Source of the DNA: an uncultured Bacteroides sp.
GTDB taxonomy: Bacteria; Bacteroidota; Bacteroidia; Bacteroidales; Bacteroidaceae
DNA: 64,000 bases
Assembly (NCBI RefSeq): GCF_963677945.1
Contig: NZ_OY782578.1
Location: 1,612,001 to 1,676,000 of the forward strand
Reading direction: 5' to 3'
Position 1 is the stretch's first letter. Every line of letters begins with the position of its first letter. The notes below the pieces were generated by a model. The model saw nothing but the letters and a program-made list of their open reading frames with translations. It was not told the origin of the DNA and did not search any database. This document shows, piece after piece, positions 1 to 64,000 of this stretch. The position numbers were made by a program, and so were the translations under genes.

Positions 1-17
1 TAATGAAAAATCTGTTT

Positions 18-230
18 TTATTCTCCTTTAACTCTCTTTTCAATCCGTTCTTTCAATTCCTCTGCTTTGCCTTTAGCAGCATCTACTACATTCTTAAGCT
101 CATTCTTTGACATAGTATAATACTTATCGGCATATTCGCCAACGCATTCAAACTTGCCCTCTTCCTGCATTTTTCTGATAATATAGCCTATTGCACAACC
201 AACAGCTAATCCCCAAATAACTCCTTTCAT
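18..230 (-). CDS. Small YtxH-like membrane-associated protein
   Basis: A 70-residue protein. Residues 3-18 form one glycine-rich hydrophobic segment (GLAVGCAIGY), followed by a charged amphipathic helix rich in Lys and Glu. This layout, an N-terminal glycine-zipper-like membrane anchor with a helical cytoplasmic tail, is that of YtxH-type small proteins common in Bacteroidales. No catalytic residues are visible and the role is unknown. The gene faces away from the ferredoxin gene that follows, so the two are probably transcribed divergently from the 112 bases between 231 and 342. Its stop lies 18 bases from the window edge. Confidence 0.6.
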   Translation of the reverse strand: MKGVIWGLAVGCAIGYIIRKMQEEGKFECVGEYADKYYTMSKNELKNVVDAAKGKAEELKERIEKRVKGE

Positions 231-392
231 AATTTAAGTTTTTAACAGTTAGGTAAATTAGTGAACTCTCTATAAATTAAACACCTGAAATGGGTGCTTT
301 GTTTAGCGTGAACATCTTCTGTTCCTAATTGTTTTTTTACTATGCTGAAGAGAGTAGAGTTGATGTTTGATAAACCTAAATACTTAAATAAT

Positions 393-590
393 ATGGCAAT
401 TAAAAGAGTGTGGCTCGATGAGAGCGAAAACGAATGTATTTCATGTGGCGCATGTGAAACTGCATGTCCGCAAGTGTTTGAGGTGCCAGATAAAATGGTT
501 GTTAAAACAGGTGTTGACTTCAATCAATATGAAGCCGAAATTCTTGATGCTGTGGATGGCTGTCCTACAGAAGTTATAAAGTACGAATAG
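393..590 (+). CDS. Single-cluster [4Fe-4S] ferredoxin
   Basis: A 65-residue ferredoxin. The Cys pattern is C-I-S-C-G-A-C followed by a further Cys-Pro, and a last Cys-Pro lies near the C-terminus (DGCPTEVI). In single-cluster ferredoxins the first three Cys and the C-terminal Cys hold the cluster. A longer frame opens at 342, but its first 17 residues do not look like ferredoxin. The ATG at 393 gives the standard start just before the WLDE segment, so it is preferred. It acts as a small soluble electron carrier; its partner is not evident from the neighbours. Confidence 0.85.
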   Translation: MAIKRVWLDESENECISCGACETACPQVFEVPDKMVVKTGVDFNQYEAEILDAVDGCPTEVIKYE

Positions 591-623
591 ATGTTTTATT
601 TGGTACTAAATAGATATTCGGTA

Positions 624-1358
624 TTATAGTCTGATACCGGAAACAACAGCTTGTTCACTTTTCTCGAGTAAAGAATTGAAGTCGTATTCGCTGACTTTGA
701 TAGGAGGATGAACCGTGAATGTTAAGCGGTTGCCCAATCCCAGTGGAAAGGAACCATATTGGAACATTTTCCAGGAGTCGTTAATTGTTACAGGTACCAC
801 ATAGGCACTTGGTGCATATTTACATAAAATCTTCAAGCCATTAGGAGAAAATCTTTTTGGTTTTCCGGTTTTAGAACGTGTACCTTCGGGGAAGATTACT
901 GCCGAACGAGTGTTCGTTTCAATATATTCGCCAAGTTTTTTTATAGCAGGCAATGCTTGTTTCGGGTTCTTCCGGTCTATCAGCACTGAACCACCGTGAT
1001 TCAAATTGAAAGAGATGCTTGGAATGTTTTTTCCCAGTTCAATCTTACTAACAAATTTAGGGTGAAACTTTCTGAAGAACCATACAAAGCCCATAATATC
1101 AAAAAGACTCTGGTGATTTGATACAAAAATCAAAGGTTTACCTTCGGGGATGAGATCTAAGTTTTCAATTTTCGAGGATGAAAACGTAAGAGACATCGTT
1201 TTTAGCAGGAAGAAACCTAGATAATCTGCACTTTTCTTATGCGCATTGTATCCGAACCAGTTAAAACAAACCCACTGAATGGGGTGAAGCACACAGATTA
1301 CTAACAAAAAGGAAAAATAAGCAAGAAGTGATAGCGGGTATGATAATAGTTTTTTCAT
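624..1358 (-). CDS. plsC: 1-acyl-sn-glycerol-3-phosphate acyltransferase (PlsC family)
   Basis: A 244-residue membrane-associated acyltransferase that moves an acyl chain to lysophosphatidic acid in phospholipid synthesis. Residues 7-30 form an N-terminal hydrophobic anchor. The family's HX4D catalytic motif is present as NHQSLFD (His82, Asp87), and the second block, FPEGTRSKTG, which binds the phosphate, lies near residue 155. The length is normal for the family. It is a single-gene unit: its start faces the long non-coding region that holds the first repeat element, and its stop converges on the ferredoxin gene. Family membership is clear; a closely related lysophospholipid acyltransferase activity cannot be excluded. 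Confidence 0.85.
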   Translation of the reverse strand: MKKLLSYPLSLLAYFSFLLVICVLHPIQWVCFNWFGYNAHKKSADYLGFFLLKTMSLTFSSSKIENLDLIPEGKPLIFVSNHQSLFDIMGFVWFFRKFHPKFVSKIELGKNIPSISFNLNHGGSVLIDRKNPKQALPAIKKLGEYIETNTRSAVIFPEGTRSKTGKPKRFSPNGLKILCKYAPSAYVVPVTINDSWKMFQYGSFPLGLGNRLTFTVHPPIKVSEYDFNSLLEKSEQAVVSGIRL

Positions 1359-1468
1359 CTTTTGGAAATTTTCTGCAAAAATAGGATTTTTATTGATATC
1401 TGTTTAATATATTATCCAAATTTAATAAAACGACATAACCGATTTATAAATAATAATATTTTTCTATC

Positions 1469-1542
1469 ATTTATCTGCTACCTGCTACTAATTTAGTGCC
1501 AATGGTTTGGTAATTAATAAATTAAATTGGTAGCAGATAAAT
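1469..1542 (+). repeat. Left-end hairpin of the VapE element (copy 1)
   Basis: Bases 1469-1482 and 1529-1542 are perfect 14-base inverted repeats (core ATCTGCTACC / GGTAGCAGAT) around a 46-base A/T-rich loop. The same stem is found at 35975-36040 and 51034-51099 with matched changes on both arms. The unit ATCTGCTACTA recurs downstream at 1558-1568 and, inverted, at the right end. Confidence 0.8.
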
Positions 1543-1801
1543 GTTTTATACATTTTTATCTGCTACTAAATTCTGCATCTGCCACTAGTTTGTAATGGCT
1601 CAATTTTTATTTTTTGTGTCCAAAGAAAGCAGAGAAATTTCTTCCGGAAATTCTTATGAAGGAGTCGTTCTTTTTTCATATAATGCATAAGTGCAGTTAT
1701 TGCTTTTCTCCATTCATTTTAGGGTTCAAGCCTCTTTCAGAAAGTCGGTTACTGCTATTGTGTTTTATCTAGTTTGTTATACAATTCTTTTCTTAATACT
1801 A

Positions 1802-1893
1802 AGTAAGCCTGCAGCCGTGAACCGATAAGCCTGCATTCAGGGGCCCATGGGTTTACAGCTGCAGACCCATGGATCCTCGGCTGCGGGCTTACT
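1802..1893 (+). other. 92-base nested palindromic structure inside the element (copy 1)
   Basis: An outer 16-base stem pairs 1802-1817 with 1878-1893 with a single T-G wobble. An inner stem pairs 1841-1852 with 1865-1876 (GGGCCCATGGGT against ACCCATGGATCC, one mismatch and one wobble). The same figure occurs at 51363-51454 in the full copy. It is far more G+C-rich than its surroundings. It could be a structured RNA, a replication or processing site, or a strong terminator; the sequence does not decide. Confidence 0.65.
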
Positions 1894-2129
1894 AATATTT
1901 CTTTAACTTTTTGCTATATTACCTCCACAAAGAGGTAGATTTATATGTTGTTTTGTGGTAGAAAATAGTTTGATATATCGCCTGCCATTATCTGATTATC
2001 AGTTGTTTTTGATATAATTTTTATATCATGAAATAATAAAAAGAATATGAATATAATACAAGTTAGAAACTTACTAAGTAACATGAATGTTGTGGAATGA
2101 TAAATTTAGTAGCAGATAATCAGGTTTTA

Positions 2130-2195
2130 GTAGCAGATAGATCGTTGAACTTTTTTATCTGCTACCAGTTGAAAGTCCTTGTAAAAGGGCTTTTT
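2130..2195 (+). terminator. Right-end hairpin plus intrinsic terminator (copy 1)
   Basis: GTAGCAGATA at 2130-2139 pairs with TATCTGCTAC at 2156-2165. It is followed by a second stem, AAAGTCCTT (2172-2180) with AAGGGCTTT (2185-2193), running into a T tract. In the full copy this pair of hairpins stands right after the vapE-like stop codon. Confidence 0.6.
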
Positions 2196-2380
2196 GTTCG
2201 TTTTAGTGGAAGATGTGGGAGATAAATTGGGCGTTTTTTTAATACATACTTTTTTTGTAGCGATACTTGTTTCTATAATGAATAGTATCTGTTAGTGTCT
2301 TTTTCCTCATTCAGGCTAAAATAGACTGATTACTTGTATTTTTTGACTTTATCGTTTTATTTTAGTTTCAATAATTGCCC

Positions 2381-2388
2381 TATTTTTG
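2381..2388 (+). promoter_or_regulatory. Bacteroidales -7 promoter box upstream of the GH2 gene
   Basis: TATTTTTG fits the Bacteroides -7 consensus TAnnTTTG and lies 32 bases before the chosen ATG at 2421. The spacing suits a short leader. No clear -33 TTTG box was seen. Confidence 0.55.
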
Positions 2389-2420
2389 TTCGTAAAATAA
2401 TATATATAAAGTTTAATGTT

Positions 2421-4232
2421 ATGAGAAGAGTCCTTCTTTCCGCTTTCTTATTATTAACTGTTGTAACAAGTCGGGCACAGTGGGCACCGGCAGGTGATCG
2501 AATTAAAACCAAATGGAGTGCAGAAGTCAATCCTTCCAATGTGTTGCCAGAATATCCGCGTCCTATATTGGAGCGCAAGGATTGGAAGAATCTGAACGGA
2601 TTATGGGAATATGCCATTATTGATAAAGGTAAAACTATTCCGCAAAAGTTTGATGGACGAATACTTGTTCCGTTTGCTATTGAATCTTCTTTGTCGGGAG
2701 TAGGAAAAGTAATTGATGAAAACCATGAATTGGTTTATTCCCGTACTTTTGAACTATCTTCAGAATGGAAAGGAAAAAAGGTCTTGCTGCATTTTGGTGC
2801 AGTAGATTGGAAGGCAGATGTATGGGTAAATGGAGTTAAAGTTGGTTCTCATACAGGAGGTTACACTCCATTTACTTTTGATGTGACAGCTGCTCTGAAT
2901 AAAGGAAAAAATAAATTGATAGTCAAAGTCTGGGATCCAACTGATAAAGGATATCAGCCACGAGGCAAGCAAGTAAGTAAACCCGAAGGCATTTGGTATA
3001 CTCCGGTTACTGGCATCTGGCAGACAGTTTGGTTAGAACCCGTTGCTGAAAAATACATTCGGAATCTTAACATTACGCCGGATATTGATAATCATATCCT
3101 TACTGTAAAGGCCGAATTGAATAACACTTCTGCTTCAGATTTAATTGAAGTAGGTGTTTATGATGGTGATAAGTTAGTCAGTATTGGTAGAAGTATTAAC
3201 GGTGAAGCTGTAGAAGTACCTATGCCGGAAGATGCCAAATTATGGAGCCCGGAATCTCCTTTCTTATATTCATTGAAGATAAGTTTGAACAATGGAGGTA
3301 AAGTTGTAGACAAGATAGAAAGTTATGCTGCTATGCGGAAGTACTCCTCAGGACGTGATGCAAACGGTATTGTTCGTTTAGAGTTAAATAATAAGCCGTT
3401 ATTCCAATTTGGTCCGCTTGATCAAGGATGGTGGCCTGATGGTTTGTATACTGCTCCTACGGATGAGGCTCTGCGTTATGATATTCAGAAAACCAAAGAT
3501 CTAGGTTTCAACATGATTCGCAAGCATATAAAAGTAGAACCTGCGCGTTGGTATACTTATTGTGACCAATTGGGTATTATTGTATGGCAGGATATGCCTA
3601 GTGGTGACCGTAGTCCGGAATGGCAACCTCGTAACTATTTCAACGGAATCGAAAGAAAACGTTCCGAAGCTTCCGAGGCTTGCTATCGGAAGGAATGGAA
3701 AGAAATTATAGATTGTCTGTATTCCTATCCATGCATTGGAACATGGATACCGTTTAATGAAGCATGGGGACAGTTTAAAGCACCTGAAATAGCAGAATGG
3801 ACGAAACAGTATGATCCTACTCGTTTAGTGAATCCGGCAAGTGGTGGTAATCATTATACTTGTGGTGATATACTCGATTTGCATCATTATCCGGAACCAA
3901 AGATGTTTCTGTATGACGCACAACGTGCTACGGTATTGGGTGAATTTGGAGGTATCGGATTGGTACTGAAAGATCATATTTGGGAGCCGAACCGTAACTG
4001 GGGGTATGTTCAGTTTAATTCTTCCAAAGAAGCTACGGACGAGTATGTGAAATATGCCGATATGTTGTATAGGCTTATAGACAAGGGATTCTCAGCCGCA
4101 GTTTACACTCAGACAACAGACGTAGAGGTAGAGATAAACGGTTTGATGACTTATGACCGTAAGGTGATTAAGCTAGATGAGACAAGAGTGAATGAGGCAA
4201 ACAAACGTATTTGCAATGTTTTTAAGCGATAA
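2421..4232 (+). CDS. GH2 glycoside hydrolase (beta-galactosidase/beta-glucuronidase type)
   Basis: A 603-residue secreted GH2 enzyme. The ATG at 2421 is chosen over an in-frame ATG at 2334 because it starts a clean signal peptide (MRRVLLSAFLLLTVVTSRAQ) just after a promoter box. In order come a sugar-binding jelly-roll domain, an immunoglobulin-like sandwich and the TIM barrel. The acid/base Glu is in FNEAWG (about Glu447) and the nucleophile Glu in GEFGG (about Glu508), so both catalytic residues are intact. It lacks the large C-terminal domains of LacZ. It opens the PUL and has its own terminator, so it is probably co-regulated with the PUL rather than co-transcribed. Exact sugar specificity cannot be read. 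Confidence 0.85.
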   Translation: MRRVLLSAFLLLTVVTSRAQWAPAGDRIKTKWSAEVNPSNVLPEYPRPILERKDWKNLNGLWEYAIIDKGKTIPQKFDGRILVPFAIESSLSGVGKVIDENHELVYSRTFELSSEWKGKKVLLHFGAVDWKADVWVNGVKVGSHTGGYTPFTFDVTAALNKGKNKLIVKVWDPTDKGYQPRGKQVSKPEGIWYTPVTGIWQTVWLEPVAEKYIRNLNITPDIDNHILTVKAELNNTSASDLIEVGVYDGDKLVSIGRSINGEAVEVPMPEDAKLWSPESPFLYSLKISLNNGGKVVDKIESYAAMRKYSSGRDANGIVRLELNNKPLFQFGPLDQGWWPDGLYTAPTDEALRYDIQKTKDLGFNMIRKHIKVEPARWYTYCDQLGIIVWQDMPSGDRSPEWQPRNYFNGIERKRSEASEACYRKEWKEIIDCLYSYPCIGTWIPFNEAWGQFKAPEIAEWTKQYDPTRLVNPASGGNHYTCGDILDLHHYPEPKMFLYDAQRATVLGEFGGIGLVLKDHIWEPNRNWGYVQFNSSKEATDEYVKYADMLYRLIDKGFSAAVYTQTTDVEVEINGLMTYDRKVIKLDETRVNEANKRICNVFKR

Positions 4233-4270
4233 TTTGTAGATAAGAGATCGTTTTTTGGATGTTTTTAGTT

Positions 4271-4307
4271 AAAGTAAAGGCGAGAGTTCTCGCCTTTACT
4301 TTTTTTA
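4271..4307 (+). terminator. Intrinsic terminator after GH2
   Basis: AAAGTAAAGGCGAGA (4271-4285) is mirrored at 4288-4302 and followed by a run of T. It ends the GH2 transcript before the sensor gene. Confidence 0.85.
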
Positions 4308-4602
4308 TAAAATAGAAAGGTTAAAGTAAAAGGCTAAAAGATGAAAACATTTTATTGTTGCTATCCAGCGAGCAGCGAACTTTTGTAAGACGTAAGATAT
4401 TCCTAAGTAAGAAGAACTTTATTTAGCACATAAATTCTTAAGATAAACTTCTAACGAATACTTCAGAATGGTATTCCGCTTTGTTGGCTGGGATATTCAA
4501 TTGAAGGCGTAAAACTGCGTATAGGCTTAAAATAAGCTGTTTTTTGACTAATACGTTATAGGATTTGACCTTATTGTTTTATTTTCTTTTTCTAAAGATG
4601 CC

Positions 4603-4610
4603 TATTTTTG
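4603..4610 (+). promoter_or_regulatory. -7 promoter box of the hybrid sensor gene
   Basis: TATTTTTG matches TAnnTTTG and lies 62 bases before the chosen start at 4673. The rest of the interval from 4308 shows no coding or repeat structure. Confidence 0.5.
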
Positions 4611-4672
4611 CTTTTCTAAATGAGTATTTTTCCTTCTATTTTAAATCTGCAATAAACCTTAAATATAGCGTA

Positions 4673-7600
4673 ATGAAAAATCTTATTATAAGTATCTTCT
4701 TTTCTTTGTATGCTTTGCTTGCATTGCCGCTTTTTGCTCAAGATGCCGTTCACTATTATTTCAGAACATTAGATATTAGGAACGGTCTTACTCAGAATAC
4801 GGTGAACGCTGTTTTGCAAGATAGGAAAGGGTTTATGTGGTTTGGTACGAAAGACGGATTAAATCGTTTCGACGGTTTGTCTTTCCGTGTGTTTAAAAAG
4901 GAAGATAGCGGTTTAGGAAATAATTTCATCACTGCACTTTACGAAGATAAAAATGGAAATATATGGGTAGGGACCGATGCTGGAGTCTATATTTACGATC
5001 CTGCTTTAGAGAAATTCTCAGCTTTTGATAAAATAAGCAATACCGGCAAAGATATTAAACATGCCGTTACTTTAATAACTGGCGATAAAAAAGGTGATAT
5101 CTGGATTTCGTCAGACAATGACGGGTTATTCAGGTATGATCCCAATAACAGGCATCTGTTTAACTATTTATATAAAAAAGAACTTGCTAATGTTACCCGT
5201 TTCTGGTTTGAAGAAAACACATGTTGGATCAGTCTGTATGCAGATAATCTGTACTATACGGATAAGAATTTAAAATCACCCCTGACTCCATTCAGAGATG
5301 CCGAAGGAAAAGAGGTTTTCAAGAACGATATCATCAACTCTCAAGTGTCTGGTCCTCATAACTGTATTTATATTGGGTCGTTCAAAGGTCTGACGGAGAT
5401 CAATTTGACGACTCGCAAAGTGCGACGATTATTGAATGCTTATGTACGTTCTCTGCAATTCAAGTCTGATGAAGAACTATGGGCAGGAACAGAGTCCGGT
5501 TTATATATTTATAATCTTATTACAGGCAAGGTTACTCATTTGTCTGTTCCTTATCAGGATGATTCTTATGCCATGTCGGATAATGCGATCTATGCCTTAT
5601 GCCAGGATAAAGAGGAAGGAATGTGGATAGGATCTTATTTTGGTGGGGTGAATTATTATCCGAAACAGTGGACTTACTTTGAGAAGTTCTATCCACGGGA
5701 TGATATCAGAAACTTTGGCCGCCGTGTGCGTGAATTTTGTGAAAGTAATGACGGCACGTTGTGGATTGGTACGGAAGACAGAGGTTTGTTTCATTTTAAC
5801 CCGTCATCAGGCCAGATTGAACCTTTTGAGCATCCTAGCATTTATAAGAATATTCATGGCTTATGTTTGGATGGAAATGAACTATGGATCGGAACTTTTT
5901 CCGGCGGACTGAACCGTATTGATTTGCGTACGAAGCAAGTGAAACATTATAGTAAAGGCATAGCCCCCAATACATTAAATGCCAATGATGTTTTTTCTAT
6001 TTGCAAGACTACTGCCGGTGAATTGTGGATAGGCACCACTTCCGGCCTTTTGCTATATAACCGTTCAACAGACGACTTTACACGTATACCGCGATTGAAC
6101 AATGTATTTGTTTATAAAATATTGGAAGATTTCAACGGTAATATTTGGTTAGCTACTAACTCGAATGGTGTTTACTGTTATAATGTAACTAACCGGCGCT
6201 GGACGAATTTTGTTTCACAAAAAAATGATCCAACTTCGTTGCCTTACAATAAGGTTATTAGTATCTACGAAGACAGCAGGAAGCGTTTGTGGTTTATGAC
6301 ACAAGGTGCAGGCTTTTGCAGGTTCGAACCTAAAACGAAGAAATTTATACGGTATGATATGTCTCAAGGTTTTCCGAGTAATATTATTTACAAGATGGTG
6401 GAAGATAAACAGGGCTATTTGTGGATAACAACCGGTAATGGGCTGGTTTGTTTTAATCCCGAGACTGGAACCAAACATATTTATACTACAGCGAATGGCC
6501 TGCTTAGTAATCAGTTTAACTATCAGTCCGGCTATTGCGATAAGAGAGGGCAAATCTATTTTGGTAGTATCAATGGCTTTATTGCTTTTAATCCGAAAAT
6601 GTTTGTAGAAAATACGTTTATTCCTCCGGTGGTCATCACTGATTTCTTTCTGTTTAACAAGAGACTTCCCATTGGCTCTAACAGGTCACCTTTGAAGAAA
6701 AGTATCATCTATTCGGATGAAATAGAGCTGGATGCCGATCAGAATTCATTCTCTTTTCATGTGGCGGCTTTAAGTTATCAGGCACCAGAAATGAATAAAC
6801 TAGTCTATAAGTTGGAAGGTTTTGATCGGGAATGGTATCCTGTAGACAAGAATGCTTTGATTAATTATTCTAATTTACCTTATGGAACATATATATTCCA
6901 TTTAAAAGGCTCAAATAGTGACGGTAAATGGAATAATAGCGAACGGATTCTTAAAATTCATATTCGCCCGCCCTTCTATTTGTCTCCCTTTGCATACGGC
7001 ATTTATGTTGTAATTATTTTGCTTTCAATAGCCGGTGTAATTTATTATTTCAGAAAGAAGGCATTGCGTAAGCATCAACGCGCTATGGAGGTATTTGAAA
7101 GAGAGAAAGAACGAGAGTTGTATGCTGCTAAAATCGATTTTTTCACGAATGTGTCACACGAAATACGTACTCCTCTTACGCTGATCAAAAGCCCGCTCGA
7201 GAATGTGCTAGCTTCGAAGTATGTAGCCAATGAAATAAAAGACGATTTAAAAATTATGGATTTGAATACAAATCGCCTTCTCGATTTGGTGAATCAACTG
7301 CTTGATTTCCGTAAAACGGAGACCAAAGGATTTCAGCTGAATTTTGTAGAGTGTAGTGTGTCGGATATATTGCAGAAAATATATATGAGTTTTACACCAT
7401 TGGCACGGCAGAATGGGCTGAAATTCACTATGGATTGTCCGGATAATATACAGGCATCTGTGGATAGGGAAGGACTGACTAAAATTATTAGCAATCTGTT
7501 GGCAAATGCAGTCAAATATGCTGATACTTATATTTGTGTCAATTTGTCGGAAGAAGATAATTTGCTAAAGCTTTTTGTTTCCAATGATGGTGATGTTGTT

Positions 7601-8653
7601 CCTCTCGAAATGAGAGAAGAAATCTTTAAACCCTTTGTTCAGTGCAAACGAGGAATGCTTCGTTCCGTATCGGGAACCGGTATTGGATTGGCATTGGCCC
7701 GTTCCCTTGCCGAACTACATGAAGGAACATTATGCATGGACAATTCTACGGAATGTAACTGTTTTATATTGACTCTTCCTGCAAAGCATAAGCATACAAT
7801 TCCGGTTGTTGAAAGTAATAGTGAATTGTTACCTTCAGAACAGAGCTTTGAAGGTGAAGTTGAAAAGCGTGATGGGAAAAGTACTGATAATAGTTTGAAA
7901 AAGTTTCGATATACTGTTTTAGTAATTGAAGATAGTTCTGAAATGCTCTCGTTTGTAGTAAAACAGTTATCTGGAGATTACGAAGTGCTGACTGCTGGTA
8001 ATGGGGTGGAAGCGTTGGGTATTTTGAAAGAGAATACCGTTAATCTTATCATTTCAGATATTGTTATGCCTGAAATGGATGGATTGGAACTTTGTGATCA
8101 TTTAAAGTCGGAGTTGGATTATAGTCACATACCAATCATTCTATTGACAGCAAAAACTAATCTACAGTCGAAAATTGAAGGACTTAAATTGGGAGCCGAT
8201 GCATATATTGAAAAACCTTTTTCTGTAGAATATCTGAGAGTCTGTGTTTCCAATTTGCTGAATAACCGTGAGAAATTGCGTGCATCTTTTGCCCATTCGC
8301 CTTTTGTACAAACCAATACCATGGCTATGACAAAGGCAGATGAAGCTTTCTTAAAGAGTTTGAAAGAAGTGATAATGGATAATATGCAGAATCCCGACTT
8401 TTCTTTAGACGATATGGCAAATCTGTTGAATATGAGTCGTTCTAGCCTTAACCGGAAGATAAAAGGTGTATTGGACATGACGCCAAATGACTATATCCGT
8501 TTGGAACGCCTTAAAAGGGCTGCCCAGCTACTGAAAGAAGGTGAATGTAAAATTAATGAAATTTGCTATATGGTAGGCTTTAATACCCCTTCTTATTTTA
8601 CAAAATGTTTTTTGAAACAATTTGGGAATTTGCCTAAAGATTTCAGAGGTTGA
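4673..8653 (+). CDS. Hybrid two-component system sensor/regulator of the PUL
   Basis: About 1326 residues from the ATG at 4673, which starts a signal peptide (MKNLIISIFFSLYALLALPLFAQ); an upstream in-frame ATG at 4565 lies before the promoter box. Domains in order: a long periplasmic stretch of regulator propeller repeats (recurrent GxxWxGT and GLN/GLF motifs), a Y_Y_Y domain, one membrane helix near residue 774, a histidine kinase (phospho-acceptor in NVSHEIRTPLT), an ATPase with GTGIGLALAR, a receiver with Asp in IISDIVMPEMDG, and an AraC-type DNA-binding end. Such proteins bind an oligosaccharide of the target glycan in the periplasm and switch on the PUL promoters. Likely targets are the paired upstream sites at 8752 and 12397. 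Confidence 0.93.
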   Translation: MKNLIISIFFSLYALLALPLFAQDAVHYYFRTLDIRNGLTQNTVNAVLQDRKGFMWFGTKDGLNRFDGLSFRVFKKEDSGLGNNFITALYEDKNGNIWVGTDAGVYIYDPALEKFSAFDKISNTGKDIKHAVTLITGDKKGDIWISSDNDGLFRYDPNNRHLFNYLYKKELANVTRFWFEENTCWISLYADNLYYTDKNLKSPLTPFRDAEGKEVFKNDIINSQVSGPHNCIYIGSFKGLTEINLTTRKVRRLLNAYVRSLQFKSDEELWAGTESGLYIYNLITGKVTHLSVPYQDDSYAMSDNAIYALCQDKEEGMWIGSYFGGVNYYPKQWTYFEKFYPRDDIRNFGRRVREFCESNDGTLWIGTEDRGLFHFNPSSGQIEPFEHPSIYKNIHGLCLDGNELWIGTFSGGLNRIDLRTKQVKHYSKGIAPNTLNANDVFSICKTTAGELWIGTTSGLLLYNRSTDDFTRIPRLNNVFVYKILEDFNGNIWLATNSNGVYCYNVTNRRWTNFVSQKNDPTSLPYNKVISIYEDSRKRLWFMTQGAGFCRFEPKTKKFIRYDMSQGFPSNIIYKMVEDKQGYLWITTGNGLVCFNPETGTKHIYTTANGLLSNQFNYQSGYCDKRGQIYFGSINGFIAFNPKMFVENTFIPPVVITDFFLFNKRLPIGSNRSPLKKSIIYSDEIELDADQNSFSFHVAALSYQAPEMNKLVYKLEGFDREWYPVDKNALINYSNLPYGTYIFHLKGSNSDGKWNNSERILKIHIRPPFYLSPFAYGIYVVIILLSIAGVIYYFRKKALRKHQRAMEVFEREKERELYAAKIDFFTNVSHEIRTPLTLIKSPLENVLASKYVANEIKDDLKIMDLNTNRLLDLVNQLLDFRKTETKGFQLNFVECSVSDILQKIYMSFTPLARQNGLKFTMDCPDNIQASVDREGLTKIISNLLANAVKYADTYICVNLSEEDNLLKLFVSNDGDVVPLEMREEIFKPFVQCKRGMLRSVSGTGIGLALARSLAELHEGTLCMDNSTECNCFILTLPAKHKHTIPVVESNSELLPSEQSFEGEVEKRDGKSTDNSLKKFRYTVLVIEDSSEMLSFVVKQLSGDYEVLTAGNGVEALGILKENTVNLIISDIVMPEMDGLELCDHLKSELDYSHIPIILLTAKTNLQSKIEGLKLGADAYIEKPFSVEYLRVCVSNLLNNREKLRASFAHSPFVQTNTMAMTKADEAFLKSLKEVIMDNMQNPDFSLDDMANLLNMSRSSLNRKIKGVLDMTPNDYIRLERLKRAAQLLKEGECKINEICYMVGFNTPSYFTKCFLKQFGNLPKDFRG

Positions 8654-8751
8654 TGATGATTTTTCTTTGTGCGGTTTCTATAAGTTTTGTAAATTAGCAA
8701 TAGCTGTTTACAAACTAAATTGAACAATCAGAATTCTATTCAGGAGTGCTT

Positions 8752-8819
8752 TTTGAACATATAATTATATAGATTGAATATATTGTTGTATTTGTTCTTG
8801 TGAAAGAAGGCTATTTTTG
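8752..8819 (+). promoter_or_regulatory. Promoter/operator A upstream of GH115
   Basis: This 68-base block has a TTTG (8791-8794) and a TATTTTTG -7 box (8812-8819) 17 bases apart. It aligns without gaps to 12397-12464 upstream of susC; the first 45 bases are nearly identical. Two copies of one site before two transcription units of the same PUL is what is expected of the binding site of the hybrid regulator encoded just upstream. It leaves a leader of almost 290 bases before the GH115 start, in which no other feature was seen. Confidence 0.65.
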
Positions 8820-9107
8820 TATTCATGCATTTGATAAATATAAATAAGTATATTTATTTACAAGTAGCTTTTCCTCTTTAAATAATCATCATAAAATGTG
8901 TTAATTAGTAATGTATTTGGGAGAAATCCAGCGTCCTAATGAAATGCTTAATCATGCATTTTGCATACCTCTTTTAGTGGTGAGAGGTTATATAACTGTG
9001 GGTACGACAGGACTATTAAGTATTCTTTAAAAAAAACAACAAATTAAATGACATTAGAATGTCACAAGAATGAGTTTATATAATTTTTTAATGTATAAAA
9101 TAAAAAT

Positions 9108-12068
9108 ATGAAGATCTTTAAATCTATTTTATTGGTAGGTATAATGTTACTATGTGAACCTATTGTATATGGGCAGGTATTATTAACCAAAAACGGAGAT
9201 AAAGCTGATGAGTTTACCCTTATTGGAAAAAGTAAGAAGACATGTCTGTATTATGATAGACAGGATTTTGAAGTTGTAAAAAAGGTAGCCCGGCTATTTA
9301 GTAATGATGTACGATTAATAACTAATCAACCTGTAACAATTGGTGCTGCTGAAGAGAATATTGCTTCAAATAGCATTATTGTGGGAACATTAGGCTACAA
9401 TAAACTTATAGATCAACTTATCGCTAAAAAGAAACTGGATGTAACTTCTTTGAAAGGTAAATGGGAAAGCTTTCATATGGAAGTAATACTCAATCCATTC
9501 CCGGGAGTAAATAAAGCATTAGTGGTTGTTGGAAGTGATCGTAGAGGAACTGCTTATGGTTTGTTCTCTATTTCAGAAGCAATTGGCGTTTCTCCATGGT
9601 ATTGGTGGGCAGATGCTCCTGTTGCCAAGCAAAAAGAGTTATGCATTAAAGTTCAAAAAATGACATCTAATGAACCTACAGTCAAGTATCGTGGCGTATT
9701 TATTAATGATGAAGACTGGGGATTGCTTCAATGGGCTAAAAAGAATTTTGAGAAAGAACGTGGCAATATCGGTCCTAAAACTTATGCTAAAGTTTGTGAG
9801 CTTCTTTTGCGTTTAAAGGCAAACTATCTTTGCCCTGCTATGCATGAAGCCTCCACTGCCTTTAATAAAATACCTGAAAATAAATTGGTTGCAGATAGCT
9901 TTGCTATCGTAATGGGATCTACCCACTGTGAACCATTATTATTTAACAATGCAAGTGAATGGGATAAAAAAACAATGGGAGAATGGGATTATGTAAATAA
10001 CAAAGGCATGATCGATAAGGTACTGAGACAAAGAGTAGTTGAAAATTCTCCTTATGAAAATGTTTATACAGTAGCATTAAGAGGACTACACGATAAGGCT
10101 ATGAGTGGAGGTAATGACATGAATGGGCGTGTAAAGACTGTTAGTGACGCTATAAATACTCAAAGACAGTTTTTGACTGATATAATAAAAAAGCCTGCAA
10201 ATGAAATCCCACAGGTCTTTTTCGCTTACAAAGAGGTTTTAGATGTCTATAATGCGGGTCTTAAACTGCCGGATGATGTTACAATCATTTGGGCAGATGA
10301 TAATTATGGCTACTTAAAACGTTTGAGTAATCCGAATGAACAGAAGCGATCTGGACGTTCAGGAATTTATTATCACGTTTCCTATTTAGGTAAACCACAT
10401 GATTATTTATGGATGAGTACTATTTCTCCAGCAGTGATGTATGAAGAACTTCGTAAAGCGTATGATACAACAGCAGACCGTGTTTGGTTATTAAATGTTG
10501 GTGACATAAAATCTTGTGAATTCTCAATGAATTTATTTTTGTCTATGGCTTATAATATCAATTCTTTCAATTATGATAATATCTATACTTATCAGGCACA
10601 TTGGCTGGCAGGAATGTTTGGCCAAGAATATTATAAGAATTTTCTAGACATCACTACAACATTCTATCATCAAGCCTTTTCTCGCAAACCGGAACTCATG
10701 GGATGGGGATATCAGTGGTCAACAGATAAATATGGTAAAGAACGAAATACAGATACGGATTTTTCATTTACCAATTATCGTGAGGCAGATACTCGTTTGT
10801 CAGAATATAGCCGTATTGGATCGATGGCTGATTCTATTTTGAATAAACTTCCAGAAGTGAAAAAGGCTGGATTCTATCAATTGCTTTATTATCCGGTAAA
10901 AGGATGTGAACTAATGAATAAAATGGTTCTTTACGGACAGAAAAATCGTTGGTATGCATTGCAGGGAAGAGCTGCAACAAATCAATTAAACAAAGAAGTG
11001 AAAATCTACTATGATAGTTTGCAAGTGATAACCCAAGGGTATAACTCTTTATTGAATGGTAAATGGAATCCGGTAATGACAACAAAACAAGGATTTGCAG
11101 CATCTTATTTTGAATTACCGAAATTAAACACTGTTACTTTACCAGAGATGCCTTCATTAGGAATACAGACAGAAGGAGAAGATATAATCAAAGGAAAAAG
11201 TAGTTTTCATTCCCTCCCTGCATTCAATACATATCTCCGTCAATCTTATTATTTTGATGTATTTAATAAGGGAGCTTCTGCGTTAAATTGGGATATTAAA
11301 ACCTCAGCAGACTGGATTCTAGTTAATAAGAAGAAAGGAACAACAAAATTAGAGGATCGTATCTGGGTGTCTGTTGACTGGAATAAAGTGCCAGCCGGAG
11401 AGCGAGTTTCAGGAGTAATTGAGATTGCAGGAAAAGATGCAGGAAAAGAAAATGTTTATGTTTCGGTTTTTAATCCTTCTTCGCCTTCATTAAAAGAAAT
11501 GGACTCACTATTTGTTGAACATAATGGATATATATCTATTAATGCTGCTGATTTCCATAAGAAAGTTGAAAATGAAAATATAAAAATCAAACTTATCCCC
11601 AATTTAGGTTTTGAGAATGCTTCTGTACAACTTGGTAATCCTATAGCACCTGCTCAAAGAACAGCCAGCACTACTGTTCCTCGTGTTGAATATAACTTTT
11701 ACACTTTCGAACAAGGTTCTGTAGATGTATATACTTATGTATTGCCCACATTTACTTTGAGTACAGATAGAGGGTTTGCGGGCCATGAAGCCACTAATAT
11801 TGAAACTAAATATGGAGTCTGTATTGATGATGGTCCGGTGATGAATCCTTCTACTTCTTCGTTTGAATATGCACAAATATGGTATGAAAGTGTACTGAAA
11901 AATTGTAGGATAAATAAGACAACATTGCATATTAATGAACCGGGTAAACATACTTTGAAAATTCTATGTGGAGATTCTGGTACTATTTTGCAAAAAGTGG
12001 TTTTGGACTTTGGTGGTATGCAACGTTCTTATACAGGACCTAAACCAACTAAGAAAAATAATTTTTAG
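9108..12068 (+). CDS. GH115 alpha-glucuronidase
   Basis: A 986-residue secreted enzyme with an N-terminal signal peptide ending near YGQ. GH115 enzymes remove glucuronic acid or 4-O-methylglucuronic acid from side chains of xylan or arabinogalactan. Diagnostic stretches are present: KYRGVFINDEDWGLL (about residue 190), GPKTYAKVCELLLRLKAN, MHEASTAFNKIPENK and GSTHCEPLL. An N-terminal mixed domain precedes the TIM-barrel core; a C-terminal beta-sandwich region follows residue 690. The length is typical. It is preceded by the shared operator A and followed by a terminator, so it is a single-gene unit. The family call is strong; the choice between xylan and arabinogalactan side chains is not settled. 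The lack of an endo-xylanase nearby argues against xylan. Confidence 0.93.
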   Translation: MKIFKSILLVGIMLLCEPIVYGQVLLTKNGDKADEFTLIGKSKKTCLYYDRQDFEVVKKVARLFSNDVRLITNQPVTIGAAEENIASNSIIVGTLGYNKLIDQLIAKKKLDVTSLKGKWESFHMEVILNPFPGVNKALVVVGSDRRGTAYGLFSISEAIGVSPWYWWADAPVAKQKELCIKVQKMTSNEPTVKYRGVFINDEDWGLLQWAKKNFEKERGNIGPKTYAKVCELLLRLKANYLCPAMHEASTAFNKIPENKLVADSFAIVMGSTHCEPLLFNNASEWDKKTMGEWDYVNNKGMIDKVLRQRVVENSPYENVYTVALRGLHDKAMSGGNDMNGRVKTVSDAINTQRQFLTDIIKKPANEIPQVFFAYKEVLDVYNAGLKLPDDVTIIWADDNYGYLKRLSNPNEQKRSGRSGIYYHVSYLGKPHDYLWMSTISPAVMYEELRKAYDTTADRVWLLNVGDIKSCEFSMNLFLSMAYNINSFNYDNIYTYQAHWLAGMFGQEYYKNFLDITTTFYHQAFSRKPELMGWGYQWSTDKYGKERNTDTDFSFTNYREADTRLSEYSRIGSMADSILNKLPEVKKAGFYQLLYYPVKGCELMNKMVLYGQKNRWYALQGRAATNQLNKEVKIYYDSLQVITQGYNSLLNGKWNPVMTTKQGFAASYFELPKLNTVTLPEMPSLGIQTEGEDIIKGKSSFHSLPAFNTYLRQSYYFDVFNKGASALNWDIKTSADWILVNKKKGTTKLEDRIWVSVDWNKVPAGERVSGVIEIAGKDAGKENVYVSVFNPSSPSLKEMDSLFVEHNGYISINAADFHKKVENENIKIKLIPNLGFENASVQLGNPIAPAQRTASTTVPRVEYNFYTFEQGSVDVYTYVLPTFTLSTDRGFAGHEATNIETKYGVCIDDGPVMNPSTSSFEYAQIWYESVLKNCRINKTTLHINEPGKHTLKILCGDSGTILQKVVLDFGGMQRSYTGPKPTKKNNF

Positions 12069-12251
12069 TTTTTATAGTCGATTGAGTAGACAGCAATTAT
12101 AATAGGCACTGATTAAATATTGAGATTATGCCTTACCCGAATGATAGATGAGTGTGGTAACACCAGTGCTATATTCGTATGAGTGCGCCTGAATAGAGCA
12201 ACTTAATTATTAAAAAAGAGTGCAATCTAATATTATTAAAACTTGTTATAC

Positions 12252-12277
12252 GGCAGAGCGTTAAGCTCTGCCTATTT
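12252..12277 (+). terminator. Terminator after GH115
   Basis: GGCAGAGC (12252-12259) pairs with GCTCTGCC (12265-12272), followed by a T-rich stretch. The interval 12069-12251 holds no recognisable gene. Confidence 0.75.
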
Positions 12278-12396
12278 TATAAAATATTTTCAAATACTTT
12301 TGGAATACTACTTAGTTACCTCGTGAAATAGAATTAAATATTCACTAATTAGAATTAAATGAGCAAATGCCATATAAATCAATTCAAAGGCATTCT

Positions 12397-12464
12397 TTTG
12401 AATATATAATTGCATAAATTGAAGAGATTATTGTACTCCTCTTTATGTGAGAAAGCTATTTTTG
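12397..12464 (+). promoter_or_regulatory. Promoter/operator B upstream of susC
   Basis: Second copy of the block found at 8752-8819. It carries the TATTTTTG -7 box at 12457-12464 and leaves a leader of about 150 bases before susC. Conservation covers both the -7 box and an A/T-rich upstream part with repeated ATTGAA-like words, consistent with an activator site. Confidence 0.65.
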
Positions 12465-12622
12465 CGTCAAGAAAAGTTGAAACTGTTATCCTAAAGTTAT
12501 ATGAAATATAATGTCTATGATATAAATTCTTAAAACTTATTTTTTTAAAGCGTCAAGCTATTGTGTTTATGTTAAAAGCGAATGCTTAGTTCGCATAGTT
12601 TTTTAAATTTAATACTATAAAA

Positions 12623-15600
12623 ATGATTAAGAAATTGTTGGTTTTATTTCTATCTGTCCTTGCGGTTACTGCTTATTCGCAGAACGTAACTATAGCAGGA
12701 CAAGTGGTGGATCCCGGAAACATGCCGCTGATTGGTGTAAATGTGTTAGTGAAAGGCACAACGACGGGTGTTATTACCGATATCGACGGTAAATTTTCAT
12801 TGAATGGGAAAAAAGGAAATACACTTGTGTTTTCTTGTATTGGAATGGTTTCCCAAGAAATAATCTTTAAAGGTACTCCGTTGCACATTGTGATGAGAGA
12901 TGATACAAAAACTTTGGGAGAAGTTGTGGTAGTGGGCTATGGTACGATGAAGAGAAAGGATGTAACTGGTGCCGTTTCACATATTGGAAAAGAAGTTATG
13001 CAGACTAAAGTTGCAACAAATGTTGTTGATTTCTTGACAGGAAGTATTGCCGGTGTTAATATTAGCCCTTCAAGCGGTGCAGCTGGCGGTGGTTCTATTG
13101 AAGTTCGTGGTCCAGCTTCTTTAAAAGCTTCGACGTCTCCTTTGATTGTTCTGGATGGTGTTATATTCTATGGTAATATTGCCGATATTAATCCTAATGA
13201 TATTGAAAGCATAGATGTGCTAAAAGATGCAAGTTCTACAGCTATATATGGTGCTAAAGGTTCGGCTGGTGTTATTATGATTTCCACGAAAAGAGGTAGC
13301 ACTAATAAACCAGTAATTAATCTTAGCGCTAATATAGGTTCAGTACAGGCACAGTTTTTACCAAAGTTAGCTACGCCTGAGCAGTATATTCAAAGACGTT
13401 CTGATTATTGGAAGACTAATGATTACTTTTTACCAGGTAGTCAACAACATGGATCAGGATATTATGATAATCCTAACAGTTTGCCAGAAGGTGTGACTCA
13501 AGAGCAATGGGCCAATTATGATGCTTCTTTCTCTGGAGATTATGTTGGAACATGGATGACACGTCTAGGATTTAATCCGTTGGAAATAGATAATTATAAA
13601 GCGGGAAAAGTTGTTAATTGGCAGGATCTTGTTTATAAAACAGGTTTAAGGCAGGATTATAATGCATCAGTTTCGGGTAAGACACCCAATACGAATTATT
13701 ATATGTCTCTAGGTTATACAGATAATGAGGGTTTTCAGGTAGGAGATCAATTCCGTGCAGTGAGAGCTCGTCTTAATTTGGATACAGACATTACAAAATG
13801 GCTGAAGGTTGGTTTGAATGCACAATTTGCCAATAAAGGAACAAATCAGATTAGTGTGGATGCTGGAAGTTCCAGCGTAATGAGCCCTTTTGGTAGTGTA
13901 TATGAAGATGATGGAAGCATTAAAGTAAGACCTTGGAATGATAATAGGGTCTCGAATCCTTTGTTGGCACGATCTGTTGACGATAAATATTATAGAACAC
14001 AGAACCTAATATCAACAGTATACGGAAAATTGACTCTTCCTTATGGAATTAGCTATCAAACAAACTTTAATGTTCGTTATGGCTGGATAAAAGATTATTA
14101 TTTCAAATCAGACGTGAATCCAGGTGTAGTATCTGGAGGAGAGTCTACTCGCCGTGATTATTCCGATTACGAATGGAGTGTTGATAATATGTTGAAATGG
14201 AATCATACGTTTGCTGACATTCATAATGTAGATGCAACATTTGTGTATACTGCTGAGAAATTTCAATCTTGGGAGAGTACTGGTAATAATGAAGGTTTTC
14301 AGCCCAATGGTACATTGAGTTATCATGGCATTCAGGCAGGTATTAATCCTGTTGTTAATTCCAATGATGAAATGCAAACAGGAAATGGTATGTTGGCACG
14401 TTTAAATTATTCTTTAATGGATCGTTATTTGCTTACTGCTTCTGTACGTCGTGATGGTTTTTCTGCATTTGGACAGAATAATCCGTATGGCGTTTTTTCT
14501 GCTTTTGCTGCAGGATGGCGTATCTCGGAAGAAAAATTTATGAAAAAGTTAAGCTTTGTTGATAATTTGAAGTTGCGTTTATCTTGGGGACAGAATGGTA
14601 ATAGAGACATTGGGCGTTACGCTGCTTTTTCTCGCTTGACAATAACAAATTCAATTCAAGATGGAGTAAATGTGAAAGGCGTGTATCCTTCTAGCTTGGC
14701 TAATAATGATTTGAAATGGGAAACAACAAGTGCTTTCAATTTTGGATTAGACTTTGGATTATTCAATAACAGATTGAGTGGTGTAGCTGATGTCTATTTT
14801 AATAAAACCACAAACTTATTGATGGACCGTTCTATGCCGGCAATCACAGGATATGGAAGTGTAGCTACGAACTTAGGACAAATAAATAATAAAGGAGTAG
14901 AATTGACTTTGACAAGCGTGAATGTTAGCATTCCTAAAAAAATATCTTGGAGTACTTCATTAATTTATTCAATTAATAAAAATACAATAAAACATCTGTA
15001 TGGTAAAATGATTGATGTTTTAGATGATAAAGGTAATGTTATTGGACGACGTGAAGACGATGATGTGCAGAATGGTTGGTATATCGGGCATGGAATTCGT
15101 GATATTTATGACTATAAATGGCTTGGTGTCTGGCAGATGGGTGAAGAGTATGAAGCAAATAAATATGGTAAACAACCAGGTGATCCAAAACTTCTTGACG
15201 TCAATGGAGATGGTGTAGTTAATACAAATGATAAAGTATGGTTGGGTTCAAGTACTCCCCGTTATAGAATGTCTCTTCGTAGTGATTTGAGATTACTTAA
15301 TTGTATTGATTTTTCTTTTGTTATTCGTGGAGAATTTAATTATCTTGGGATAGATAATTTAGCTAGAAATGAAGATAATCGTTATTTTGAAAGTGCTAAT
15401 TCCACTTGGACAGAATATTGGACTCCATGGAATCCTAATAGCGAATATGCCCGTTTGGGTGCTGACTGTTCAAATCCAACAGTGAATATTTATAAGAAAA
15501 GAAATTACGTCAAAATGCAGAATATGTCATTAGCTTATATATTCCCTCAAAAGCTTTTAAGTAAACTTATGATTGAGAATTTAAAACTGAGCTTCAATGT

Positions 15601-15700
15601 GGATAATGCATTCGTTTTATCAAAATGGAGAACTTCTGACCCGATGACCAAAGGTATAACTCCCCGTATCTTCACGTTTGGAATAAATATGACCTTGTAA
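12623..15700 (+). CDS. susC: SusC-like TonB-dependent outer-membrane transporter
   Basis: A 1025-residue outer-membrane importer of oligosaccharides. It begins with a signal peptide (MIKKLLVLFLSVLAVTAYSQ). A carboxypeptidase-regulatory-like domain follows (about 21-100, with PLIGVNVLVKGT and TDIDGKF). Then comes the GEVVVVGYGT segment, the plug domain with the SusC signature DVTGAVSHI, and a 22-strand barrel ending in an aromatic-rich C-terminus. It is directly followed by its SusD partner, 35 bases on. It moves glycan fragments, captured by SusD, into the periplasm for the GH43, GH105, GH2 and GH115 enzymes. Confidence 0.95.
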   Translation: MIKKLLVLFLSVLAVTAYSQNVTIAGQVVDPGNMPLIGVNVLVKGTTTGVITDIDGKFSLNGKKGNTLVFSCIGMVSQEIIFKGTPLHIVMRDDTKTLGEVVVVGYGTMKRKDVTGAVSHIGKEVMQTKVATNVVDFLTGSIAGVNISPSSGAAGGGSIEVRGPASLKASTSPLIVLDGVIFYGNIADINPNDIESIDVLKDASSTAIYGAKGSAGVIMISTKRGSTNKPVINLSANIGSVQAQFLPKLATPEQYIQRRSDYWKTNDYFLPGSQQHGSGYYDNPNSLPEGVTQEQWANYDASFSGDYVGTWMTRLGFNPLEIDNYKAGKVVNWQDLVYKTGLRQDYNASVSGKTPNTNYYMSLGYTDNEGFQVGDQFRAVRARLNLDTDITKWLKVGLNAQFANKGTNQISVDAGSSSVMSPFGSVYEDDGSIKVRPWNDNRVSNPLLARSVDDKYYRTQNLISTVYGKLTLPYGISYQTNFNVRYGWIKDYYFKSDVNPGVVSGGESTRRDYSDYEWSVDNMLKWNHTFADIHNVDATFVYTAEKFQSWESTGNNEGFQPNGTLSYHGIQAGINPVVNSNDEMQTGNGMLARLNYSLMDRYLLTASVRRDGFSAFGQNNPYGVFSAFAAGWRISEEKFMKKLSFVDNLKLRLSWGQNGNRDIGRYAAFSRLTITNSIQDGVNVKGVYPSSLANNDLKWETTSAFNFGLDFGLFNNRLSGVADVYFNKTTNLLMDRSMPAITGYGSVATNLGQINNKGVELTLTSVNVSIPKKISWSTSLIYSINKNTIKHLYGKMIDVLDDKGNVIGRREDDDVQNGWYIGHGIRDIYDYKWLGVWQMGEEYEANKYGKQPGDPKLLDVNGDGVVNTNDKVWLGSSTPRYRMSLRSDLRLLNCIDFSFVIRGEFNYLGIDNLARNEDNRYFESANSTWTEYWTPWNPNSEYARLGADCSNPTVNIYKKRNYVKMQNMSLAYIFPQKLLSKLMIENLKLSFNVDNAFVLSKWRTSDPMTKGITPRIFTFGINMTL

Positions 15701-15735
15701 TCTGATAGAATGAATAAACAAATAAAGATTTTCAA

Positions 15736-17535
15736 ATGAGAACAAAAAAATATATAGTTAAGGGGTTAGCAACTTGCTTAATGGTAGCTAGCTTATCGGC
15801 TTGTGTAGATCTTGAGCCTAAGCCAATGTCTTTTTTAACACCGGAGAATACTTTTGTAGATAAAAACGGTTTGGAAACGTTGCTTTGTCTGTGCCGTAAA
15901 CAGATGAATTTCGAATGGTTTGGAGATGCTTTTAATGCATCAAACTGTGAAACATTTTCTGTATACGAATATGCTTGGTCAGATATGGCTGTAATGGGAG
16001 GACCCGAAACAAAGGAAATTCATAATATGGAGACTCAATTGACTCCTACTACTAATGAAAGTTTGCATCTTCGCTATTGGAGTTTTGGATGGAATGGTAT
16101 TAAATATGCCAATACAGTGATTAGTCGTGTACCAAAGGCTTCTGGCATTAGTACAGAAGAAGAAAGAAATGCACTACTTTCTGAAGGTTATTTCCACCGT
16201 TCATATTGGTATTATTTACTGGTAAATCAGTTTGGAGATTTACCCTTGATATTAGATGAAATAACTCAACCGAAATTAGATTTTAATACTGTTTCTAGAA
16301 AAACTATTCTTGCACAGCTGAAAAATGATATGGAATTTGCAGTGCAATGGTTACCAATAGATGCTCCGCGCGGCAGTATTAATAGAGCAGCTGGTGAGCA
16401 TTTGCTAGCTAAAATATGCCTTTGTACTGGTGATTTCCAAGAGGCTGTAGATGCTACGACCAGATGTATCAATAATTATGGATTACACCTGATGACTCAA
16501 CGTTTTGGCGTTAATATGTCAGATAAAACAAAAGATGTGTTCAATGATCTGTTCCAAGAGGAAAATATTAGTCTTGCAGAGAATAAAGAGGCTATTATAG
16601 TAGGTCAAGAACGTTTTGGATTAGAAGGATGTTCTTCAGAGAGTGGTTCAAATCGTAAGCGTAATTTCTGTCCTCAGTGGCATTCTGGAAGTAAAGTGAA
16701 AACACCGGATGGTAAACAGGGAACAACAGATGCATCGGGTATTTATGGTGGATATGAAGAGTTAGAATTTTTGGGAAGAGGTCTCGCTAAGGTACGTCCA
16801 ACAAATTATGCTCAATATACACTTTGGAATAATTGTAGCAATGATTTGAGACATAATTCTAACAATTGGTTTGACAAGTCTCGAATTTATTATAACCGTC
16901 CTGCTGCTAACGGTGGTAGTAGCAAATATTTTGGACAACCAGTAAATCCGGTTTATGTAACTGACACAATGCGTTGCTATTTTTCATTTCCGATTGTGAA
17001 AGTGTTGATTGATAAAGATGATATAAAAGCTGGTGGAAATGTTCCTGTGGGTGGTTTTACTGATCAGTATATATTCCGTCTTGCTGAAACTTATTTGATG
17101 AGAGCTGAGGCATATTGGTGGTTAGGTCAGATGGACTTGGCTAAAGAAGATGTGAATACAATTCGTCGTCGTGCTCAAGCGCCAGAGCTAGAATCTGTTA
17201 CACTGGATGATATCTTGGACGAAAGAGCCAGAGAGCTGTATTTGGAGGAACATCGCAAAACTGAACTTACACGTATTGCTTTCTTAATGGCAGAAAAGGG
17301 TTTGGATGGATATTCTCTGGAGAACTTCTCTACAAAGAATTGGTATTACGATCGTATTATGCAGAAAAACAACTTCTTTTCACAACAATACTATTATTCG
17401 ACAAATGCTTTCGTAATGAAGCCGTACCATGTACTTTGGCCGATACCACAAAATGCTATTAAGTCAAATACCCAAGGTCATATCAATCAAAATCTTGGCT
17501 ATGACGGTGCGGAAAATAATATATCAGTTAAATGA
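15736..17535 (+). CDS. susD: SusD-like surface glycan-binding lipoprotein
   Basis: A 599-residue lipoprotein: the signal peptide ends in the lipobox SLSAC (Cys23), so it is anchored to the outer membrane. SusD hallmarks are the N-terminal helical repeats with RAEAYWWLGQMDLA and VNTIRRRA, and the C-terminal LDERARELYLEEHRKTE block, followed by PYHVLWPIP and a terminal YDGAEN. It caps the SusC barrel and binds the glycan at the surface. It lies between SusC and GH43 in the same transcript (16 bases to GH43). Confidence 0.95.
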   Translation: MRTKKYIVKGLATCLMVASLSACVDLEPKPMSFLTPENTFVDKNGLETLLCLCRKQMNFEWFGDAFNASNCETFSVYEYAWSDMAVMGGPETKEIHNMETQLTPTTNESLHLRYWSFGWNGIKYANTVISRVPKASGISTEEERNALLSEGYFHRSYWYYLLVNQFGDLPLILDEITQPKLDFNTVSRKTILAQLKNDMEFAVQWLPIDAPRGSINRAAGEHLLAKICLCTGDFQEAVDATTRCINNYGLHLMTQRFGVNMSDKTKDVFNDLFQEENISLAENKEAIIVGQERFGLEGCSSESGSNRKRNFCPQWHSGSKVKTPDGKQGTTDASGIYGGYEELEFLGRGLAKVRPTNYAQYTLWNNCSNDLRHNSNNWFDKSRIYYNRPAANGGSSKYFGQPVNPVYVTDTMRCYFSFPIVKVLIDKDDIKAGGNVPVGGFTDQYIFRLAETYLMRAEAYWWLGQMDLAKEDVNTIRRRAQAPELESVTLDDILDERARELYLEEHRKTELTRIAFLMAEKGLDGYSLENFSTKNWYYDRIMQKNNFFSQQYYYSTNAFVMKPYHVLWPIPQNAIKSNTQGHINQNLGYDGAENNISVK

Positions 17536-17551
17536 TTAATTTAAAGAATAT

Positions 17552-18586
17552 ATGAAAAATAAATATATGTTACTAGCTTTTGCTCTCATGGGGAGTTTAA
17601 TGTCTTGTTCTGAAAGTGACAAATTGGTAAAAGAAAAATTCGTTCACCCTTATTCAAATCCATTAACTAATTTTAGTTCGGCAGATCCTTCTGTATTAAA
17701 AGTAAATAATCAATTGTTTTATACATATTGTACAAATACAATCATCCGTAAATCAGAGGATTTGATTAACTGGACTGATGCAGGTCCTATGTTCTCAACA
17801 AAACCGTCGTTTGTTACAGATAGTGGGGCAGCTGTATGGGCACCATCTATTCAAAAAATAGGCGACAAGTATATATTGTATTATGCAATGTCTGCTATGG
17901 GAAAACCTGAAACAGCAGGTATAGGAACAGCTTATGCTGATACCCCTGAGGGTCCTTTCAATATAGACAAATCTGTTGATGGTAAAGGTAAATTATTTTC
18001 TTCTGCTGAAATTGGAATAAGAAACTCTATTGATCCTTGTTATTTTGAAGAAAACGGCCAAAAATGGTTGTTTCTTGGAAGTTTTAATGGTATTTATGCT
18101 GTAAAACTGTCAGATGATGGCATGAGAGTAGCTCCTGACCTTGCGACAGCTAAAGCCGAAAAAATACAAATTGCAGGTGATGCTTTCGAGGCATCATATA
18201 TTTATAAACGAGGTGATTATTACTATTTATTTGCATCTGTTGGTGCTTGTTGCAGTTCAATGTTGAGTACTTATACAACAGTTGTTGGACGCTCTACTTC
18301 TTTGTTAGGCCCGTATGTAAATAAGAAGGGAGAAAATATGCTTGATAATAGTTATGAAATAATTATTAAGGCAAATGATCGTTTTGTAGGTCCAGGACAT
18401 AATTCAGAAATTATTCAAGATAGTGAAGGTAATGACTGGATGTTATATCATAGTTATGATAGACATACCCCTAGTAAAGGACGCTATTTGATGATTGATA
18501 AAATTGTTTGGGAAGATGGCTGGCCTAGTATTGCAAATGATAGCCCATCGAGTGAGGCTGAAGCGCCTGTTTGTAATCAGGATTGA
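17552..18586 (+). CDS. GH43 lipoprotein (arabinofuranosidase/xylosidase type)
   Basis: A 344-residue five-bladed propeller glycosidase with lipobox SLMSC (Cys19). The three catalytic acids are visible: the base Asp45 in SSADPSV, the pKa-setting Asp161 in NSIDPCYF, and the acid Glu213 in AFEASYI. A Cys pair in GACCSSML, followed by TVVGRS, is typical of one GH43 group. GH43 enzymes usually release alpha-L-arabinofuranose or beta-xylose, some beta-1,3-galactose; specificity cannot be read here. It closes the susCD transcript, before the hairpin at 18613. Confidence 0.88.
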   Translation: MKNKYMLLAFALMGSLMSCSESDKLVKEKFVHPYSNPLTNFSSADPSVLKVNNQLFYTYCTNTIIRKSEDLINWTDAGPMFSTKPSFVTDSGAAVWAPSIQKIGDKYILYYAMSAMGKPETAGIGTAYADTPEGPFNIDKSVDGKGKLFSSAEIGIRNSIDPCYFEENGQKWLFLGSFNGIYAVKLSDDGMRVAPDLATAKAEKIQIAGDAFEASYIYKRGDYYYLFASVGACCSSMLSTYTTVVGRSTSLLGPYVNKKGENMLDNSYEIIIKANDRFVGPGHNSEIIQDSEGNDWMLYHSYDRHTPSKGRYLMIDKIVWEDGWPSIANDSPSSEAEAPVCNQD

Positions 18587-18612
18587 TCTTAATTGAGAAT
18601 ATTTAATAGATG

Positions 18613-18651
18613 GTTTCCCTGCTATAAACTCCTTGTTTATGGTAGGGAAAC
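18613..18651 (+). terminator. Hairpin terminator after GH43
   Basis: The 17-base arm at 18613-18629 pairs with 18635-18651 (two wobbles) and is followed by an A/T-rich tail. It separates the susCD-GH43 transcript from the oxidoreductase operon. The remaining 18652-18968 contains no gene that could be supported. Confidence 0.7.
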
Positions 18652-18968
18652 TATTGAAATTTTAATAATATTCTAATAATAAAAGAATGTCGTTGGGCGA
18701 TTCTCTTATGCATCAATTTCGCTAACAAGAAAGAAAGCAAATCCCGAATTGTGGTTACAATGACTATAATCATACTTTGGCCATATAAAACGAATTAGAA
18801 GATGCAATAGATGATGAATGCAATACAAAAAATTAAAGCTAAGTAAAGCAGACTGTTAAATAATTGGATAATGAGTATTGTAATATTATGATTCTTTGTT
18901 TTTTTGAACATTTCTAACCACTTTTGATAGTCTTAAATTGAATTAACCAGAAGTTTATCTATTGAAAA

Positions 18969-20261
18969 ATGAAACAAGAATTTATTAACCGACGTGAATT
19001 TTTAAGAAATCTTGGAATTGCGGGTGCAGGAGCTGTATTAGCTGCAAGTCCTTGGTTGTCTGCTTTTTCGGAAGTAACGTTAACGGGCAAAGAAAAATGT
19101 CGTTTGGGAGTTATCGGAACTGGATCACGCGGACAGTTTCATATTGGCTTTCTATTGAAGAACTTAAAGGTAGAGATTGTTGCATTGTGCGATATTTATC
19201 GTCCGTCAATTGAAGAGGCTCATAAACTTATCCCTTCGGCTAAAGTTTATGGTGACTACCGGAAGTTATTGGAAGATAAAACAATTGATGCTGTTCTTGT
19301 GGCAACTCCCTTGAATACTCATTACAGAATTGTGATGGATGCATTTGATGCAGGTAAACATGTGCTTTGTGAGAAATGTATCGGCTATAATATCGAAGAA
19401 TGCTACAATATGTATAAACGCCATAAGGAGACTGGTCTGATTTTTTTTACTGGACAACAACGTCTTTTCGACCCACGTTACATAAAGGCTATGGAGATGA
19501 TTCATCGTGGCGTATTTGGAGAAATCAATTCTATCCGCACCTTTTGGAATAGAAATGGAGATTGGAGGAGACCTGTTCCCTCGCCTGAGCTGGAACACCT
19601 CATCAACTGGAGGTTGTATCGCGAATCTTCCAAAGGGTTGATGACCGAACTTGCTTGTCATCAATTACAAATAGGTAGTTGGGCTTTGCGCAAACTTCCA
19701 GAAAAAGTCATGGGGCAGGGTGCTATAACCTTTTGGAAAGACGGCAGAGAGGTTTATGATAATATTAGTTGTATATACGTCTTTGACGATGGAGTGAAAA
19801 TGACATTTGACTCTGTTACTTCTAACAAATTCTATGGATTGGAAGAACAAATAATGGGTAATTTGGGAACAGTTGAGCCTGAGCGTGGCAAATATTTCTT
19901 TGAAGATGTTTCTCCTGCACCGGGATTTTTACAGATGGTAAACGACCTTGAAAATAAACTTTTTGGCTCACTTCCTTTTGCAGGAACGAGTTGGGCTCCG
20001 GAATCAGCAAACGAAAATAATGGTGAGTATATACTTGGCGAACGTCCAAATACAGATGGAACATCGCTTTTATTAGATGCTTTTGTGGAAGCTGTTATCA
20101 CTCGTCGACAGCCTATTCGGATTGCAGAAGAAGGTTATTACGCCAGTGTTCTTTGCCTGCTAGGACATCAAGCTATTGAAGAAGGACGTATCCTTTCTTT
20201 TCCTGATGAATACAAGATTAATTATTTGAACCATAAACCTCAAACACAACTTGGAGTATGA
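18969..20261 (+). CDS. Tat-exported Gfo/Idh/MocA-family oxidoreductase 1
   Basis: A 430-residue NAD(P)-dependent sugar oxidoreductase. The N-terminus is a twin-arginine signal (NRREFLRNLG followed by an Ala-rich core), so the protein is exported folded with its cofactor. The Rossmann motif GTGSRGQ and the ALCDIY strand end follow. The usual EKP motif, where the Lys assists catalysis, is here CEKCIGYN, with Cys in place of Pro. The C-terminal alpha/beta domain carries the substrate side. It overlaps the next gene by 4 bases. Relatives act on glycosides by oxidising C3, or are GH109-type; which applies is an inference from its neighbours (DUF1080 protein, second oxidoreductase). Confidence 0.85.
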   Translation: MKQEFINRREFLRNLGIAGAGAVLAASPWLSAFSEVTLTGKEKCRLGVIGTGSRGQFHIGFLLKNLKVEIVALCDIYRPSIEEAHKLIPSAKVYGDYRKLLEDKTIDAVLVATPLNTHYRIVMDAFDAGKHVLCEKCIGYNIEECYNMYKRHKETGLIFFTGQQRLFDPRYIKAMEMIHRGVFGEINSIRTFWNRNGDWRRPVPSPELEHLINWRLYRESSKGLMTELACHQLQIGSWALRKLPEKVMGQGAITFWKDGREVYDNISCIYVFDDGVKMTFDSVTSNKFYGLEEQIMGNLGTVEPERGKYFFEDVSPAPGFLQMVNDLENKLFGSLPFAGTSWAPESANENNGEYILGERPNTDGTSLLLDAFVEAVITRRQPIRIAEEGYYASVLCLLGHQAIEEGRILSFPDEYKINYLNHKPQTQLGV

Positions 20262-20494
20262 AAGACACCCTTATAACTGCTCGAAGAAAGAAACATGAAA
20301 TAATCACATTTCTGGTTTGCTTTTTGGTGGCCAATCTTGCCAATATTTATGCGATTATTGCTTATCATACCCCGGCTGTCGAACTGATTACTTCTATTTT
20401 GTATGTATTTATTTTTGCTGTTGCACTCTATATATTCTGGTGTTTAATACGATTGCTTAAATATGAAATAAGGATATTATTCTCAAGAAAATGA
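20258..20494 (+). CDS. Small two-helix membrane protein
   Basis: A 78-residue protein with two hydrophobic helices (about residues 15-36 and 43-66) and basic ends. The start overlaps the stop of the upstream oxidoreductase (ATGA), indicating translational coupling. It is not recognised beyond being a small inner-membrane protein. Its place between a Tat-exported flavin/NAD-linked oxidoreductase and an ApbE-like protein suggests a membrane anchor or electron-transfer partner, but this is only inferred. Confidence 0.7.
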   Translation: MKDTLITARRKKHEIITFLVCFLVANLANIYAIIAYHTPAVELITSILYVFIFAVALYIFWCLIRLLKYEIRILFSRK

Positions 20495-20511
20495 GAATGA
20501 AATGTGACTGA

Positions 20512-21396
20512 ATGAAAAACGATACTATACAACACCTGACAAAGCCTATGAGTAACGGAAGCCAGTTACTATACTCATGGTTTACTTCTATGCACACACG
20601 TGTTGACATTCTATTGCATGGACAAAATGAAAAATATATTCAGTATGAAATTATTAATTTGATACATGACGAATTAAAGCGATTGGAACAACTTGCCAAT
20701 TTCTATGATGACAGCGAACTCTCGAGAATTAATAATGAAGCAGCTAAGCACCCGGTTAAGGTCAGTCCTGAGCTCTTTAAAATTCTTTCTATCTGTTTAT
20801 TTGCGCACAAACGCACATTTGGTTGTTTCGATATTGCAATCCATTCCGATAATTATGATAAGGAAACTATCCATACTATAAACTTGTCAGCTGAAGATCA
20901 AACAATTTTTTTTAGTCAGCAAGGTGTACGAATAAATCTGTCCGGTTGCCTAAAAGGGTATGCTTTAGAACGAATACGAAGTATCCTAAATAATAACGGA
21001 CAGGAAAACGCTTTGATTAACTTGGGCAACAGTTCAGTTCTTGCATTAGGTAATCACCCATACGGTGAGGGCTGGAAAGTTGGTTTCGGAAATGGAATGA
21101 CTTGCGGCTGCGGCGAAGATGAGGTGTGGCTATTTAATGAATGTTTAACTACCTCAGGTAATAATTCAGAAGAACGGATGCATATCATCGATCCGTGCAG
21201 CGGCAAACTAGTTGAAGGACATCGTCAGGTAGCCGTCGTTACGAATAGCGGGATGGAAGGTGAAATCTTATCTACTGCTTTGTTTGTCGTTCTTATCGAT
21301 CAGAGAGAAGAGTTACTAAAGCGTTTCTCACCTCGCTGGGTTCAGCATCTTTCTGTGAATAAAAACATTTCAAGGGGAAGATATACTTATGTGTAA
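20512..21396 (+). CDS. ApbE-like FAD:protein FMN transferase, divergent
   Basis: A 294-residue ApbE-fold protein. Family landmarks: FYDDSELSRIN near the N-terminus, INLSGCLKGYALE in place of the usual D-x-G-G-I-A-K-G-Y, LINLGNSS, the TTSGNNSEER loop and HIIDPCSGK. The metal-binding A-D-x-x-(S/T) block reads GEILSTALF, with Glu for the usual Asp. ApbE enzymes attach FMN to threonines of exported flavoproteins. This one has no signal peptide or lipobox, unlike most Bacteroidales homologues. With the altered motifs it may have changed its target or be a weak enzyme. It sits between two Tat-exported oxidoreductases. Confidence 0.75.
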   Translation: MKNDTIQHLTKPMSNGSQLLYSWFTSMHTRVDILLHGQNEKYIQYEIINLIHDELKRLEQLANFYDDSELSRINNEAAKHPVKVSPELFKILSICLFAHKRTFGCFDIAIHSDNYDKETIHTINLSAEDQTIFFSQQGVRINLSGCLKGYALERIRSILNNNGQENALINLGNSSVLALGNHPYGEGWKVGFGNGMTCGCGEDEVWLFNECLTTSGNNSEERMHIIDPCSGKLVEGHRQVAVVTNSGMEGEILSTALFVVLIDQREELLKRFSPRWVQHLSVNKNISRGRYTYV

Positions 21397-21449
21397 AAGA
21401 AATAATGTTGACCTCGAAAAACATAATATTAACTAATCAATGAAAAACT

Positions 21450-22874
21450 ATGGTATCCAGAAGAGATTTTCTCAAGACTATGACAATGGCATCTGCCGGG
21501 CTGGCAGTAGGCTCTAACGGGTTGCTGAATGCTGCCTCGTTGAATGTAGGACAAAAGCCAAAGATGAAAGCTAAAGTAAAGATAGCTTATGTAGGTATTG
21601 GTAACCGTGGCGAACAAGTTATAGGAGAATTTGCTCGAACAGGAATGATTGAAGTAGTTGCACTCTGTGATGTGGACATGGGTGCCAAACATACGCAGAA
21701 GGTTATCGGCATGTATCCTAAAGCGAAACAATTCAGAGATTTCCGACAGATGTTTGATAAGGCGGGAAACGAGTTTGATGCAGTAGTCATTGCTACGCCC
21801 GATCATTCACATTTTCCTATCAGTATGCTGGCTTTGGCATCAGGCAAGCATGTATATGTAGAAAAACCTTTGGCACGTACTTTCTATGAGGCAGAGTTAC
21901 TGATGCAAGCTGCACGCCGCCATCCAGAATTGGCAACGCAAGTGGGAAATCAGGGACATTCTGAGGCTAACTATTTCCAGTTTAAAGCATGGATGGACGC
22001 GGGAATCATCAAAGATGTTACAGCTGTTACTGCCCATATGAATAACGTTCGTCGTTGGCATAAATGGGACTCTAATATATACAAACTGCCTGAAGCTCAA
22101 TCTATCCCGAAAGATATGGACTGGAATACATGGCTCGGAGCTATTCCATATCATGAATACAACGAAAAATATCATCAAGGCGAATGGCGTTGTTGGTACG
22201 ATTTAGGCATGGGAACTTTAGGAGATTGGGGTGCACATATTCTTGATACTGTACACGAGTTTCTTGAACTTGGTTTGCCGTATGAAGTGTCAATGTTGTA
22301 TGAGAAGGGACATAATGATTATTTCTATCCTTACTCGTCCACGATCCTGTTCCGCTTCCCCCAACGTAAAGGAATGCCACCCGTAGATATCACGTGGTAT
22401 GACGGACTAGATAATTTGCCGCCTATTCCTGCCGGATATGGTGTATCTGGCCTTGATCCCAACATTCCTAAAACAAATCAGGGAGATGCGCCTGCCACAC
22501 AACTAAATCCCGGAAAAATAATATATACGAAAGATTTAATATTTAAAGGAGGAAGTCATGGAAGCACGCTGTCAATCATTCCTGAAGAAAAAGCAAGGGA
22601 GATGGCAGATAAATTACCTGTAGTACCCAAAAGTCCTTCCAATCATTTTGAAAATTTTTTGTTGGCTTGTAATGGCATAGAGAAAACACGTTCATCGTTC
22701 GAAATTAATGGTGTATTGAGCCAGGTATTCTCACTCGGTGTTATAGCACAACGCCTCAATACTCAGTTGTTCTTTGACAGTCGTACTAAACAAATTACAA
22801 ACAATCAATTTGCTAATGCAATGTTAACAGGAATTCCTCCACGTAATGGTTGGGAAGAATTTTATAAGTTGTAA
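21450..22874 (+). CDS. Tat-exported Gfo/Idh/MocA-family oxidoreductase 2
   Basis: A 474-residue oxidoreductase with a twin-arginine signal (SRRDFLKTMTMASAG). The Rossmann motif GIGNRGEQV is followed by VVALCDVD, and the intact family motif reads YVEKPLARTF. The stretch QVGNQGHSEANY and the block GDWGAHILD follow; the His of the latter is often part of the active site. It differs from oxidoreductase 1 in keeping EKP and in length, so the two are paralogues with probably different steps or substrates. It is followed after 37 bases by GH105. Confidence 0.88.
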   Translation: MVSRRDFLKTMTMASAGLAVGSNGLLNAASLNVGQKPKMKAKVKIAYVGIGNRGEQVIGEFARTGMIEVVALCDVDMGAKHTQKVIGMYPKAKQFRDFRQMFDKAGNEFDAVVIATPDHSHFPISMLALASGKHVYVEKPLARTFYEAELLMQAARRHPELATQVGNQGHSEANYFQFKAWMDAGIIKDVTAVTAHMNNVRRWHKWDSNIYKLPEAQSIPKDMDWNTWLGAIPYHEYNEKYHQGEWRCWYDLGMGTLGDWGAHILDTVHEFLELGLPYEVSMLYEKGHNDYFYPYSSTILFRFPQRKGMPPVDITWYDGLDNLPPIPAGYGVSGLDPNIPKTNQGDAPATQLNPGKIIYTKDLIFKGGSHGSTLSIIPEEKAREMADKLPVVPKSPSNHFENFLLACNGIEKTRSSFEINGVLSQVFSLGVIAQRLNTQLFFDSRTKQITNNQFANAMLTGIPPRNGWEEFYKL

Positions 22875-22911
22875 TAATTATTTTTAATTCTATATAATAA
22901 AAAATGTCATT

Positions 22912-24018
22912 ATGTGTAAGAAAGTACTTGTATTATTATCATTCATTATTCCTTTTCAGCTTTTATTTGCTCAAACTAATAAACTGACCGATTTTCCGAA
23001 AGGGTGCACGCCCCAAGAAGTAGGTAAACGATTGGCGTATCATTTTGTAGATGGAAAGCATATGCTTCATGCAGGAAAATGGATTAGTTATCCTGAAACT
23101 TTTAACTGGAGTGGAGCACTTAAATTTGGTGCAATAACAAAAGACAAAAAACTTATTAAGCTTCTGCAAGATAAATTTGAGCCTTTGTTTACAACAGAAA
23201 AGGCATTGTTACCCATTATGAATCATGTTGATTTGAATATGTTTGGAAGTTTGCCTTTGGAAATGTATCGAGTAACAAAAGATAAACGATATCTGGATTT
23301 AGGACTCCCTTATGCTGAAACCCAATGGGAAGTGCCTGAAAATGCAAATCCAGAACAAAAGGCTTGGGCTGAAAAAGGTTATTCCTGGGAAACACGTTTA
23401 TGGATTGATGACATGTATATGATCACTATTGTACAAACTCAAGCTTATAAAGTGACCAAAGATCGGAAATTTATTGATAGAGCAGCAAAAGAAATGGTAC
23501 ATTATCTGGATGAGTTACAACGTCCGAATGGTCTTTTCTATCATGCACCTGATGTACCGTTTTATTGGAGTCGCGGAAATGGATGGATGGCTGCTGGTAT
23601 GGCAGAATTGCTTCAGTGCTTGCCTAAAGATAGCAAAGACCGCCCTCGTATCCTGAAAGGTTATCAATCTATGATGAAAAGTTTAAAGAATTATCAAAAT
23701 TCAAATGGTTTGTGGAATCAGTTGATTAATGAATCGGATTGCTGGGCAGAAACATCAGGATCGGCTATGTTTACTTTTGCACTTATTAAAGGAGTAAAAA
23801 ATGGATGGCTAGATGCAAAAGAGTATGCTCCTGTTGTTCGAAAAGCCTGGATATCTTTAGTTTCATATATAAACGATCGTGATGAAGTAACAGAAGTTTG
23901 TGTGGGAACAAATAAGAAGAATGACAAACAGTACTATTACGATCGTCCCCGCCATGCAGGCGATTATCACGGACAGGCTCCATACCTTTGGTGCGCCGTT
24001 GCTCTTTTAGAAAAATAA
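22912..24018 (+). CDS. GH105/GH88-type unsaturated uronyl hydrolase
   Basis: A 368-residue secreted enzyme with signal peptide ending at LLFAQ. The (alpha/alpha)6 barrel carries the family segments: WIDDMYMITIVQ, with the catalytic Asp pair, PNGLFYHAPD and YWSRGNGWMAAG. GH105 enzymes remove the unsaturated uronic acid left by polysaccharide lyases from rhamnogalacturonan or arabinogalactan fragments. No lyase is encoded in this window, so the unsaturated substrate would come from elsewhere or the enzyme has another uronide target. It lies in the operon from 18969 to 25414. Confidence 0.87.
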   Translation: MCKKVLVLLSFIIPFQLLFAQTNKLTDFPKGCTPQEVGKRLAYHFVDGKHMLHAGKWISYPETFNWSGALKFGAITKDKKLIKLLQDKFEPLFTTEKALLPIMNHVDLNMFGSLPLEMYRVTKDKRYLDLGLPYAETQWEVPENANPEQKAWAEKGYSWETRLWIDDMYMITIVQTQAYKVTKDRKFIDRAAKEMVHYLDELQRPNGLFYHAPDVPFYWSRGNGWMAAGMAELLQCLPKDSKDRPRILKGYQSMMKSLKNYQNSNGLWNQLINESDCWAETSGSAMFTFALIKGVKNGWLDAKEYAPVVRKAWISLVSYINDRDEVTEVCVGTNKKNDKQYYYDRPRHAGDYHGQAPYLWCAVALLEK

Positions 24019-24064
24019 GAATGTAAGCTAAAACTATAAATTACATTATTAGAAATAAAAGGAT

Positions 24065-25414
24065 ATGAAAAATCTACTGTTATCGATTTTACTTTTATTT
24101 TGTGTTGCCTCTTTGCCGGCACAAAACTGGGAACCTCTTTTCAATGGCAGAAACCTGAAAGGATGGCAAAAACTGAATGGAAAAGCGGAGTATAAAGTTG
24201 TAGGTGATGCCATTGTAGGTAAACCAAAGATGGGAACTTCCAATACTTTTCTGGCAACTACTAAGAATTATGGAGACTTTATACTTGAGTTTGATTTTAA
24301 AGTAGACAATGATTTAAACTCTGGAGTACAATTCCGTAGCGAGAGTAAAAAGGAATATCAAAATGGTCGAGTACATGGCTATCAATTTGAAATTGATCCT
24401 TCATCCCGTGCCTGGTCGGGAGGTATATATGATGAGGCGCGTCGCAATTGGATATATCCTTTGACACAGAATCCGTCTGCAAAGACAGCTTTTAAAAATA
24501 ACGAATGGAATAGAGCCCGTATTGAGGCCTTCGGTAATTCTATACGTACATGGATCAACGGCGTTCCATGTGCTAATATTTGGGATAATATTACACCGAC
24601 TGGCTTCATTGCTTTGCAAGTACATTCCATCAATAATGCTTCGTATGAGAATAAATGTGTGAGCTGGAAGAACATTCGTATCTGTACTGAAAATGTAGCT
24701 TCCTATCTAACTCCTGAAACAAATGAGGCACCTGAAATTAATCTTATCGCTAATACGCTTTCTTCACGTGAAGCAAAAGATGGATGGACTTTGCTTTGGG
24801 ATGGCAAGACAAGTAATGGATGGAAAGGAGCTAAGCTTTCTACTTTTCCTGCAAAAGGTTGGATCATGGAAAACGGAATTCTGAAAGTAATGAAGAGTGG
24901 AGGAGCCGAATCTGCTAATGGTGGTGACATCGTGACTACTCGTAAATACAAGAACTTTATTCTGAAAGTAGATTTTAAGATTACTGAAGGAGCGAATAGT
25001 GGAGTTAAATACTTCGTTAATCCTGATTTGAATAAAGGAGAAGGCTCTGCTATCGGTTGTGAATTCCAGATACTTGATGATGAAAAACATCCTGACGCAA
25101 AACTTGGTGTAAAAGGTAACAGAAAATTAGGATCATTATATGATCTTATTCCTGCTCCCCAAAATAAACCTTTTAACAAAGGAGAATTCAATACGGCTAC
25201 TATTATAGTAAAAGGTAATCATGTGGAACACTGGTTGAATGGAGTAAAACTTATCGAATACACACGTAATAATGATATGTGGAATGCTTTGGTTGCTTAT
25301 AGCAAATATAAGGATTGGCCTAATTTCGGAAATCTTGCAGAAGGCAATATCCTCTTACAAGATCACGGAAATGAAGTCTGGTTTAGTAATATAAAGATTA
25401 AGGAACTTAAGTAG
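24065..25414 (+). CDS. Double DUF1080 (3-keto-glycoside hydrolase-like) protein
   Basis: A 449-residue secreted protein (signal peptide ending LPAQ) with two DUF1080 jelly-roll domains in tandem, about 20-215 and 238-449. Each begins with the family signature: [11 protein letters not shown] and [13 protein letters not shown]. Each contains SGVQFRS or SGVKYFV and a C-terminal NxxWFSNIKI-type strand. DUF1080 proteins include 3-keto-disaccharide hydrolases and lyases that split 3-oxo-glycosides made by Gfo/Idh/MocA dehydrogenases. With two such dehydrogenases in the same operon, a non-hydrolytic (oxidise, cleave, reduce) route is a reasonable inference. A terminator follows at 25429. Confidence 0.88.
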
Positions 25415-25428
25415 AAACATCTTAATGG

Positions 25429-25466
25429 AAGGCATGTTAACTAAAAAACATGCCTTTCTGTTTTTT
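25429..25466 (+). terminator. Terminator of the oxidoreductase/GH105/DUF1080 operon
   Basis: AAGGCATGTT (25429-25438) pairs with AACATGCCTT (25447-25456), followed by a T tract at 25461-25466. Confidence 0.85.
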
Positions 25467-25500
25467 ATAAATGCAGATATAATTCATACTTTAACTACAT

Positions 25501-27141
25501 ATGATGGTAATTCGTTATAGCAAGAATGTGTTTAAAACAATAATAATGCTTGTCTGTTTACTATTGATGTCCTGTTCTACATCTAGGAATATCAATAATA
25601 AAGATCAAGATATTAAATCCAGCAGATACGCTGGCAATAACAATACTCAGGTAGATATTTGTATCTATGGTGCTACACCTGCAGGTATTATGGCAGCTTA
25701 TACAGCAAAAAAGAAAGGTAAGTCTGTGATTCTTATAGAGCCAAGTAATAGAATTGGTGGATTAACAGCAGGTGGACTGGGGTGGACAGATATTGGAAAT
25801 AGAAGTATCATCAGAGGCTATGCCCTTCAATTTTATAATCGAATAGGCTGGTATTATGGAGAAAATGAGCCCAAGTTTACTTTTGAACCTAAAGTAGCAT
25901 TGGCAACTTTCAAAGGATTTCTCGAGGAAGCCGGAATAACAGACGTATTATACCAATATCGTATTATTAATGTTCAAAAGAGAGGAAACGAGATTATCGG
26001 AATAAGCCTGGAGGATTCTAATCGACCTCTCAAAATGACCAGAAAAACGGTGTCAGCAAAAATATTTCTGGATTGCAGTTATGAAGGAGATTTAATGGCC
26101 AAAGCAGGCGTCTCTTATACAGTTGGCCGAGAAGCAAATTCACAATATGGCGAAACTGGTAATGGTGTCCAAATGCATCAAAAACATCAGTTTCCAGATG
26201 GGGTAGACCCATACAAAATAAAAGGTAATCCATCCAGTGGTTTGCTTTACGGAATTCTTTCTGAACCAATTGGAAAAACAGGAGCTGGTGATAAACATGT
26301 TCAATCCTACAATTTCCGAATTACCCTCACCAATGATGGGAACAACAGAATACCGATAACCCGTCCTGAAAATTATGATTCAACAAAATATGAACTACTG
26401 TTACGTCTGAAAGAAGTTTCACCATGGAAAACGTATAAGGATTGTTTAAAATGGGATATGATGCCCAATCATAAATGTGATATCAACAATCAGGGAGGTT
26501 TTTCTACAGACATGATTGGAGATAGCTGGAATTATCCGGAAGCTTCTTATGAAGATCGTGAGAAGATATATAATAATCATCTGAATTATACAAAAGGTCT
26601 GTTATACTTCATGTGGACGGCTAATCGGATCCCGGCAAATATCCGTCATGAACTACAAAAATGGGGATATCCAAGAGATGAGTATGAAGACAATGAACAT
26701 TTTACACCTCAGTTATATATCCGTGAATCACGGAGAATGATCGGTAGAATGGTAATGACACAGCAGTACTGCGAAAATAAAAAAGTTGCAGATGATCCGA
26801 TTGCATGGGCCGCTTATACAATGGATTCACATAACTGTGGACGATATGTCGTTAATGGGATGGTAAAAAATGAGGGTGATGTTCAAATCTATCTGAAAGA
26901 TTCCTATAATGTTTCTTACAGAGCTATTACGCCTCAGGAAACAGAAGCGAGAAATCTCTTGGTTCCCGTTTGTCTGTCGGCATCACATATAGCCTATGGA
27001 TCTATTCGGATGGAACCTGTTTTTATGGTACTCGGACAAACTTCAGCCATTGCAGCTTGTCAGGCAATTGACCGGTATGATAACTGTGTTCAAAAAGTGA
27101 ATTCGCATCAAGTAATCAGAGAATTTGAACAAATGAAATAA
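25501..27141 (+). CDS. FAD-dependent oxidoreductase lipoprotein
   Basis: A 546-residue protein with lipobox LLMSC near residue 25. The dinucleotide-binding fold begins near residue 50 with CIYGATPAGIMAAY and continues with ILIEPSNRIGGLTAGG, the FAD-dependent oxidoreductase (FAD_oxidored) signature. A C-terminal FAD contact with MEPVFMVLGQTSAIA is also typical. It is probably periplasmic and lipid-anchored. Members in PULs are often seen with glycosidases and sulfatases, but their reaction is mostly unproven. Its position after the 3-keto-type enzymes is consistent with sugar oxidation. It starts a new transcript after the terminator and is 12 bases from the next GH2. Confidence 0.82.
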   Translation: MMVIRYSKNVFKTIIMLVCLLLMSCSTSRNINNKDQDIKSSRYAGNNNTQVDICIYGATPAGIMAAYTAKKKGKSVILIEPSNRIGGLTAGGLGWTDIGNRSIIRGYALQFYNRIGWYYGENEPKFTFEPKVALATFKGFLEEAGITDVLYQYRIINVQKRGNEIIGISLEDSNRPLKMTRKTVSAKIFLDCSYEGDLMAKAGVSYTVGREANSQYGETGNGVQMHQKHQFPDGVDPYKIKGNPSSGLLYGILSEPIGKTGAGDKHVQSYNFRITLTNDGNNRIPITRPENYDSTKYELLLRLKEVSPWKTYKDCLKWDMMPNHKCDINNQGGFSTDMIGDSWNYPEASYEDREKIYNNHLNYTKGLLYFMWTANRIPANIRHELQKWGYPRDEYEDNEHFTPQLYIRESRRMIGRMVMTQQYCENKKVADDPIAWAAYTMDSHNCGRYVVNGMVKNEGDVQIYLKDSYNVSYRAITPQETEARNLLVPVCLSASHIAYGSIRMEPVFMVLGQTSAIAACQAIDRYDNCVQKVNSHQVIREFEQMK

Positions 27142-27153
27142 TAAAAGACTTAT

Positions 27154-29850
27154 ATGAAAATACTTAGAACATTACTTTTTCTACTGTTGGGAGTACCAGG
27201 GTTTATATACGGCTCTGTATATAATAGTGAAAGAGCCGGTTGTATCAATCTGGACTCAAAAGCTATTCATGAAGGAACTTTTGAATGGAAAATGAAAAAG
27301 GCAGATCAAGTAGGAGCCGTAGGAGAAACAATTTCTAAAGCAGGGTACGGGGAGACGAGTTGGCTTGATGCTGTAGTACCCGGTACCGTGTTAAGCTCGT
27401 TGGTTTATAATAAGGTATTTCCAGAGCCCTATTTTGGTGACAATAATAAAATTACTAACAATAAAATACCTGATATTTCCGAAGTTGGTAATTCATTTTA
27501 TACCTATTGGTTCCGCACAGAATTTGAGGTACCATCTTCATTCAAAGACAAAACCATCTGGCTTCAGCCAGACGGTATCAATTATCGGGCTGAAATATGG
27601 GTGAACGGACATTTACTCAGCACCATGATGGGAATGTTTAAGAACGACTATATCAATATCACCGATTTTGTTAATATTGGCAAGAATAATGCCATTGCCA
27701 TATTGGTTCATCCAGTGGACATGCCAAGTAACTATACTCCCAAAGCATGGGGGGCTAAAGGAGAATTCCAAAATGGCGGTGACGGAAATATTGGTCTCAA
27801 TGTTACCCAATTGATGACTGTGGGTTGGGATTTTACTTATCCAGATGGTATTCGAGACAGAAATACTGGTATTTGGAGAGGAATCTCTCTGTATGCTACA
27901 GGGAAAGTTGCATTACGACATCCTTTTGTCAAATCATCTTTTGATAAAGGAAACTTTAATGTTGCTCACGAAGATGTATCAGTTGAAATAATAAATCCCA
28001 ATAATACACGACCTTTAAAATGTGTGGTTAAGGGCGAATTTGTAGGTGAAGGTATCACCTTTACTAAAACAATTGACATACTTCGTGGTGAAGAGAAAGT
28101 CTGTAATTTCTCTTGCAAAGATTTTGCACAGTTGAATATGGCTCAGCCTAAATTGTGGTGGCCTGTAAACAAAGGTCCACAAAACTTATATACACTAAAG
28201 ATGTCCGTCTCGGTTGATGGTGTAGTCTGTGATTCTTTAACTTCACGATTTGGCATTAGAGATATTCATGTAACAACTAAAACTCCCGATGGTTCCAAGA
28301 TGTTTATCGTCAATGGTAAACCGTTATTCATTAGAGGTACTAACTGGGTTCCTGAGGCGATGTTAAGAACTTCAGATAATCGTATGGATGCAGAATTGAG
28401 ATACACAGCGCAATCTGGAGTCAATCTTCTTCGCATATGGGGGGGAGGTATTGCTGAATCTGATCGTTTCTACCAACTTTGTGATGAATTGGGTATGCTT
28501 GTATGGCAAGAGTTCTGGTTAACAGGTGATACCAAGCATCCGCAGGACAAAGCCCTGTATTTGGCGAATGTAGAATCAACAGTTAAGAGAATTCGCAATC
28601 ATGCAGCATTAGCACTCTATGTTGCTTCTAATGAAAGTTCTGAAGTAACAGGAACTCCAGAGTTGCTTAGTCGCTTGGATGGGACAAGACCTTATCAGAT
28701 GCAGTCTGAATGTGATGGCGTACATGATGGTAGTCCTTATAAGCAAGTTAATCCAATGCAACACTATGAAGATAGTGCATCAGAACGAGGAAGCCGCATA
28801 TATGGTTTTAACCCAGAATATGGAGCGCCTACATTGCCGGTATACGAGTCTCTAAAAGAGATGATGGACAGCAAGGATTTGTGGCCAATCAATAAAAAGG
28901 TATGGGATTATATGGATGGAAATGGTTTTCACCGAATGACATCTTTATATAATGACTTGGTAAATCAGTATGGAAAATCAAAGACCATTGAAGAATACTG
29001 TGAGAAAGCCCAGTTTGTAGGAGCTATGAATTCCAAAAGTATCTGGGAATGTTGGAACTATAACAAATTCAACCATGGCGACCGTTTCTGTTCGGGGCTG
29101 CTTTTCTGGTATCACAACTGTCCGAATCCTCAAGTTTCTGCAAGGATGTGGGATTGGTCATTAGAGCCTACTGCATCTCTTTATCATACAGCTAACTCAT
29201 TGGAACCTCTACATGTACAATTTGACTATCTAAAGAATTCCGTCTCGGTCGTTAATGATTATAACCAGTCGTTTAAAGGATACAAAGTAATAGCTCAGGT
29301 GTTCAATATGGATAGCAAAAAAGTTCTTGAAAGGACGGCTACTGTAGATATTGAAGAAGATGGTGTCTCTAATGATATAATAAAGTTGTTATTTCCAAAG
29401 AATATATCACAAGTTCATTTCATCAATTTAATTTTGAAAGACGAGAAAGGAAAAGTGGTTTCAACAAACTTCTATTGGCGGTCAAACGACACATATCAAG
29501 GTCGGACTACTATTACAGGGCCTTGTACTTCCGGATTCGAAAGTTTGAATAATATGGCGAAGGCAAAGGTTAAGTTATCTTGTACAACGCATCTTAAGGA
29601 AAATAAGATGTACATAGAAGTAATTGTTAGAAATGTTGGAAATCAGATTGCTTTTTTCAATCAGCTCCAGCTGTTAAATGAAAAGCATTCTCCAATTCGT
29701 CCCTCTTACTACTCTGACAATTTCTTCACTTTATTGCCAGGTGAAAAAAAGGTTATCAAGATTGAGACTGCAGCAAAGAATCTGTCAGTCCATAACATCC
29801 TTGTCTTTAAAGGATGGAATACGGATAAAATGAGTTATATTTTGAAATAA
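27154..29850 (+). CDS. GH2 enzyme of the beta-mannosidase/exo-glucosaminidase type
   Basis: An 898-residue secreted enzyme with signal peptide ending near FIYG. The N-terminal segments WLDAVVPGTVLSSL and GINYRAEIWVNG resemble the exo-beta-D-glucosaminidase and beta-mannosidase branch of GH2. The barrel carries RGTNWVPEAM and LRIWGGG. The acid/base Glu is in ASNESSE (about Glu494) and the nucleophile in FNPEYGAP (about Glu555). The C-terminal domains are complete. A 19-base-stem terminator follows. The sugar removed cannot be fixed from sequence; beta-mannose, beta-glucosamine or a related uronide are possible. Confidence 0.85.
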   Translation: MKILRTLLFLLLGVPGFIYGSVYNSERAGCINLDSKAIHEGTFEWKMKKADQVGAVGETISKAGYGETSWLDAVVPGTVLSSLVYNKVFPEPYFGDNNKITNNKIPDISEVGNSFYTYWFRTEFEVPSSFKDKTIWLQPDGINYRAEIWVNGHLLSTMMGMFKNDYINITDFVNIGKNNAIAILVHPVDMPSNYTPKAWGAKGEFQNGGDGNIGLNVTQLMTVGWDFTYPDGIRDRNTGIWRGISLYATGKVALRHPFVKSSFDKGNFNVAHEDVSVEIINPNNTRPLKCVVKGEFVGEGITFTKTIDILRGEEKVCNFSCKDFAQLNMAQPKLWWPVNKGPQNLYTLKMSVSVDGVVCDSLTSRFGIRDIHVTTKTPDGSKMFIVNGKPLFIRGTNWVPEAMLRTSDNRMDAELRYTAQSGVNLLRIWGGGIAESDRFYQLCDELGMLVWQEFWLTGDTKHPQDKALYLANVESTVKRIRNHAALALYVASNESSEVTGTPELLSRLDGTRPYQMQSECDGVHDGSPYKQVNPMQHYEDSASERGSRIYGFNPEYGAPTLPVYESLKEMMDSKDLWPINKKVWDYMDGNGFHRMTSLYNDLVNQYGKSKTIEEYCEKAQFVGAMNSKSIWECWNYNKFNHGDRFCSGLLFWYHNCPNPQVSARMWDWSLEPTASLYHTANSLEPLHVQFDYLKNSVSVVNDYNQSFKGYKVIAQVFNMDSKKVLERTATVDIEEDGVSNDIIKLLFPKNISQVHFINLILKDEKGKVVSTNFYWRSNDTYQGRTTITGPCTSGFESLNNMAKAKVKLSCTTHLKENKMYIEVIVRNVGNQIAFFNQLQLLNEKHSPIRPSYYSDNFFTLLPGEKKVIKIETAAKNLSVHNILVFKGWNTDKMSYILK

Positions 29851-29928
29851 AAAGTAAAGAGATGAAGAAAGAACATTTTTGACTTAATATTTTGTAATAT
29901 CTCTAATATTTTACCGTAATTTGCATTG

Positions 29929-29991
29929 AAGTTGCTTCTTATTAAACAAATGTGTTCATTCGTTTAATAAGAAGCAACTTATTCTATTTTT
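29929..29991 (+). terminator. Strong terminator at the end of the first PUL
   Basis: A perfect 19-base stem (29929-29947 with 29962-29980) and a 14-base loop, followed by a T-rich tail. It isolates the PUL from the regulator gene behind it. Confidence 0.9.
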
Positions 29992-30035
29992 ATTAAAAGA
30001 CATTACGAGAGATAAGATAATAAATTTTTATTCTG

Positions 30036-31715
30036 ATGCGGATTATTAGGTATATCATTTTAGTTTTTGCATTGACGGGTATCTTGTTGGGATGTACTCC
30101 TCAACCTGAAGCAGCCAGACTATTGGAACGAGCTAATCAGTTGCTTGATAAAGAACAGGCTGATAGTGCCTTAAAGCTAATTGATTCTATCTATTACCCC
30201 GAAAAAAGTTTTAATAAGGAGCAATATATGCAATACGTGGTTTCTCGTGTGCGTGCTCGTTATAAAACTATGTATGATATATCAGCAGATTCTTCCGTTT
30301 TTACTGCATGGAATTACTATCGTCGGAAAGCTGACAATCCTAAATGGACTGCTTTAGCCGCATTTTATAGTGGATGCGTCTATGCAGAACAGGAAAATCT
30401 TAATAAAGCAATGCATGCTTATACAGAGTCACTCAACGAAGCTGTAAAAACGCAAGATAATAACCTTAAAGGACTAGTTCAAAATGGAATAGGAGATTTA
30501 CTTGAGCAGCAAGGACTTTATGAACAGGCTCTCAGAGCATACCAAAAAACAAATAAACTCTATTGGTATAATAGCAAGGATAAAATTGTATCAATTAGCA
30601 ATGAGGGACGGTCTTACTTATTGATGGATGAGGCAGATAGTGCTTTAATGGTCTTTCAGCGTGGTATAAAATTAGCTGAGAAAAAGAAAGACAAGAATGG
30701 AGAATCACTATTGATGCAAAATATCAGTCTGGCATATTCTCAAAAACAAGAATACAAACAAGCTCTCAGGGCTATTCAGCGTTCGTTTCAGCTAAATACC
30801 GATTCTGCAGAAATACTTCGATATTATGTTAATTTTGGTAAGTTATACACATTTATGGGTATGGAAGATTCTGCTTCTTACTATTACAATCATGTAAAAA
30901 GCAAAGTGCAAAAGCTTACTAATTACTATCTGCAAGCAAGTACATATCTTGCGCTTGCAAATTGGGAGAAAAGCAGAATGAATTATGCTGAAGCATTTGA
31001 TTACATGGACAAACGTGCTTCATCCATTGAAAACATTATGCAAGAACGAAACAAGAGTTCTGTTCTTGATATTGAAAAAAAGTACGATTTTGAATTGCTG
31101 AAAAACGCCCATGACAAGCAGATCATTCATTTACAATCATGGTTACTTCTATTGGCTGCATTGCTAGTTATTAGCGGCAGTACATTTACGATTTACACTA
31201 TAAGACGAAAAAACCAGATGATTATTGCCCAGCAAACTATCAATACATTGAAAAAGATGAATCGCGAATTAAGCACCACTATCTATCGGCATAATGCCGA
31301 TCTGCACAATGCGGTTCTGGTACAATGTGATATGGCAAAAAAGATAATTCGCTTCAATCAGGATATTGAGAAATATGAATCTCTGCAGGCCAGTCCTGTT
31401 CAGATGATGCAAAGAATAAATAAAATATTTTATGGCGAAAAGAAAATTGAGGAGCAATGGGAAACTATACTTAAGTCCATTAATCTGGTTCGTCCTGGTT
31501 TTGCAAAACAGATAGAAACAGCATTTCCCAATTTGTCTGTTTACGAATTCCGTATTTGTTTATTAACCTATGCCGGATTTAATATACAGGAAATTGCTAT
31601 TATTCTTAATCAAAAACCAAATACAATTCAGACCAGACGATCAAGCATCAGAAAAAAAATGGGAATAGAAGCCGGGGCCGACATTGCAGAGTTTCTGGAT
31701 CAACATCTAAATTAG
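30036..31715 (+). CDS. Membrane-anchored TPR protein with LuxR-type DNA-binding end
   Basis: A 559-residue protein. The N-terminus has a lipoprotein-like signal (LTGILLGC). TPR-like helical repeats fill residues 30-340 (for example QGLYEQALRAYQKTNKLY and QEYKQALRAIQRSFQLN). One membrane helix lies near 368-388, then a coiled-coil linker. The last 65 residues end in a LuxR-like helix-turn-helix (SVYEFRICLLTYAGFNIQEIA followed by QTRRSSIRKKMGI, here named as two separate parts). This one-protein design puts a periplasmic sensor and a cytoplasmic DNA-binding domain across the membrane. It probably controls the cytolysin-like and glycosidase genes next to it. Confidence 0.8.
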   Translation: MRIIRYIILVFALTGILLGCTPQPEAARLLERANQLLDKEQADSALKLIDSIYYPEKSFNKEQYMQYVVSRVRARYKTMYDISADSSVFTAWNYYRRKADNPKWTALAAFYSGCVYAEQENLNKAMHAYTESLNEAVKTQDNNLKGLVQNGIGDLLEQQGLYEQALRAYQKTNKLYWYNSKDKIVSISNEGRSYLLMDEADSALMVFQRGIKLAEKKKDKNGESLLMQNISLAYSQKQEYKQALRAIQRSFQLNTDSAEILRYYVNFGKLYTFMGMEDSASYYYNHVKSKVQKLTNYYLQASTYLALANWEKSRMNYAEAFDYMDKRASSIENIMQERNKSSVLDIEKKYDFELLKNAHDKQIIHLQSWLLLLAALLVISGSTFTIYTIRRKNQMIIAQQTINTLKKMNRELSTTIYRHNADLHNAVLVQCDMAKKIIRFNQDIEKYESLQASPVQMMQRINKIFYGEKKIEEQWETILKSINLVRPGFAKQIETAFPNLSVYEFRICLLTYAGFNIQEIAIILNQKPNTIQTRRSSIRKKMGIEAGADIAEFLDQHLN

Positions 31716-31918
31716 GATAATTCTTCCATCAGAACAATCATGTTTTTCGTTATAATAGACGCATCTGCCATTTTTATCTCGCTTTATAGCTTGTAAAAAC
31801 CTATATTTAAGATTGTACAAAGATTTGTAAATCAATTATTTAAAAATGTAGTATTTCAAAAACCTATATTTTACTCCTTCATCCAGTAACTCCTCTTTTT
31901 TACCCTTCTTTTTTGTTC

Positions 31919-31926
31919 TACATTTG
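31919..31926 (+). promoter_or_regulatory. -7 box upstream of the cytolysin-like gene
   Basis: TACATTTG matches TAnnTTTG and lies 24 bases before the ATG at 31950. The preceding 200 bases (31716-31918) are A/T-rich and hold no gene; they are the likely site for the adjacent regulator. Confidence 0.5.
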
Positions 31927-31949
31927 CTCTTAAACAATGAAAAATATAA

Positions 31950-33080
31950 ATGAAAAAGAAGATCTATTTAATAAGCTCAAGGCTACTATTTGCCTTATCA
32001 TTATTGATGTTTGCATCTTGTTCGGATGATAACAATCAAGCAGAAAACAATCAACCACAGGTAACCAAAGGACGATTTGATAATACACCTTTTGTTTGGG
32101 ATGAAATTTATGCTCAACGTCCGGCAGATAACATTTACATTGGCGATCTCAATGTTAGTTTAGTGAAAGATAATGGCAGTAGAACAAGAAGTAGTCATAG
32201 TAGAGACTCCAATATCAGCTCATCCGATAATTTGTTTATAATCAGTCCTGTTGAAGTATATGTAGGTGCTGCATATACCAAATCATCTTTTCCATATAAG
32301 TTTGATAAGGAGATTTCAAAAGAGAGAAATTCGATTGATATTGTTTTTGATTTTAAAGATCCCTTCATTGATAAAATTACCTGCGAAACCGGATCTGTAG
32401 GATATAAAACGTCTCTTAAATCGGCAATTAATTCGAATGAATATCAAAAACAATTGGCTGGAAACAAGCCCGATCCGGAATATTATATCACTCAATATAG
32501 CTCGCCTTCAGATTTGGAAAAAGCATTTTCCGCAAATACATCTTTAGGTAACGCATTTAGTACAAAAGTTTCAGCTAATAGTAAGAACAGAAATATTCGG
32601 AGCCGTACATTGGCAAAGATAGTCAGTATCAATTTCTCTGTGTATATGGATACACCTCCTGCAAGCAAAGGCTTTTTCAAAGATACAACTATCAACAAAA
32701 AAGATAAATTCAGTGATGCCGACTTGCCGGTTTATGTACGGTCGCTAACTTATGGTAAAGTGGTTTATATAGCCATTGAAAGTGAATACCCTTATTCAGA
32801 AGTAAAGCAAGCTCTTGATGCAGCAATTAAATATAAATTTGAAAGTGCAAATATGAACAAGGATCAACAAGTTACAAAAATATTCGGCAAATCGTCCACT
32901 ACTATATTTGCTATTTCAGATAATTCATCTCAATCTTTCTTTATGAATGAGGTGGCCGATTTAAGCAGCTTTTTTTCTGCAAATAATGCTACAACAACAT
33001 ACGGATACCCTATTTATCTGGAAGGAAGATACGTTTATGACAATTCTTCATATTTGCAGGCAAATATTTCTTCATTATGA
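31950..33080 (+). CDS. Cholesterol-dependent-cytolysin-like lipoprotein lacking domain 4
   Basis: A 376-residue lipoprotein (lipobox MFASC, Cys24). From about residue 100 it follows the order of the thiol-activated cytolysin fold. VEVYVGAAY matches the conserved IYPGAL segment. A helical-bundle stretch with YSSPSDLEKAF follows, then INFSVYMDTPPASKGFF, matching the IFYTVSADLP strand. Last comes LPVYVRSLTYGKVVYIAIES, matching the family's SNVAYGRxxYVKLE strand, with Gly269 in the hinge. It stops about 20 residues after GYPIYLEGRYVYDNSS, which corresponds to the start of domain 4, so the cholesterol-binding undecapeptide and the C-terminal sandwich are absent. CDC-like proteins are known in Bacteroidota. 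Pore formation here is unproven, since a membrane-binding domain is missing unless another protein supplies it. Confidence 0.8.
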   Translation: MKKKIYLISSRLLFALSLLMFASCSDDNNQAENNQPQVTKGRFDNTPFVWDEIYAQRPADNIYIGDLNVSLVKDNGSRTRSSHSRDSNISSSDNLFIISPVEVYVGAAYTKSSFPYKFDKEISKERNSIDIVFDFKDPFIDKITCETGSVGYKTSLKSAINSNEYQKQLAGNKPDPEYYITQYSSPSDLEKAFSANTSLGNAFSTKVSANSKNRNIRSRTLAKIVSINFSVYMDTPPASKGFFKDTTINKKDKFSDADLPVYVRSLTYGKVVYIAIESEYPYSEVKQALDAAIKYKFESANMNKDQQVTKIFGKSSTTIFAISDNSSQSFFMNEVADLSSFFSANNATTTYGYPIYLEGRYVYDNSSYLQANISSL

Positions 33081-33120
33081 ACCGTTTCTTTCTTTTATTG
33101 ATCAGATTCATCCTATCAAT

Positions 33121-33157
33121 GCATAAATAAAACATTATTTTTATGTTTTATTTATGC
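33121..33157 (+). promoter_or_regulatory. Hairpin directly before the glycosidase start
   Basis: A perfect 15-base inverted repeat (33121-33135 with 33143-33157) ends four bases before the ATG at 33162. It has no T tract after it. It may attenuate read-through from the cytolysin-like gene or control translation. Confidence 0.6.
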
Positions 33158-33161
33158 TAAC

Positions 33162-35909
33162 ATGAAAAAGAAACTGTTATTATTATTGTTACTGATAGGT
33201 ACTTTCTTTACGAGAACCATATCAGGAAAAGAAACTATTCCTCCATCTTGCTTTACCAATAGTCATGATATAACCTCATTACATGCGTGGGGGCCTTATT
33301 CTAAACGTTATGCCGGAATATCACATATACCCGACATGCAGAAAGGAATGCGTTTCGATTTTTCTGTAATGCCGGGATATTATCGTAGCAGGCAACTAAT
33401 ACCTCATGTTCTTTTTGAGTCATCTTATTATCCATGGGACATTAATCCTTCCATGAATCGTATAACATACCGTTATGAACTGGAATGGAAAGATCGTGTA
33501 TTTACCGATGTCACCTACTATGTGCTAGACGAACATTGCACGCTGGTAGGCATGCGATGTGTCAATAATACTACGGTTAATCAAAATCTAGTGCTCAACC
33601 TGATGGCTTATATTGACTATGAGCAGGAACAATCTCAGGTTAAAGTTCCAGAAAATAAGAATATACAATGGTACAATGCTACCGATTATTTATTAAATGA
33701 GCCAGCACACAAATTTCCCCAATATAATTTAGTATATGATGGATGGAAAAGAAATGAAATGCAAACTTCACAGTCACTAAGTGGGTTTGTTTTGGGTAAA
33801 GAATTTGGCAAAGAAAAGGGAGATAAAGTAGTTTATGAAGTGAATATCCTTCCGGGAAAAGAAAAAGGGATGATAGGCTTTAGATATAATACGCCTAAAG
33901 ACAAGACTGCAACTTTTCGAATGAAAGGACTGGTTGAAAGTCCGCTGACGCTAAAAGGTACAGGAGAATACACAATAGCCTTAGTTCCTTACTCATGTAA
34001 AAAGCCAGGAAAATACATTTTAGAGTTACGCTCTGAGGGTACTAGTAGTACTGCCTTAGATGGCTTCTTTATTGGAAGTGAAGAGGAAATGAAGAAAATT
34101 GAAATAGTTCCAAGATCTTTATCTTTTAATCCTAAAATAGTGACAGGAAATGAAAATCAGGATTTTAGTTTAAAATATGATGGCTGTAATAACTATTATG
34201 GAATAGCATGGAACTATAAAGAATCGAGTATCCGTACAATTCTGGATGACAATCTGGAATCATTCTTCCGCAAAAAGGTACACGACCATGTAGCAACAAG
34301 ATTAGTAGGTAATATGAAGTGGAATTATACTAATGCTTTTTTACGGCCAATAGTGTTGGCTGCTCATTCAGAGCAAACTTTATATGCATTAGTCTGTACA
34401 GGAACTTCTGAACAAGTAAACGAACAAATACAGAAATTCCATGTTTCACCTACAACTTATACGTCGCGTATTCAAAAGAATGCCACAAACTCTGGGAATA
34501 AGATCTTGCCAGATGGAAAGAAGTACGAATTCGGGAACCGCCTATTGCAATCAGCATTATTATCTAATATAGTTTATCCTGTTCGCACACAAGGCCAGTA
34601 CATCCGGCATTTTACACCTGGTAAGAACTGGAATAGCCTTTATACATGGGATTCCGGATTTATTGCTCTGGGGTTGATTGATATAGATATAGCAAAAGCC
34701 TTTGAATGTATAAGGGCCTATACCACTCCCGTAGGAAGTGAATCGGCATTTATTCATCATGGAACTCCTTTGCCAATACAACTATATGCATATTACGATT
34801 TATGGAATAATTGTCAATCACAAGAAGCTTTAGAATTTCTATATCCGCGGCTCAAGCAGTTCTTTGACTTTATGGTAGGTAATAATCCCTATTCCACTAC
34901 CCGCATGAAAGGTACAGGACTATTATGTACATGGGATTATTTTTATAATTCGGGCGGTTGGGATGATTATCCTCCTCAGCATGCTCTAAGTGATAAATCG
35001 TCTGTCACCCCTGTAGTTACCTCAGCTTATTATATCCGAGCTGCTAAAATATTGCGTTTAGCGGCGAAAAAGTTAGGTCTGAAACAAGATGTTAAAGGTT
35101 ACGACCAGGTAATTAAACAACTATCTAATGCATTGCAAACCTATGCATGGGACGAAGAAACTGGTTATTATGGATATGTGTTGCATAATGCCGACGGAAA
35201 AGCTAAGGGGATTTATCGCTATAAAGATGGTTCCAACTTCAATAAAGGTTTAGATGGGATTTCTCCACTCATTGCGAATATTTCCTCCAAAGAGCAAACA
35301 GCCAGAATGATAAAACATATTTTTTCTCCTAATGAAATGTGGACAGATATTGGTATATCGACAGTAGACCAATCGGCTCCTTACTATAGATCAGACGGAT
35401 ATTGGAATGGAGCTGTTTGGTTTCCACATCAATGGATGATTTGGAAAGCCTTATTGGATCTTGGAGAAGGAGAAAAAGCTTACCAAGTGGCAAGTACAGC
35501 TTTAAATACCTGGGAAAAAGAGTGTGAAGAGAGTTATTATACATTTGAACATTTTATTATTTCCTCACAGCGTGGAGCTGGGTGGCATCAATTCTCCGGT
35601 TTATCATCTCCTATACTCAACTGGTTTGCCGCTTATTATCGAGTAGGAAAAGTTTCTATCGGTTTTGAAGTCTGGATTTCTGAGAATTCTTTTAATAACG
35701 ATTACTCCCAGTACAAGGCGAAAATCTCATTTGACGATTCAACACTTCCCCATAAACGTTCTTTTATAGTATGTATGAATCCGACAAAAAAATATCAAAT
35801 CAGATTCAATGGTAAAGTTGTTGAAAATAAATCGTATTATCCTGGATTATTAGATATTACATTACCATGCACCAATAAGTCGGGAGTACTTACTATAGAT
35901 TCTATCTAA
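33162..35909 (+). CDS. (alpha/alpha)6-barrel glycoside hydrolase, GH63/MGH1-like
   Basis: A 915-residue secreted enzyme with a signal peptide (leucine-rich, about 1-22). An N-terminal beta-sandwich (about 25-330) precedes an (alpha/alpha)6 toroid. It contains YTWDSGFIALGL, a CTWDYFYNSGGWDDYPPQ block, YWNGAVWFPHQWMIWKAL and YYTFEHF. These resemble GH63/GH37 and mannosylglycerate-hydrolase-like enzymes, in which an Asp in the GGWDD region and a Glu late in the barrel act in inverting hydrolysis. The substrate is likely an alpha-glucoside or alpha-mannoside, but this is inferred from the fold only. It follows the cytolysin-like gene after 81 bases. Confidence 0.75.
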   Translation: MKKKLLLLLLLIGTFFTRTISGKETIPPSCFTNSHDITSLHAWGPYSKRYAGISHIPDMQKGMRFDFSVMPGYYRSRQLIPHVLFESSYYPWDINPSMNRITYRYELEWKDRVFTDVTYYVLDEHCTLVGMRCVNNTTVNQNLVLNLMAYIDYEQEQSQVKVPENKNIQWYNATDYLLNEPAHKFPQYNLVYDGWKRNEMQTSQSLSGFVLGKEFGKEKGDKVVYEVNILPGKEKGMIGFRYNTPKDKTATFRMKGLVESPLTLKGTGEYTIALVPYSCKKPGKYILELRSEGTSSTALDGFFIGSEEEMKKIEIVPRSLSFNPKIVTGNENQDFSLKYDGCNNYYGIAWNYKESSIRTILDDNLESFFRKKVHDHVATRLVGNMKWNYTNAFLRPIVLAAHSEQTLYALVCTGTSEQVNEQIQKFHVSPTTYTSRIQKNATNSGNKILPDGKKYEFGNRLLQSALLSNIVYPVRTQGQYIRHFTPGKNWNSLYTWDSGFIALGLIDIDIAKAFECIRAYTTPVGSESAFIHHGTPLPIQLYAYYDLWNNCQSQEALEFLYPRLKQFFDFMVGNNPYSTTRMKGTGLLCTWDYFYNSGGWDDYPPQHALSDKSSVTPVVTSAYYIRAAKILRLAAKKLGLKQDVKGYDQVIKQLSNALQTYAWDEETGYYGYVLHNADGKAKGIYRYKDGSNFNKGLDGISPLIANISSKEQTARMIKHIFSPNEMWTDIGISTVDQSAPYYRSDGYWNGAVWFPHQWMIWKALLDLGEGEKAYQVASTALNTWEKECEESYYTFEHFIISSQRGAGWHQFSGLSSPILNWFAAYYRVGKVSIGFEVWISENSFNNDYSQYKAKISFDDSTLPHKRSFIVCMNPTKKYQIRFNGKVVENKSYYPGLLDITLPCTNKSGVLTIDSI

Positions 35910-35974
35910 AGCAGGTTTCATGTTGTTCCTGATTAGTAACAAACCAATGTGTTTTTTATATTTTTCGATCATTG

Positions 35975-36080
35975 ATCTGCTATCTGCTACTAATTTAGAG
36001 CCAATGGATTGATAATAAATAAATTAAATTGGTGGTAGATAAATGTTTTATACATTTTTACTGCTGCTAAATCCTGCTTT
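35975..36080 (+). mobile_element. Left-end remnant of the VapE element (copy 3)
   Basis: About 105 bases match the left end of the other copies. The terminal stem is kept (35975-35984 with 36031-36040, three wobble pairs), as is the following block AAATGTTTTATACATTTTTA. Similarity stops after about 36077. The remnant lies exactly between the glycosidase gene and the fructan PUL, in the same direction as the other copies. Confidence 0.75.
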
Positions 36081-36155
36081 CTTGAACCATGCTGAGGCCC
36101 GAAAGTTCACATTCTCAAGCTCAATAGAAGCTGTACGAATCTCATCTATCTCCAT
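36048..36155 (-). other. Short open frame, possible gene remnant
   Basis: A 35-codon frame on the minus strand, open about 17 codons further upstream into the end of the sensor gene. It ends inside the element remnant. The predicted peptide includes IRTASIELENVNFRASAWF, which looks protein-like in composition but was not recognised. It may be the tail of a gene cut by the element or chance. Confidence 0.2.
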
Positions 36156-36169
36156 TACCGGACGGGATT

Positions 36170-38923
36170 TTAGTTTGGCTGAGAAATTCCAATTCTTTTT
36201 AAATACTCAGTAGGACTTTCACCAAAATATTCTTTATAGCATTTGCTAAAGTACGACGGAGAAGTAAATCCTACTTCGTAACATATCTCTGCTATAGTCA
36301 TATCTGAAGAGGACATCAGCGCAGATGCTTTCTTTAAGCGAGTTATACGAAGTAGCTCATTGGGAGCATAATTTGTCAGAGCTTTTATTTTTCGATAAAG
36401 TTGCACTCTACTGAGTCCCATGTCTTTGCCCAGATCTTCTACATTGAGTTCAGAGTTGCTAATCCCTTCTTCTATAAGTTTTTTGAACTTTCCGATAAAA
36501 ATTTTATCTATGTCGCAGATGGGTTCTTTTTCGGATGTATTATCGCCAAAGAATTGTTTCATTCGCTTGTGCCCGTCAATAAGATTCCGAACGCGTGCTG
36601 TAAGTACCTGAGAATTGAATGGCTTGGAAATATATGAATCTGCTCCATTCTCAAATCCTTCGATACGCTGTTCATCAAGAGAGCATGCTGTAAGAAGAAT
36701 TATAGGTATGTGGCAGGTTTGTAATTCACCTTTCAGACGACGGCAACATTCTATACCATCCATGCCAGGCATCATTATATCGCTTATAATTACGTCTGGT
36801 ACATATTTCATAGCCTTACGGATACCTTCAGTTCCGTCTTTTGCTTCTATCACTTCATATTCTTGCTGAAGTAGTTGGCGTATATAAGAACGGATATCAG
36901 GATTATCATCAATAACAAGTACAGTCTCACAATTTTCAGAATGAATTTCATCAATAGAGAATTCGTCCGGTAATTCAAATAATTCTTGTTGAGTTTCGGA
37001 AGAAATAGTCGTAACCGAAGTTGATTCACAAAACAATGCCTGTTCAAAAGGTAAGTCTACGGTAAAGATAGTGCCTCTTTGTTTATCGCTTTCCACCTGA
37101 ATATTACCTTTGTGCATATCTACAAAGGCTTTAACAAGTGCCAGCCCAATTCCGGAACCTTCGTGGTGTAAATCTGTTTTATAGAATCGTTCAAAAATAT
37201 TTCGAATATGTTCAGGAGAAATAACAGTACCGCTGTTAGCAATAGTAAAACGCACATATTTATTCTCTTCCTGCTCTATAGTAAGCAGATTCACATGTAT
37301 TACTCCATTTTCCGGAGTGAATTTGAATGCATTGGATAGCAGATTAAAGTAAATCCGTTCCAGCTTCTCTACGTCAACAACAGCATGAAAATCCGTATTT
37401 GGAAGAACATCAAAGATAAATTTTATATGTTTCTTTCTAACAACTGCGCGGAATGCCGAATTCCATTCTTCAAATGAAACTGCGAGATCAATCTTATTTA
37501 ATACTAACTCCAGCTTCCCGTTCTCAAATTTGCGGAAATCCAATATTTGGTTCACTAGACGGAGCAGAATATTGACATTTTTTTTAACCAATTGCAATGA
37601 TTGCTGTTGGTTATTAGTCAGGCTTTTATCACCAAGAAGTTGATCAATAGGATCGGCTACTAAGGTAAGAGGTGTACGGAAATCATGTGATATGTTAGTA
37701 AAGAATACCAGTTTGGCATTTGTGGCTTCTTCCAGCTGCTTAGAAAGCTCTATTAATTGGTCTCGCTGCAATTCCAGTTGTTCCTTTTGGTTGGTAATTT
37801 CATCATTCCTTTTTGATAGTTCTTTGTTTAATCTGTTTTTAGTATGCAGAGATTTCCATAAAATCAGAAACATTCCTGCAAAAAGCAACAGAACTATGAA
37901 ACTTCCGTATAAAATAATCTTTTGAGTAGCATAACTAGTCAGATAATTATCTATGCGAGTATTTAGAAGTCCAATCTTCTTCTCGTTTTCGGCAATATGG
38001 TCAGTTTGCAACTTCATTACCCGGGCATTGGTCCTGTCTACAACGGCTGTGCTGAGTATTGTTTCCCGCGGATAGCTCTTCTTTTCAAGAATTTTCATAG
38101 CTATCTGCATTACACGGTCGCCTCCTGTGGGATAAATGAAAGTTGCATCCAAAACATTTCTAAGCACAAGGTCCACACCTAAATTTTTGCCAGGAAGAGC
38201 ATCAATACCTATAAAGGCTGTTCCTTTTTCTCTTTTATGTTTTTTTGCTGATTGGTAGGCTCCGGCTGCCATACGATCATTATGAGCAAAAACTATATCA
38301 ATTTTTGGGAAACGAGTAAGAATGGAATTCATTTTCTGTTTAGCCTGAAATTGAAGCCACCCAGCATCTTCTTTACATAACAAAGTTATAGAGGGGTATT
38401 TACTGATAGCACTCATAAAACCCTGATGGCGGTCAATGGCAGGTGTTGAACCACTCAGACCGGTTAATTCTGCAATTGTTCCTTTTCCTTTAAGTCGTGC
38501 TGCGATGTATTGACCTACGGTTTTACCAATCTCATAGTTATCTGCACCCACGAAGGCAGTGTATTTATCTGAAAGTATCTTGCGATCAACTACAATGACT
38601 GGAATTCCTTTATTATAAGCTTCTTCAATAATAGGTGTCATAGGAGCTGCTTCATTAGGGGCAACAATCAGAATATCTACTTTTTTATTAATAAAGTAAT
38701 AAATATCTTTTGCCTGCTTTTGGTTGTTATCCTTAGCTGTGCGTATCTCAACCTTAACTCCACTGTAAAACTGAGCTTCACGAAGTATTTCGTCGTTCAT
38801 CTTGTGCCTCCATTCGTCATCGCTGCATTGTGACACTCCAATAATGTATCTGGAAGAATCTTTTCTGCACGATGATGACAGAAAAGTAAGGATTAACAAA
38901 ATAATAAAGGTTGTGTATTTCAT
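36170..38923 (-). CDS. Hybrid two-component fructan sensor (BT1754-like)
   Basis: A 917-residue hybrid sensor. The N-terminus is a signal with SSSC; residues 27-300 form a periplasmic sugar-binding domain of the LacI/ribose-binding type (YIIGVSQCSDDEWRH, VDILIVAPNEAAP, AHNDRMAAGAY), not the propeller type. A membrane helix lies near 340-358. Then come a coiled coil, kinase (NISHDFRTPLTL), ATPase (GSGIGLALVKAF), receiver (IISDIMMPGMDG) and an AraC-type end. In Bacteroides thetaiotaomicron BT1754 this design binds free fructose and activates the fructan PUL; the neighbours here are that PUL. Its own promoter box lies just upstream. Confidence 0.93.
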   Translation of the reverse strand: MKYTTFIILLILTFLSSSCRKDSSRYIIGVSQCSDDEWRHKMNDEILREAQFYSGVKVEIRTAKDNNQKQAKDIYYFINKKVDILIVAPNEAAPMTPIIEEAYNKGIPVIVVDRKILSDKYTAFVGADNYEIGKTVGQYIAARLKGKGTIAELTGLSGSTPAIDRHQGFMSAISKYPSITLLCKEDAGWLQFQAKQKMNSILTRFPKIDIVFAHNDRMAAGAYQSAKKHKREKGTAFIGIDALPGKNLGVDLVLRNVLDATFIYPTGGDRVMQIAMKILEKKSYPRETILSTAVVDRTNARVMKLQTDHIAENEKKIGLLNTRIDNYLTSYATQKIILYGSFIVLLLFAGMFLILWKSLHTKNRLNKELSKRNDEITNQKEQLELQRDQLIELSKQLEEATNAKLVFFTNISHDFRTPLTLVADPIDQLLGDKSLTNNQQQSLQLVKKNVNILLRLVNQILDFRKFENGKLELVLNKIDLAVSFEEWNSAFRAVVRKKHIKFIFDVLPNTDFHAVVDVEKLERIYFNLLSNAFKFTPENGVIHVNLLTIEQEENKYVRFTIANSGTVISPEHIRNIFERFYKTDLHHEGSGIGLALVKAFVDMHKGNIQVESDKQRGTIFTVDLPFEQALFCESTSVTTISSETQQELFELPDEFSIDEIHSENCETVLVIDDNPDIRSYIRQLLQQEYEVIEAKDGTEGIRKAMKYVPDVIISDIMMPGMDGIECCRRLKGELQTCHIPIILLTACSLDEQRIEGFENGADSYISKPFNSQVLTARVRNLIDGHKRMKQFFGDNTSEKEPICDIDKIFIGKFKKLIEEGISNSELNVEDLGKDMGLSRVQLYRKIKALTNYAPNELLRITRLKKASALMSSSDMTIAEICYEVGFTSPSYFSKCYKEYFGESPTEYLKRIGISQPN

Positions 38924-38948
38924 TGTTTCCCGCGATGTAATTAAGGTA

Positions 38949-38956
38949 CAAAGATA
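38949..38956 (-). promoter_or_regulatory. -7 box of the fructan sensor gene
   Basis: On the minus strand the sequence reads TATCTTTG (TAnnTTTG), 25 bases before the sensor start. It overlaps the tail of the fructokinase terminator. Confidence 0.55.
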
Positions 38957-38988
38957 AAAAAAACAGGAGCATCCGCAACAGATGCTCC
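38955..38988 (-). terminator. Terminator after fructokinase
   Basis: GGAGCATC and GATGCTCC (38966-38973 and 38981-38988) form a stem. In the minus direction it is followed by a run of T. It separates the GH32-permease-kinase operon from the sensor. Confidence 0.85.
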
Positions 38989-39019
38989 ATAAATAAGATT
39001 AAATATTCTTATCGAAAAA

Positions 39020-39907
39020 TTACTGTAATTGTTTTTTCAACATTTCAGGCAGTTGGGGCATGGCTCCACTTTGTGTACAAATATAAGCAGAAACGTCTAC
39101 GGCTAATTTATGGGCTTCCCGGACGGATTTGCCTTTAATTATTGAAGCACAGAATGCTGCAGTAAATGAATCACCGGCCCCAACCGTGTCGGCTACGTTA
39201 ACGTTTGGTGTTTCAAGGAAAGAAACCTCTCCCGAAGCAAAGACATAACTGCCATTAGTACCACAGGTAAGAATCAGCATTTTTAGCTCATATTTGTTTA
39301 TTAACTTCCAGCAAGTGTCCTGAAGGTCGATACCGGGATAACCAAACATACGAGAGATGATAACTAGTTCTTCATCATTTATCTTGAGTATATTGCATTT
39401 ATTTAAAGAGTTCTCAATAATCTCTTTGTCATAAAAGTTCTGACGAAGGTTTATATCAAAAATTTTGCATTGGCCTTCTCCATCTGGCATCGTGTCAAGA
39501 AACCGGTTTATTGTTTCTCTTGATACTGTGCTACGTTGTGCAAGTGAGCCAAAACAAACGGAACGTGTAGAAAGGGCAAGAGTTTGCAGCGCTTCGGTGA
39601 ATGGAATGTTATCCCATGCTACTCCTTCTTTTATTTCATAACAAGGTATACCCTCAGCATCCAGTTCCACCTGAACTGTACCTGTTGGGAAGTTTACCTT
39701 TTCCAATTGATATTTCAGATTCTTTTCATGAAAAACATCTAGTATTTCATTCCCCAATGCATCGTTGCCAATAGCACTTACTACACAGCTCTCAAGACCG
39801 AATTGTGATACGTGATAAGCAAAATTAGCAGGTGCTCCGCCTATTTTTTTCCCTTCAGGCAGCATATCCCAAAGTGCTTCACCCAATCCAACAATTATAT
39901 TATTCAT
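39020..39907 (-). CDS. PfkB-family fructokinase
   Basis: A 295-residue cytoplasmic sugar kinase. The first PfkB motif region is IGGAPANFAYHVSQFG, with the substrate-binding Gly-Gly-Ala-Pro-Ala-Asn. The second is DTVGAGDSFTAAF, with the catalytic Asp near residue 246. It phosphorylates fructose taken up by the permease encoded just before it (4 bases away). The equivalent gene in B. thetaiotaomicron is BT1757. It is the last gene of the operon 42887-39020. Confidence 0.92.
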   Translation of the reverse strand: MNNIIVGLGEALWDMLPEGKKIGGAPANFAYHVSQFGLESCVVSAIGNDALGNEILDVFHEKNLKYQLEKVNFPTGTVQVELDAEGIPCYEIKEGVAWDNIPFTEALQTLALSTRSVCFGSLAQRSTVSRETINRFLDTMPDGEGQCKIFDINLRQNFYDKEIIENSLNKCNILKINDEELVIISRMFGYPGIDLQDTCWKLINKYELKMLILTCGTNGSYVFASGEVSFLETPNVNVADTVGAGDSFTAAFCASIIKGKSVREAHKLAVDVSAYICTQSGAMPQLPEMLKKQLQ

Positions 39908-39911
39908 AATA

Positions 39912-41063
39912 CTAAAATTTAATGTTTCTTGTTAATAATAAAAGATAAGCAACTCCAATGGTCATAACTAAAACTGCACCAATCTGGGCTAACATTATAT
40001 CGGATACTATCCCCATCACAAGTGGAAATATTGTACCACCAAACAATCCCATAATCATCAGTCCGGATACTTCGTTCTGTTTGCTTGGCTTGTGCAGCAA
40101 TGCCTGGGAGAAGATAATGGAAAAGACATTGGAATTCCCGAAACCAATCAATGCTACGCAAGCGTAAATAGTTATTTTTGTATCTACAAAATAGAGACCA
40201 CCCATACCAAGAGCCAACATGATAACACTTATTGCGAAAAACATCTTTCCGGATACTTTAGCCAAAATAAAAGCTCCTGATAGACATCCTATGGTACGGA
40301 AAAGGAAATAAACACTGGTAGCATATCCTGCATCAGCCAATTCCATACCCAAACGTTCAATCAGAATTTTTGGAGCAGTTACATTTGTTCCTACATCAAT
40401 ACCCACATGGCACATAATACCAAGGAATGACAATAGAATAAGTTTATCGCCCAATAAAGCGAAGCATTCGCCAAAACTGGAACTTTTACCTTCAATCTTT
40501 TTTTCTTCAATAGAGGTAGAGCTAAGAACAACAATAGCAATAATTGCAATAACGGTAAAGATAGGGAATAGAATTCGCCAATAAGAAAATTGTATTGCAC
40601 CCCAAGCTGCAAGAATTGGCGCTACAAATGAGGCTATGGCTTTTACAAACTGCCCTAATGTTAAAGAACTAGCTAATCTTTCTCCACTTACAATGTTGGA
40701 AATAAGTGGATTGAGAGATACCTGCATCAATGTGTTGCCGATCCCTAATAATGAAAAAGAAATCAGCATACCTGCATATGAATGGCTGATAACAGGCACA
40801 ATTAATGCAAGAACTGTAACAACAAGACTCAGTAATACTGTTTTTTTTCTTCCTATACGGTTCATCAGCATACCTGTTGGCACTGAAAATATCAAGAACC
40901 AGAAAAATACCATTGAAGGAAATATATTTGCCTCCGTGTCAGTGAGACTTAAATCTGCTTTTACATAATTAGTGGCAATGCCTACAAGGTCTACAAATCC
41001 CATTGCGAAGAAACAGAACATCACTGGGATAAGCTTAGCATATATATTTTTTGTATTTCTCAT
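39912..41063 (-). CDS. Sugar MFS permease, fructose type
   Basis: A 383-residue inner-membrane transporter with about twelve hydrophobic helices. It has the MFS loop motif MNRIGRKKTV between helices 2 and 3. It corresponds to BT1758, the permease that moves fructose released in the periplasm into the cell. It lies between the exo-GH32 (9 bases upstream) and the fructokinase (4 bases downstream), a fixed order in fructan PULs. There are no oddities in length or motifs. Confidence 0.9.
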   Translation of the reverse strand: MRNTKNIYAKLIPVMFCFFAMGFVDLVGIATNYVKADLSLTDTEANIFPSMVFFWFLIFSVPTGMLMNRIGRKKTVLLSLVVTVLALIVPVISHSYAGMLISFSLLGIGNTLMQVSLNPLISNIVSGERLASSLTLGQFVKAIASFVAPILAAWGAIQFSYWRILFPIFTVIAIIAIVVLSSTSIEEKKIEGKSSSFGECFALLGDKLILLSFLGIMCHVGIDVGTNVTAPKILIERLGMELADAGYATSVYFLFRTIGCLSGAFILAKVSGKMFFAISVIMLALGMGGLYFVDTKITIYACVALIGFGNSNVFSIIFSQALLHKPSKQNEVSGLMIMGLFGGTIFPLVMGIVSDIMLAQIGAVLVMTIGVAYLLLLTRNIKF

Positions 41064-41072
41064 AAATTTGGA

Positions 41073-42887
41073 TTATTTTAAACCGAGTTTATATGTAGTA
41101 AACGAAACAACATTATATGAACCGCCTTTCGCATAAAAACTAATACGATTATAAGGCTCAGATGGAAAAATAAGATTTGTCATAACAAAACGTCCTCCAT
41201 CTCCAAAAGCCTCAATGCTGGACTTATCAACAAATAATCGAAGTGTCATCTCTTTATCATTTCTCAAGGGAGCAGTTGTTACTGCTGGGAATTCTTTACT
41301 AAAAGACGTTATCCCACTTTTTGTTCTATCTATAGAAAAACTCTTTTCCACCAAATTATAGGTTACATCTACTTCTTCACCCTTAGAATTAAAGAGTTGA
41401 AAGCCTATGATTTCTGCATTCTTATTCTTTATAGTCATTTCTATCTCATATGCTCCGGAATTATCTGTCAGTAACTTATCCACATTGTATGTCCGATCTA
41501 CTTTAAATGAACGCTTTTTTATCTGTTCACCACGTAACTTCAACAATTCGGGAGATGGGGTACTCTTCAAATAGGTTTCACCTTTATAAGTGTAAAGACT
41601 TAAGTCGCGTGGAACAGAGTTTGCACTACGATACTGTTTCGTAGGTACATCATTGGCATATTGCCAATTGCTCATCCATGCTAATGCTATGTGGCGTCCT
41701 CCTAATGTATTACTCCAGGTTACGGTAGCATAATGATCTTTTCCCCAGTCCATCCACTTATTCACATTCGGAGATTCGTTTATGAATTTCTTTCCATCGA
41801 AATTACCAACAAAATATTGTGTTGCCGAACCACCAAATGGTCCACCAGGATTTATATTACAGATAAGAACCCATTTTCTCAGTTCGGTTCCTTCAATGGG
41901 TAATTCAATAAGATCAGGACATTCCCATACACCACCGTGTGCACCTTGCCCATCACCAAAACGGCTCTCCATAGCCCACTCCTTGAGGTCGGAAGAAGAA
42001 TAAATTCTCATCTCTTGTCCGGCTGCAAGAATCATAACCCACTTTTTAGAAGGTTCATGCCAAAAAACTTTCGGATCACGAAAGTCACGTGTAGTAGACG
42101 TTAGAATCGGGTTACGGGCATATTTGGTAAATGTACGGCCATTATCAAGGCTATACGCCATGCTTTGCACCTGACGATCGCTGGCTGAAGTATAAAAAGC
42201 CACAATAGCTCCTGCGCCAAATCCTGCTGTATTATCTTTATCAACAACGCAACTACCACTAAAAATGCTTCCCAATGCATCGGGGGCAATAGCTACAGGA
42301 AGGTGCTCCCAATTCACCAGATCTTTGCTTACAGCGTGTCCCCAATGCATATTTCCCCACATGGAACCATAAGGATTATGTTGATAGAACAAATGATATT
42401 CTCCATCTTTATAAACCATACCATTGGGATCATTCATCCATCCGTAAGCTGGTGTAAAATGGTAGACTGGACGAAAGGCTTCAATATTCCTGGTATCAAA
42501 AGAGTCAGCTAGTTTCATCTCTTTCCAGCATACAGCAGAATCAGGAATGAATTGGAAGTTGAAAGTAATGCTCTTGTTCTTATAAGCAGAAATTTCAACC
42601 GGAACAAAATAATCAATTTTATTTATAGCCAGACGGATATTGATAGTTTTTACCACATCATTATCAACAATCATGTATAGCTTAGCTTCTCTTGAGGTTT
42701 CCTGAACTGGCAAGAGCAGATATTTTTTGTGTGCATCAATTTGGACGATGCTTTGTTCATCGCCTAAATGTTTAATCACTAATTGTGGATTAGAAGCCTG
42801 ACAAGACAAAAGCAAAGTAAACAGTCCCATTAATAAGGAACTAAAAGATCGTTTAACTGTTTGGCATAATTTACTTAGTGAAATCAT
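41073..42887 (-). CDS. GH32 exo-acting fructanase (BT1759-like)
   Basis: About 604 residues from the ATG at 42887; a longer frame starts at 42944, but the chosen ATG opens the lipoprotein signal (lipobox LLLSC, Cys29). An N-terminal beta domain (about 30-135) of DUF4980 type precedes the five-bladed propeller. All three catalytic motifs are present: WMNDPNG (nucleophile Asp153), FRDPKVFW and ECPDLIEL. A C-terminal beta-sandwich completes it. It releases fructose from fructan oligosaccharides in the periplasm. First gene of the minus-strand operon. Confidence 0.92.
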   Translation of the reverse strand: MISLSKLCQTVKRSFSSLLMGLFTLLLSCQASNPQLVIKHLGDEQSIVQIDAHKKYLLLPVQETSREAKLYMIVDNDVVKTINIRLAINKIDYFVPVEISAYKNKSITFNFQFIPDSAVCWKEMKLADSFDTRNIEAFRPVYHFTPAYGWMNDPNGMVYKDGEYHLFYQHNPYGSMWGNMHWGHAVSKDLVNWEHLPVAIAPDALGSIFSGSCVVDKDNTAGFGAGAIVAFYTSASDRQVQSMAYSLDNGRTFTKYARNPILTSTTRDFRDPKVFWHEPSKKWVMILAAGQEMRIYSSSDLKEWAMESRFGDGQGAHGGVWECPDLIELPIEGTELRKWVLICNINPGGPFGGSATQYFVGNFDGKKFINESPNVNKWMDWGKDHYATVTWSNTLGGRHIALAWMSNWQYANDVPTKQYRSANSVPRDLSLYTYKGETYLKSTPSPELLKLRGEQIKKRSFKVDRTYNVDKLLTDNSGAYEIEMTIKNKNAEIIGFQLFNSKGEEVDVTYNLVEKSFSIDRTKSGITSFSKEFPAVTTAPLRNDKEMTLRLFVDKSSIEAFGDGGRFVMTNLIFPSEPYNRISFYAKGGSYNVVSFTTYKLGLK

Positions 42888-43034
42888 GTTTTTATTGGTA
42901 TTAAATGCAATTAATAAATAGTTGCCCGGGAAAGCATATTGCAAAGAAAGAAAATAATAAAACAGAATGATATAAGAATTGTTTCATAATGTATTAAATA
43001 TGATTCACAGTTCTATTAAATTTTATGCATGAAA

Positions 43035-43042
43035 CAAAAATA
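43035..43042 (-). promoter_or_regulatory. -7 box of the GH32-permease-kinase operon
   Basis: The minus strand reads TATTTTTG here. Just upstream the words TTTTTGTTTCA are repeated (minus strand, about 43031-43063), which could be operator sequence in this 288-base divergent region. No clear box was seen for the plus-strand susC. Confidence 0.45.
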
Positions 43043-43175
43043 ATCATCTTTGAAACAAAAATTATAGTTCACCTAAATAGAAATTATTTCCTTTACGACA
43101 TGAAATTTAAGCCGGGAAAGCTTTTCTTGAGAATTGAATTTTTTAAATGTTAATCTTTTAAATCTATAATGAAAT

Positions 43176-46100
43176 ATGAGAAATCTTATCATTATGATTT
43201 TCCTTCTATCTTTCTGTGGTATCTTAAACGCACAGAACGTTACGATTAAAGGAAACGTAAAATCAGCTGCTGGCGGCGAGCCTCTTATTGGCGTAAATGT
43301 AAGTGTCAAAGGTAAAGCAGTAGGGACAGTTACAGACCTCGATGGTAATTACCAATTATCAGTACAAAAAAATGAAACACTCACCTTTTCTTTCATTGGA
43401 TACGATAAACAGGAAGTAGTTGTAGGTGCACGAACTATTATTAATGTTGCTTTAAAGGAATCTTCCCTATTATTAGATGAAGTGGTTGCAGTAGGTTATC
43501 GCACAGAACGTAAAGCTGACCTCACGGGAGCTGTTTCTGTCGTGAAAGTGAACGATATGATGTCTGCAGCCGAAAACAATCCGATGAAGGCGCTGCAAGG
43601 ACGTGTTGCTGGTATGACAGTCACTTCTGACGGAACACCAAGTGGAGCTGCCACTATTCGTATTCGTGGTATCGGAACGCTGAACAATAATGATCCGCTA
43701 TATATTATTGATGGTGTTCCTACTACTTCAGGCATGCACGAACTAAATGGAAATGATATTGAAAGTATCCAGGTACTTCGCGATGCATCGTCTTCAAGTA
43801 TTTATGGTTCGCGTGCGGCGAACGGTGTCATTGTTGTTACAACAAAGAAAGGAAAGAAAGGCCTTGTCAAGGTAAACTTTGATTCATATGTTACGATGTC
43901 CAGCTATACTAATAAAATAGATATTCTTAGTTCAAAAGAGTATGCTGAAGCTATGTGGAAAGCCTCTGTAAATTCAGGAAAAGATGCTAATGACAATAAT
44001 ATAGGTATCCGTTATCAAGAAGGTATTGATGCAGCAGGCAACAAAGTTTTAAACAATGTTTTATTTCCGGAATATCTTGACGATGCAAAAACTATGAAAC
44101 CTGCAAATACCAACTGGTTTGATGAAGTTACACGCACAGGCGTCGCACAGTCGTATAATCTTTCTGTTAGCAATGGTACAGAAAAAGGAAATAGTTTTTT
44201 ATCACTGAGTTACTATGATAATGAAGGACTGGTAAAATACACTGATTTTAATCGTATTTCTGCCCGAATGAACAGTGACTATAAACTATTGGGCGATATT
44301 GTTACAATAGGGGAGAATTTCACAATAAACAAAACTTCCGAAGTAACTCAACCATATCAGATAATTGAAGCTGCATTGATTGCAGTTCCTTTTATACCAG
44401 TGCATACAGAAGATGGGAAAAACTGGGGAGGTCCTATAACCGGACTTCCGGATCGTCAAAATCCAGCCCGATTAGTATATGATAATAAAGACAACCGTTA
44501 TAATTACTGGCGTACATTTGGTAATGCTTATATAAACATTCAACCCATTAAAAAGCTGAATATTCGTTCTAGTTTTGGCTTGGATTATGGCAACTTTTAT
44601 AAAAGATCACTCACATATAGTTATCAAACAGGTTATCTCCAAAGCGATAAAACCAAATCCTTGATAGAACAGGCACACTGGACAAAATGGACTTGGTCTA
44701 ATACTGCTACATACGATTTTGAAATTGGAAAAAATCGTTTTGAAACTATGCTAGGAATGGAAATGTTCCGTCAGAGTGATATCAATTTTGCAGCTTCACG
44801 TGAAGGCTTTGCTGTAGAAACTCCGGATTATATGTGGCCAGATCTTGGAACAGGAACCAGTGAAGGCACTGGTAGCTCTACTGCCTATTCACTGCAATCA
44901 TACTTTGGTAAAATTAATTACGCATACAACGAAAAGTATCTTGCTTCTGTTACATTACGCCGTGATGGCTCATCTCGTTTTGGAAAGAATAATCGCTGGG
45001 GTATGTTTCCTGCCTTTAACCTTGGATGGAAAATTAATCAGGAAGCTTTCATGGAAAAAACGCATGGCTGGTTGTCTGATTTAAAGCTTCGTTTTGGTTG
45101 GGGACAAACAGGTAATCAGGAAATGGCAAATACAGCAATATATGATATTTATGTTACTGATTACGGAAAAGGAGATCCTACATGGAATGCAGTATGGGGG
45201 ACAGCTTATGACTTGAATGGAACAGGGTCTGGATTGCTTAGCTCAGGCTTTAAAAGAACACAACTTCAAAATCCTGATCTAAAATGGGAAACAACTACAC
45301 AAACCAATATTGGTCTTGATTATGGATTCTTTGGACAAGCTCTTTACGGCTCAGCTGAATACTACATTAAGAAAACAAAAAATATTCTTTATTTACCGGG
45401 CTATGCCGCAATCATGGGAGAAGGAGCAAATAAATGGTATAATGGTGCCGCTATGGAGAATAAAGGCTTTGAGTTCACATTAGGTTACCGCGGAAAAATG
45501 AATTCAGGTTTGCAGTATGACATAACTGGTAATATATCAACCAATGCAAACAAGGTGACTTATCTGCCTGAATCGGTGAAAAAATCTTATGGTGGTAACG
45601 GTACCTATGATAACATACTGGGACGTCCACTAGGTTCATTCTATGGATATGTGGCCGACGGTATTTTTAAAACACAAGACGATCTTGACCAACACTCTAA
45701 ACAAGATGGTAAGGCTTTGGGACGCATTAGATACAGAGATCTGAATAATGATGGCGTAGTAAATGATAAAGACCGTACATGGATTGGTGATCCGTTTCCT
45801 GATTTTGCTTACGGTTTAAATATAGATTTGTCATATAAAAACTTTGATTTGATAATGTATTTTCAAGGTATTCAAAATGTAGATGTAGTTAATTCTGTAA
45901 AATATACAACTGATTTCTGGAGTGTATCGGATACCCGTTCAAATAAAGGAGCTCGCCTTCTTAAAGCTTGGGATCCAGTTACTAATCCTAATTCAAATAT
46001 TCCGGCATTATCTTATAGCGATACTAATAATGAATCTCGTTTTTCTTCTTATTTTGTTGAAAATGGTTCATACCTGAAACTTCGTAATATCCAGTTAGGA

Positions 46101-46280
46101 TACAATATACCTCAGCAAGTATTGCATAAAATAAAAGTGGAAAAATTCCGCATCTATGCTAGTGCTCAGAATCTATTTACGATCAAAAGCAAAAATTTTA
46201 CAGGCGTTGACCCTGAAAATCCAGGATGGGGTTATCCTATTCCTTTGACTGTGACCTTTGGTGTTAATGTTTCATTTTAA
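43176..46280 (+). CDS. susC: SusC-like TonB-dependent transporter of the fructan PUL
   Basis: A 1034-residue outer-membrane importer. The signal peptide ends near LNAQ; the carboxypeptidase-regulatory-like domain carries PLIGVNVSVKG and TDLDGNYQL. The plug has the SusC signature DLTGAVSVV and the barrel ends in VTFGVNVSF. It pairs with the SusD 14 bases downstream. It corresponds to BT1763. Relative to the first PUL's SusC it is similar in length but clearly divergent. Confidence 0.95.
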   Translation: MRNLIIMIFLLSFCGILNAQNVTIKGNVKSAAGGEPLIGVNVSVKGKAVGTVTDLDGNYQLSVQKNETLTFSFIGYDKQEVVVGARTIINVALKESSLLLDEVVAVGYRTERKADLTGAVSVVKVNDMMSAAENNPMKALQGRVAGMTVTSDGTPSGAATIRIRGIGTLNNNDPLYIIDGVPTTSGMHELNGNDIESIQVLRDASSSSIYGSRAANGVIVVTTKKGKKGLVKVNFDSYVTMSSYTNKIDILSSKEYAEAMWKASVNSGKDANDNNIGIRYQEGIDAAGNKVLNNVLFPEYLDDAKTMKPANTNWFDEVTRTGVAQSYNLSVSNGTEKGNSFLSLSYYDNEGLVKYTDFNRISARMNSDYKLLGDIVTIGENFTINKTSEVTQPYQIIEAALIAVPFIPVHTEDGKNWGGPITGLPDRQNPARLVYDNKDNRYNYWRTFGNAYINIQPIKKLNIRSSFGLDYGNFYKRSLTYSYQTGYLQSDKTKSLIEQAHWTKWTWSNTATYDFEIGKNRFETMLGMEMFRQSDINFAASREGFAVETPDYMWPDLGTGTSEGTGSSTAYSLQSYFGKINYAYNEKYLASVTLRRDGSSRFGKNNRWGMFPAFNLGWKINQEAFMEKTHGWLSDLKLRFGWGQTGNQEMANTAIYDIYVTDYGKGDPTWNAVWGTAYDLNGTGSGLLSSGFKRTQLQNPDLKWETTTQTNIGLDYGFFGQALYGSAEYYIKKTKNILYLPGYAAIMGEGANKWYNGAAMENKGFEFTLGYRGKMNSGLQYDITGNISTNANKVTYLPESVKKSYGGNGTYDNILGRPLGSFYGYVADGIFKTQDDLDQHSKQDGKALGRIRYRDLNNDGVVNDKDRTWIGDPFPDFAYGLNIDLSYKNFDLIMYFQGIQNVDVVNSVKYTTDFWSVSDTRSNKGARLLKAWDPVTNPNSNIPALSYSDTNNESRFSSYFVENGSYLKLRNIQLGYNIPQQVLHKIKVEKFRIYASAQNLFTIKSKNFTGVDPENPGWGYPIPLTVTFGVNVSF

Positions 46281-46294
46281 AAAGACCTCGTACA

Positions 46295-47977
46295 ATGAAA
46301 AAAATTAAATATTTAGTTTTGGCTTCTGTTTCAGCATTAATGCTCAATAGTTGTAACTTTCTTGATGAAACTCCTCAGGGAATCCTTGATGAAGAACAGG
46401 TTAAAGGTCCTGAGCAAATAGAAGGACTAGTATCTGCAGCTTATTCTTCTTTAGGAAACGACCATTATGATAAACCTTTCAGTCTTTGGCCATATGGTAA
46501 CGTACGTTCCGATGATGCATATAAAGGTGGTAATGATGAAAATGATATTGTAAACTTTCATTTTTATGAAATATCAGAAAATATAAAATCAGATTTTGGT
46601 GAAGCAGATGGTTTATGGTTTTTTATTTATGAAGCAATCTCGCGTGCCAACTCTGCACTTAGTGTTTTGAAAAGTGTGGATAAATCTCAATTTCCTAATA
46701 AAGACGCCCGTATGGGAGAAATGTATTTCTTGAGAGGACATTTCTACTTTATGCTAAAAGAAGTTTTTGGACATATTCCTTTGGTTGATGAAGATACTCC
46801 GTTGAATGAGTATGATAAGGTACCGAATACATTACCTAATGACAAACAATGGGAATTTATTTGCAATGACTTTAAAAAAGCATACGATTTATTACCTGTA
46901 GCTCAAAGTCAGGTTGGAAGAGCCAATAAGATTGCAGCGGCTGCTTATCTTGCAAAAGCGTACATTTTCAAGGCTTACCGCCAGGATGAGAAAAATAGTG
47001 TGACAGAAATAAACGCTCAGGATTTAAATCAAGTATTAGATTATACCCAGGTAGTGATGAATTCTTCTTATAAGTTAGAACCGGATATAGCATGTAACTT
47101 TTTACCGGGAGCCTATCAAAACGGACCGGAATCATTGTTTGCAGTACAATATTCTACAGGAGACGGTACTATGTTTGGTCGCTTGAATTGGGGAGATGTA
47201 CTTTCTGTGCCAATGGGATTAGGTTGTTGTGACTTCCATAAACCAAGTCAAAATTTGGTGAATTCTTTTAAAACAGCTAACGGATTACCAGAATTTGACT
47301 CCTTTAATAATAAAAATTACGATAAAACCCTTGATAAAGTAGACCCACGTTTATATCATACAGTTGCTCTTCCCGGAGTACCCTATAAGTACAATGAAGA
47401 GTTAATTTATCAAGAGAAATGGAACAGAAATCCTTCTGTTTATGGTCTGTATGCTTCTTTAAAAGAAAATGTAGATCCTTCATGTGACTGTTTTGTAAAT
47501 GTCTCTCCATTTTATGGAAACTCTAAAAATAGAATTGTATTACGTTATGCAGATGTTGTATTAATGCGTGCTGAGGCTCTTATAGAACTGAATCGTGAAC
47601 AAGAAGCACTTCCACTTATCAATATGATTCGTGAACGTGCCAAGAATAGTACCACATTTATTCCGTATGCAAATAATCTTAATATTTCCTTGTATAAAAA
47701 TGGAGTAAATTGTGTATGGAATAAAGATTTTGCTCGTCAGGCACTTCGTTGGGAACGTCGTTTGGAACTAGCAATGGAAGGAAATCGTTTCTTTGATCTT
47801 GTACGTTGGGGCATTGCCAGTCAGGTTATGAACAATTATTTCAATAGCGAGTCTGCCCGACGTTCATTCCTTGCTGCTGGCAAGTTTGATAAGAATCAGG
47901 ATGAATACATTCCAATACCTCAACAACAGATAAATTTCACGAATGGGGTGTATAAGCAAAATCCAGGATGGAAATAA
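46295..47977 (+). CDS. susD: SusD-like fructan-binding lipoprotein
   Basis: A 560-residue lipoprotein (lipobox MLNSC, Cys20). It has the SusD opening FLDETPQG, helical repeats with YFLRGHFYFMLKEVFG and VLMRAEALIELNREQEAL, the LRWERRLELAMEGNRFFDL block and the ending YKQNPGWK. It caps the preceding SusC and binds fructan at the cell surface (BT1762 position). Spacing to the next gene is 33 bases. Confidence 0.95.
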   Translation: MKKIKYLVLASVSALMLNSCNFLDETPQGILDEEQVKGPEQIEGLVSAAYSSLGNDHYDKPFSLWPYGNVRSDDAYKGGNDENDIVNFHFYEISENIKSDFGEADGLWFFIYEAISRANSALSVLKSVDKSQFPNKDARMGEMYFLRGHFYFMLKEVFGHIPLVDEDTPLNEYDKVPNTLPNDKQWEFICNDFKKAYDLLPVAQSQVGRANKIAAAAYLAKAYIFKAYRQDEKNSVTEINAQDLNQVLDYTQVVMNSSYKLEPDIACNFLPGAYQNGPESLFAVQYSTGDGTMFGRLNWGDVLSVPMGLGCCDFHKPSQNLVNSFKTANGLPEFDSFNNKNYDKTLDKVDPRLYHTVALPGVPYKYNEELIYQEKWNRNPSVYGLYASLKENVDPSCDCFVNVSPFYGNSKNRIVLRYADVVLMRAEALIELNREQEALPLINMIRERAKNSTTFIPYANNLNISLYKNGVNCVWNKDFARQALRWERRLELAMEGNRFFDLVRWGIASQVMNNYFNSESARRSFLAAGKFDKNQDEYIPIPQQQINFTNGVYKQNPGWK

Positions 47978-48010
47978 TGTAGTCAAATTACAATTTAAAG
48001 ATATATTAAA

Positions 48011-49390
48011 ATGAAAAAATCTATATACATATTCTTATCTTTAATAATGATACTAAATTTAGTATCATGTAGCGAAGATTACAATGGAATAAGCAATTCG
48101 GGTGAGGTAAAAATAAAGACCTTTTCTGCGAATGCTAAATTAGAAACATTGAATGAAACATCTGGTCTGATTGAATTAGTTTTCCCTTCTGCAACCGATT
48201 TGACCAAGATCAAACCTGTTATAACTCTATCTGAAGGTGCACATATTGTAAGCCCTGAAAATCCTGAAGGACCAATAGACCTTTCAAAAGTGACAGTTTA
48301 CCGTGTTGTAAACGGGAATCTTTATCATGATTATAATGTTGTGGCTTCTCATGTAAGTGATAAAACAAAAATCCTAACGTTTTCAATAGGCAAATATAAA
48401 GGGGTTATTGATCAGTCAGCCCGTACTATTACAGTACTTTATCCAAAAGGGGAAGATGTTACAGCTTTAACCCCAAAATTTACAATTACCGATGGGGCAA
48501 AAGTGGTGTCACCAACTGCAACGACTATTGATTTTTCGAGTCCGGTGAACTACAATATCTCCTATTTGGACGAAATATTTACCTATAAAGTAACAGTAGT
48601 GCCTACAGATCTTACTCCGGTAGGATTCTTAGGAGAAGCTGCTACTGCTGGTGAAATTACTAATTTGGATGAAAAAGCTGCATGGAACTGGTTATCTGAA
48701 AATTTTGTAGACCCTGTATATATATCATTTGATGCTATCAAGAAAGGGGCCGATTTAAGTAAGTATGGTGTGCTTTGGTATCATTGTGACCCTGATAAAC
48801 TTGAGATTCCGTCTATTGCTACCGATGCAACAGTTATAGATGCGTTGAAGAAGTTCCACGCACAAGGAGGAGGTTTATTACTTACTTCTGCAGGTGCTTC
48901 TTTGGGAACGTCACTTGATATTGCCAAAAATGGGAAAATGTGGAATAATGACTGGGGGTATGGAAATAGTCCTTCAACCTTAGGCGAAAATTGGGGAATG
49001 AGATTCACCGGTCACGAAAACCATCCTATCTTTAAAGGTCTGCGCATGGAAATTGGAGAAACATCACGCTTCTACATTATGGGCAAGGGAGTGAAGGTGA
49101 AAGGACACAATGCCATCTGGAATTTTGATACATGGACAGGTTACAATTTCGACGTAGCAAAATGGCAAAACGAGAATGGTGGCAAACAACTAGCTAGTTT
49201 CTATTGGGACGATGCTATGAATCAACGTTCCATTATTACTGAATACGAACGTCAAAATGGTAATGGAGCTACTATCACCATTGCTGTGGAAAGTTATGAC
49301 TGGTATAATGAAGATGGATCACCTGCTAATTCTTATCTTGACAACCTTGAGACTCTGACTGGGAATATTTTGAATTATCTGGCTAAATAA
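48011..49390 (+). CDS. Surface glycan-binding-type lipoprotein (BT1761 position)
   Basis: A 459-residue lipoprotein (lipobox NLVSC, Cys20). Residues 30-205 are two beta-sandwich modules of the DUF5018/immunoglobulin type. The rest contains VLWYHCDPDKLEIP, GGGLLLTSAG and RFTGHENHPIFKGLRM, resembling a glutamine-amidotransferase-like (ThuA-like or DUF4960) fold. No glycosidase motif is visible. In B. thetaiotaomicron the gene in this position (BT1761) encodes a surface levan-binding protein, so the same role is inferred. Confidence 0.78.
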   Translation: MKKSIYIFLSLIMILNLVSCSEDYNGISNSGEVKIKTFSANAKLETLNETSGLIELVFPSATDLTKIKPVITLSEGAHIVSPENPEGPIDLSKVTVYRVVNGNLYHDYNVVASHVSDKTKILTFSIGKYKGVIDQSARTITVLYPKGEDVTALTPKFTITDGAKVVSPTATTIDFSSPVNYNISYLDEIFTYKVTVVPTDLTPVGFLGEAATAGEITNLDEKAAWNWLSENFVDPVYISFDAIKKGADLSKYGVLWYHCDPDKLEIPSIATDATVIDALKKFHAQGGGLLLTSAGASLGTSLDIAKNGKMWNNDWGYGNSPSTLGENWGMRFTGHENHPIFKGLRMEIGETSRFYIMGKGVKVKGHNAIWNFDTWTGYNFDVAKWQNENGGKQLASFYWDDAMNQRSIITEYERQNGNGATITIAVESYDWYNEDGSPANSYLDNLETLTGNILNYLAK

Positions 49391-49405
49391 TAAAATTGAA
49401 GAATT

Positions 49406-50929
49406 ATGAAACTTAATTATATTGTAACAACTCTCCTTTCACTTGCAAGCCTTACGGCTTGCAGTGATCAGGAATACGTGTGCAACGATCCAAATGCAGA
49501 TCTTTCTGCTCCTTCTTATTTCGATGTAAACGACTTACACCAGACGTATGCTTCCTTCTGGAAACCATCCAATGGCTGGGTGGGTGACCCAATGCCTTTT
49601 TACGAAAATGGGAAATTTCATGTGTTCTACTTGCTTGATGCACGTAACGGAGCTGCCACTTTTCACCCTTGGGCAAAGACAACTACAAGCGACTTTATGA
49701 CGTATGAAGATAACGGCGAAGTAATTCCTTGCGGAGCAGACGGAAGTCAGGAAGATGCTTTGGGTACAGGTTCGGTAATAAAAGCGGGCGATACCTATTA
49801 TGCTTATTACACTGCACACAATGCAAATCTGAATCCTGCTGAGAAAATTTATTTAGCTACATCAAAGGATATGAAGACTTGGACTAAGCAAACTAATTTT
49901 TCACTTCAGGCTGCCAACGGATATGATGCTAATGAATTCCGGGACCCATTTGTGATGAAAGAAGGTAACGTTTATAAGATGTTCATTACTACCCGTGGCT
50001 ATGTGGCGGCAGTGAATGACTGGCAAGCGGTTATTGCACAATACTCTTCTACCGATTTGTTGAACTGGAAACTGGAAGAACCGTTCTATTATAATGGAGA
50101 ACGAGTTATGGAATGCCCGGATGTATTTACTATGGGAAATTATCAATATTTGGTATACTCTAACTGGGACTGGGCTAATAATGACCGCAAAGTGCACTAT
50201 CGTTATCGGGTTGTAGGAACTAACGACTGGAAAGTGCCTTCCTATTCAGCTCTGGATGGTATTGCTTACTATGCCGGAAAGACTGCAAGTGACGGTACAA
50301 ATCGTTTCTTATTCGGATGGTGTCCTACCCGTAGTGGAAATAATGATACCAGTGATTATGGTTGGGCAGGATCATTGGTTGTTCACCAGTTGACACAAAA
50401 TAGTGATGGAACGCTGAATGTAACTATCCCCGCATCGGTTGATCAGAAACTAAAGAATGAAGTTGTTCTAAAGGCCTTGGTGAATAACAATGCACAAGTG
50501 CAAGGTAATAGTTATACATTGAATGGTACAAGTGGCAAGGCTATAGCACTGTTTGATCGTCAAAAAGGAACATATAAAATTACGACTACAGTAAAAGCAA
50601 GTACGGCTACCCGCTTTGGCTTTGAGTTTGGTGCCGGAGGTGCTCGCAGTGAGGTACATGATCTGGTATTCGATTTAACTAGTAAAACGTTGAAACTGGA
50701 CTGCATAAAAGACGGCAACGTATTGGCTACGCGCACTTCAACTCCTCTTATTATACCTGAAAATAAACAATTTAAAGTGACTATTGTGATAGAAAACTCT
50801 GTTTGTGTTATTTACGTAAATGGTGTAATTGCATTGAGTAACCGAATTTATCAAATGAATCAGAACCCTTGGGGTATATTTGCCGAAGGTGGTGAAGCAG
50901 TATTTTCGGAGGTAGCACTGAATAAGTAA
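49406..50929 (+). CDS. GH32 surface endo-fructanase (BT1760-like)
   Basis: A 507-residue lipoprotein (lipobox SLTAC, Cys19). The propeller's nucleophile motif reads WVGDPMPF (Asp61) in place of the usual WMNDPNG; EFRDPFVM and ECPDVF supply the other two acids. The C-terminal sandwich is complete. The lipobox and the place after SusCD match BT1760, the endo-levanase that cuts levan at the cell surface. Levan as substrate is therefore inferred; inulin cannot be excluded by sequence. It ends the susCD transcript. Confidence 0.9.
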   Translation: MKLNYIVTTLLSLASLTACSDQEYVCNDPNADLSAPSYFDVNDLHQTYASFWKPSNGWVGDPMPFYENGKFHVFYLLDARNGAATFHPWAKTTTSDFMTYEDNGEVIPCGADGSQEDALGTGSVIKAGDTYYAYYTAHNANLNPAEKIYLATSKDMKTWTKQTNFSLQAANGYDANEFRDPFVMKEGNVYKMFITTRGYVAAVNDWQAVIAQYSSTDLLNWKLEEPFYYNGERVMECPDVFTMGNYQYLVYSNWDWANNDRKVHYRYRVVGTNDWKVPSYSALDGIAYYAGKTASDGTNRFLFGWCPTRSGNNDTSDYGWAGSLVVHQLTQNSDGTLNVTIPASVDQKLKNEVVLKALVNNNAQVQGNSYTLNGTSGKAIALFDRQKGTYKITTTVKASTATRFGFEFGAGGARSEVHDLVFDLTSKTLKLDCIKDGNVLATRTSTPLIIPENKQFKVTIVIENSVCVIYVNGVIALSNRIYQMNQNPWGIFAEGGEAVFSEVALNK

Positions 50930-50968
50930 AGAACTGGCAAACTTTACAATTGCAATTATTTTGAATTA

Positions 50969-51003
50969 AGCGGATAGATTAAATACAATCTATCCGCTTT
51001 TTC
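50969..51003 (+). terminator. Terminator of the fructan susCD operon
   Basis: AGCGGATAGAT (50969-50979) pairs perfectly with ATCTATCCGCT (50988-50998), followed by T-rich sequence. The VapE element starts 31 bases later. Confidence 0.9.
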
Positions 51004-51033
51004 TATTAGAAAAAAACGAGAAAATGCATAATC

Positions 51034-51099
51034 ATCTTCCACCTGCTACTAAAACTTGTTTAATATACATATAATCAGGTTGTTATTCTGGTGGAAGAT
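51034..51099 (+). repeat. Left-end hairpin of the VapE element (full copy)
   Basis: ATCTTCCACC (51034-51043) pairs perfectly with GGTGGAAGAT (51090-51099). Compared with copy 1, two base pairs have changed on both arms together (G-C to T-A and T-A to C-G). Confidence 0.8.
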
Positions 51100-51362
51100 A
51101 AATGTTTTATACATTTTCATCTGCTACTAAATCCTGCATCTGCCACTAGTTTGTACTGGCTCCATTTTCATTTTTTATGTCCAAAGAATGCAGAGAAATT
51201 TCTTCCGGAAATTCCCGTGAAGGAGTCGTTCCTTTTTCATGTAATGCTTGGGTGTAGTGATTGCTTTTCTCCATTCATTTTAGGGTTTAGGCCTTTTTCG
51301 GAAAGTCGGTTACTGCTATCGTGTTTTATTTAGTCTGTTATATAATTCTTTCCTTAATGCTA

Positions 51363-51454
51363 AGTAAGCCCGCAGCCGTGAACCGATAAGTCTGCATTCA
51401 GGGGCCCATGGGTTTACGGCTGCAGACCCATGGGCCCTCGAATGCGGGCTTACT
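51363..51454 (+). other. 92-base nested palindromic structure (full copy)
   Basis: Outer stem AGTAAGCCCGCA (51363-51374) with TGCGGGCTTACT (51443-51454), and inner stem GGGCCCATGGGT (51402-51413) with ACCCATGGGCCC (51426-51437), both perfect. It lies 200 bases before the gene. It corresponds to 1802-1893. Confidence 0.7.
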
Positions 51455-51656
51455 AATATTTATTTAAGTTTTTGCTTATGTTACGCCTGTAAATAGCTTG
51501 ATTTTCTTGTTGTGTTGTAGTAAAAAATAATTAAATAATAGTGGTGTTTTTATTTGGTTTTTAATAGTTTTTGATATTATCTTTATAGCATAAATCAATA
51601 AAGTAAATATGAATATAACACAGATTAGAAGCCTTGGATAGAAGAGAGCGCAACGT

Positions 51657-53690
51657 ATGGTAAAGTTAGAAACTTTATTAGATAACATCAAAAATGAGGG
51701 TAAAGAGTGCTTGGTTATAACTATGAGACATTCTTTACAAATACATAGCGATGCCGAAAGCAATATTTATGCAAAAAAAGTCCCTCTGATACTATTTGCT
51801 GCCGGATTTAAAAAAGAAAATGAAACCCAGGTGATGAAGCAGTACAACGGACTGGTATTGCTGGAGGTAAACAACCTTTCCGGTATGGATGAGGCTGCAA
51901 GCGTTCGCCACATTGCCTCCGGTTTTCCACAGACAAAAGCAGCGTTTATCGGCTCTACGGGCAAAACTGTGAAGATACTTGTGCCATTTACTCTTCCTGA
52001 CGGCACTTTGCCGCAAACATACAGGGAAGCGGAACTGTTTCATGCACATGCTTATCGTCGTGCTACTCTGTTATATCAGTCTCAGATACCTTTCCCCATA
52101 ACAATAAACAAACCGTCACTGGAACATAGTTGTCGTCTCTCTTTTGATCCAGAATTATATGTTGCGCCCCATGCGCACGCCATTCGTCAGGAACAGCCCA
52201 CAGAAATGCCTGCCGAAACCACCTATCAGGAGGCAGTGCAGGAAGAGAACAATCCTCTGCAGCGACTTGTTCCCGGATATGAACGAAGCAGAGTTGTTTC
52301 CACCCTGTTTGAAACCTCTTTAAGTGCCGCACTGAGCGAAACTCCCGGCTTCTCGAAAGAAGAAGGACTGAAACCGCTTTTGGTGGCATTGGCCAATAAC
52401 TGTTTCAAGTCGGGCATTCCCGAAGAGGAGGTGGTGAATGGCGCAATACTTCATTTTGGCATGAAAGAAAAAGAAGTTGAACTGAGGCAAACCATCCACA
52501 ACGCCTATCTTATAGGGAAGAATTTTGGAGAAAAGCCTTGCATTCGCCCCGAGCAGAGTATGGCGATGAAAGCCGATGAGTTTATGAAACGCCGTTACGA
52601 GTTCCGCTACAACACACAGACTACCGAGGTAGAGTACAGAGAGCGCAACTCATTCATTTTCGATTTCCGCCCCATCACCGACAGAGCACTGAACAGCATT
52701 GCCCTCAATGCTCAGTTTGAAGGTCTGCAACTGTGGGACAGAGACGTGAAACGTTACGTCTACTCAGACCGCGTGCCACTTTTCTCACCCATTGAACACT
52801 ACCTTTCCGCGCTTCCCAAGTGGGACGGGAAAGATCGTATACGTGCATTAGCCAATACAGTGCCGTGCGACAATCCGCATTGGCCCAACTTTTTCCACCG
52901 CTGGTTCCTCTGCATGACGGCCCATTGGAGAGGAACAGATAAAAAACACGCGAACAGCACAGCACCATTGCTCGTTGGTCCGCAAGGATATAAAAAGTCC
53001 ACTTTCTGTCTCAATATAATTCCTCCACAGTTGCGTGCCTACTACACGGACAGTATCGACTTCAGCCAGAAGCGCGATGCCGAGCTCTCCCTTAATCGGT
53101 TTGCGCTGATCAACATTGATGAGTTCGACCAGATTAACGCAGGCAATCAAGCCTTTCTGAAGCACATCCTTCAGAAGCCGTTGGTGAACACCCGCAAGCC
53201 GCACAAAACCGCCGTGCAGGAGCTTCGCCGTTACGCATCGTTCATAGCCACCAGCAATCATTCCGACTTGCTGACCGATGAATCCGGTGGTCGTCGTTTC
53301 ATCTGCATCCAGCTAACCGGAAAGATAGACGACACACAGTCCATTAACCACGAGCAGCTCTACGCGCAGGCAATCAGTGAGCTGCAAAGCGGAAAACGCT
53401 ATTGGTTTAACGCAGACGATGAGGCCATACTAATGAACAAGAACCGCGAGTTCGAACAAACCCCGGCAGCCGAGCAACTCTTCCACCAATACTATCGCCC
53501 TGCAGAAGCAGGCGAGGAGAGCAGTGAACTTCTTGCCGTGGAAATTTTCACCCAGTTGCAGAAGAAAAGCGGCATCAAGCTCACTGCCACAAGAGCAATT
53601 CATTTTGGCCGTATCCTTAAAAAACTAAACATCCCCAGCCGAAGGATTAACGGGAATGCTTATTATGATGTTGTGGAACGCCCAATTTAG
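51657..53690 (+). CDS. VirE/VapE-domain protein (primase-helicase type)
   Basis: A 677-residue protein with no signal peptide. Residues about 20-180 match the BT4734/VirE N-terminal type, which is primase-like. A helical middle region with ANNCFKSGIPEEEVVNGAI follows. The C-terminal half is the VapE ATPase: Walker A variant GPQGYKKST near residue 440, Walker B LINIDEFDQIN near 486, and the sensor block SFIATSNHSDLL with GGRRFICIQL. Such proteins serve replication in satellites and integrated elements. By eye its base composition is distinctly more G+C-rich than the PUL genes. No helper genes adjoin it. Its last codons recur at 2085-2110 and 55441-55520. Confidence 0.85.
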   Translation: MVKLETLLDNIKNEGKECLVITMRHSLQIHSDAESNIYAKKVPLILFAAGFKKENETQVMKQYNGLVLLEVNNLSGMDEAASVRHIASGFPQTKAAFIGSTGKTVKILVPFTLPDGTLPQTYREAELFHAHAYRRATLLYQSQIPFPITINKPSLEHSCRLSFDPELYVAPHAHAIRQEQPTEMPAETTYQEAVQEENNPLQRLVPGYERSRVVSTLFETSLSAALSETPGFSKEEGLKPLLVALANNCFKSGIPEEEVVNGAILHFGMKEKEVELRQTIHNAYLIGKNFGEKPCIRPEQSMAMKADEFMKRRYEFRYNTQTTEVEYRERNSFIFDFRPITDRALNSIALNAQFEGLQLWDRDVKRYVYSDRVPLFSPIEHYLSALPKWDGKDRIRALANTVPCDNPHWPNFFHRWFLCMTAHWRGTDKKHANSTAPLLVGPQGYKKSTFCLNIIPPQLRAYYTDSIDFSQKRDAELSLNRFALINIDEFDQINAGNQAFLKHILQKPLVNTRKPHKTAVQELRRYASFIATSNHSDLLTDESGGRRFICIQLTGKIDDTQSINHEQLYAQAISELQSGKRYWFNADDEAILMNKNREFEQTPAAEQLFHQYYRPAEAGEESSELLAVEIFTQLQKKSGIKLTATRAIHFGRILKKLNIPSRRINGNAYYDVVERPI

Positions 53691-53708
53691 TGGGGGATAG
53701 TTTTGATT

Positions 53709-53747
53709 TAGTAGCAGATAGAAAGTTGAACTTTTTATCTGCTACTA
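53709..53747 (+). terminator. Right-end hairpin of the VapE element (full copy)
   Basis: TAGTAGCAGATA (53709-53720) pairs perfectly with TATCTGCTACTA (53736-53747); the loop can add AAAGT with ACTTT. A second short stem runs into T tract at about 53750-53774. It stands 18 bases after the gene, so it can serve as terminator and as element end. Confidence 0.75.
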
Positions 53748-53784
53748 GTTGAAAGGCTTTTTGTTAGCGCTTTTTAGGTGTATT

Positions 53785-54609
53785 TTATTCCAATCTGATC
53801 ATATCTGCCAACTGTAAAAAGTACTCATTCGACCATATTTCAAGACTATCTGTATTTTTAATAAAAGGTTCTACATCTTGCTTTACCATTTTAATATCAG
53901 TAGAGACAAGACGTTCTTTTAGCAATTTGATAAATTCTTCTTTATCCATTTCGATACCATTAAATTCTCTGATACGTTCTTGCAGGTGCGTAAAATCCAA
54001 TTTAATGCCATTTCTTACATACCACTCAAAATCATACCAATCACGACCTTTTACACGATTTTTCCAGGTCCTGAAAACCAAAGCATGCATCTTTCCGGCA
54101 TATAGGTCAGGAAGACTAAAGCAACGCGTCATAAAAGAAAACGGATGTAATAGTAGCTTTTGCTCCGTTTGAAACTTCATCGGTGGCGCTGTGTCAACCT
54201 CAATCTTAATTTTTAAGCTCCTTTCTGTCTGAAAGGCAACATCATACACCTCTGTATCATCTTTTAGAAATGCTGATTCTATTTTCCCAAAATTTAGTTT
54301 ATCCTTTTTGGTTATTACGATATCTCGTCCTACTGTTTTAAATTCCTCAACAATAGCTTGAAAGTAATTTTCAAGCTTGAATGATTCATCCGAAGCCAAT
54401 AATGAAAAATCCATATCCTCCGAAAAACGTTCCATTTTATGAAATATTCGCAAACAAGTGCCACCATAGAAAGCAGCTTTGTCAAAGAAACCACCACGAT
54501 ACAATCCTGCCAATGTAATCTCTTGCATTACCTCATATATGGCATTTCTTTGATCTTTATCTGTTACTATTTCGTACCGCGAAAGCATCTGTTCAAAGAT
54601 ATTATTCAT
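53785..54609 (-). CDS. abiEii: AbiEii-type nucleotidyltransferase toxin
   Basis: A 274-residue nucleotidyltransferase of the AbiEii/DUF1814 family, the toxin of type IV toxin-antitoxin pairs that act in phage abortive infection. The nucleotide-binding signature FYGGTCLRIFHKMERFSEDMD shows Gly-Gly-Thr and the Asp-x-Asp pair (written as one stretch of about residues 48-68; shortened here to FYGGTCLR and SEDMDFSL). KMHALVFR and KGRDWYDFEWYV further on match the family. It overlaps the antitoxin gene by 8 bases. Its stop touches the truncated right end of the VapE element. Confidence 0.87.
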   Translation of the reverse strand: MNNIFEQMLSRYEIVTDKDQRNAIYEVMQEITLAGLYRGGFFDKAAFYGGTCLRIFHKMERFSEDMDFSLLASDESFKLENYFQAIVEEFKTVGRDIVITKKDKLNFGKIESAFLKDDTEVYDVAFQTERSLKIKIEVDTAPPMKFQTEQKLLLHPFSFMTRCFSLPDLYAGKMHALVFRTWKNRVKGRDWYDFEWYVRNGIKLDFTHLQERIREFNGIEMDKEEFIKLLKERLVSTDIKMVKQDVEPFIKNTDSLEIWSNEYFLQLADMIRLE

Positions 54610-55228
54610 GTTTTATGATTTTAATGAGGTTGTTAATGGTTCTCTTTTTCTTGCTAAATTGCAAACATTGCTCCAATATAGAAACCTCCATCTTATAGAG
54701 TTCATCCATATTAAATCGCAGGTCATCTTCCAGATAAGTAAGTAGCTCTTTCTGATAACGTAAGTTTAGATTAGATGTATTTACAATCAAGTCGCATAAG
54801 GCTTTTTCAGGTGAAGCAATCAAAAAAGCAGTATTATCTTTTACTTCTTGTCTTATCCCTATTGGAAAATATTCTTTTGAGCATTGTGTGTACTCAAATT
54901 TGCCAAGTACATTCTTAAATTCTTTCGAATGCTTAGTCGTTATCGAGCGCATTATATAAACGCTTTCCGGGATAAGTCCATAATAACGTAATGCCGACTC
55001 CATAGAAACATACGAGGGGCCGTATATGTGGTTAGCGATAAGTTCCATTGACAGTAGTTTGCCACTCTCTTTGGGAGAAACTACATACATACCTTTTTTG
55101 AGTCGGATAATTTTGTCAGACTTCTCCAATTCGCTGATTTTATTGTTCACAGACTTGTAACTGGGAAATATTGACTTCAAAAATGCAAAATCAACAGGTA
55201 TATTACCTATGTCAGAAAGAGTATTCAT
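54602..55228 (-). CDS. abiEi: AbiEi-type antitoxin
   Basis: A 208-residue protein with an N-terminal winged-helix region (KSVNNKISELEKSDKIIRL and KKGMYVVSP) and the AbiEi segment YGPSYVSMESALRYYGLIPE. It represses the operon and counteracts the AbiEii toxin in this family. It is upstream of and overlaps the toxin gene, the usual order. No -7 box was identified with confidence in the A/T-rich region 55229-55440. Confidence 0.83.
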   Translation of the reverse strand: MNTLSDIGNIPVDFAFLKSIFPSYKSVNNKISELEKSDKIIRLKKGMYVVSPKESGKLLSMELIANHIYGPSYVSMESALRYYGLIPESVYIMRSITTKHSKEFKNVLGKFEYTQCSKEYFPIGIRQEVKDNTAFLIASPEKALCDLIVNTSNLNLRYQKELLTYLEDDLRFNMDELYKMEVSILEQCLQFSKKKRTINNLIKIIKHE

Positions 55229-55440
55229 AATATTGCCTCTGTTTTGATTTACATTGCGAATATAGTAAAAAATAGAATAGATAATACTTTTTTATTCAAT
55301 TATCTGTTCTTAATTTTACTATTATTGGGACTTTATCCGTTTTCCATTAGTTTTGTTTCATTTCTATAAGTATTGAATTCTATGTTTTTCGAATTAGGTG
55401 TGATCATATAATATTTACTTTTGTTTCACAGAAGCAGAAA

Positions 55441-55650
55441 AGGAGAGCTGAAAAGCTGAATATCTCTCACCTAAGGATTAGCAGGAATACTTATTATGAT
55501 GTTGCGGAACGCCCAATTTAGTGGGAGATAGTTTTGATTTAGTAGCAGATGATTAGTTGAAACTTTTTATCTGCTACTAGCTGAAAGTGCTTTTGTTAGG
55601 GCTTTTTGGATGTTTTGGTGGGGGATGGGGGAGATGAATTGGGGAAAATT
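55441..55650 (+). mobile_element. Right-end remnant of the VapE element (copy 4)
   Basis: Bases 55453-55521 encode, in frame, the last 22 residues of a VapE-like protein (KLNI, then RNTYYDV and AERPI before the stop), differing at about a third of the positions from the full copy. The right hairpin follows (55540-55550 with 55569-55579), then the outer border also seen in copy 1. The rest of the gene is gone. The AbiE pair lies between this remnant and the truncated end at 53778. Confidence 0.75.
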
Positions 55651-55659
55651 TAGATTTTA

Positions 55660-57162
55660 TTAATTCTTAATCTTAAAAATGTTATTGATTTTTTCTTCCA
55701 TTTCATCAATCATATTGACGCTTTGCAGCTTCATATCTTCAGATGATTTGATGTTGTTTATTAATTGCCGCATATCTTCAAATGTTTTATGAAAGTGATC
55801 TTCTTGTTTTTGATATTTCAAATGTTCTTTTTTCTCAATTTTTTTTAGAATAAGTTTTGTGTAATTTTCAATCTTCTTACATAGATGAATGAGTTTTAAT
55901 GATTTGTTTATTTCAACAATCTGATCCAATCTCTTATAAGTTTCGTATCTTTTCAGGATATTGAGATCTTTATCTTCGCGGAAATGTATATAAAGATTTC
56001 TGCGAGTACTGTCAAGATGTAATGTCAATTCTTTAAAATCTTCTTGTATTGTTGCTGATTCAATCTCATGATGGTTAGTATCTATATCTATTAGTTTTTG
56101 CCATAAACTTTTAGTTTTTTTGACTTGATTATATCCATAAAGATGAGTTAATGCAGATACTTCAGTTAAGTAAATTTTGCGTAGTTGTAATGAACGCTCT
56201 AAACCAGATTTTGAATTCAGATATGCTTTCATAACACAAATCAGATCACACCTAATGAAACCAATCATCATACATATTAAAACAAGTTGATGTATGATTT
56301 CCAAATTTGAAGGAGACTGTATATTTTGAGTCGTTGTGAATTTTCTAAGTTGTTCATATATGATGTGTTTATTGTATATTGAATCAATATCTTTGCTTAT
56401 TTTAACCAGTGATTCGGTATATTGATCAGACAATTTTTCATTTGACGATAACTTCTTAGCTAAGCAATCTTCCATAAAGGATTTTACATCAAGTTCTGTT
56501 TTCTTAGTTGTAACACATGTTGATGTATTGTTGGGTGTCAATTTACTTATAATATTAAATATTTTGGTTGGAATCTGCGTGATACGTGAATGGATTAATA
56601 TATATTGAGAAACAGCTTTGCAATATTGGTTTTCGTCTGTGATACTGCATAATATGTTATACATATTTATAGGGTTATCATAGTGTGAAGTACTATTGCG
56701 CATTGTTTTATCGCAATAAACTTCTAACTTTGTTAGTTCATTATCTATTATTGCAACATCAGACTGGAGTGTTGGATTGTCTAACTTTAAAATTATTGGC
56801 TTTAACAAATTCCATACTCCATTATTATCTTTTGTTCCAGAAAAATAATTGTAGGCTTCATAAAGACTTTGATTAATGCTTTGTATATGATAACGTTTCT
56901 CGTAAGCAATAGTTGTATCTAATAATAATCGTAAAGATGCCATTAATTCGTGTAATATAAAATGGCTGCCTATATATAAGTCCTCGGTTTTACTGAAGAA
57001 TGATATAATAGAATCTGACATATCAGGAGTCTCAGATTCTATTGCTGCAAGACGAGTTCGCAACTCCATCATTACTGGGAATACCTCTTCTAATTCAGAT
57101 ATAGTATCCTCAGAATTTTGTATTAGTGAGTTTAATGCATTTTCACTTGCGGGTTTGCTCAT
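55660..57162 (-). CDS. Twin HEPN-like helical protein, unrecognised family
   Basis: A 500-residue, almost entirely helical cytoplasmic protein without signal peptide. It was not recognised as a named family. Two R-N-x3-H motifs are visible: RNSTSH (Arg155-His160) and RNLYIH (Arg388-His393). They lie in matching contexts: LEVYCDKTMRN against LHLDSTRRN. About 50 residues before each is another similar stretch (NNGVWNLLK against KTKSLWQKL). This points to an internal duplication. R-x4-H motifs in helical domains are the active site of HEPN ribonucleases. The C-terminus is a Lys/Glu-rich coiled coil. It is the third gene of an operon, 22 bases after the nucleotidase. A toxin-like RNase role is inferred, not shown. 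Confidence 0.6.
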   Translation of the reverse strand: MSKPASENALNSLIQNSEDTISELEEVFPVMMELRTRLAAIESETPDMSDSIISFFSKTEDLYIGSHFILHELMASLRLLLDTTIAYEKRYHIQSINQSLYEAYNYFSGTKDNNGVWNLLKPIILKLDNPTLQSDVAIIDNELTKLEVYCDKTMRNSTSHYDNPINMYNILCSITDENQYCKAVSQYILIHSRITQIPTKIFNIISKLTPNNTSTCVTTKKTELDVKSFMEDCLAKKLSSNEKLSDQYTESLVKISKDIDSIYNKHIIYEQLRKFTTTQNIQSPSNLEIIHQLVLICMMIGFIRCDLICVMKAYLNSKSGLERSLQLRKIYLTEVSALTHLYGYNQVKKTKSLWQKLIDIDTNHHEIESATIQEDFKELTLHLDSTRRNLYIHFREDKDLNILKRYETYKRLDQIVEINKSLKLIHLCKKIENYTKLILKKIEKKEHLKYQKQEDHFHKTFEDMRQLINNIKSSEDMKLQSVNMIDEMEEKINNIFKIKN

Positions 57163-57184
57163 GATTTATATTATATTGATTTTT

Positions 57185-58114
57185 TCACTCTTCTTTTTTA
57201 TTTACTATACCAAATGGAATATGCACTGCAGGTACATTCTTTAAGTTTGATAAGTGGCCCATCTGGTCATCGAAGAACATGTGAGGATGCATTATATCTA
57301 ATATTCTTGATTTGTCAATGCCACCTAGAAAAAATGCTTCGTTTACATCAACTCCCCAACTTTTTAATGTTTTTATTAAACGTTCGTGAGAGGGAGCATT
57401 GCGAGCTGTTACAATAGATGTTTTTAGAACGCGTTTATATTCAGGATTCTTCTGCTGCCTTTTGGCTTCCATCTTTTGGAAAAACGATATTTTTTTGAAC
57501 AAATCTCCAAGTAGACCTGGTTCTAAAGGTTCATCGGCACAAGCTTCTTCATGTTTATGGAATGCTTCCATTCCATCTTGTTGATATATCTTCTCAGCTT
57601 CGTCTGTGGCTATAACTCCATCGAAGTCAAAGGCTATTCGCAACTCTAAATCTTCATCATCATCTGAAATACTTGATTGTAAGACTTTTCCTGCAGCAAA
57701 ACCTTCTTTACAAGCTGATTTTATATCTGATTCTTCAGCAGAAAGGAAAAGAGATGCATTGTAAGCAGGCAAATATTTATAAGGACTTCCTCCTGAAAAG
57801 AAAGCAGCTCTAGTAATATCTAAGCCGTAGTGTTGTATTGTCCGAAAAACTCGTAATCCTGTTTCAGGACTATTTCGAGATAAAAGAATAACTTCTATCG
57901 GTTTTTCTTCGCTGAAAATTTCATTTAAGCGTAACAGCCTCTTTATGAAAGGATATGCAACACCTTTATTTAAATGATTATCAATATTCTTCTCTTGAAA
58001 TTTTTTGTATTCTTCAACACCTTGTTCTTTGTAAATTCTATGAGAATCGGTTAAGTCGAACAATGCACTTGATGCTACAGCAATAACGAGTTTTTTTTCT
58101 ATTGGGTAAGGCAT
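57185..58114 (-). CDS. Cytosolic 5'-nucleotidase family protein (HAD fold)
   Basis: A 309-residue protein of the 5_nucleotid (cN-I-like) family, which removes 5' phosphate from nucleoside monophosphates. The N-terminal segment AVASSALFDLTDSHRIY and the later AFDFDGVIATDEAEKIY (Asp163 and Asp165) are family hallmarks; TARNAP and FFDDQMGHL (Asp282, Asp283) supply the remaining HAD acids. It lies 6 bases after the phosphatase gene and 22 before the HEPN-like gene, so the three are co-transcribed. A nucleotidase beside a putative RNase could act on a nucleotide signal or deplete nucleotides; this is inference. Confidence 0.83.
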   Translation of the reverse strand: MPYPIEKKLVIAVASSALFDLTDSHRIYKEQGVEEYKKFQEKNIDNHLNKGVAYPFIKRLLRLNEIFSEEKPIEVILLSRNSPETGLRVFRTIQHYGLDITRAAFFSGGSPYKYLPAYNASLFLSAEESDIKSACKEGFAAGKVLQSSISDDDEDLELRIAFDFDGVIATDEAEKIYQQDGMEAFHKHEEACADEPLEPGLLGDLFKKISFFQKMEAKRQQKNPEYKRVLKTSIVTARNAPSHERLIKTLKSWGVDVNEAFFLGGIDKSRILDIMHPHMFFDDQMGHLSNLKNVPAVHIPFGIVNKKEE

Positions 58115-58120
58115 TTTTTA

Positions 58121-58597
58121 TTAATATTTAGACCAATTTTGAATAGCAAACATCCTCATACCATTGGCTGGCTTGTGTAAAGGATACAATTTTAGAAATT
58201 CTTTTTCTGCATCATAAAAGTCATTAGAGATAACTTTTATATGATGTAGATACAATAAGCCTATAGTAGCAGAACGAGATATCCCTTGATTACAATGAAC
58301 AAGGACTTTCATATTTTGAAGATGAACATCAATAGCATTAATTGCTTCATCAATAACTTCTTTAGGAATATAGTCTGGAGTATCAACATCAATTAAATTT
58401 AGAATAAGATGATTACCTCTATACGCTATCAAATATTCAGGATGAGTTTTTGGTGCTGACCTACCTGTATAACCTAATGCTTTTCGATGATAAGGTTCCT
58501 TACAAGCATGTATGACAAACCAATCGTTTTGAAATCTGACAATATTCTCATAATCATCCTGAGAACCGATGTGTAAATTATGGTGGATTTCTTTCAT
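58121..58597 (-). CDS. Dual-specificity-type protein phosphatase
   Basis: A 158-residue phosphatase. The signature HCNQGISRS (Cys102, Arg108) is the CX5R active site; DVDTPDY at 70-76 is the likely general-acid loop. The GRSAPKTHPEYL region is unusual for eukaryotic-type DUSPs but the length fits. It starts the three-gene operon. Its -7 box was not identified with confidence in 58598-58832, an A/T-rich region otherwise empty. Substrates are unknown; phosphoprotein or nucleotide-derived phosphate are possible. Confidence 0.82.
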   Translation of the reverse strand: MKEIHHNLHIGSQDDYENIVRFQNDWFVIHACKEPYHRKALGYTGRSAPKTHPEYLIAYRGNHLILNLIDVDTPDYIPKEVIDEAINAIDVHLQNMKVLVHCNQGISRSATIGLLYLHHIKVISNDFYDAEKEFLKLYPLHKPANGMRMFAIQNWSKY

Positions 58598-58832
58598 TAC
58601 TAAATGTTATTTAATTATGACTATTTATTACTCCTTGATTTGTCTATTTTTCTTATATAACTAATCCCGATCTTCATTTTGAATTCATCATACCACACTA
58701 CTAATTTATATAAAGTGAATGTAAATAGACTAAAAATAGATAAGGACCAATTTTAAAATATCTAATTGATGCTTTATAGCTAGATTTTGTTTTCTATTTT
58801 TGTTCGATCGATAAATATTCCACATTTACAAT

Positions 58833-59381
58833 CTACTTATGAAAGCATCCCTCAATACAATATACAGATAATTTTTCGACAGTATTTTCTTTTTCACAGC
58901 ACTTCTGCATGTTGCAACGTTCACACAATTCTGAAACACTGCTAACATCTAGTGTGCCTTGCTTTTCATGGAGAGAATAGAGATACTTTAAATATTTACC
59001 TTCGGCAATGCGGTGGTGCTGATCTTTGGCTTTCAATCCTCTCCATTCATAAAGGCGCTTGCCTCCTTTTGATGAATTGCAACTTTTACAAACCATAACC
59101 ACATTATCCGTAATATCTTCTCCTCCACAACATCTGGGCAGAATATGTTCGACTGTTAAATCCTTTGTTTCCCCGCAATAGATACATGCGTTTGGATTTT
59201 CTTTTTCTTTAAGCCATTCACGAACAGATGATGACCAATGTATTTCTCCTGAACAGAGGCTTTTCCAACGATTCATAATCATTCCATAATTTGTTTTCCC
59301 AAAGCCTGAAGCTTCGGATATAATCTTTGCGTACTGATAAAAAATTTGTTCACGAACTGTTTTGACTGCTTTTGGAGGCAT
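58833..59381 (-). CDS. HNH endonuclease
   Basis: A 182-residue protein. The HNH core runs from Cys66-x2-Cys69 (CIYCG), through VEHILPRCCGG (Glu78-His79) and DNVVMVC (Asn93), to Cys98-x2-Cys101. This is a complete zinc-bound beta-beta-alpha metal nuclease. The N-terminal 60 residues are helical and the C-terminus carries another Cys-rich cluster (CERCNMQKCC). Its partner or target is unknown. The small stand-alone form occurs in defence islands and mobile elements. It is on the strand opposite to the intron remnant at 59521. Confidence 0.82.
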   Translation of the reverse strand: MPPKAVKTVREQIFYQYAKIISEASGFGKTNYGMIMNRWKSLCSGEIHWSSSVREWLKEKENPNACIYCGETKDLTVEHILPRCCGGEDITDNVVMVCKSCNSSKGGKRLYEWRGLKAKDQHHRIAEGKYLKYLYSLHEKQGTLDVSSVSELCERCNMQKCCEKENTVEKLSVYCIEGCFHK

Positions 59382-59520
59382 AATATTAATTTAAGGTCCT
59401 TAATTGTTTTTCATAAAGTACTGCGGGAATCCGTGTAGAGGTCTATGAATTCTTATTGCTAATAAGAGTATCTGCAAATGTATAAAATAATTTTTCACAA
59501 TGAAATTAAAATGTATCCTA

Positions 59521-59605
59521 AATAAGGAACCGCACGTACGGTGGTGTGAGAGGTCGGAAAATGAAATAGGAGGAAAACTATTTCATTTTCCTCCTACTCG
59601 ATTGA
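59521..59605 (+). other. 3' end of a group II intron (remnant)
   Basis: The run GTACGGTGGTGTGAGAGGTC is typical of the end of domain V and the link to domain VI of bacterial group II introns. It is followed by a domain VI-like hairpin (59556-59568 with 59579-59591, 13 perfect pairs) and the terminal CCTACTCGATT. Domain V itself appears shortened to the CCGCACGTACGG stem. No intron-encoded reverse transcriptase or 5' end was found upstream within 59382-59520, so this is a fragment. Confidence 0.6.
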
Positions 59606-59614
59606 AATAAAGAA

Positions 59615-62191
59615 TTACATATTTGCAACAACTGTATAAGTTCCTGCCTTATACTCTTTTGTTTCTTTACTACCAGGGATGGTGACAGAGGCAGTTGCAC
59701 CTTTTGGAATGGTGAACTTCCAGATCCATTTGTTGCCTTTGTATTTCCAACTGCTTTTTATTGTTCCTGCAGCCGACTTATACTGTGCATTGATATAACC
59801 TAATCGTTTGTCGGGAACAGGGGACATGATGATATGTTTGAATCCTGGTTTTGCTGGGTCGGCAGAGATGCCGGCTACTGTTTCCCATATCCATTCACAT
59901 ACGCAACCGTAGGCATAATGATTGAAACTGTTCATTCCCTTTGGTCCCATACCGTTTTCTATCATATAACTGTTCCAGCGTTCCCAGATGGTTGTTGCAC
60001 CATTATCTATAGAATAGAGCCATGATGGATTCTTACGTTGGAAGAGTAGGTTGTAGGCTACATCTATCATTCCATTTTCAGTGAGCGCAGGCATAAGGAT
60101 TGATGTTCCCAGGAATCCTGTCTGCAGACAGTCGCCATGGGCTTTGAAATTTTCTCGTAGACGGGTAATCATTTCTTCACGTGCCTTTCCTTTGATGAGC
60201 TTATTTTTTAATGCAAAGAGGGCAGGGGTCTGCATGGTGTTCAGAATGTCCAACTTAAACTTGCCATCTGTGGTAAGGAAATTGTCTAAGATATATGATC
60301 TGGCTTCCTGCATCATCAACTCGTATTTCTTTGTGTCACGAGAAGTTGCTTTAGCCATGTCGCGCATCATCTCGGCATCCATCAACCAGTATGCTGCACT
60401 AAGATAATTCCAGTATTCTTCTGCTTCAGGAAGTGTTCCATTTTTATCTCTCGACTTTCCACTGCATGTCTCCAATGGTTCGTAACTTAACCAGTCGGCC
60501 CACTGTGAACCTTTATTCTCTTCTAATAATAAGTTGTGAGTGTAACGGGTTTCGTTAGCATGGTTGATAAACTTCTCCATGGAAGTCCAGTTCTCATTTA
60601 TGATGTCTACATTTCCAAACTGTTTCCAAACTGTATATGGAACGATTACTCCGGCATCGGCCCATCCTAGTCGCATACTCTCATCGGAACAATATTGACC
60701 AAATGGTGCTACACCCGGGAAACCTCCTTGTGGACTTTGGGTATCGCGCATATCGCCCATCCACTTATGGAAGAAGTTTTGCGTGTTGGCAAAGAATGTT
60801 CCTGTCTCGGCAAACACTTGTGTATCAGCAGTCCATCCCAAACGTTCGTTGCGTTGAGGGCAATCGGTAGGTATAGACAGATAGTTGGAGCGCTGTCCCC
60901 ACAGAGTGTTGGATATAAGTAGGTTTATTGATTCGTTGCCGGTGGTGATATTACCTATCTCCATGTCTTTGGTGATAGACGTTATCGGTATGGAACGAAT
61001 GCTTTTAAAAGTAACCTTCTCGGTGGCAACGATAGAGATAAATCTATATCCATAGAAGGTGTTGCGCGGTTGGAAACAAACTGGTTTGTTGTTGCCAAAG
61101 ATATAATCAAGCATCATACCTGTGTTTGGAGTACGAAGGTTAAGGCGATGAACGCTACCTTCGGGACCATCCATACCTCTGCTGTAGGCTCCATTACCAT
61201 CGTTTAGTAGTTCTGCTGGTTCGCAATGAATCTGTGCTCCCTTTTCTGCCTGGAATACAAACGATGGTACTGCAGCACAGTTTTGCCCAAAGTCAACTAC
61301 AAGTGTCTGATGTGGCATGAGTGTGATAATGTCGCCATCGGAATACTCGTTTGTTATTACCACTTTACCATATTCTTTGTCGCTTTTCCCTTCTATGTCA
61401 TCCCAGATGTATGCTCTTGTTGGTTTAAGTGCCAGGTCTTCTCGGAAATATACTTCAGCACCCTGAGAAGGTAATATCACGCCATTGAATTCTTTGTTGA
61501 CTTCGGGAGTGGTAAGGGCAACAGAAGTGTCGTATCCTGCAGTTTCTCCATCGTCAAAGATTTCTCCATCGAAGATTGCTGCATGTTTTACTTTTCCTGC
61601 TATGCCTGCTTTCCAGTTGTTAGTGTCTGTACCATATAGTTTTGTGGTACTATCAGTGAAGATGAGTTTCAACACTCCGCGAAAGGCACACTTCTTTCCA
61701 ATCATACCATTGTTGTTGCCCGGAGTGATAATCTTGTCGGCCCACCAACCTGGTGTTACCTGTACGGAAAGACTATTTTCGGCACCTGCATCCTTCTTGA
61801 AGGCATCGGTAACATCGTAGGTGAACGACCGTTTAGTTTTGGCATAATGAGTGAAACCTGGTTTGAGAATCTCTTTTCCTATAGGTGTACCATTGACATA
61901 CAGGTCGTAGACTCCCAGTCCGGTGGTCATCCACAGGGCTGTCTTTACTTTCTTAACGTTTTTGACAGTACTTTTAAACCAGTTTGCTCCATCAGCAGAA
62001 CGTGAATTGTCGTTAATGCGCTCTGTGACTACAGGAGCATTGGCAGCAGATATCCACTCGGAACAATTCCATGCAGAATTGTCGAGAGCACTGGTCTTAT
62101 ACCCCTTAGCTTGTTTAGTCGACTGGGCATAAGTGGATAATGAAAATACAGTAAATGAAAAAACAATAATTGATTTAGTAATGTGTCTCAT
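59615..62191 (-). CDS. GH78 alpha-L-rhamnosidase
   Basis: An 858-residue secreted enzyme with signal peptide ending at STYAQ. N-terminal beta-sandwich domains carry GANWFKSTV and TTGLGVYDLYVNG. The (alpha/alpha)6 barrel has the GH78 catalytic-region motif PTDCPQRNERLGWTAD with conserved acids, and DNGATTIWERWNSY further on. A C-terminal sandwich follows. It removes terminal rhamnose, as found on rhamnogalacturonan or arabinogalactan. It stands alone, without susCD; its product could complement the first PUL. It starts a gap of about 200 bases with no features. Confidence 0.93.
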   Translation of the reverse strand: MRHITKSIIVFSFTVFSLSTYAQSTKQAKGYKTSALDNSAWNCSEWISAANAPVVTERINDNSRSADGANWFKSTVKNVKKVKTALWMTTGLGVYDLYVNGTPIGKEILKPGFTHYAKTKRSFTYDVTDAFKKDAGAENSLSVQVTPGWWADKIITPGNNNGMIGKKCAFRGVLKLIFTDSTTKLYGTDTNNWKAGIAGKVKHAAIFDGEIFDDGETAGYDTSVALTTPEVNKEFNGVILPSQGAEVYFREDLALKPTRAYIWDDIEGKSDKEYGKVVITNEYSDGDIITLMPHQTLVVDFGQNCAAVPSFVFQAEKGAQIHCEPAELLNDGNGAYSRGMDGPEGSVHRLNLRTPNTGMMLDYIFGNNKPVCFQPRNTFYGYRFISIVATEKVTFKSIRSIPITSITKDMEIGNITTGNESINLLISNTLWGQRSNYLSIPTDCPQRNERLGWTADTQVFAETGTFFANTQNFFHKWMGDMRDTQSPQGGFPGVAPFGQYCSDESMRLGWADAGVIVPYTVWKQFGNVDIINENWTSMEKFINHANETRYTHNLLLEENKGSQWADWLSYEPLETCSGKSRDKNGTLPEAEEYWNYLSAAYWLMDAEMMRDMAKATSRDTKKYELMMQEARSYILDNFLTTDGKFKLDILNTMQTPALFALKNKLIKGKAREEMITRLRENFKAHGDCLQTGFLGTSILMPALTENGMIDVAYNLLFQRKNPSWLYSIDNGATTIWERWNSYMIENGMGPKGMNSFNHYAYGCVCEWIWETVAGISADPAKPGFKHIIMSPVPDKRLGYINAQYKSAAGTIKSSWKYKGNKWIWKFTIPKGATASVTIPGSKETKEYKAGTYTVVANM

Positions 62192-62387
62192 TTCTTATTA
62201 CGGTTTTGTATTAGATTGTTCTGGGTTCAAAGATAATATTATTTTTCAATTTGCATTTCGTCTATTAATAATCTTCATAATAATATATATCCTGATAAAA
62301 CAATAAATATCTGAGTTTTATAGATTGATAATTAGTTTTATTATAGATTCAATTATTATATTTGTGATAAGATGAAATATTTATTGA

Positions 62388-62696
62388 ATGATTATGAATA
62401 TAGAACATGATAAAGAAAAAGAAATTTTCAGTGTGGTAGTTGATGGCGTAACTGCTCATGTTTCTTATAAACTGATTGACGGCGGTTTAGATATCCGTCA
62501 TACAATTGTTCCCGATGAAATTGGGGGTAGGGGGATAGCTTCTGCTTTGGTAAAGGCGGCTTACGATTATGCTCTGGAAAATGGATATAAGCCTGTGGCT
62601 ACCTGTTCGTATGCGGTGGTATGGCTTCAAAGGCATCCGGAATATAATGGTAAAATAGGAAATGATTTTGGAGGGGAAGGTACCTGTGCTATATGA
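62388..62696 (+). CDS. Small GNAT-fold acetyltransferase (YjdJ type)
   Basis: A 102-residue protein of the short GNAT (Acetyltransf_CG) family. The acetyl-CoA loop GGRGIASALVKAAYDYA is intact, followed by the CSYAVVWLQRHPEY block typical of the group. A second in-frame ATG two codons on could also start it. Substrate unknown. Confidence 0.85.
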   Translation: MIMNIEHDKEKEIFSVVVDGVTAHVSYKLIDGGLDIRHTIVPDEIGGRGIASALVKAAYDYALENGYKPVATCSYAVVWLQRHPEYNGKIGNDFGGEGTCAI

Positions 62697-62752
62697 TATT
62701 TCTTGTTTTATATCAGAAGAATAAGATCAAGGATTATATTTAGTATAAAGAA

Positions 62753-63487
62753 CTAAATCTTTATACTAAAGTCAATATCATCGTATGAGAATTTAATAAA
62801 ATCTCGCTGAGGTCTTTGATTATCATTCTCATCACTTCTGTTATGAATATCATTGTTTTCATCAAATTCATATTCAAAATCATTATTCCCAATATAGATC
62901 AATTGTTTGGAAAAGGTGTCGTATTTTAATTTAACATCACCTATCTGAGACATTTTTTCAGAAAAGAAATCGAATTTGATTACTGCATTTCCAATCTTTT
63001 CTATACGGTCAGAAAAGAAATCGTATTTAAATTCTTTGTTCCCAATTTTAGATATTCTTTTTGTACTAAAGTCATAACTTATCAAGAGATCACCAATCTT
63101 AGAAATGTTATCTGTGAAAAAGTCATATTCAATTTCGCATCCGTCAAGTCTTTTTATACGCCCTTTTTTAGTATTTTGATGTGACGATTCTAATCTTAAA
63201 TCACGACCCTCATAATTGGGATCATAACGTCTATTTATCTTTTGAATATTTCCCATCCTATCTACTGTTATAGAGGATTCATGAATTCTGATTTTAATAA
63301 GAAAGTTGCCAGCCAGATCTGTGTAAATTGTTAGTCTTTGAGCATTAACTGCAGTTGTGAATAAGAATATAATTAAAATGCTGAGAATGTACTTTTTTAT
63401 ATCTTTGTTGCGGCTACTGTTTGTATTTGTACAGAGTAGTTTGTTGGATGGTGTAGACATTCCGCAGCTTTGGCAGATTTGTTTCAT
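62753..63487 (-). CDS. Protein with five 17-residue repeats
   Basis: A 244-residue protein, not recognised. A short Cys-containing N-terminus (CQSCGM and a further Cys19) precedes a hydrophobic helix (about 31-48) ending AVNAQ, which looks like a signal peptide. The true start may be after the Cys-rich piece, at a non-ATG codon. Residues 121-205 are five repeats of exactly 17 residues, each like YDFFSDRIEKIG, beginning at 121, 138, 155, 172 and 189 (bases 63127-62873). A beta-strand repeat on a secreted or periplasmic protein is inferred. Confidence 0.6.
   Translation of the reverse strand: MKQICQSCGMSTPSNKLLCTNTNSSRNKDIKKYILSILIIFLFTTAVNAQRLTIYTDLAGNFLIKIRIHESSITVDRMGNIQKINRRYDPNYEGRDLRLESSHQNTKKGRIKRLDGCEIEYDFFTDNISKIGDLLISYDFSTKRISKIGNKEFKYDFFSDRIEKIGNAVIKFDFFSEKMSQIGDVKLKYDTFSKQLIYIGNNDFEYEFDENNDIHNRSDENDNQRPQRDFIKFSYDDIDFSIKI
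62873..63127 (-). repeat. Coding 51-base tandem repeats, five units
   Basis: The five 17-residue repeats of the protein above; conserved at protein level (Y/F-D-x-F-S, then I-x-x-I-G) more than at DNA level, so the duplication is old and under selection. Confidence 0.65.
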
Positions 63488-63660
63488 TAGATCAATTTTT
63501 ATGTTACATGCAAATGTAGTTATTCTTTACATAAATAACACTATTATTGCACGATTAATTATCTGAATATTATTCAAAGTAATTCTACTGATCTTTTCAA
63601 TTCAATGCAAGATAACGGAAAGAAGAACTAATGTCAATGATTCCAAAGAATAATCTGTAA

Positions 63661-63690
63661 GAGGCTGCTCCATGCGAAACAGCCTCTTTT
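63661..63690 (-). terminator. Terminator hairpin after rubrerythrin
   Basis: GAGGCTG (63661-63667) pairs with CAGCCTC (63680-63686). T-rich sequence follows in both directions, so it can act for either strand; the rubrerythrin gene ends just beside it. Confidence 0.65.
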
Positions 63691-63699
63691 ATATTGCAA

Positions 63700-64000
63700 T
63701 TAGATAATAATAAATTTGTCTTTACTGGTTTGACAGAATGCGCATTTTTCATCAACTTTTGCATTGTCATAGGTATTGCCACATACAGGACATACTGCAT
63801 AAACGAAAGGCAATTTGCTTTGAGTGTGAGCTTTTAAAGCTTCGGCTGCAGCAGTATAAAATTCCATATGCTTTTTTTCTGTATCGGATGCCCAGGTAAA
63901 TGATTTTACAGCTTTATCTACTTTTTCAGCTTTTGCTTCATCCAAGAATTTCGGATACATAGTTGCTGTTTCATAGGTTTCTCCTTTAATAGCTTCCTGA
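63700..64000 (-). CDS. rbr: Rubrerythrin, C-terminal part
   Basis: The frame stays open to the window edge, so the N-terminal part lies outside. Visible are the end of the di-iron four-helix bundle (KGETYETATMYPKF, then EKKHMEFY with the Glu and His ligands) and the C-terminal rubredoxin-like zinc/iron site CPVCGNTYDN with CAFC. Rubrerythrin reduces hydrogen peroxide in anaerobes, in the cytoplasm. An ATG at 63960 is internal, not the start. Confidence 0.9.
   Translation of the reverse strand, partial: QEAIKGETYETATMYPKFLDEAKAEKVDKAVKSFTWASDTEKKHMEFYTAAAEALKAHTQSKLPFVYAVCPVCGNTYDNAKVDEKCAFCQTSKDKFIII

Follow-up and report, generated by a model that had tools for sequence, protein, structure and literature searches.

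Three genes on one strand of the window, the whole 64,000-nucleotide stretch of Bacteroides DNA that was analysed, probably form a modular defence cassette, in which a tandem HEPN-like protein of 500 residues stands next to a separate phosphatase-HAD pair (Table 1). The operon looks like a mix-and-match cassette rather than a fixed three-part machine; relatives of its parts occur apart, some of them in anti-virus clusters. The 500-residue protein probably represents a new tandem HEPN family and probably serves as an RNase effector.

Table 1. Genes, domains and motifs of the operon (positions in the window)
Feature	Position	Strand	Description
Phosphatase gene	58121-58597	minus	158 aa; DSPc match
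Second conserved C-x5-R	58484..58504	minus	residues C32-R38, CKEPYHR
Catalytic CX5R loop	58274..58294	minus	C102-R108, within HCNQGISRS
Nucleotidase gene	57185-58114	minus	309 aa; PF06189 match
cN-I type HAD 5'-nucleotidase motif DFDGV	57614..57628	minus	residues 163-167
Tandem HEPN-like protein gene, putative RNase effector	55660-57162	minus	500 aa; no family match
HEPN-like domain 1	56473..56982	minus	residues 61-230; repeat alignment
Motif R155-N-x3-H160 (RNSTSH)	56683..56700	minus	Arg and His present in each of nine domain copies
HEPN-like domain 2	55753..56298	minus	residues 289-470; repeat alignment, AlphaFold2 model
Motif R388-N-x3-H393 (RNLYIH)	55984..56001	minus	R388, H393 invariant in a five-row alignment

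Organization of the locus

The three open reading frames lie where the sequence-only reading had placed them, with 6 bases between the phosphatase and nucleotidase genes and 22 bases between the nucleotidase and 500-residue protein genes. Family matches confirmed AbiEi/AbiEii, a VapE-like gene and an HNH gene as neighbours, so that all three elements of the setting described earlier (AbiE, a VapE element and an HNH nuclease) were recovered. None of the eight larger genes of 51657-62191 around the operon is an hsd gene. The Bacteroides -7 motif was not found upstream of the phosphatase gene, the first of the three, which counts against the modular-cassette reading.

A separate phosphatase gene with links to defence

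The smallest protein had been read as a CX5R phosphatase, and this assignment is borne out by a match to the dual-specificity phosphatase family PF00782 (DSPc), with an E-value of 1.6e-8 and 34.9 bits against a cut-off of 33.5, together with the catalytic loop. The loop pattern HCxxGxS[R/K] is present in 79 of 80 phosphatase loci. The second motif, CKEPYHR, is invariant in all 10 rows of the phosphatase alignment and occurs as such or in a close form in 68/80 loci, a count biased by the use of [VI]HACKEPY as one retrieval pattern. Judged from these sequences, HACKEPYHR is the mark of the phosphatase's family. Asp70, invariant in the same ten rows, is the probable catalytic acid. The phosphatase also matches PF22785, a phosphatase family of polymorphic toxins, but weakly (E 0.0027) and below the cut-off of that family.

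Relatives of the phosphatase occur in type I restriction-modification (R-M) loci and also on contigs of phages or other viral origin. Of the 80 loci, 24 contain a match to HsdM or HsdR, the 16 control loci of the R-M comparison being unmatched to them. The phosphatase reading frame is in the gene lists of 74/80 loci, with a near neighbour downstream in 48 loci and upstream in 47; 82 of the 86 neighbour proteins longer than 100 residues were scanned, and of the 78 Pfam families matched, the 25 most frequent were tallied. These neighbours include HsdS, PrrC-like AAA_13 (3 of the 82, confirmed in L117 and L118), OLD-like, KAP, AbiTii and RhuM proteins, and the locus L047 combines a phosphatase relative with a cyclase and a possible Pycsar effector. 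In three Bacteroidota loci a HAD hydrolase lies near the phosphatase; in both of those scanned it matches the PADLOC candidate PDC-S34, and its gene overlaps the phosphatase gene (L046 and L050). No mention of PDC-S34 under that candidate name was found in the papers searched. The phosphatase, or the phosphatase with another HAD enzyme, is found elsewhere in loci that lack this HEPN protein. Because 24/80 loci carry type I R-M genes and three have a HAD hydrolase nearby, we regard it as a separate, defence-linked gene.

The nucleotidase belongs to the cN-I family

The middle gene, previously described as cN-I-like, matches PF06189 over residues 1-305 with an E-value of 9e-125. It also contains DFDGV, which we take to be HAD motif I, and the profile and the motif agree on the cN-I family. 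The protein also resembles the PADLOC candidate PDC-S08, with an E-value of 1e-134, differing in that it is here the middle gene of three. PDC-S08 is given as an uncharacterised candidate (5'-nucleotidase, PF06189) in PMC10855318. Relatives of the nucleotidase also occur in ordinary surroundings, and this counts against the modular-cassette reading; among the phosphatase-bearing genomes, the search for the nucleotidase covered 40.

The 500-residue protein is a tandem repeat with two R-x4-H motifs

As the sequence-only reading had it, the 500-residue protein is unrecognised, with no match in the Pfam, NCBIfam or PADLOC families. Its two halves, said earlier to be duplicated with one R-N-x3-H motif each, are indeed duplicated: they align to each other with a score of 68, compared to 39.3 +/- 6.7 in shuffled sequences (reached by 3 of 2000), and with another split the score is reached by 4/1000 shuffles. 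At least two RNx3H motifs arise in 0.035% of 20,000 shuffles of the protein, compared to 8.9% for at least two Rx4H when the Asn is not required; the R-x4-H motif by itself is weak evidence, because shuffles often give two. A chance motif was rejected on the shuffles, the duplication and the conservation in relatives together.

The protein belongs to a rare Bacteroidota family, of which two tandem relatives, two single-domain relatives and one fragment were found. The tandem relatives, L132 and L141, are likewise duplicated, with half-versus-half scores of 144 and 107 (reached by 0/1000 shuffles each) and aligned motifs. Across nine domain copies from six proteins at ~20% identity, the Arg and His of the motif (Rx4-6H) are kept and aligned in every copy, and in the eight diverged copies the only invariant columns are L, E, W, R and H. 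The residue after the Arg is Asn in five of the nine copies, including both of the window, Glu in two, Val in one and Cys in one; in the HEPN superfamily, this residue is polar and mostly N, D or H (PMC3710099). The invariant Glu (E34 of the domain alignment) is not followed by Lys or Arg at +4, unlike the second acidic motif Ex3[KR], which many, not all, HEPN families possess (PMC3710099).

The single-domain relative L145 is the first gene of an operon with hsdM, hsdS and hsdR, from which 6 bases separate it; at least 16 HEPN clades are reported in such a type I R-M setting (PMC3710099). Reading by eye, we recognised no defence genes next to L132 and L141. Searches of viral contigs, plasmids and phages returned no relative of the 500-residue protein, nor did viral contigs and phages yield the single-domain form. 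A peptide-pattern scan of genome contigs matched 14 stretches, none of them a relative, and was a weak scan, because such genomes later yielded relatives. Matches to the protein at E 0.005-0.035 were taken as chance, as was one in the genome G212 at E 4e-4, by eye a transporter permease. Matches of the domain profile in the window's own genome are members of the profile itself and carry no weight.

A predicted helical domain with weak matches to HEPN toxin complexes

The AlphaFold2 model of domain 2 is all-helical, with a pLDDT of 83.8 and a pTM of 0.73; a full-length model built without relatives was unusable (pLDDT 35.6). A helical domain is a confident prediction. Structural similarity search revealed that the six best PDB matches of the domain 2 model all come from HEPN-MNT toxin complexes, the nearest solved folds being the HepT complexes 6m6u, 6m6w, 7bxo and 5yep at weak E-values; judging by its length and helical content, we took the matched chain of these complexes to be the HEPN subunit. 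The 50 matches listed have E-values of 0.22-2.0, none of them reaching 0.001, and TM-scores of 0.12-0.48. Of these, 13 are HEPN-superfamily entries, MtlR and 1wwp being known members (PMC3710099). Profile-profile alignment by hhalign against 14 HepT proteins gave no match (probability 0.2); these were taken from 14 of 26 loci, eight others being fragments, broken or below cut-off and four having no qualifying reading frame. A sequence search of the PDB with the whole protein gave a best E-value of 0.53, and the profile hits to trypanosome receptors (E 0.0022) and Hook3 (0.2) were taken as chance. The twin HEPN-like reading is supported by the conserved Arg and His, by the helical model and, in the comparison with HEPN folds proposed to check it, by the HEPN complexes at the top of the matches, though with weak scores. 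We infer the HEPN fold proper.

Comparison with known systems

The protein resembles the HEPN superfamily in its predicted all-helical domain, in its R-x4-H motif of the form RNxxxH and in its R-M linked relatives, but it matches no Pfam HEPN family and no HepT profile. Two HEPN domains in a single chain have precedents in Csx1 and Swt1 (PMC3710099); a point of difference from the superfamily is that here each of the two domains keeps the motif. Unlike in HEPN-MNT systems, there is no nucleotidyltransferase gene directly upstream of the 500-residue protein gene. A HEPN-MNT pair was rejected: the upstream gene encodes the nucleotidase, and the nearest nucleotidyltransferase, AbiEii, lies downstream and is paired with AbiEi.

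Similar to PrrC/RloC, whose PrrC-PrrI precedent is recounted in PMC3710099, a HEPN-like relative and, elsewhere, the phosphatase occur as additional genes within operons for type I R-M. However, the window operon contains no ABC ATPase part and adjoins no hsd genes, and the setting of a HEPN accessory gene in type I R-M is seen only in the relative L145. The HAD phosphatases fused to CARF resemble the window nucleotidase, which would likewise serve defence and act on nucleotides, but differ in carrying CARF and membrane parts and in requiring a CRISPR signal, as described for these effectors (PMC12715507). Genes of Pycsar, AbiTii, Dsr1 and Kongming-like loci adjoin relatives of the phosphatase or nucleotidase, but none is present in the window operon; the Kongming-like locus was presumptively named from its SIR2, NTP pyrophosphatase and adenosine deaminase genes. 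In literature on HEPN and type I R-M, HEPN and RNA repair, phosphatases and R-M, and nucleotidases and defence, the operon is not described among the listings and abstracts covered, in most cases a fraction of the matches.

One system or separate parts

The earlier proposal of a new three-gene system is not supported. No relative of the nucleotidase or the 500-residue protein is encoded in any of the 80 phosphatase loci (59 of them at least 10 kb), and neither partner gene lies within the 8 to 18 kb around the five relatives (L132, L133, L141, L142 and L145). A conserved three-gene system was rejected on these two results and on two genomes that have the HEPN-like gene and no phosphatase match; the search for conserved co-occurrence came out negative. 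Homologues lacking both the motif residues and the partners would have refuted the sequence-only reading; the partners are absent, but Arg and His are kept. That the three genes nevertheless act as one system here, with a HEPN toxin controlled by a phosphatase and a nucleotidase that remove, for example, a phosphoryl or nucleotidyl mark or a nucleotide ligand, so that infection turns the RNase on, is unlikely. Such marks have a counterpart in HepT, which its MNT antitoxin is proposed to nucleotidylate (PMC3710099), and the close spacing on one strand fits. Relatives of the 500-residue protein were found in 2/78 phosphatase-bearing genomes compared to 0/538 others searched with the same sequence (Fisher p 0.016; the groups were unmatched, thresholds differed, and a third match at E 0.0044 was left out); 79/80 loci were submitted to this search, L117 lying on the same contig as L114, and L098 was not covered. 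However, neither of the two co-occurring genomes has the genes together on one contig, and two genomes found by profile, G343 and G162, have the HEPN-like gene without a phosphatase match. It is also quite unlikely that the locus is a novel defence system whose RNase, a tandem HEPN protein in one chain, is under the control of both phosphate-removing enzymes. In such a system the phosphatase would take a mark off the RNase or read a phosphorylated signal, the HAD enzyme would deplete or sense nucleotides, and the same phosphatase would be joined by different HAD families in different loci.

It is improbable that the 500-residue protein has another helical fold with R-x4-H as a structural or binding motif, the three genes being chance neighbours in foreign DNA. 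The G+C content of 29.1% at the locus against 36.7% for the window, the weak fold scores and the lack of a HepT profile match favour this; the invariance of Arg and His, the HEPN toxin complexes at the top of the structure matches and the R-M operon of L145 oppose it. HEPN RNases leave 2',3'-cyclic phosphate and 5'-OH ends, and the superfamily of the phosphatase includes RNA 5'-phosphatases. The phosphatase and the HAD enzyme could trim RNase-made ends or released nucleotides, limiting damage or blocking phage repair, which we consider very unlikely. The PrrC-like neighbours, the PF22785 match and the carriage of the phosphatase by phages, where RNA repair would matter, agree with such a role, but none of the three genes encodes an RNA ligase or kinase, and beyond AAA_13 no RNase family is among the commonest neighbour families tallied.

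Proposed mode of action

For the modular cassette, we propose that the three genes share transcription and protect against phage. The two halves of the tandem HEPN protein probably pair within one chain, so that both R-x4-H sites would face a composite RNase active site, and its probable role is that of an RNase of the abortive-infection or toxin-like kind. The phosphatase and the nucleotidase are in this reading a separate, probably nucleotide-directed pair that would strip phosphates and lower or reshape the nucleotide pool, for which a HAD phosphatase effector reported to lower ATP and IMP is a precedent (PMC12715507).

Altogether, the pool of likely RNase effectors gains a HEPN-like family with tandem and single forms that is listed in none of Pfam, NCBIfam and PADLOC. 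The analysis also singles out the small HACKEPYHR phosphatase, which recurs in type I R-M loci, near other defence genes and in phages, and adjoins HAD enzymes that are on record as candidates for defence. If it targets a defence signal or nucleotides, this would account for its carriage by both hosts and phages.

Organization of the operon and its surroundings

The sequence-only reading had described a three-gene operon with 6- and 22-base gaps, consisting of a phosphatase, a nucleotidase and a 500-residue protein, and all three ORFs were found where it had placed them, with the gaps measuring 6 and 22 bases. Judged from this spacing, the three genes are likely to be carried on a single predicted transcript. 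No Bacteroides-type -7 motif was found in the stretch that separates the first ORF from the HNH gene. The AbiE, VapE-like and HNH neighbours all flank the operon as claimed, the AbiE pair being assigned by PADLOC and the HNH gene by HNH_5. The 500-residue gene has a G+C content of 29.1%, the window as a whole one of 36.7%. The VapE-like gene has a 3′ end, including a hairpin, that occurs in two copies, the second of which lies beyond the AbiE pair, on its far side. It looks as if the AbiE pair had inserted into, or next to, the end of a related gene.

Features of the window and of selected related loci
Feature	Position	Strand	Evidence or location
Phosphatase ORF	58121-58597	minus	ORF
Nucleotidase ORF	57185-58114	minus	ORF; PF06189 9e-125, PADLOC candidate PDC-S08 1e-134
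500-residue protein ORF	55660-57162	minus	ORF
AbiEi/AbiEii pair			One flank of operon; PADLOC 2.9e-75 and 4.5e-116
VapE-like gene			Same flank as AbiEi/AbiEii
VapE-like 3′ end plus hairpin, two copies	53620-53775 and 55451-55607		87.5% over 160 bases
HNH gene			Opposite flank; HNH_5 1.5e-12; ordinary rhamnosidase beyond
Zymomonas plasmid nucleotidase relative and neighbours	L011:5001-8570		No gene listed for the relative
Overlapping HAD and phosphatase genes	L046:9001-10354		Overlap of 14 bases
Overlapping HAD and phosphatase genes, HD-domain protein following	L050:9001-12789		Overlap of 1 base
Phosphatase with AbiTii and cyclase	L047:6787-12241		HsdR cut by contig end
Fragment related to the 500-residue protein, beside an IS66 element	L133:1-1641

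Relatives and predicted fold of the 500-residue protein

The 500-residue protein matched nothing in Pfam, PADLOC or NCBIfam, and only at chance level in PHROGs and PDB sequences. With its sequence as query, no relative appeared in 147 related genomes, in 391 further genomes of the phylum (E 0.001), or anywhere in the collections of viral contigs, plasmids, phages and genome contigs. A search of 78 phosphatase-bearing genomes (40 + 38) gave a full-length relative of 495 residues with 24% identity (L132) and a 126-residue fragment with 43% identity (L133); a third match (E 0.0044) was left out. L133, the closest relative in sequence, adjoins an IS66 element read by eye and is apparently a broken copy. 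A profile search of 393 genomes of the order added L141 (496 residues) and the single-domain L142, an additional weak match being dismissed as chance. L142 as query led to a 227-residue protein encoded by plasmids in two Flavobacterium records (L145; 36.7%, 2e-33), whose gene ends 6 bases ahead of hsdM, followed by hsdS and hsdR.

The two R-N-x3-H motifs in duplicated halves, as previously read, were borne out. The halves align with a score of 68, matched by 3 of 2000 shuffles, and those of L132 and L141 with scores of 144 and 107, reached by none of 1000 shuffles each. L142 aligns with half 2 at E 2.9e-6 and with half 1 at just E 0.20. R-x4-H is aligned and present in all nine domain copies, with Asn following the Arg in five; across eight copies (excluding the fragment L133), L, E, W, R and H are the only invariant columns.

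A full-length single-sequence model was unusable (pLDDT 35.6). Domain 2, modelled on seven rows of the domain alignment, is entirely helical, with a pLDDT of 83.8 and a pTM of 0.73. Foldseek gave nothing at E 0.001 against the PDB, and none among viral models at the same threshold. Among the 50 PDB matches listed (E 0.22-2.0, TM-scores 0.12-0.48), the best six and 13 in total are HEPN superfamily entries, including the complexes 6m6u, 6m6w, 7bxo and 5yep, sacsin (3o10), 1wwp and MtlR (6kcr), the remainder being mostly designed or generic helix bundles. Profile-profile comparison with HepT gave no match; PMC3710099 describes HEPN families as having little in common beyond their motifs. The all-helix model and its best six matches suggest that the domain is probably HEPN, as had been guessed, despite E values of at least 0.22 and the unmatched HepT profile.

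Loci of the phosphatase and the nucleotidase

The motifs HACKEPYHR and HCNxGxSR are invariant across ten rows of the phosphatase family. A genome-contig scan retained 80 of 95 related phosphatase loci, 59 of them at least 10 kb long. HsdM or HsdR of type I R-M systems was matched in 24 of the 80 loci and both in 16, against 1 of 16 loci in an unmatched comparison set. The phosphatase is flanked by HsdS and HsdR in L042 (Bacteroides), and L043 has an identical layout. Pfam assigned 82 phosphatase neighbours to, among others, Methylase_S (9), HSDR_N (4), RhuM (4), AAA_13 (3), N6_Mtase (3), KAP (2), AbiTii (2) and OLD-like TOPRIM (2). L047 is ordered HsdS, AbiTii, phosphatase, cyclase (PF00211, 1.8e-9), possible Pycsar effector (PF18967, 0.0028, under cut-off) and HsdR.

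When 92 phosphatase loci were scanned for motifs, three of them (L045, L046 and L050) showed a HAD hydrolase close to the phosphatase. The two genes overlap in L046 and L050, whose HAD enzymes match the PADLOC candidate PDC-S34 (3e-124 and 7.5e-107), and an HD-domain protein follows in L050 (0.00038, under cut-off). Two ORFs separate them in L045, where the HAD enzyme matches PF12710 (2.6e-6) in a scan confined to Pfam. The phosphatase also occurs in five phage records and ten viral contigs, one of these ten (L032) having type I R-M genes as well. On viral contigs L033, L034 and L037-L041 a phosphatase of this family is perhaps a counter-defence or takeover gene.

A search of 295 genomes from the order located the nucleotidase in four, counting the window's own, and the surroundings of the other three appear ordinary by eye. 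Six plasmid regions with nucleotidase relatives were viewed: one relative adjoins Dsr1 and a phosphorothioation-dependent restriction gene, that of Zymomonas adjoins SIR2, NTP pyrophosphatase and adenosine deaminase genes, one is close to an R-M gene, and three stand beside other genes.

Association of the three genes

A fixed three-gene system was weighed against a modular cassette. The HEPN-like gene is present in 2 of 78 phosphatase-bearing genomes versus 0 of 538 others (p 0.016, with groups unmatched and thresholds unequal), and in both genomes it lies on a different contig from the phosphatase. Relatives of the nucleotidase or of the 500-residue protein were absent from the flanks of all 80 phosphatase loci, both by gene lists and by six-frame search at E 0.01. 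The nucleotidase is present in 5 of 40 phosphatase-bearing genomes; at the two of these places that were searched (L135 and L136) no phosphatase is nearby. Neither partner was found within the 8 to 18 kb examined around the five relatives of the 500-residue protein, among which the tandem L132 and L141 are surrounded by unrelated genes, L142 adjoins a reverse transcriptase that includes a group II intron maturase domain, and L145 belongs to an R-M operon. Two genomes whose HEPN-like gene was found by profile (G343 and G162) have no phosphatase match.

Because relatives stand without partners, G343 and G162 show no phosphatase match, and the co-occurrence excess falls on different contigs and comes from unmatched groups with unequal thresholds, the fixed system was rejected, and we favour a modular cassette in which a self-contained tandem HEPN effector stands behind a phosphatase-HAD pair. 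The sequence-only reading had proposed a new type of system and a search for conserved co-occurrence; with partners in 0 of 80 phosphatase loci and 0 of five relatives, that proposal is unsupported. It had also named homologues lacking both residues and partners as a refutation: the partners are missing, and the Arg and His are kept in 9 of 9 copies.

HEPN toxins linked to R-M systems are described in PMC3710099. By analogy with such toxins, the halves of the tandem protein would pair and cut RNA once infection releases them. The phosphatase and the HAD enzyme would most likely act on nucleotides; PMC12715507 describes a defence phosphatase of the HAD type that reduces ATP and IMP levels.
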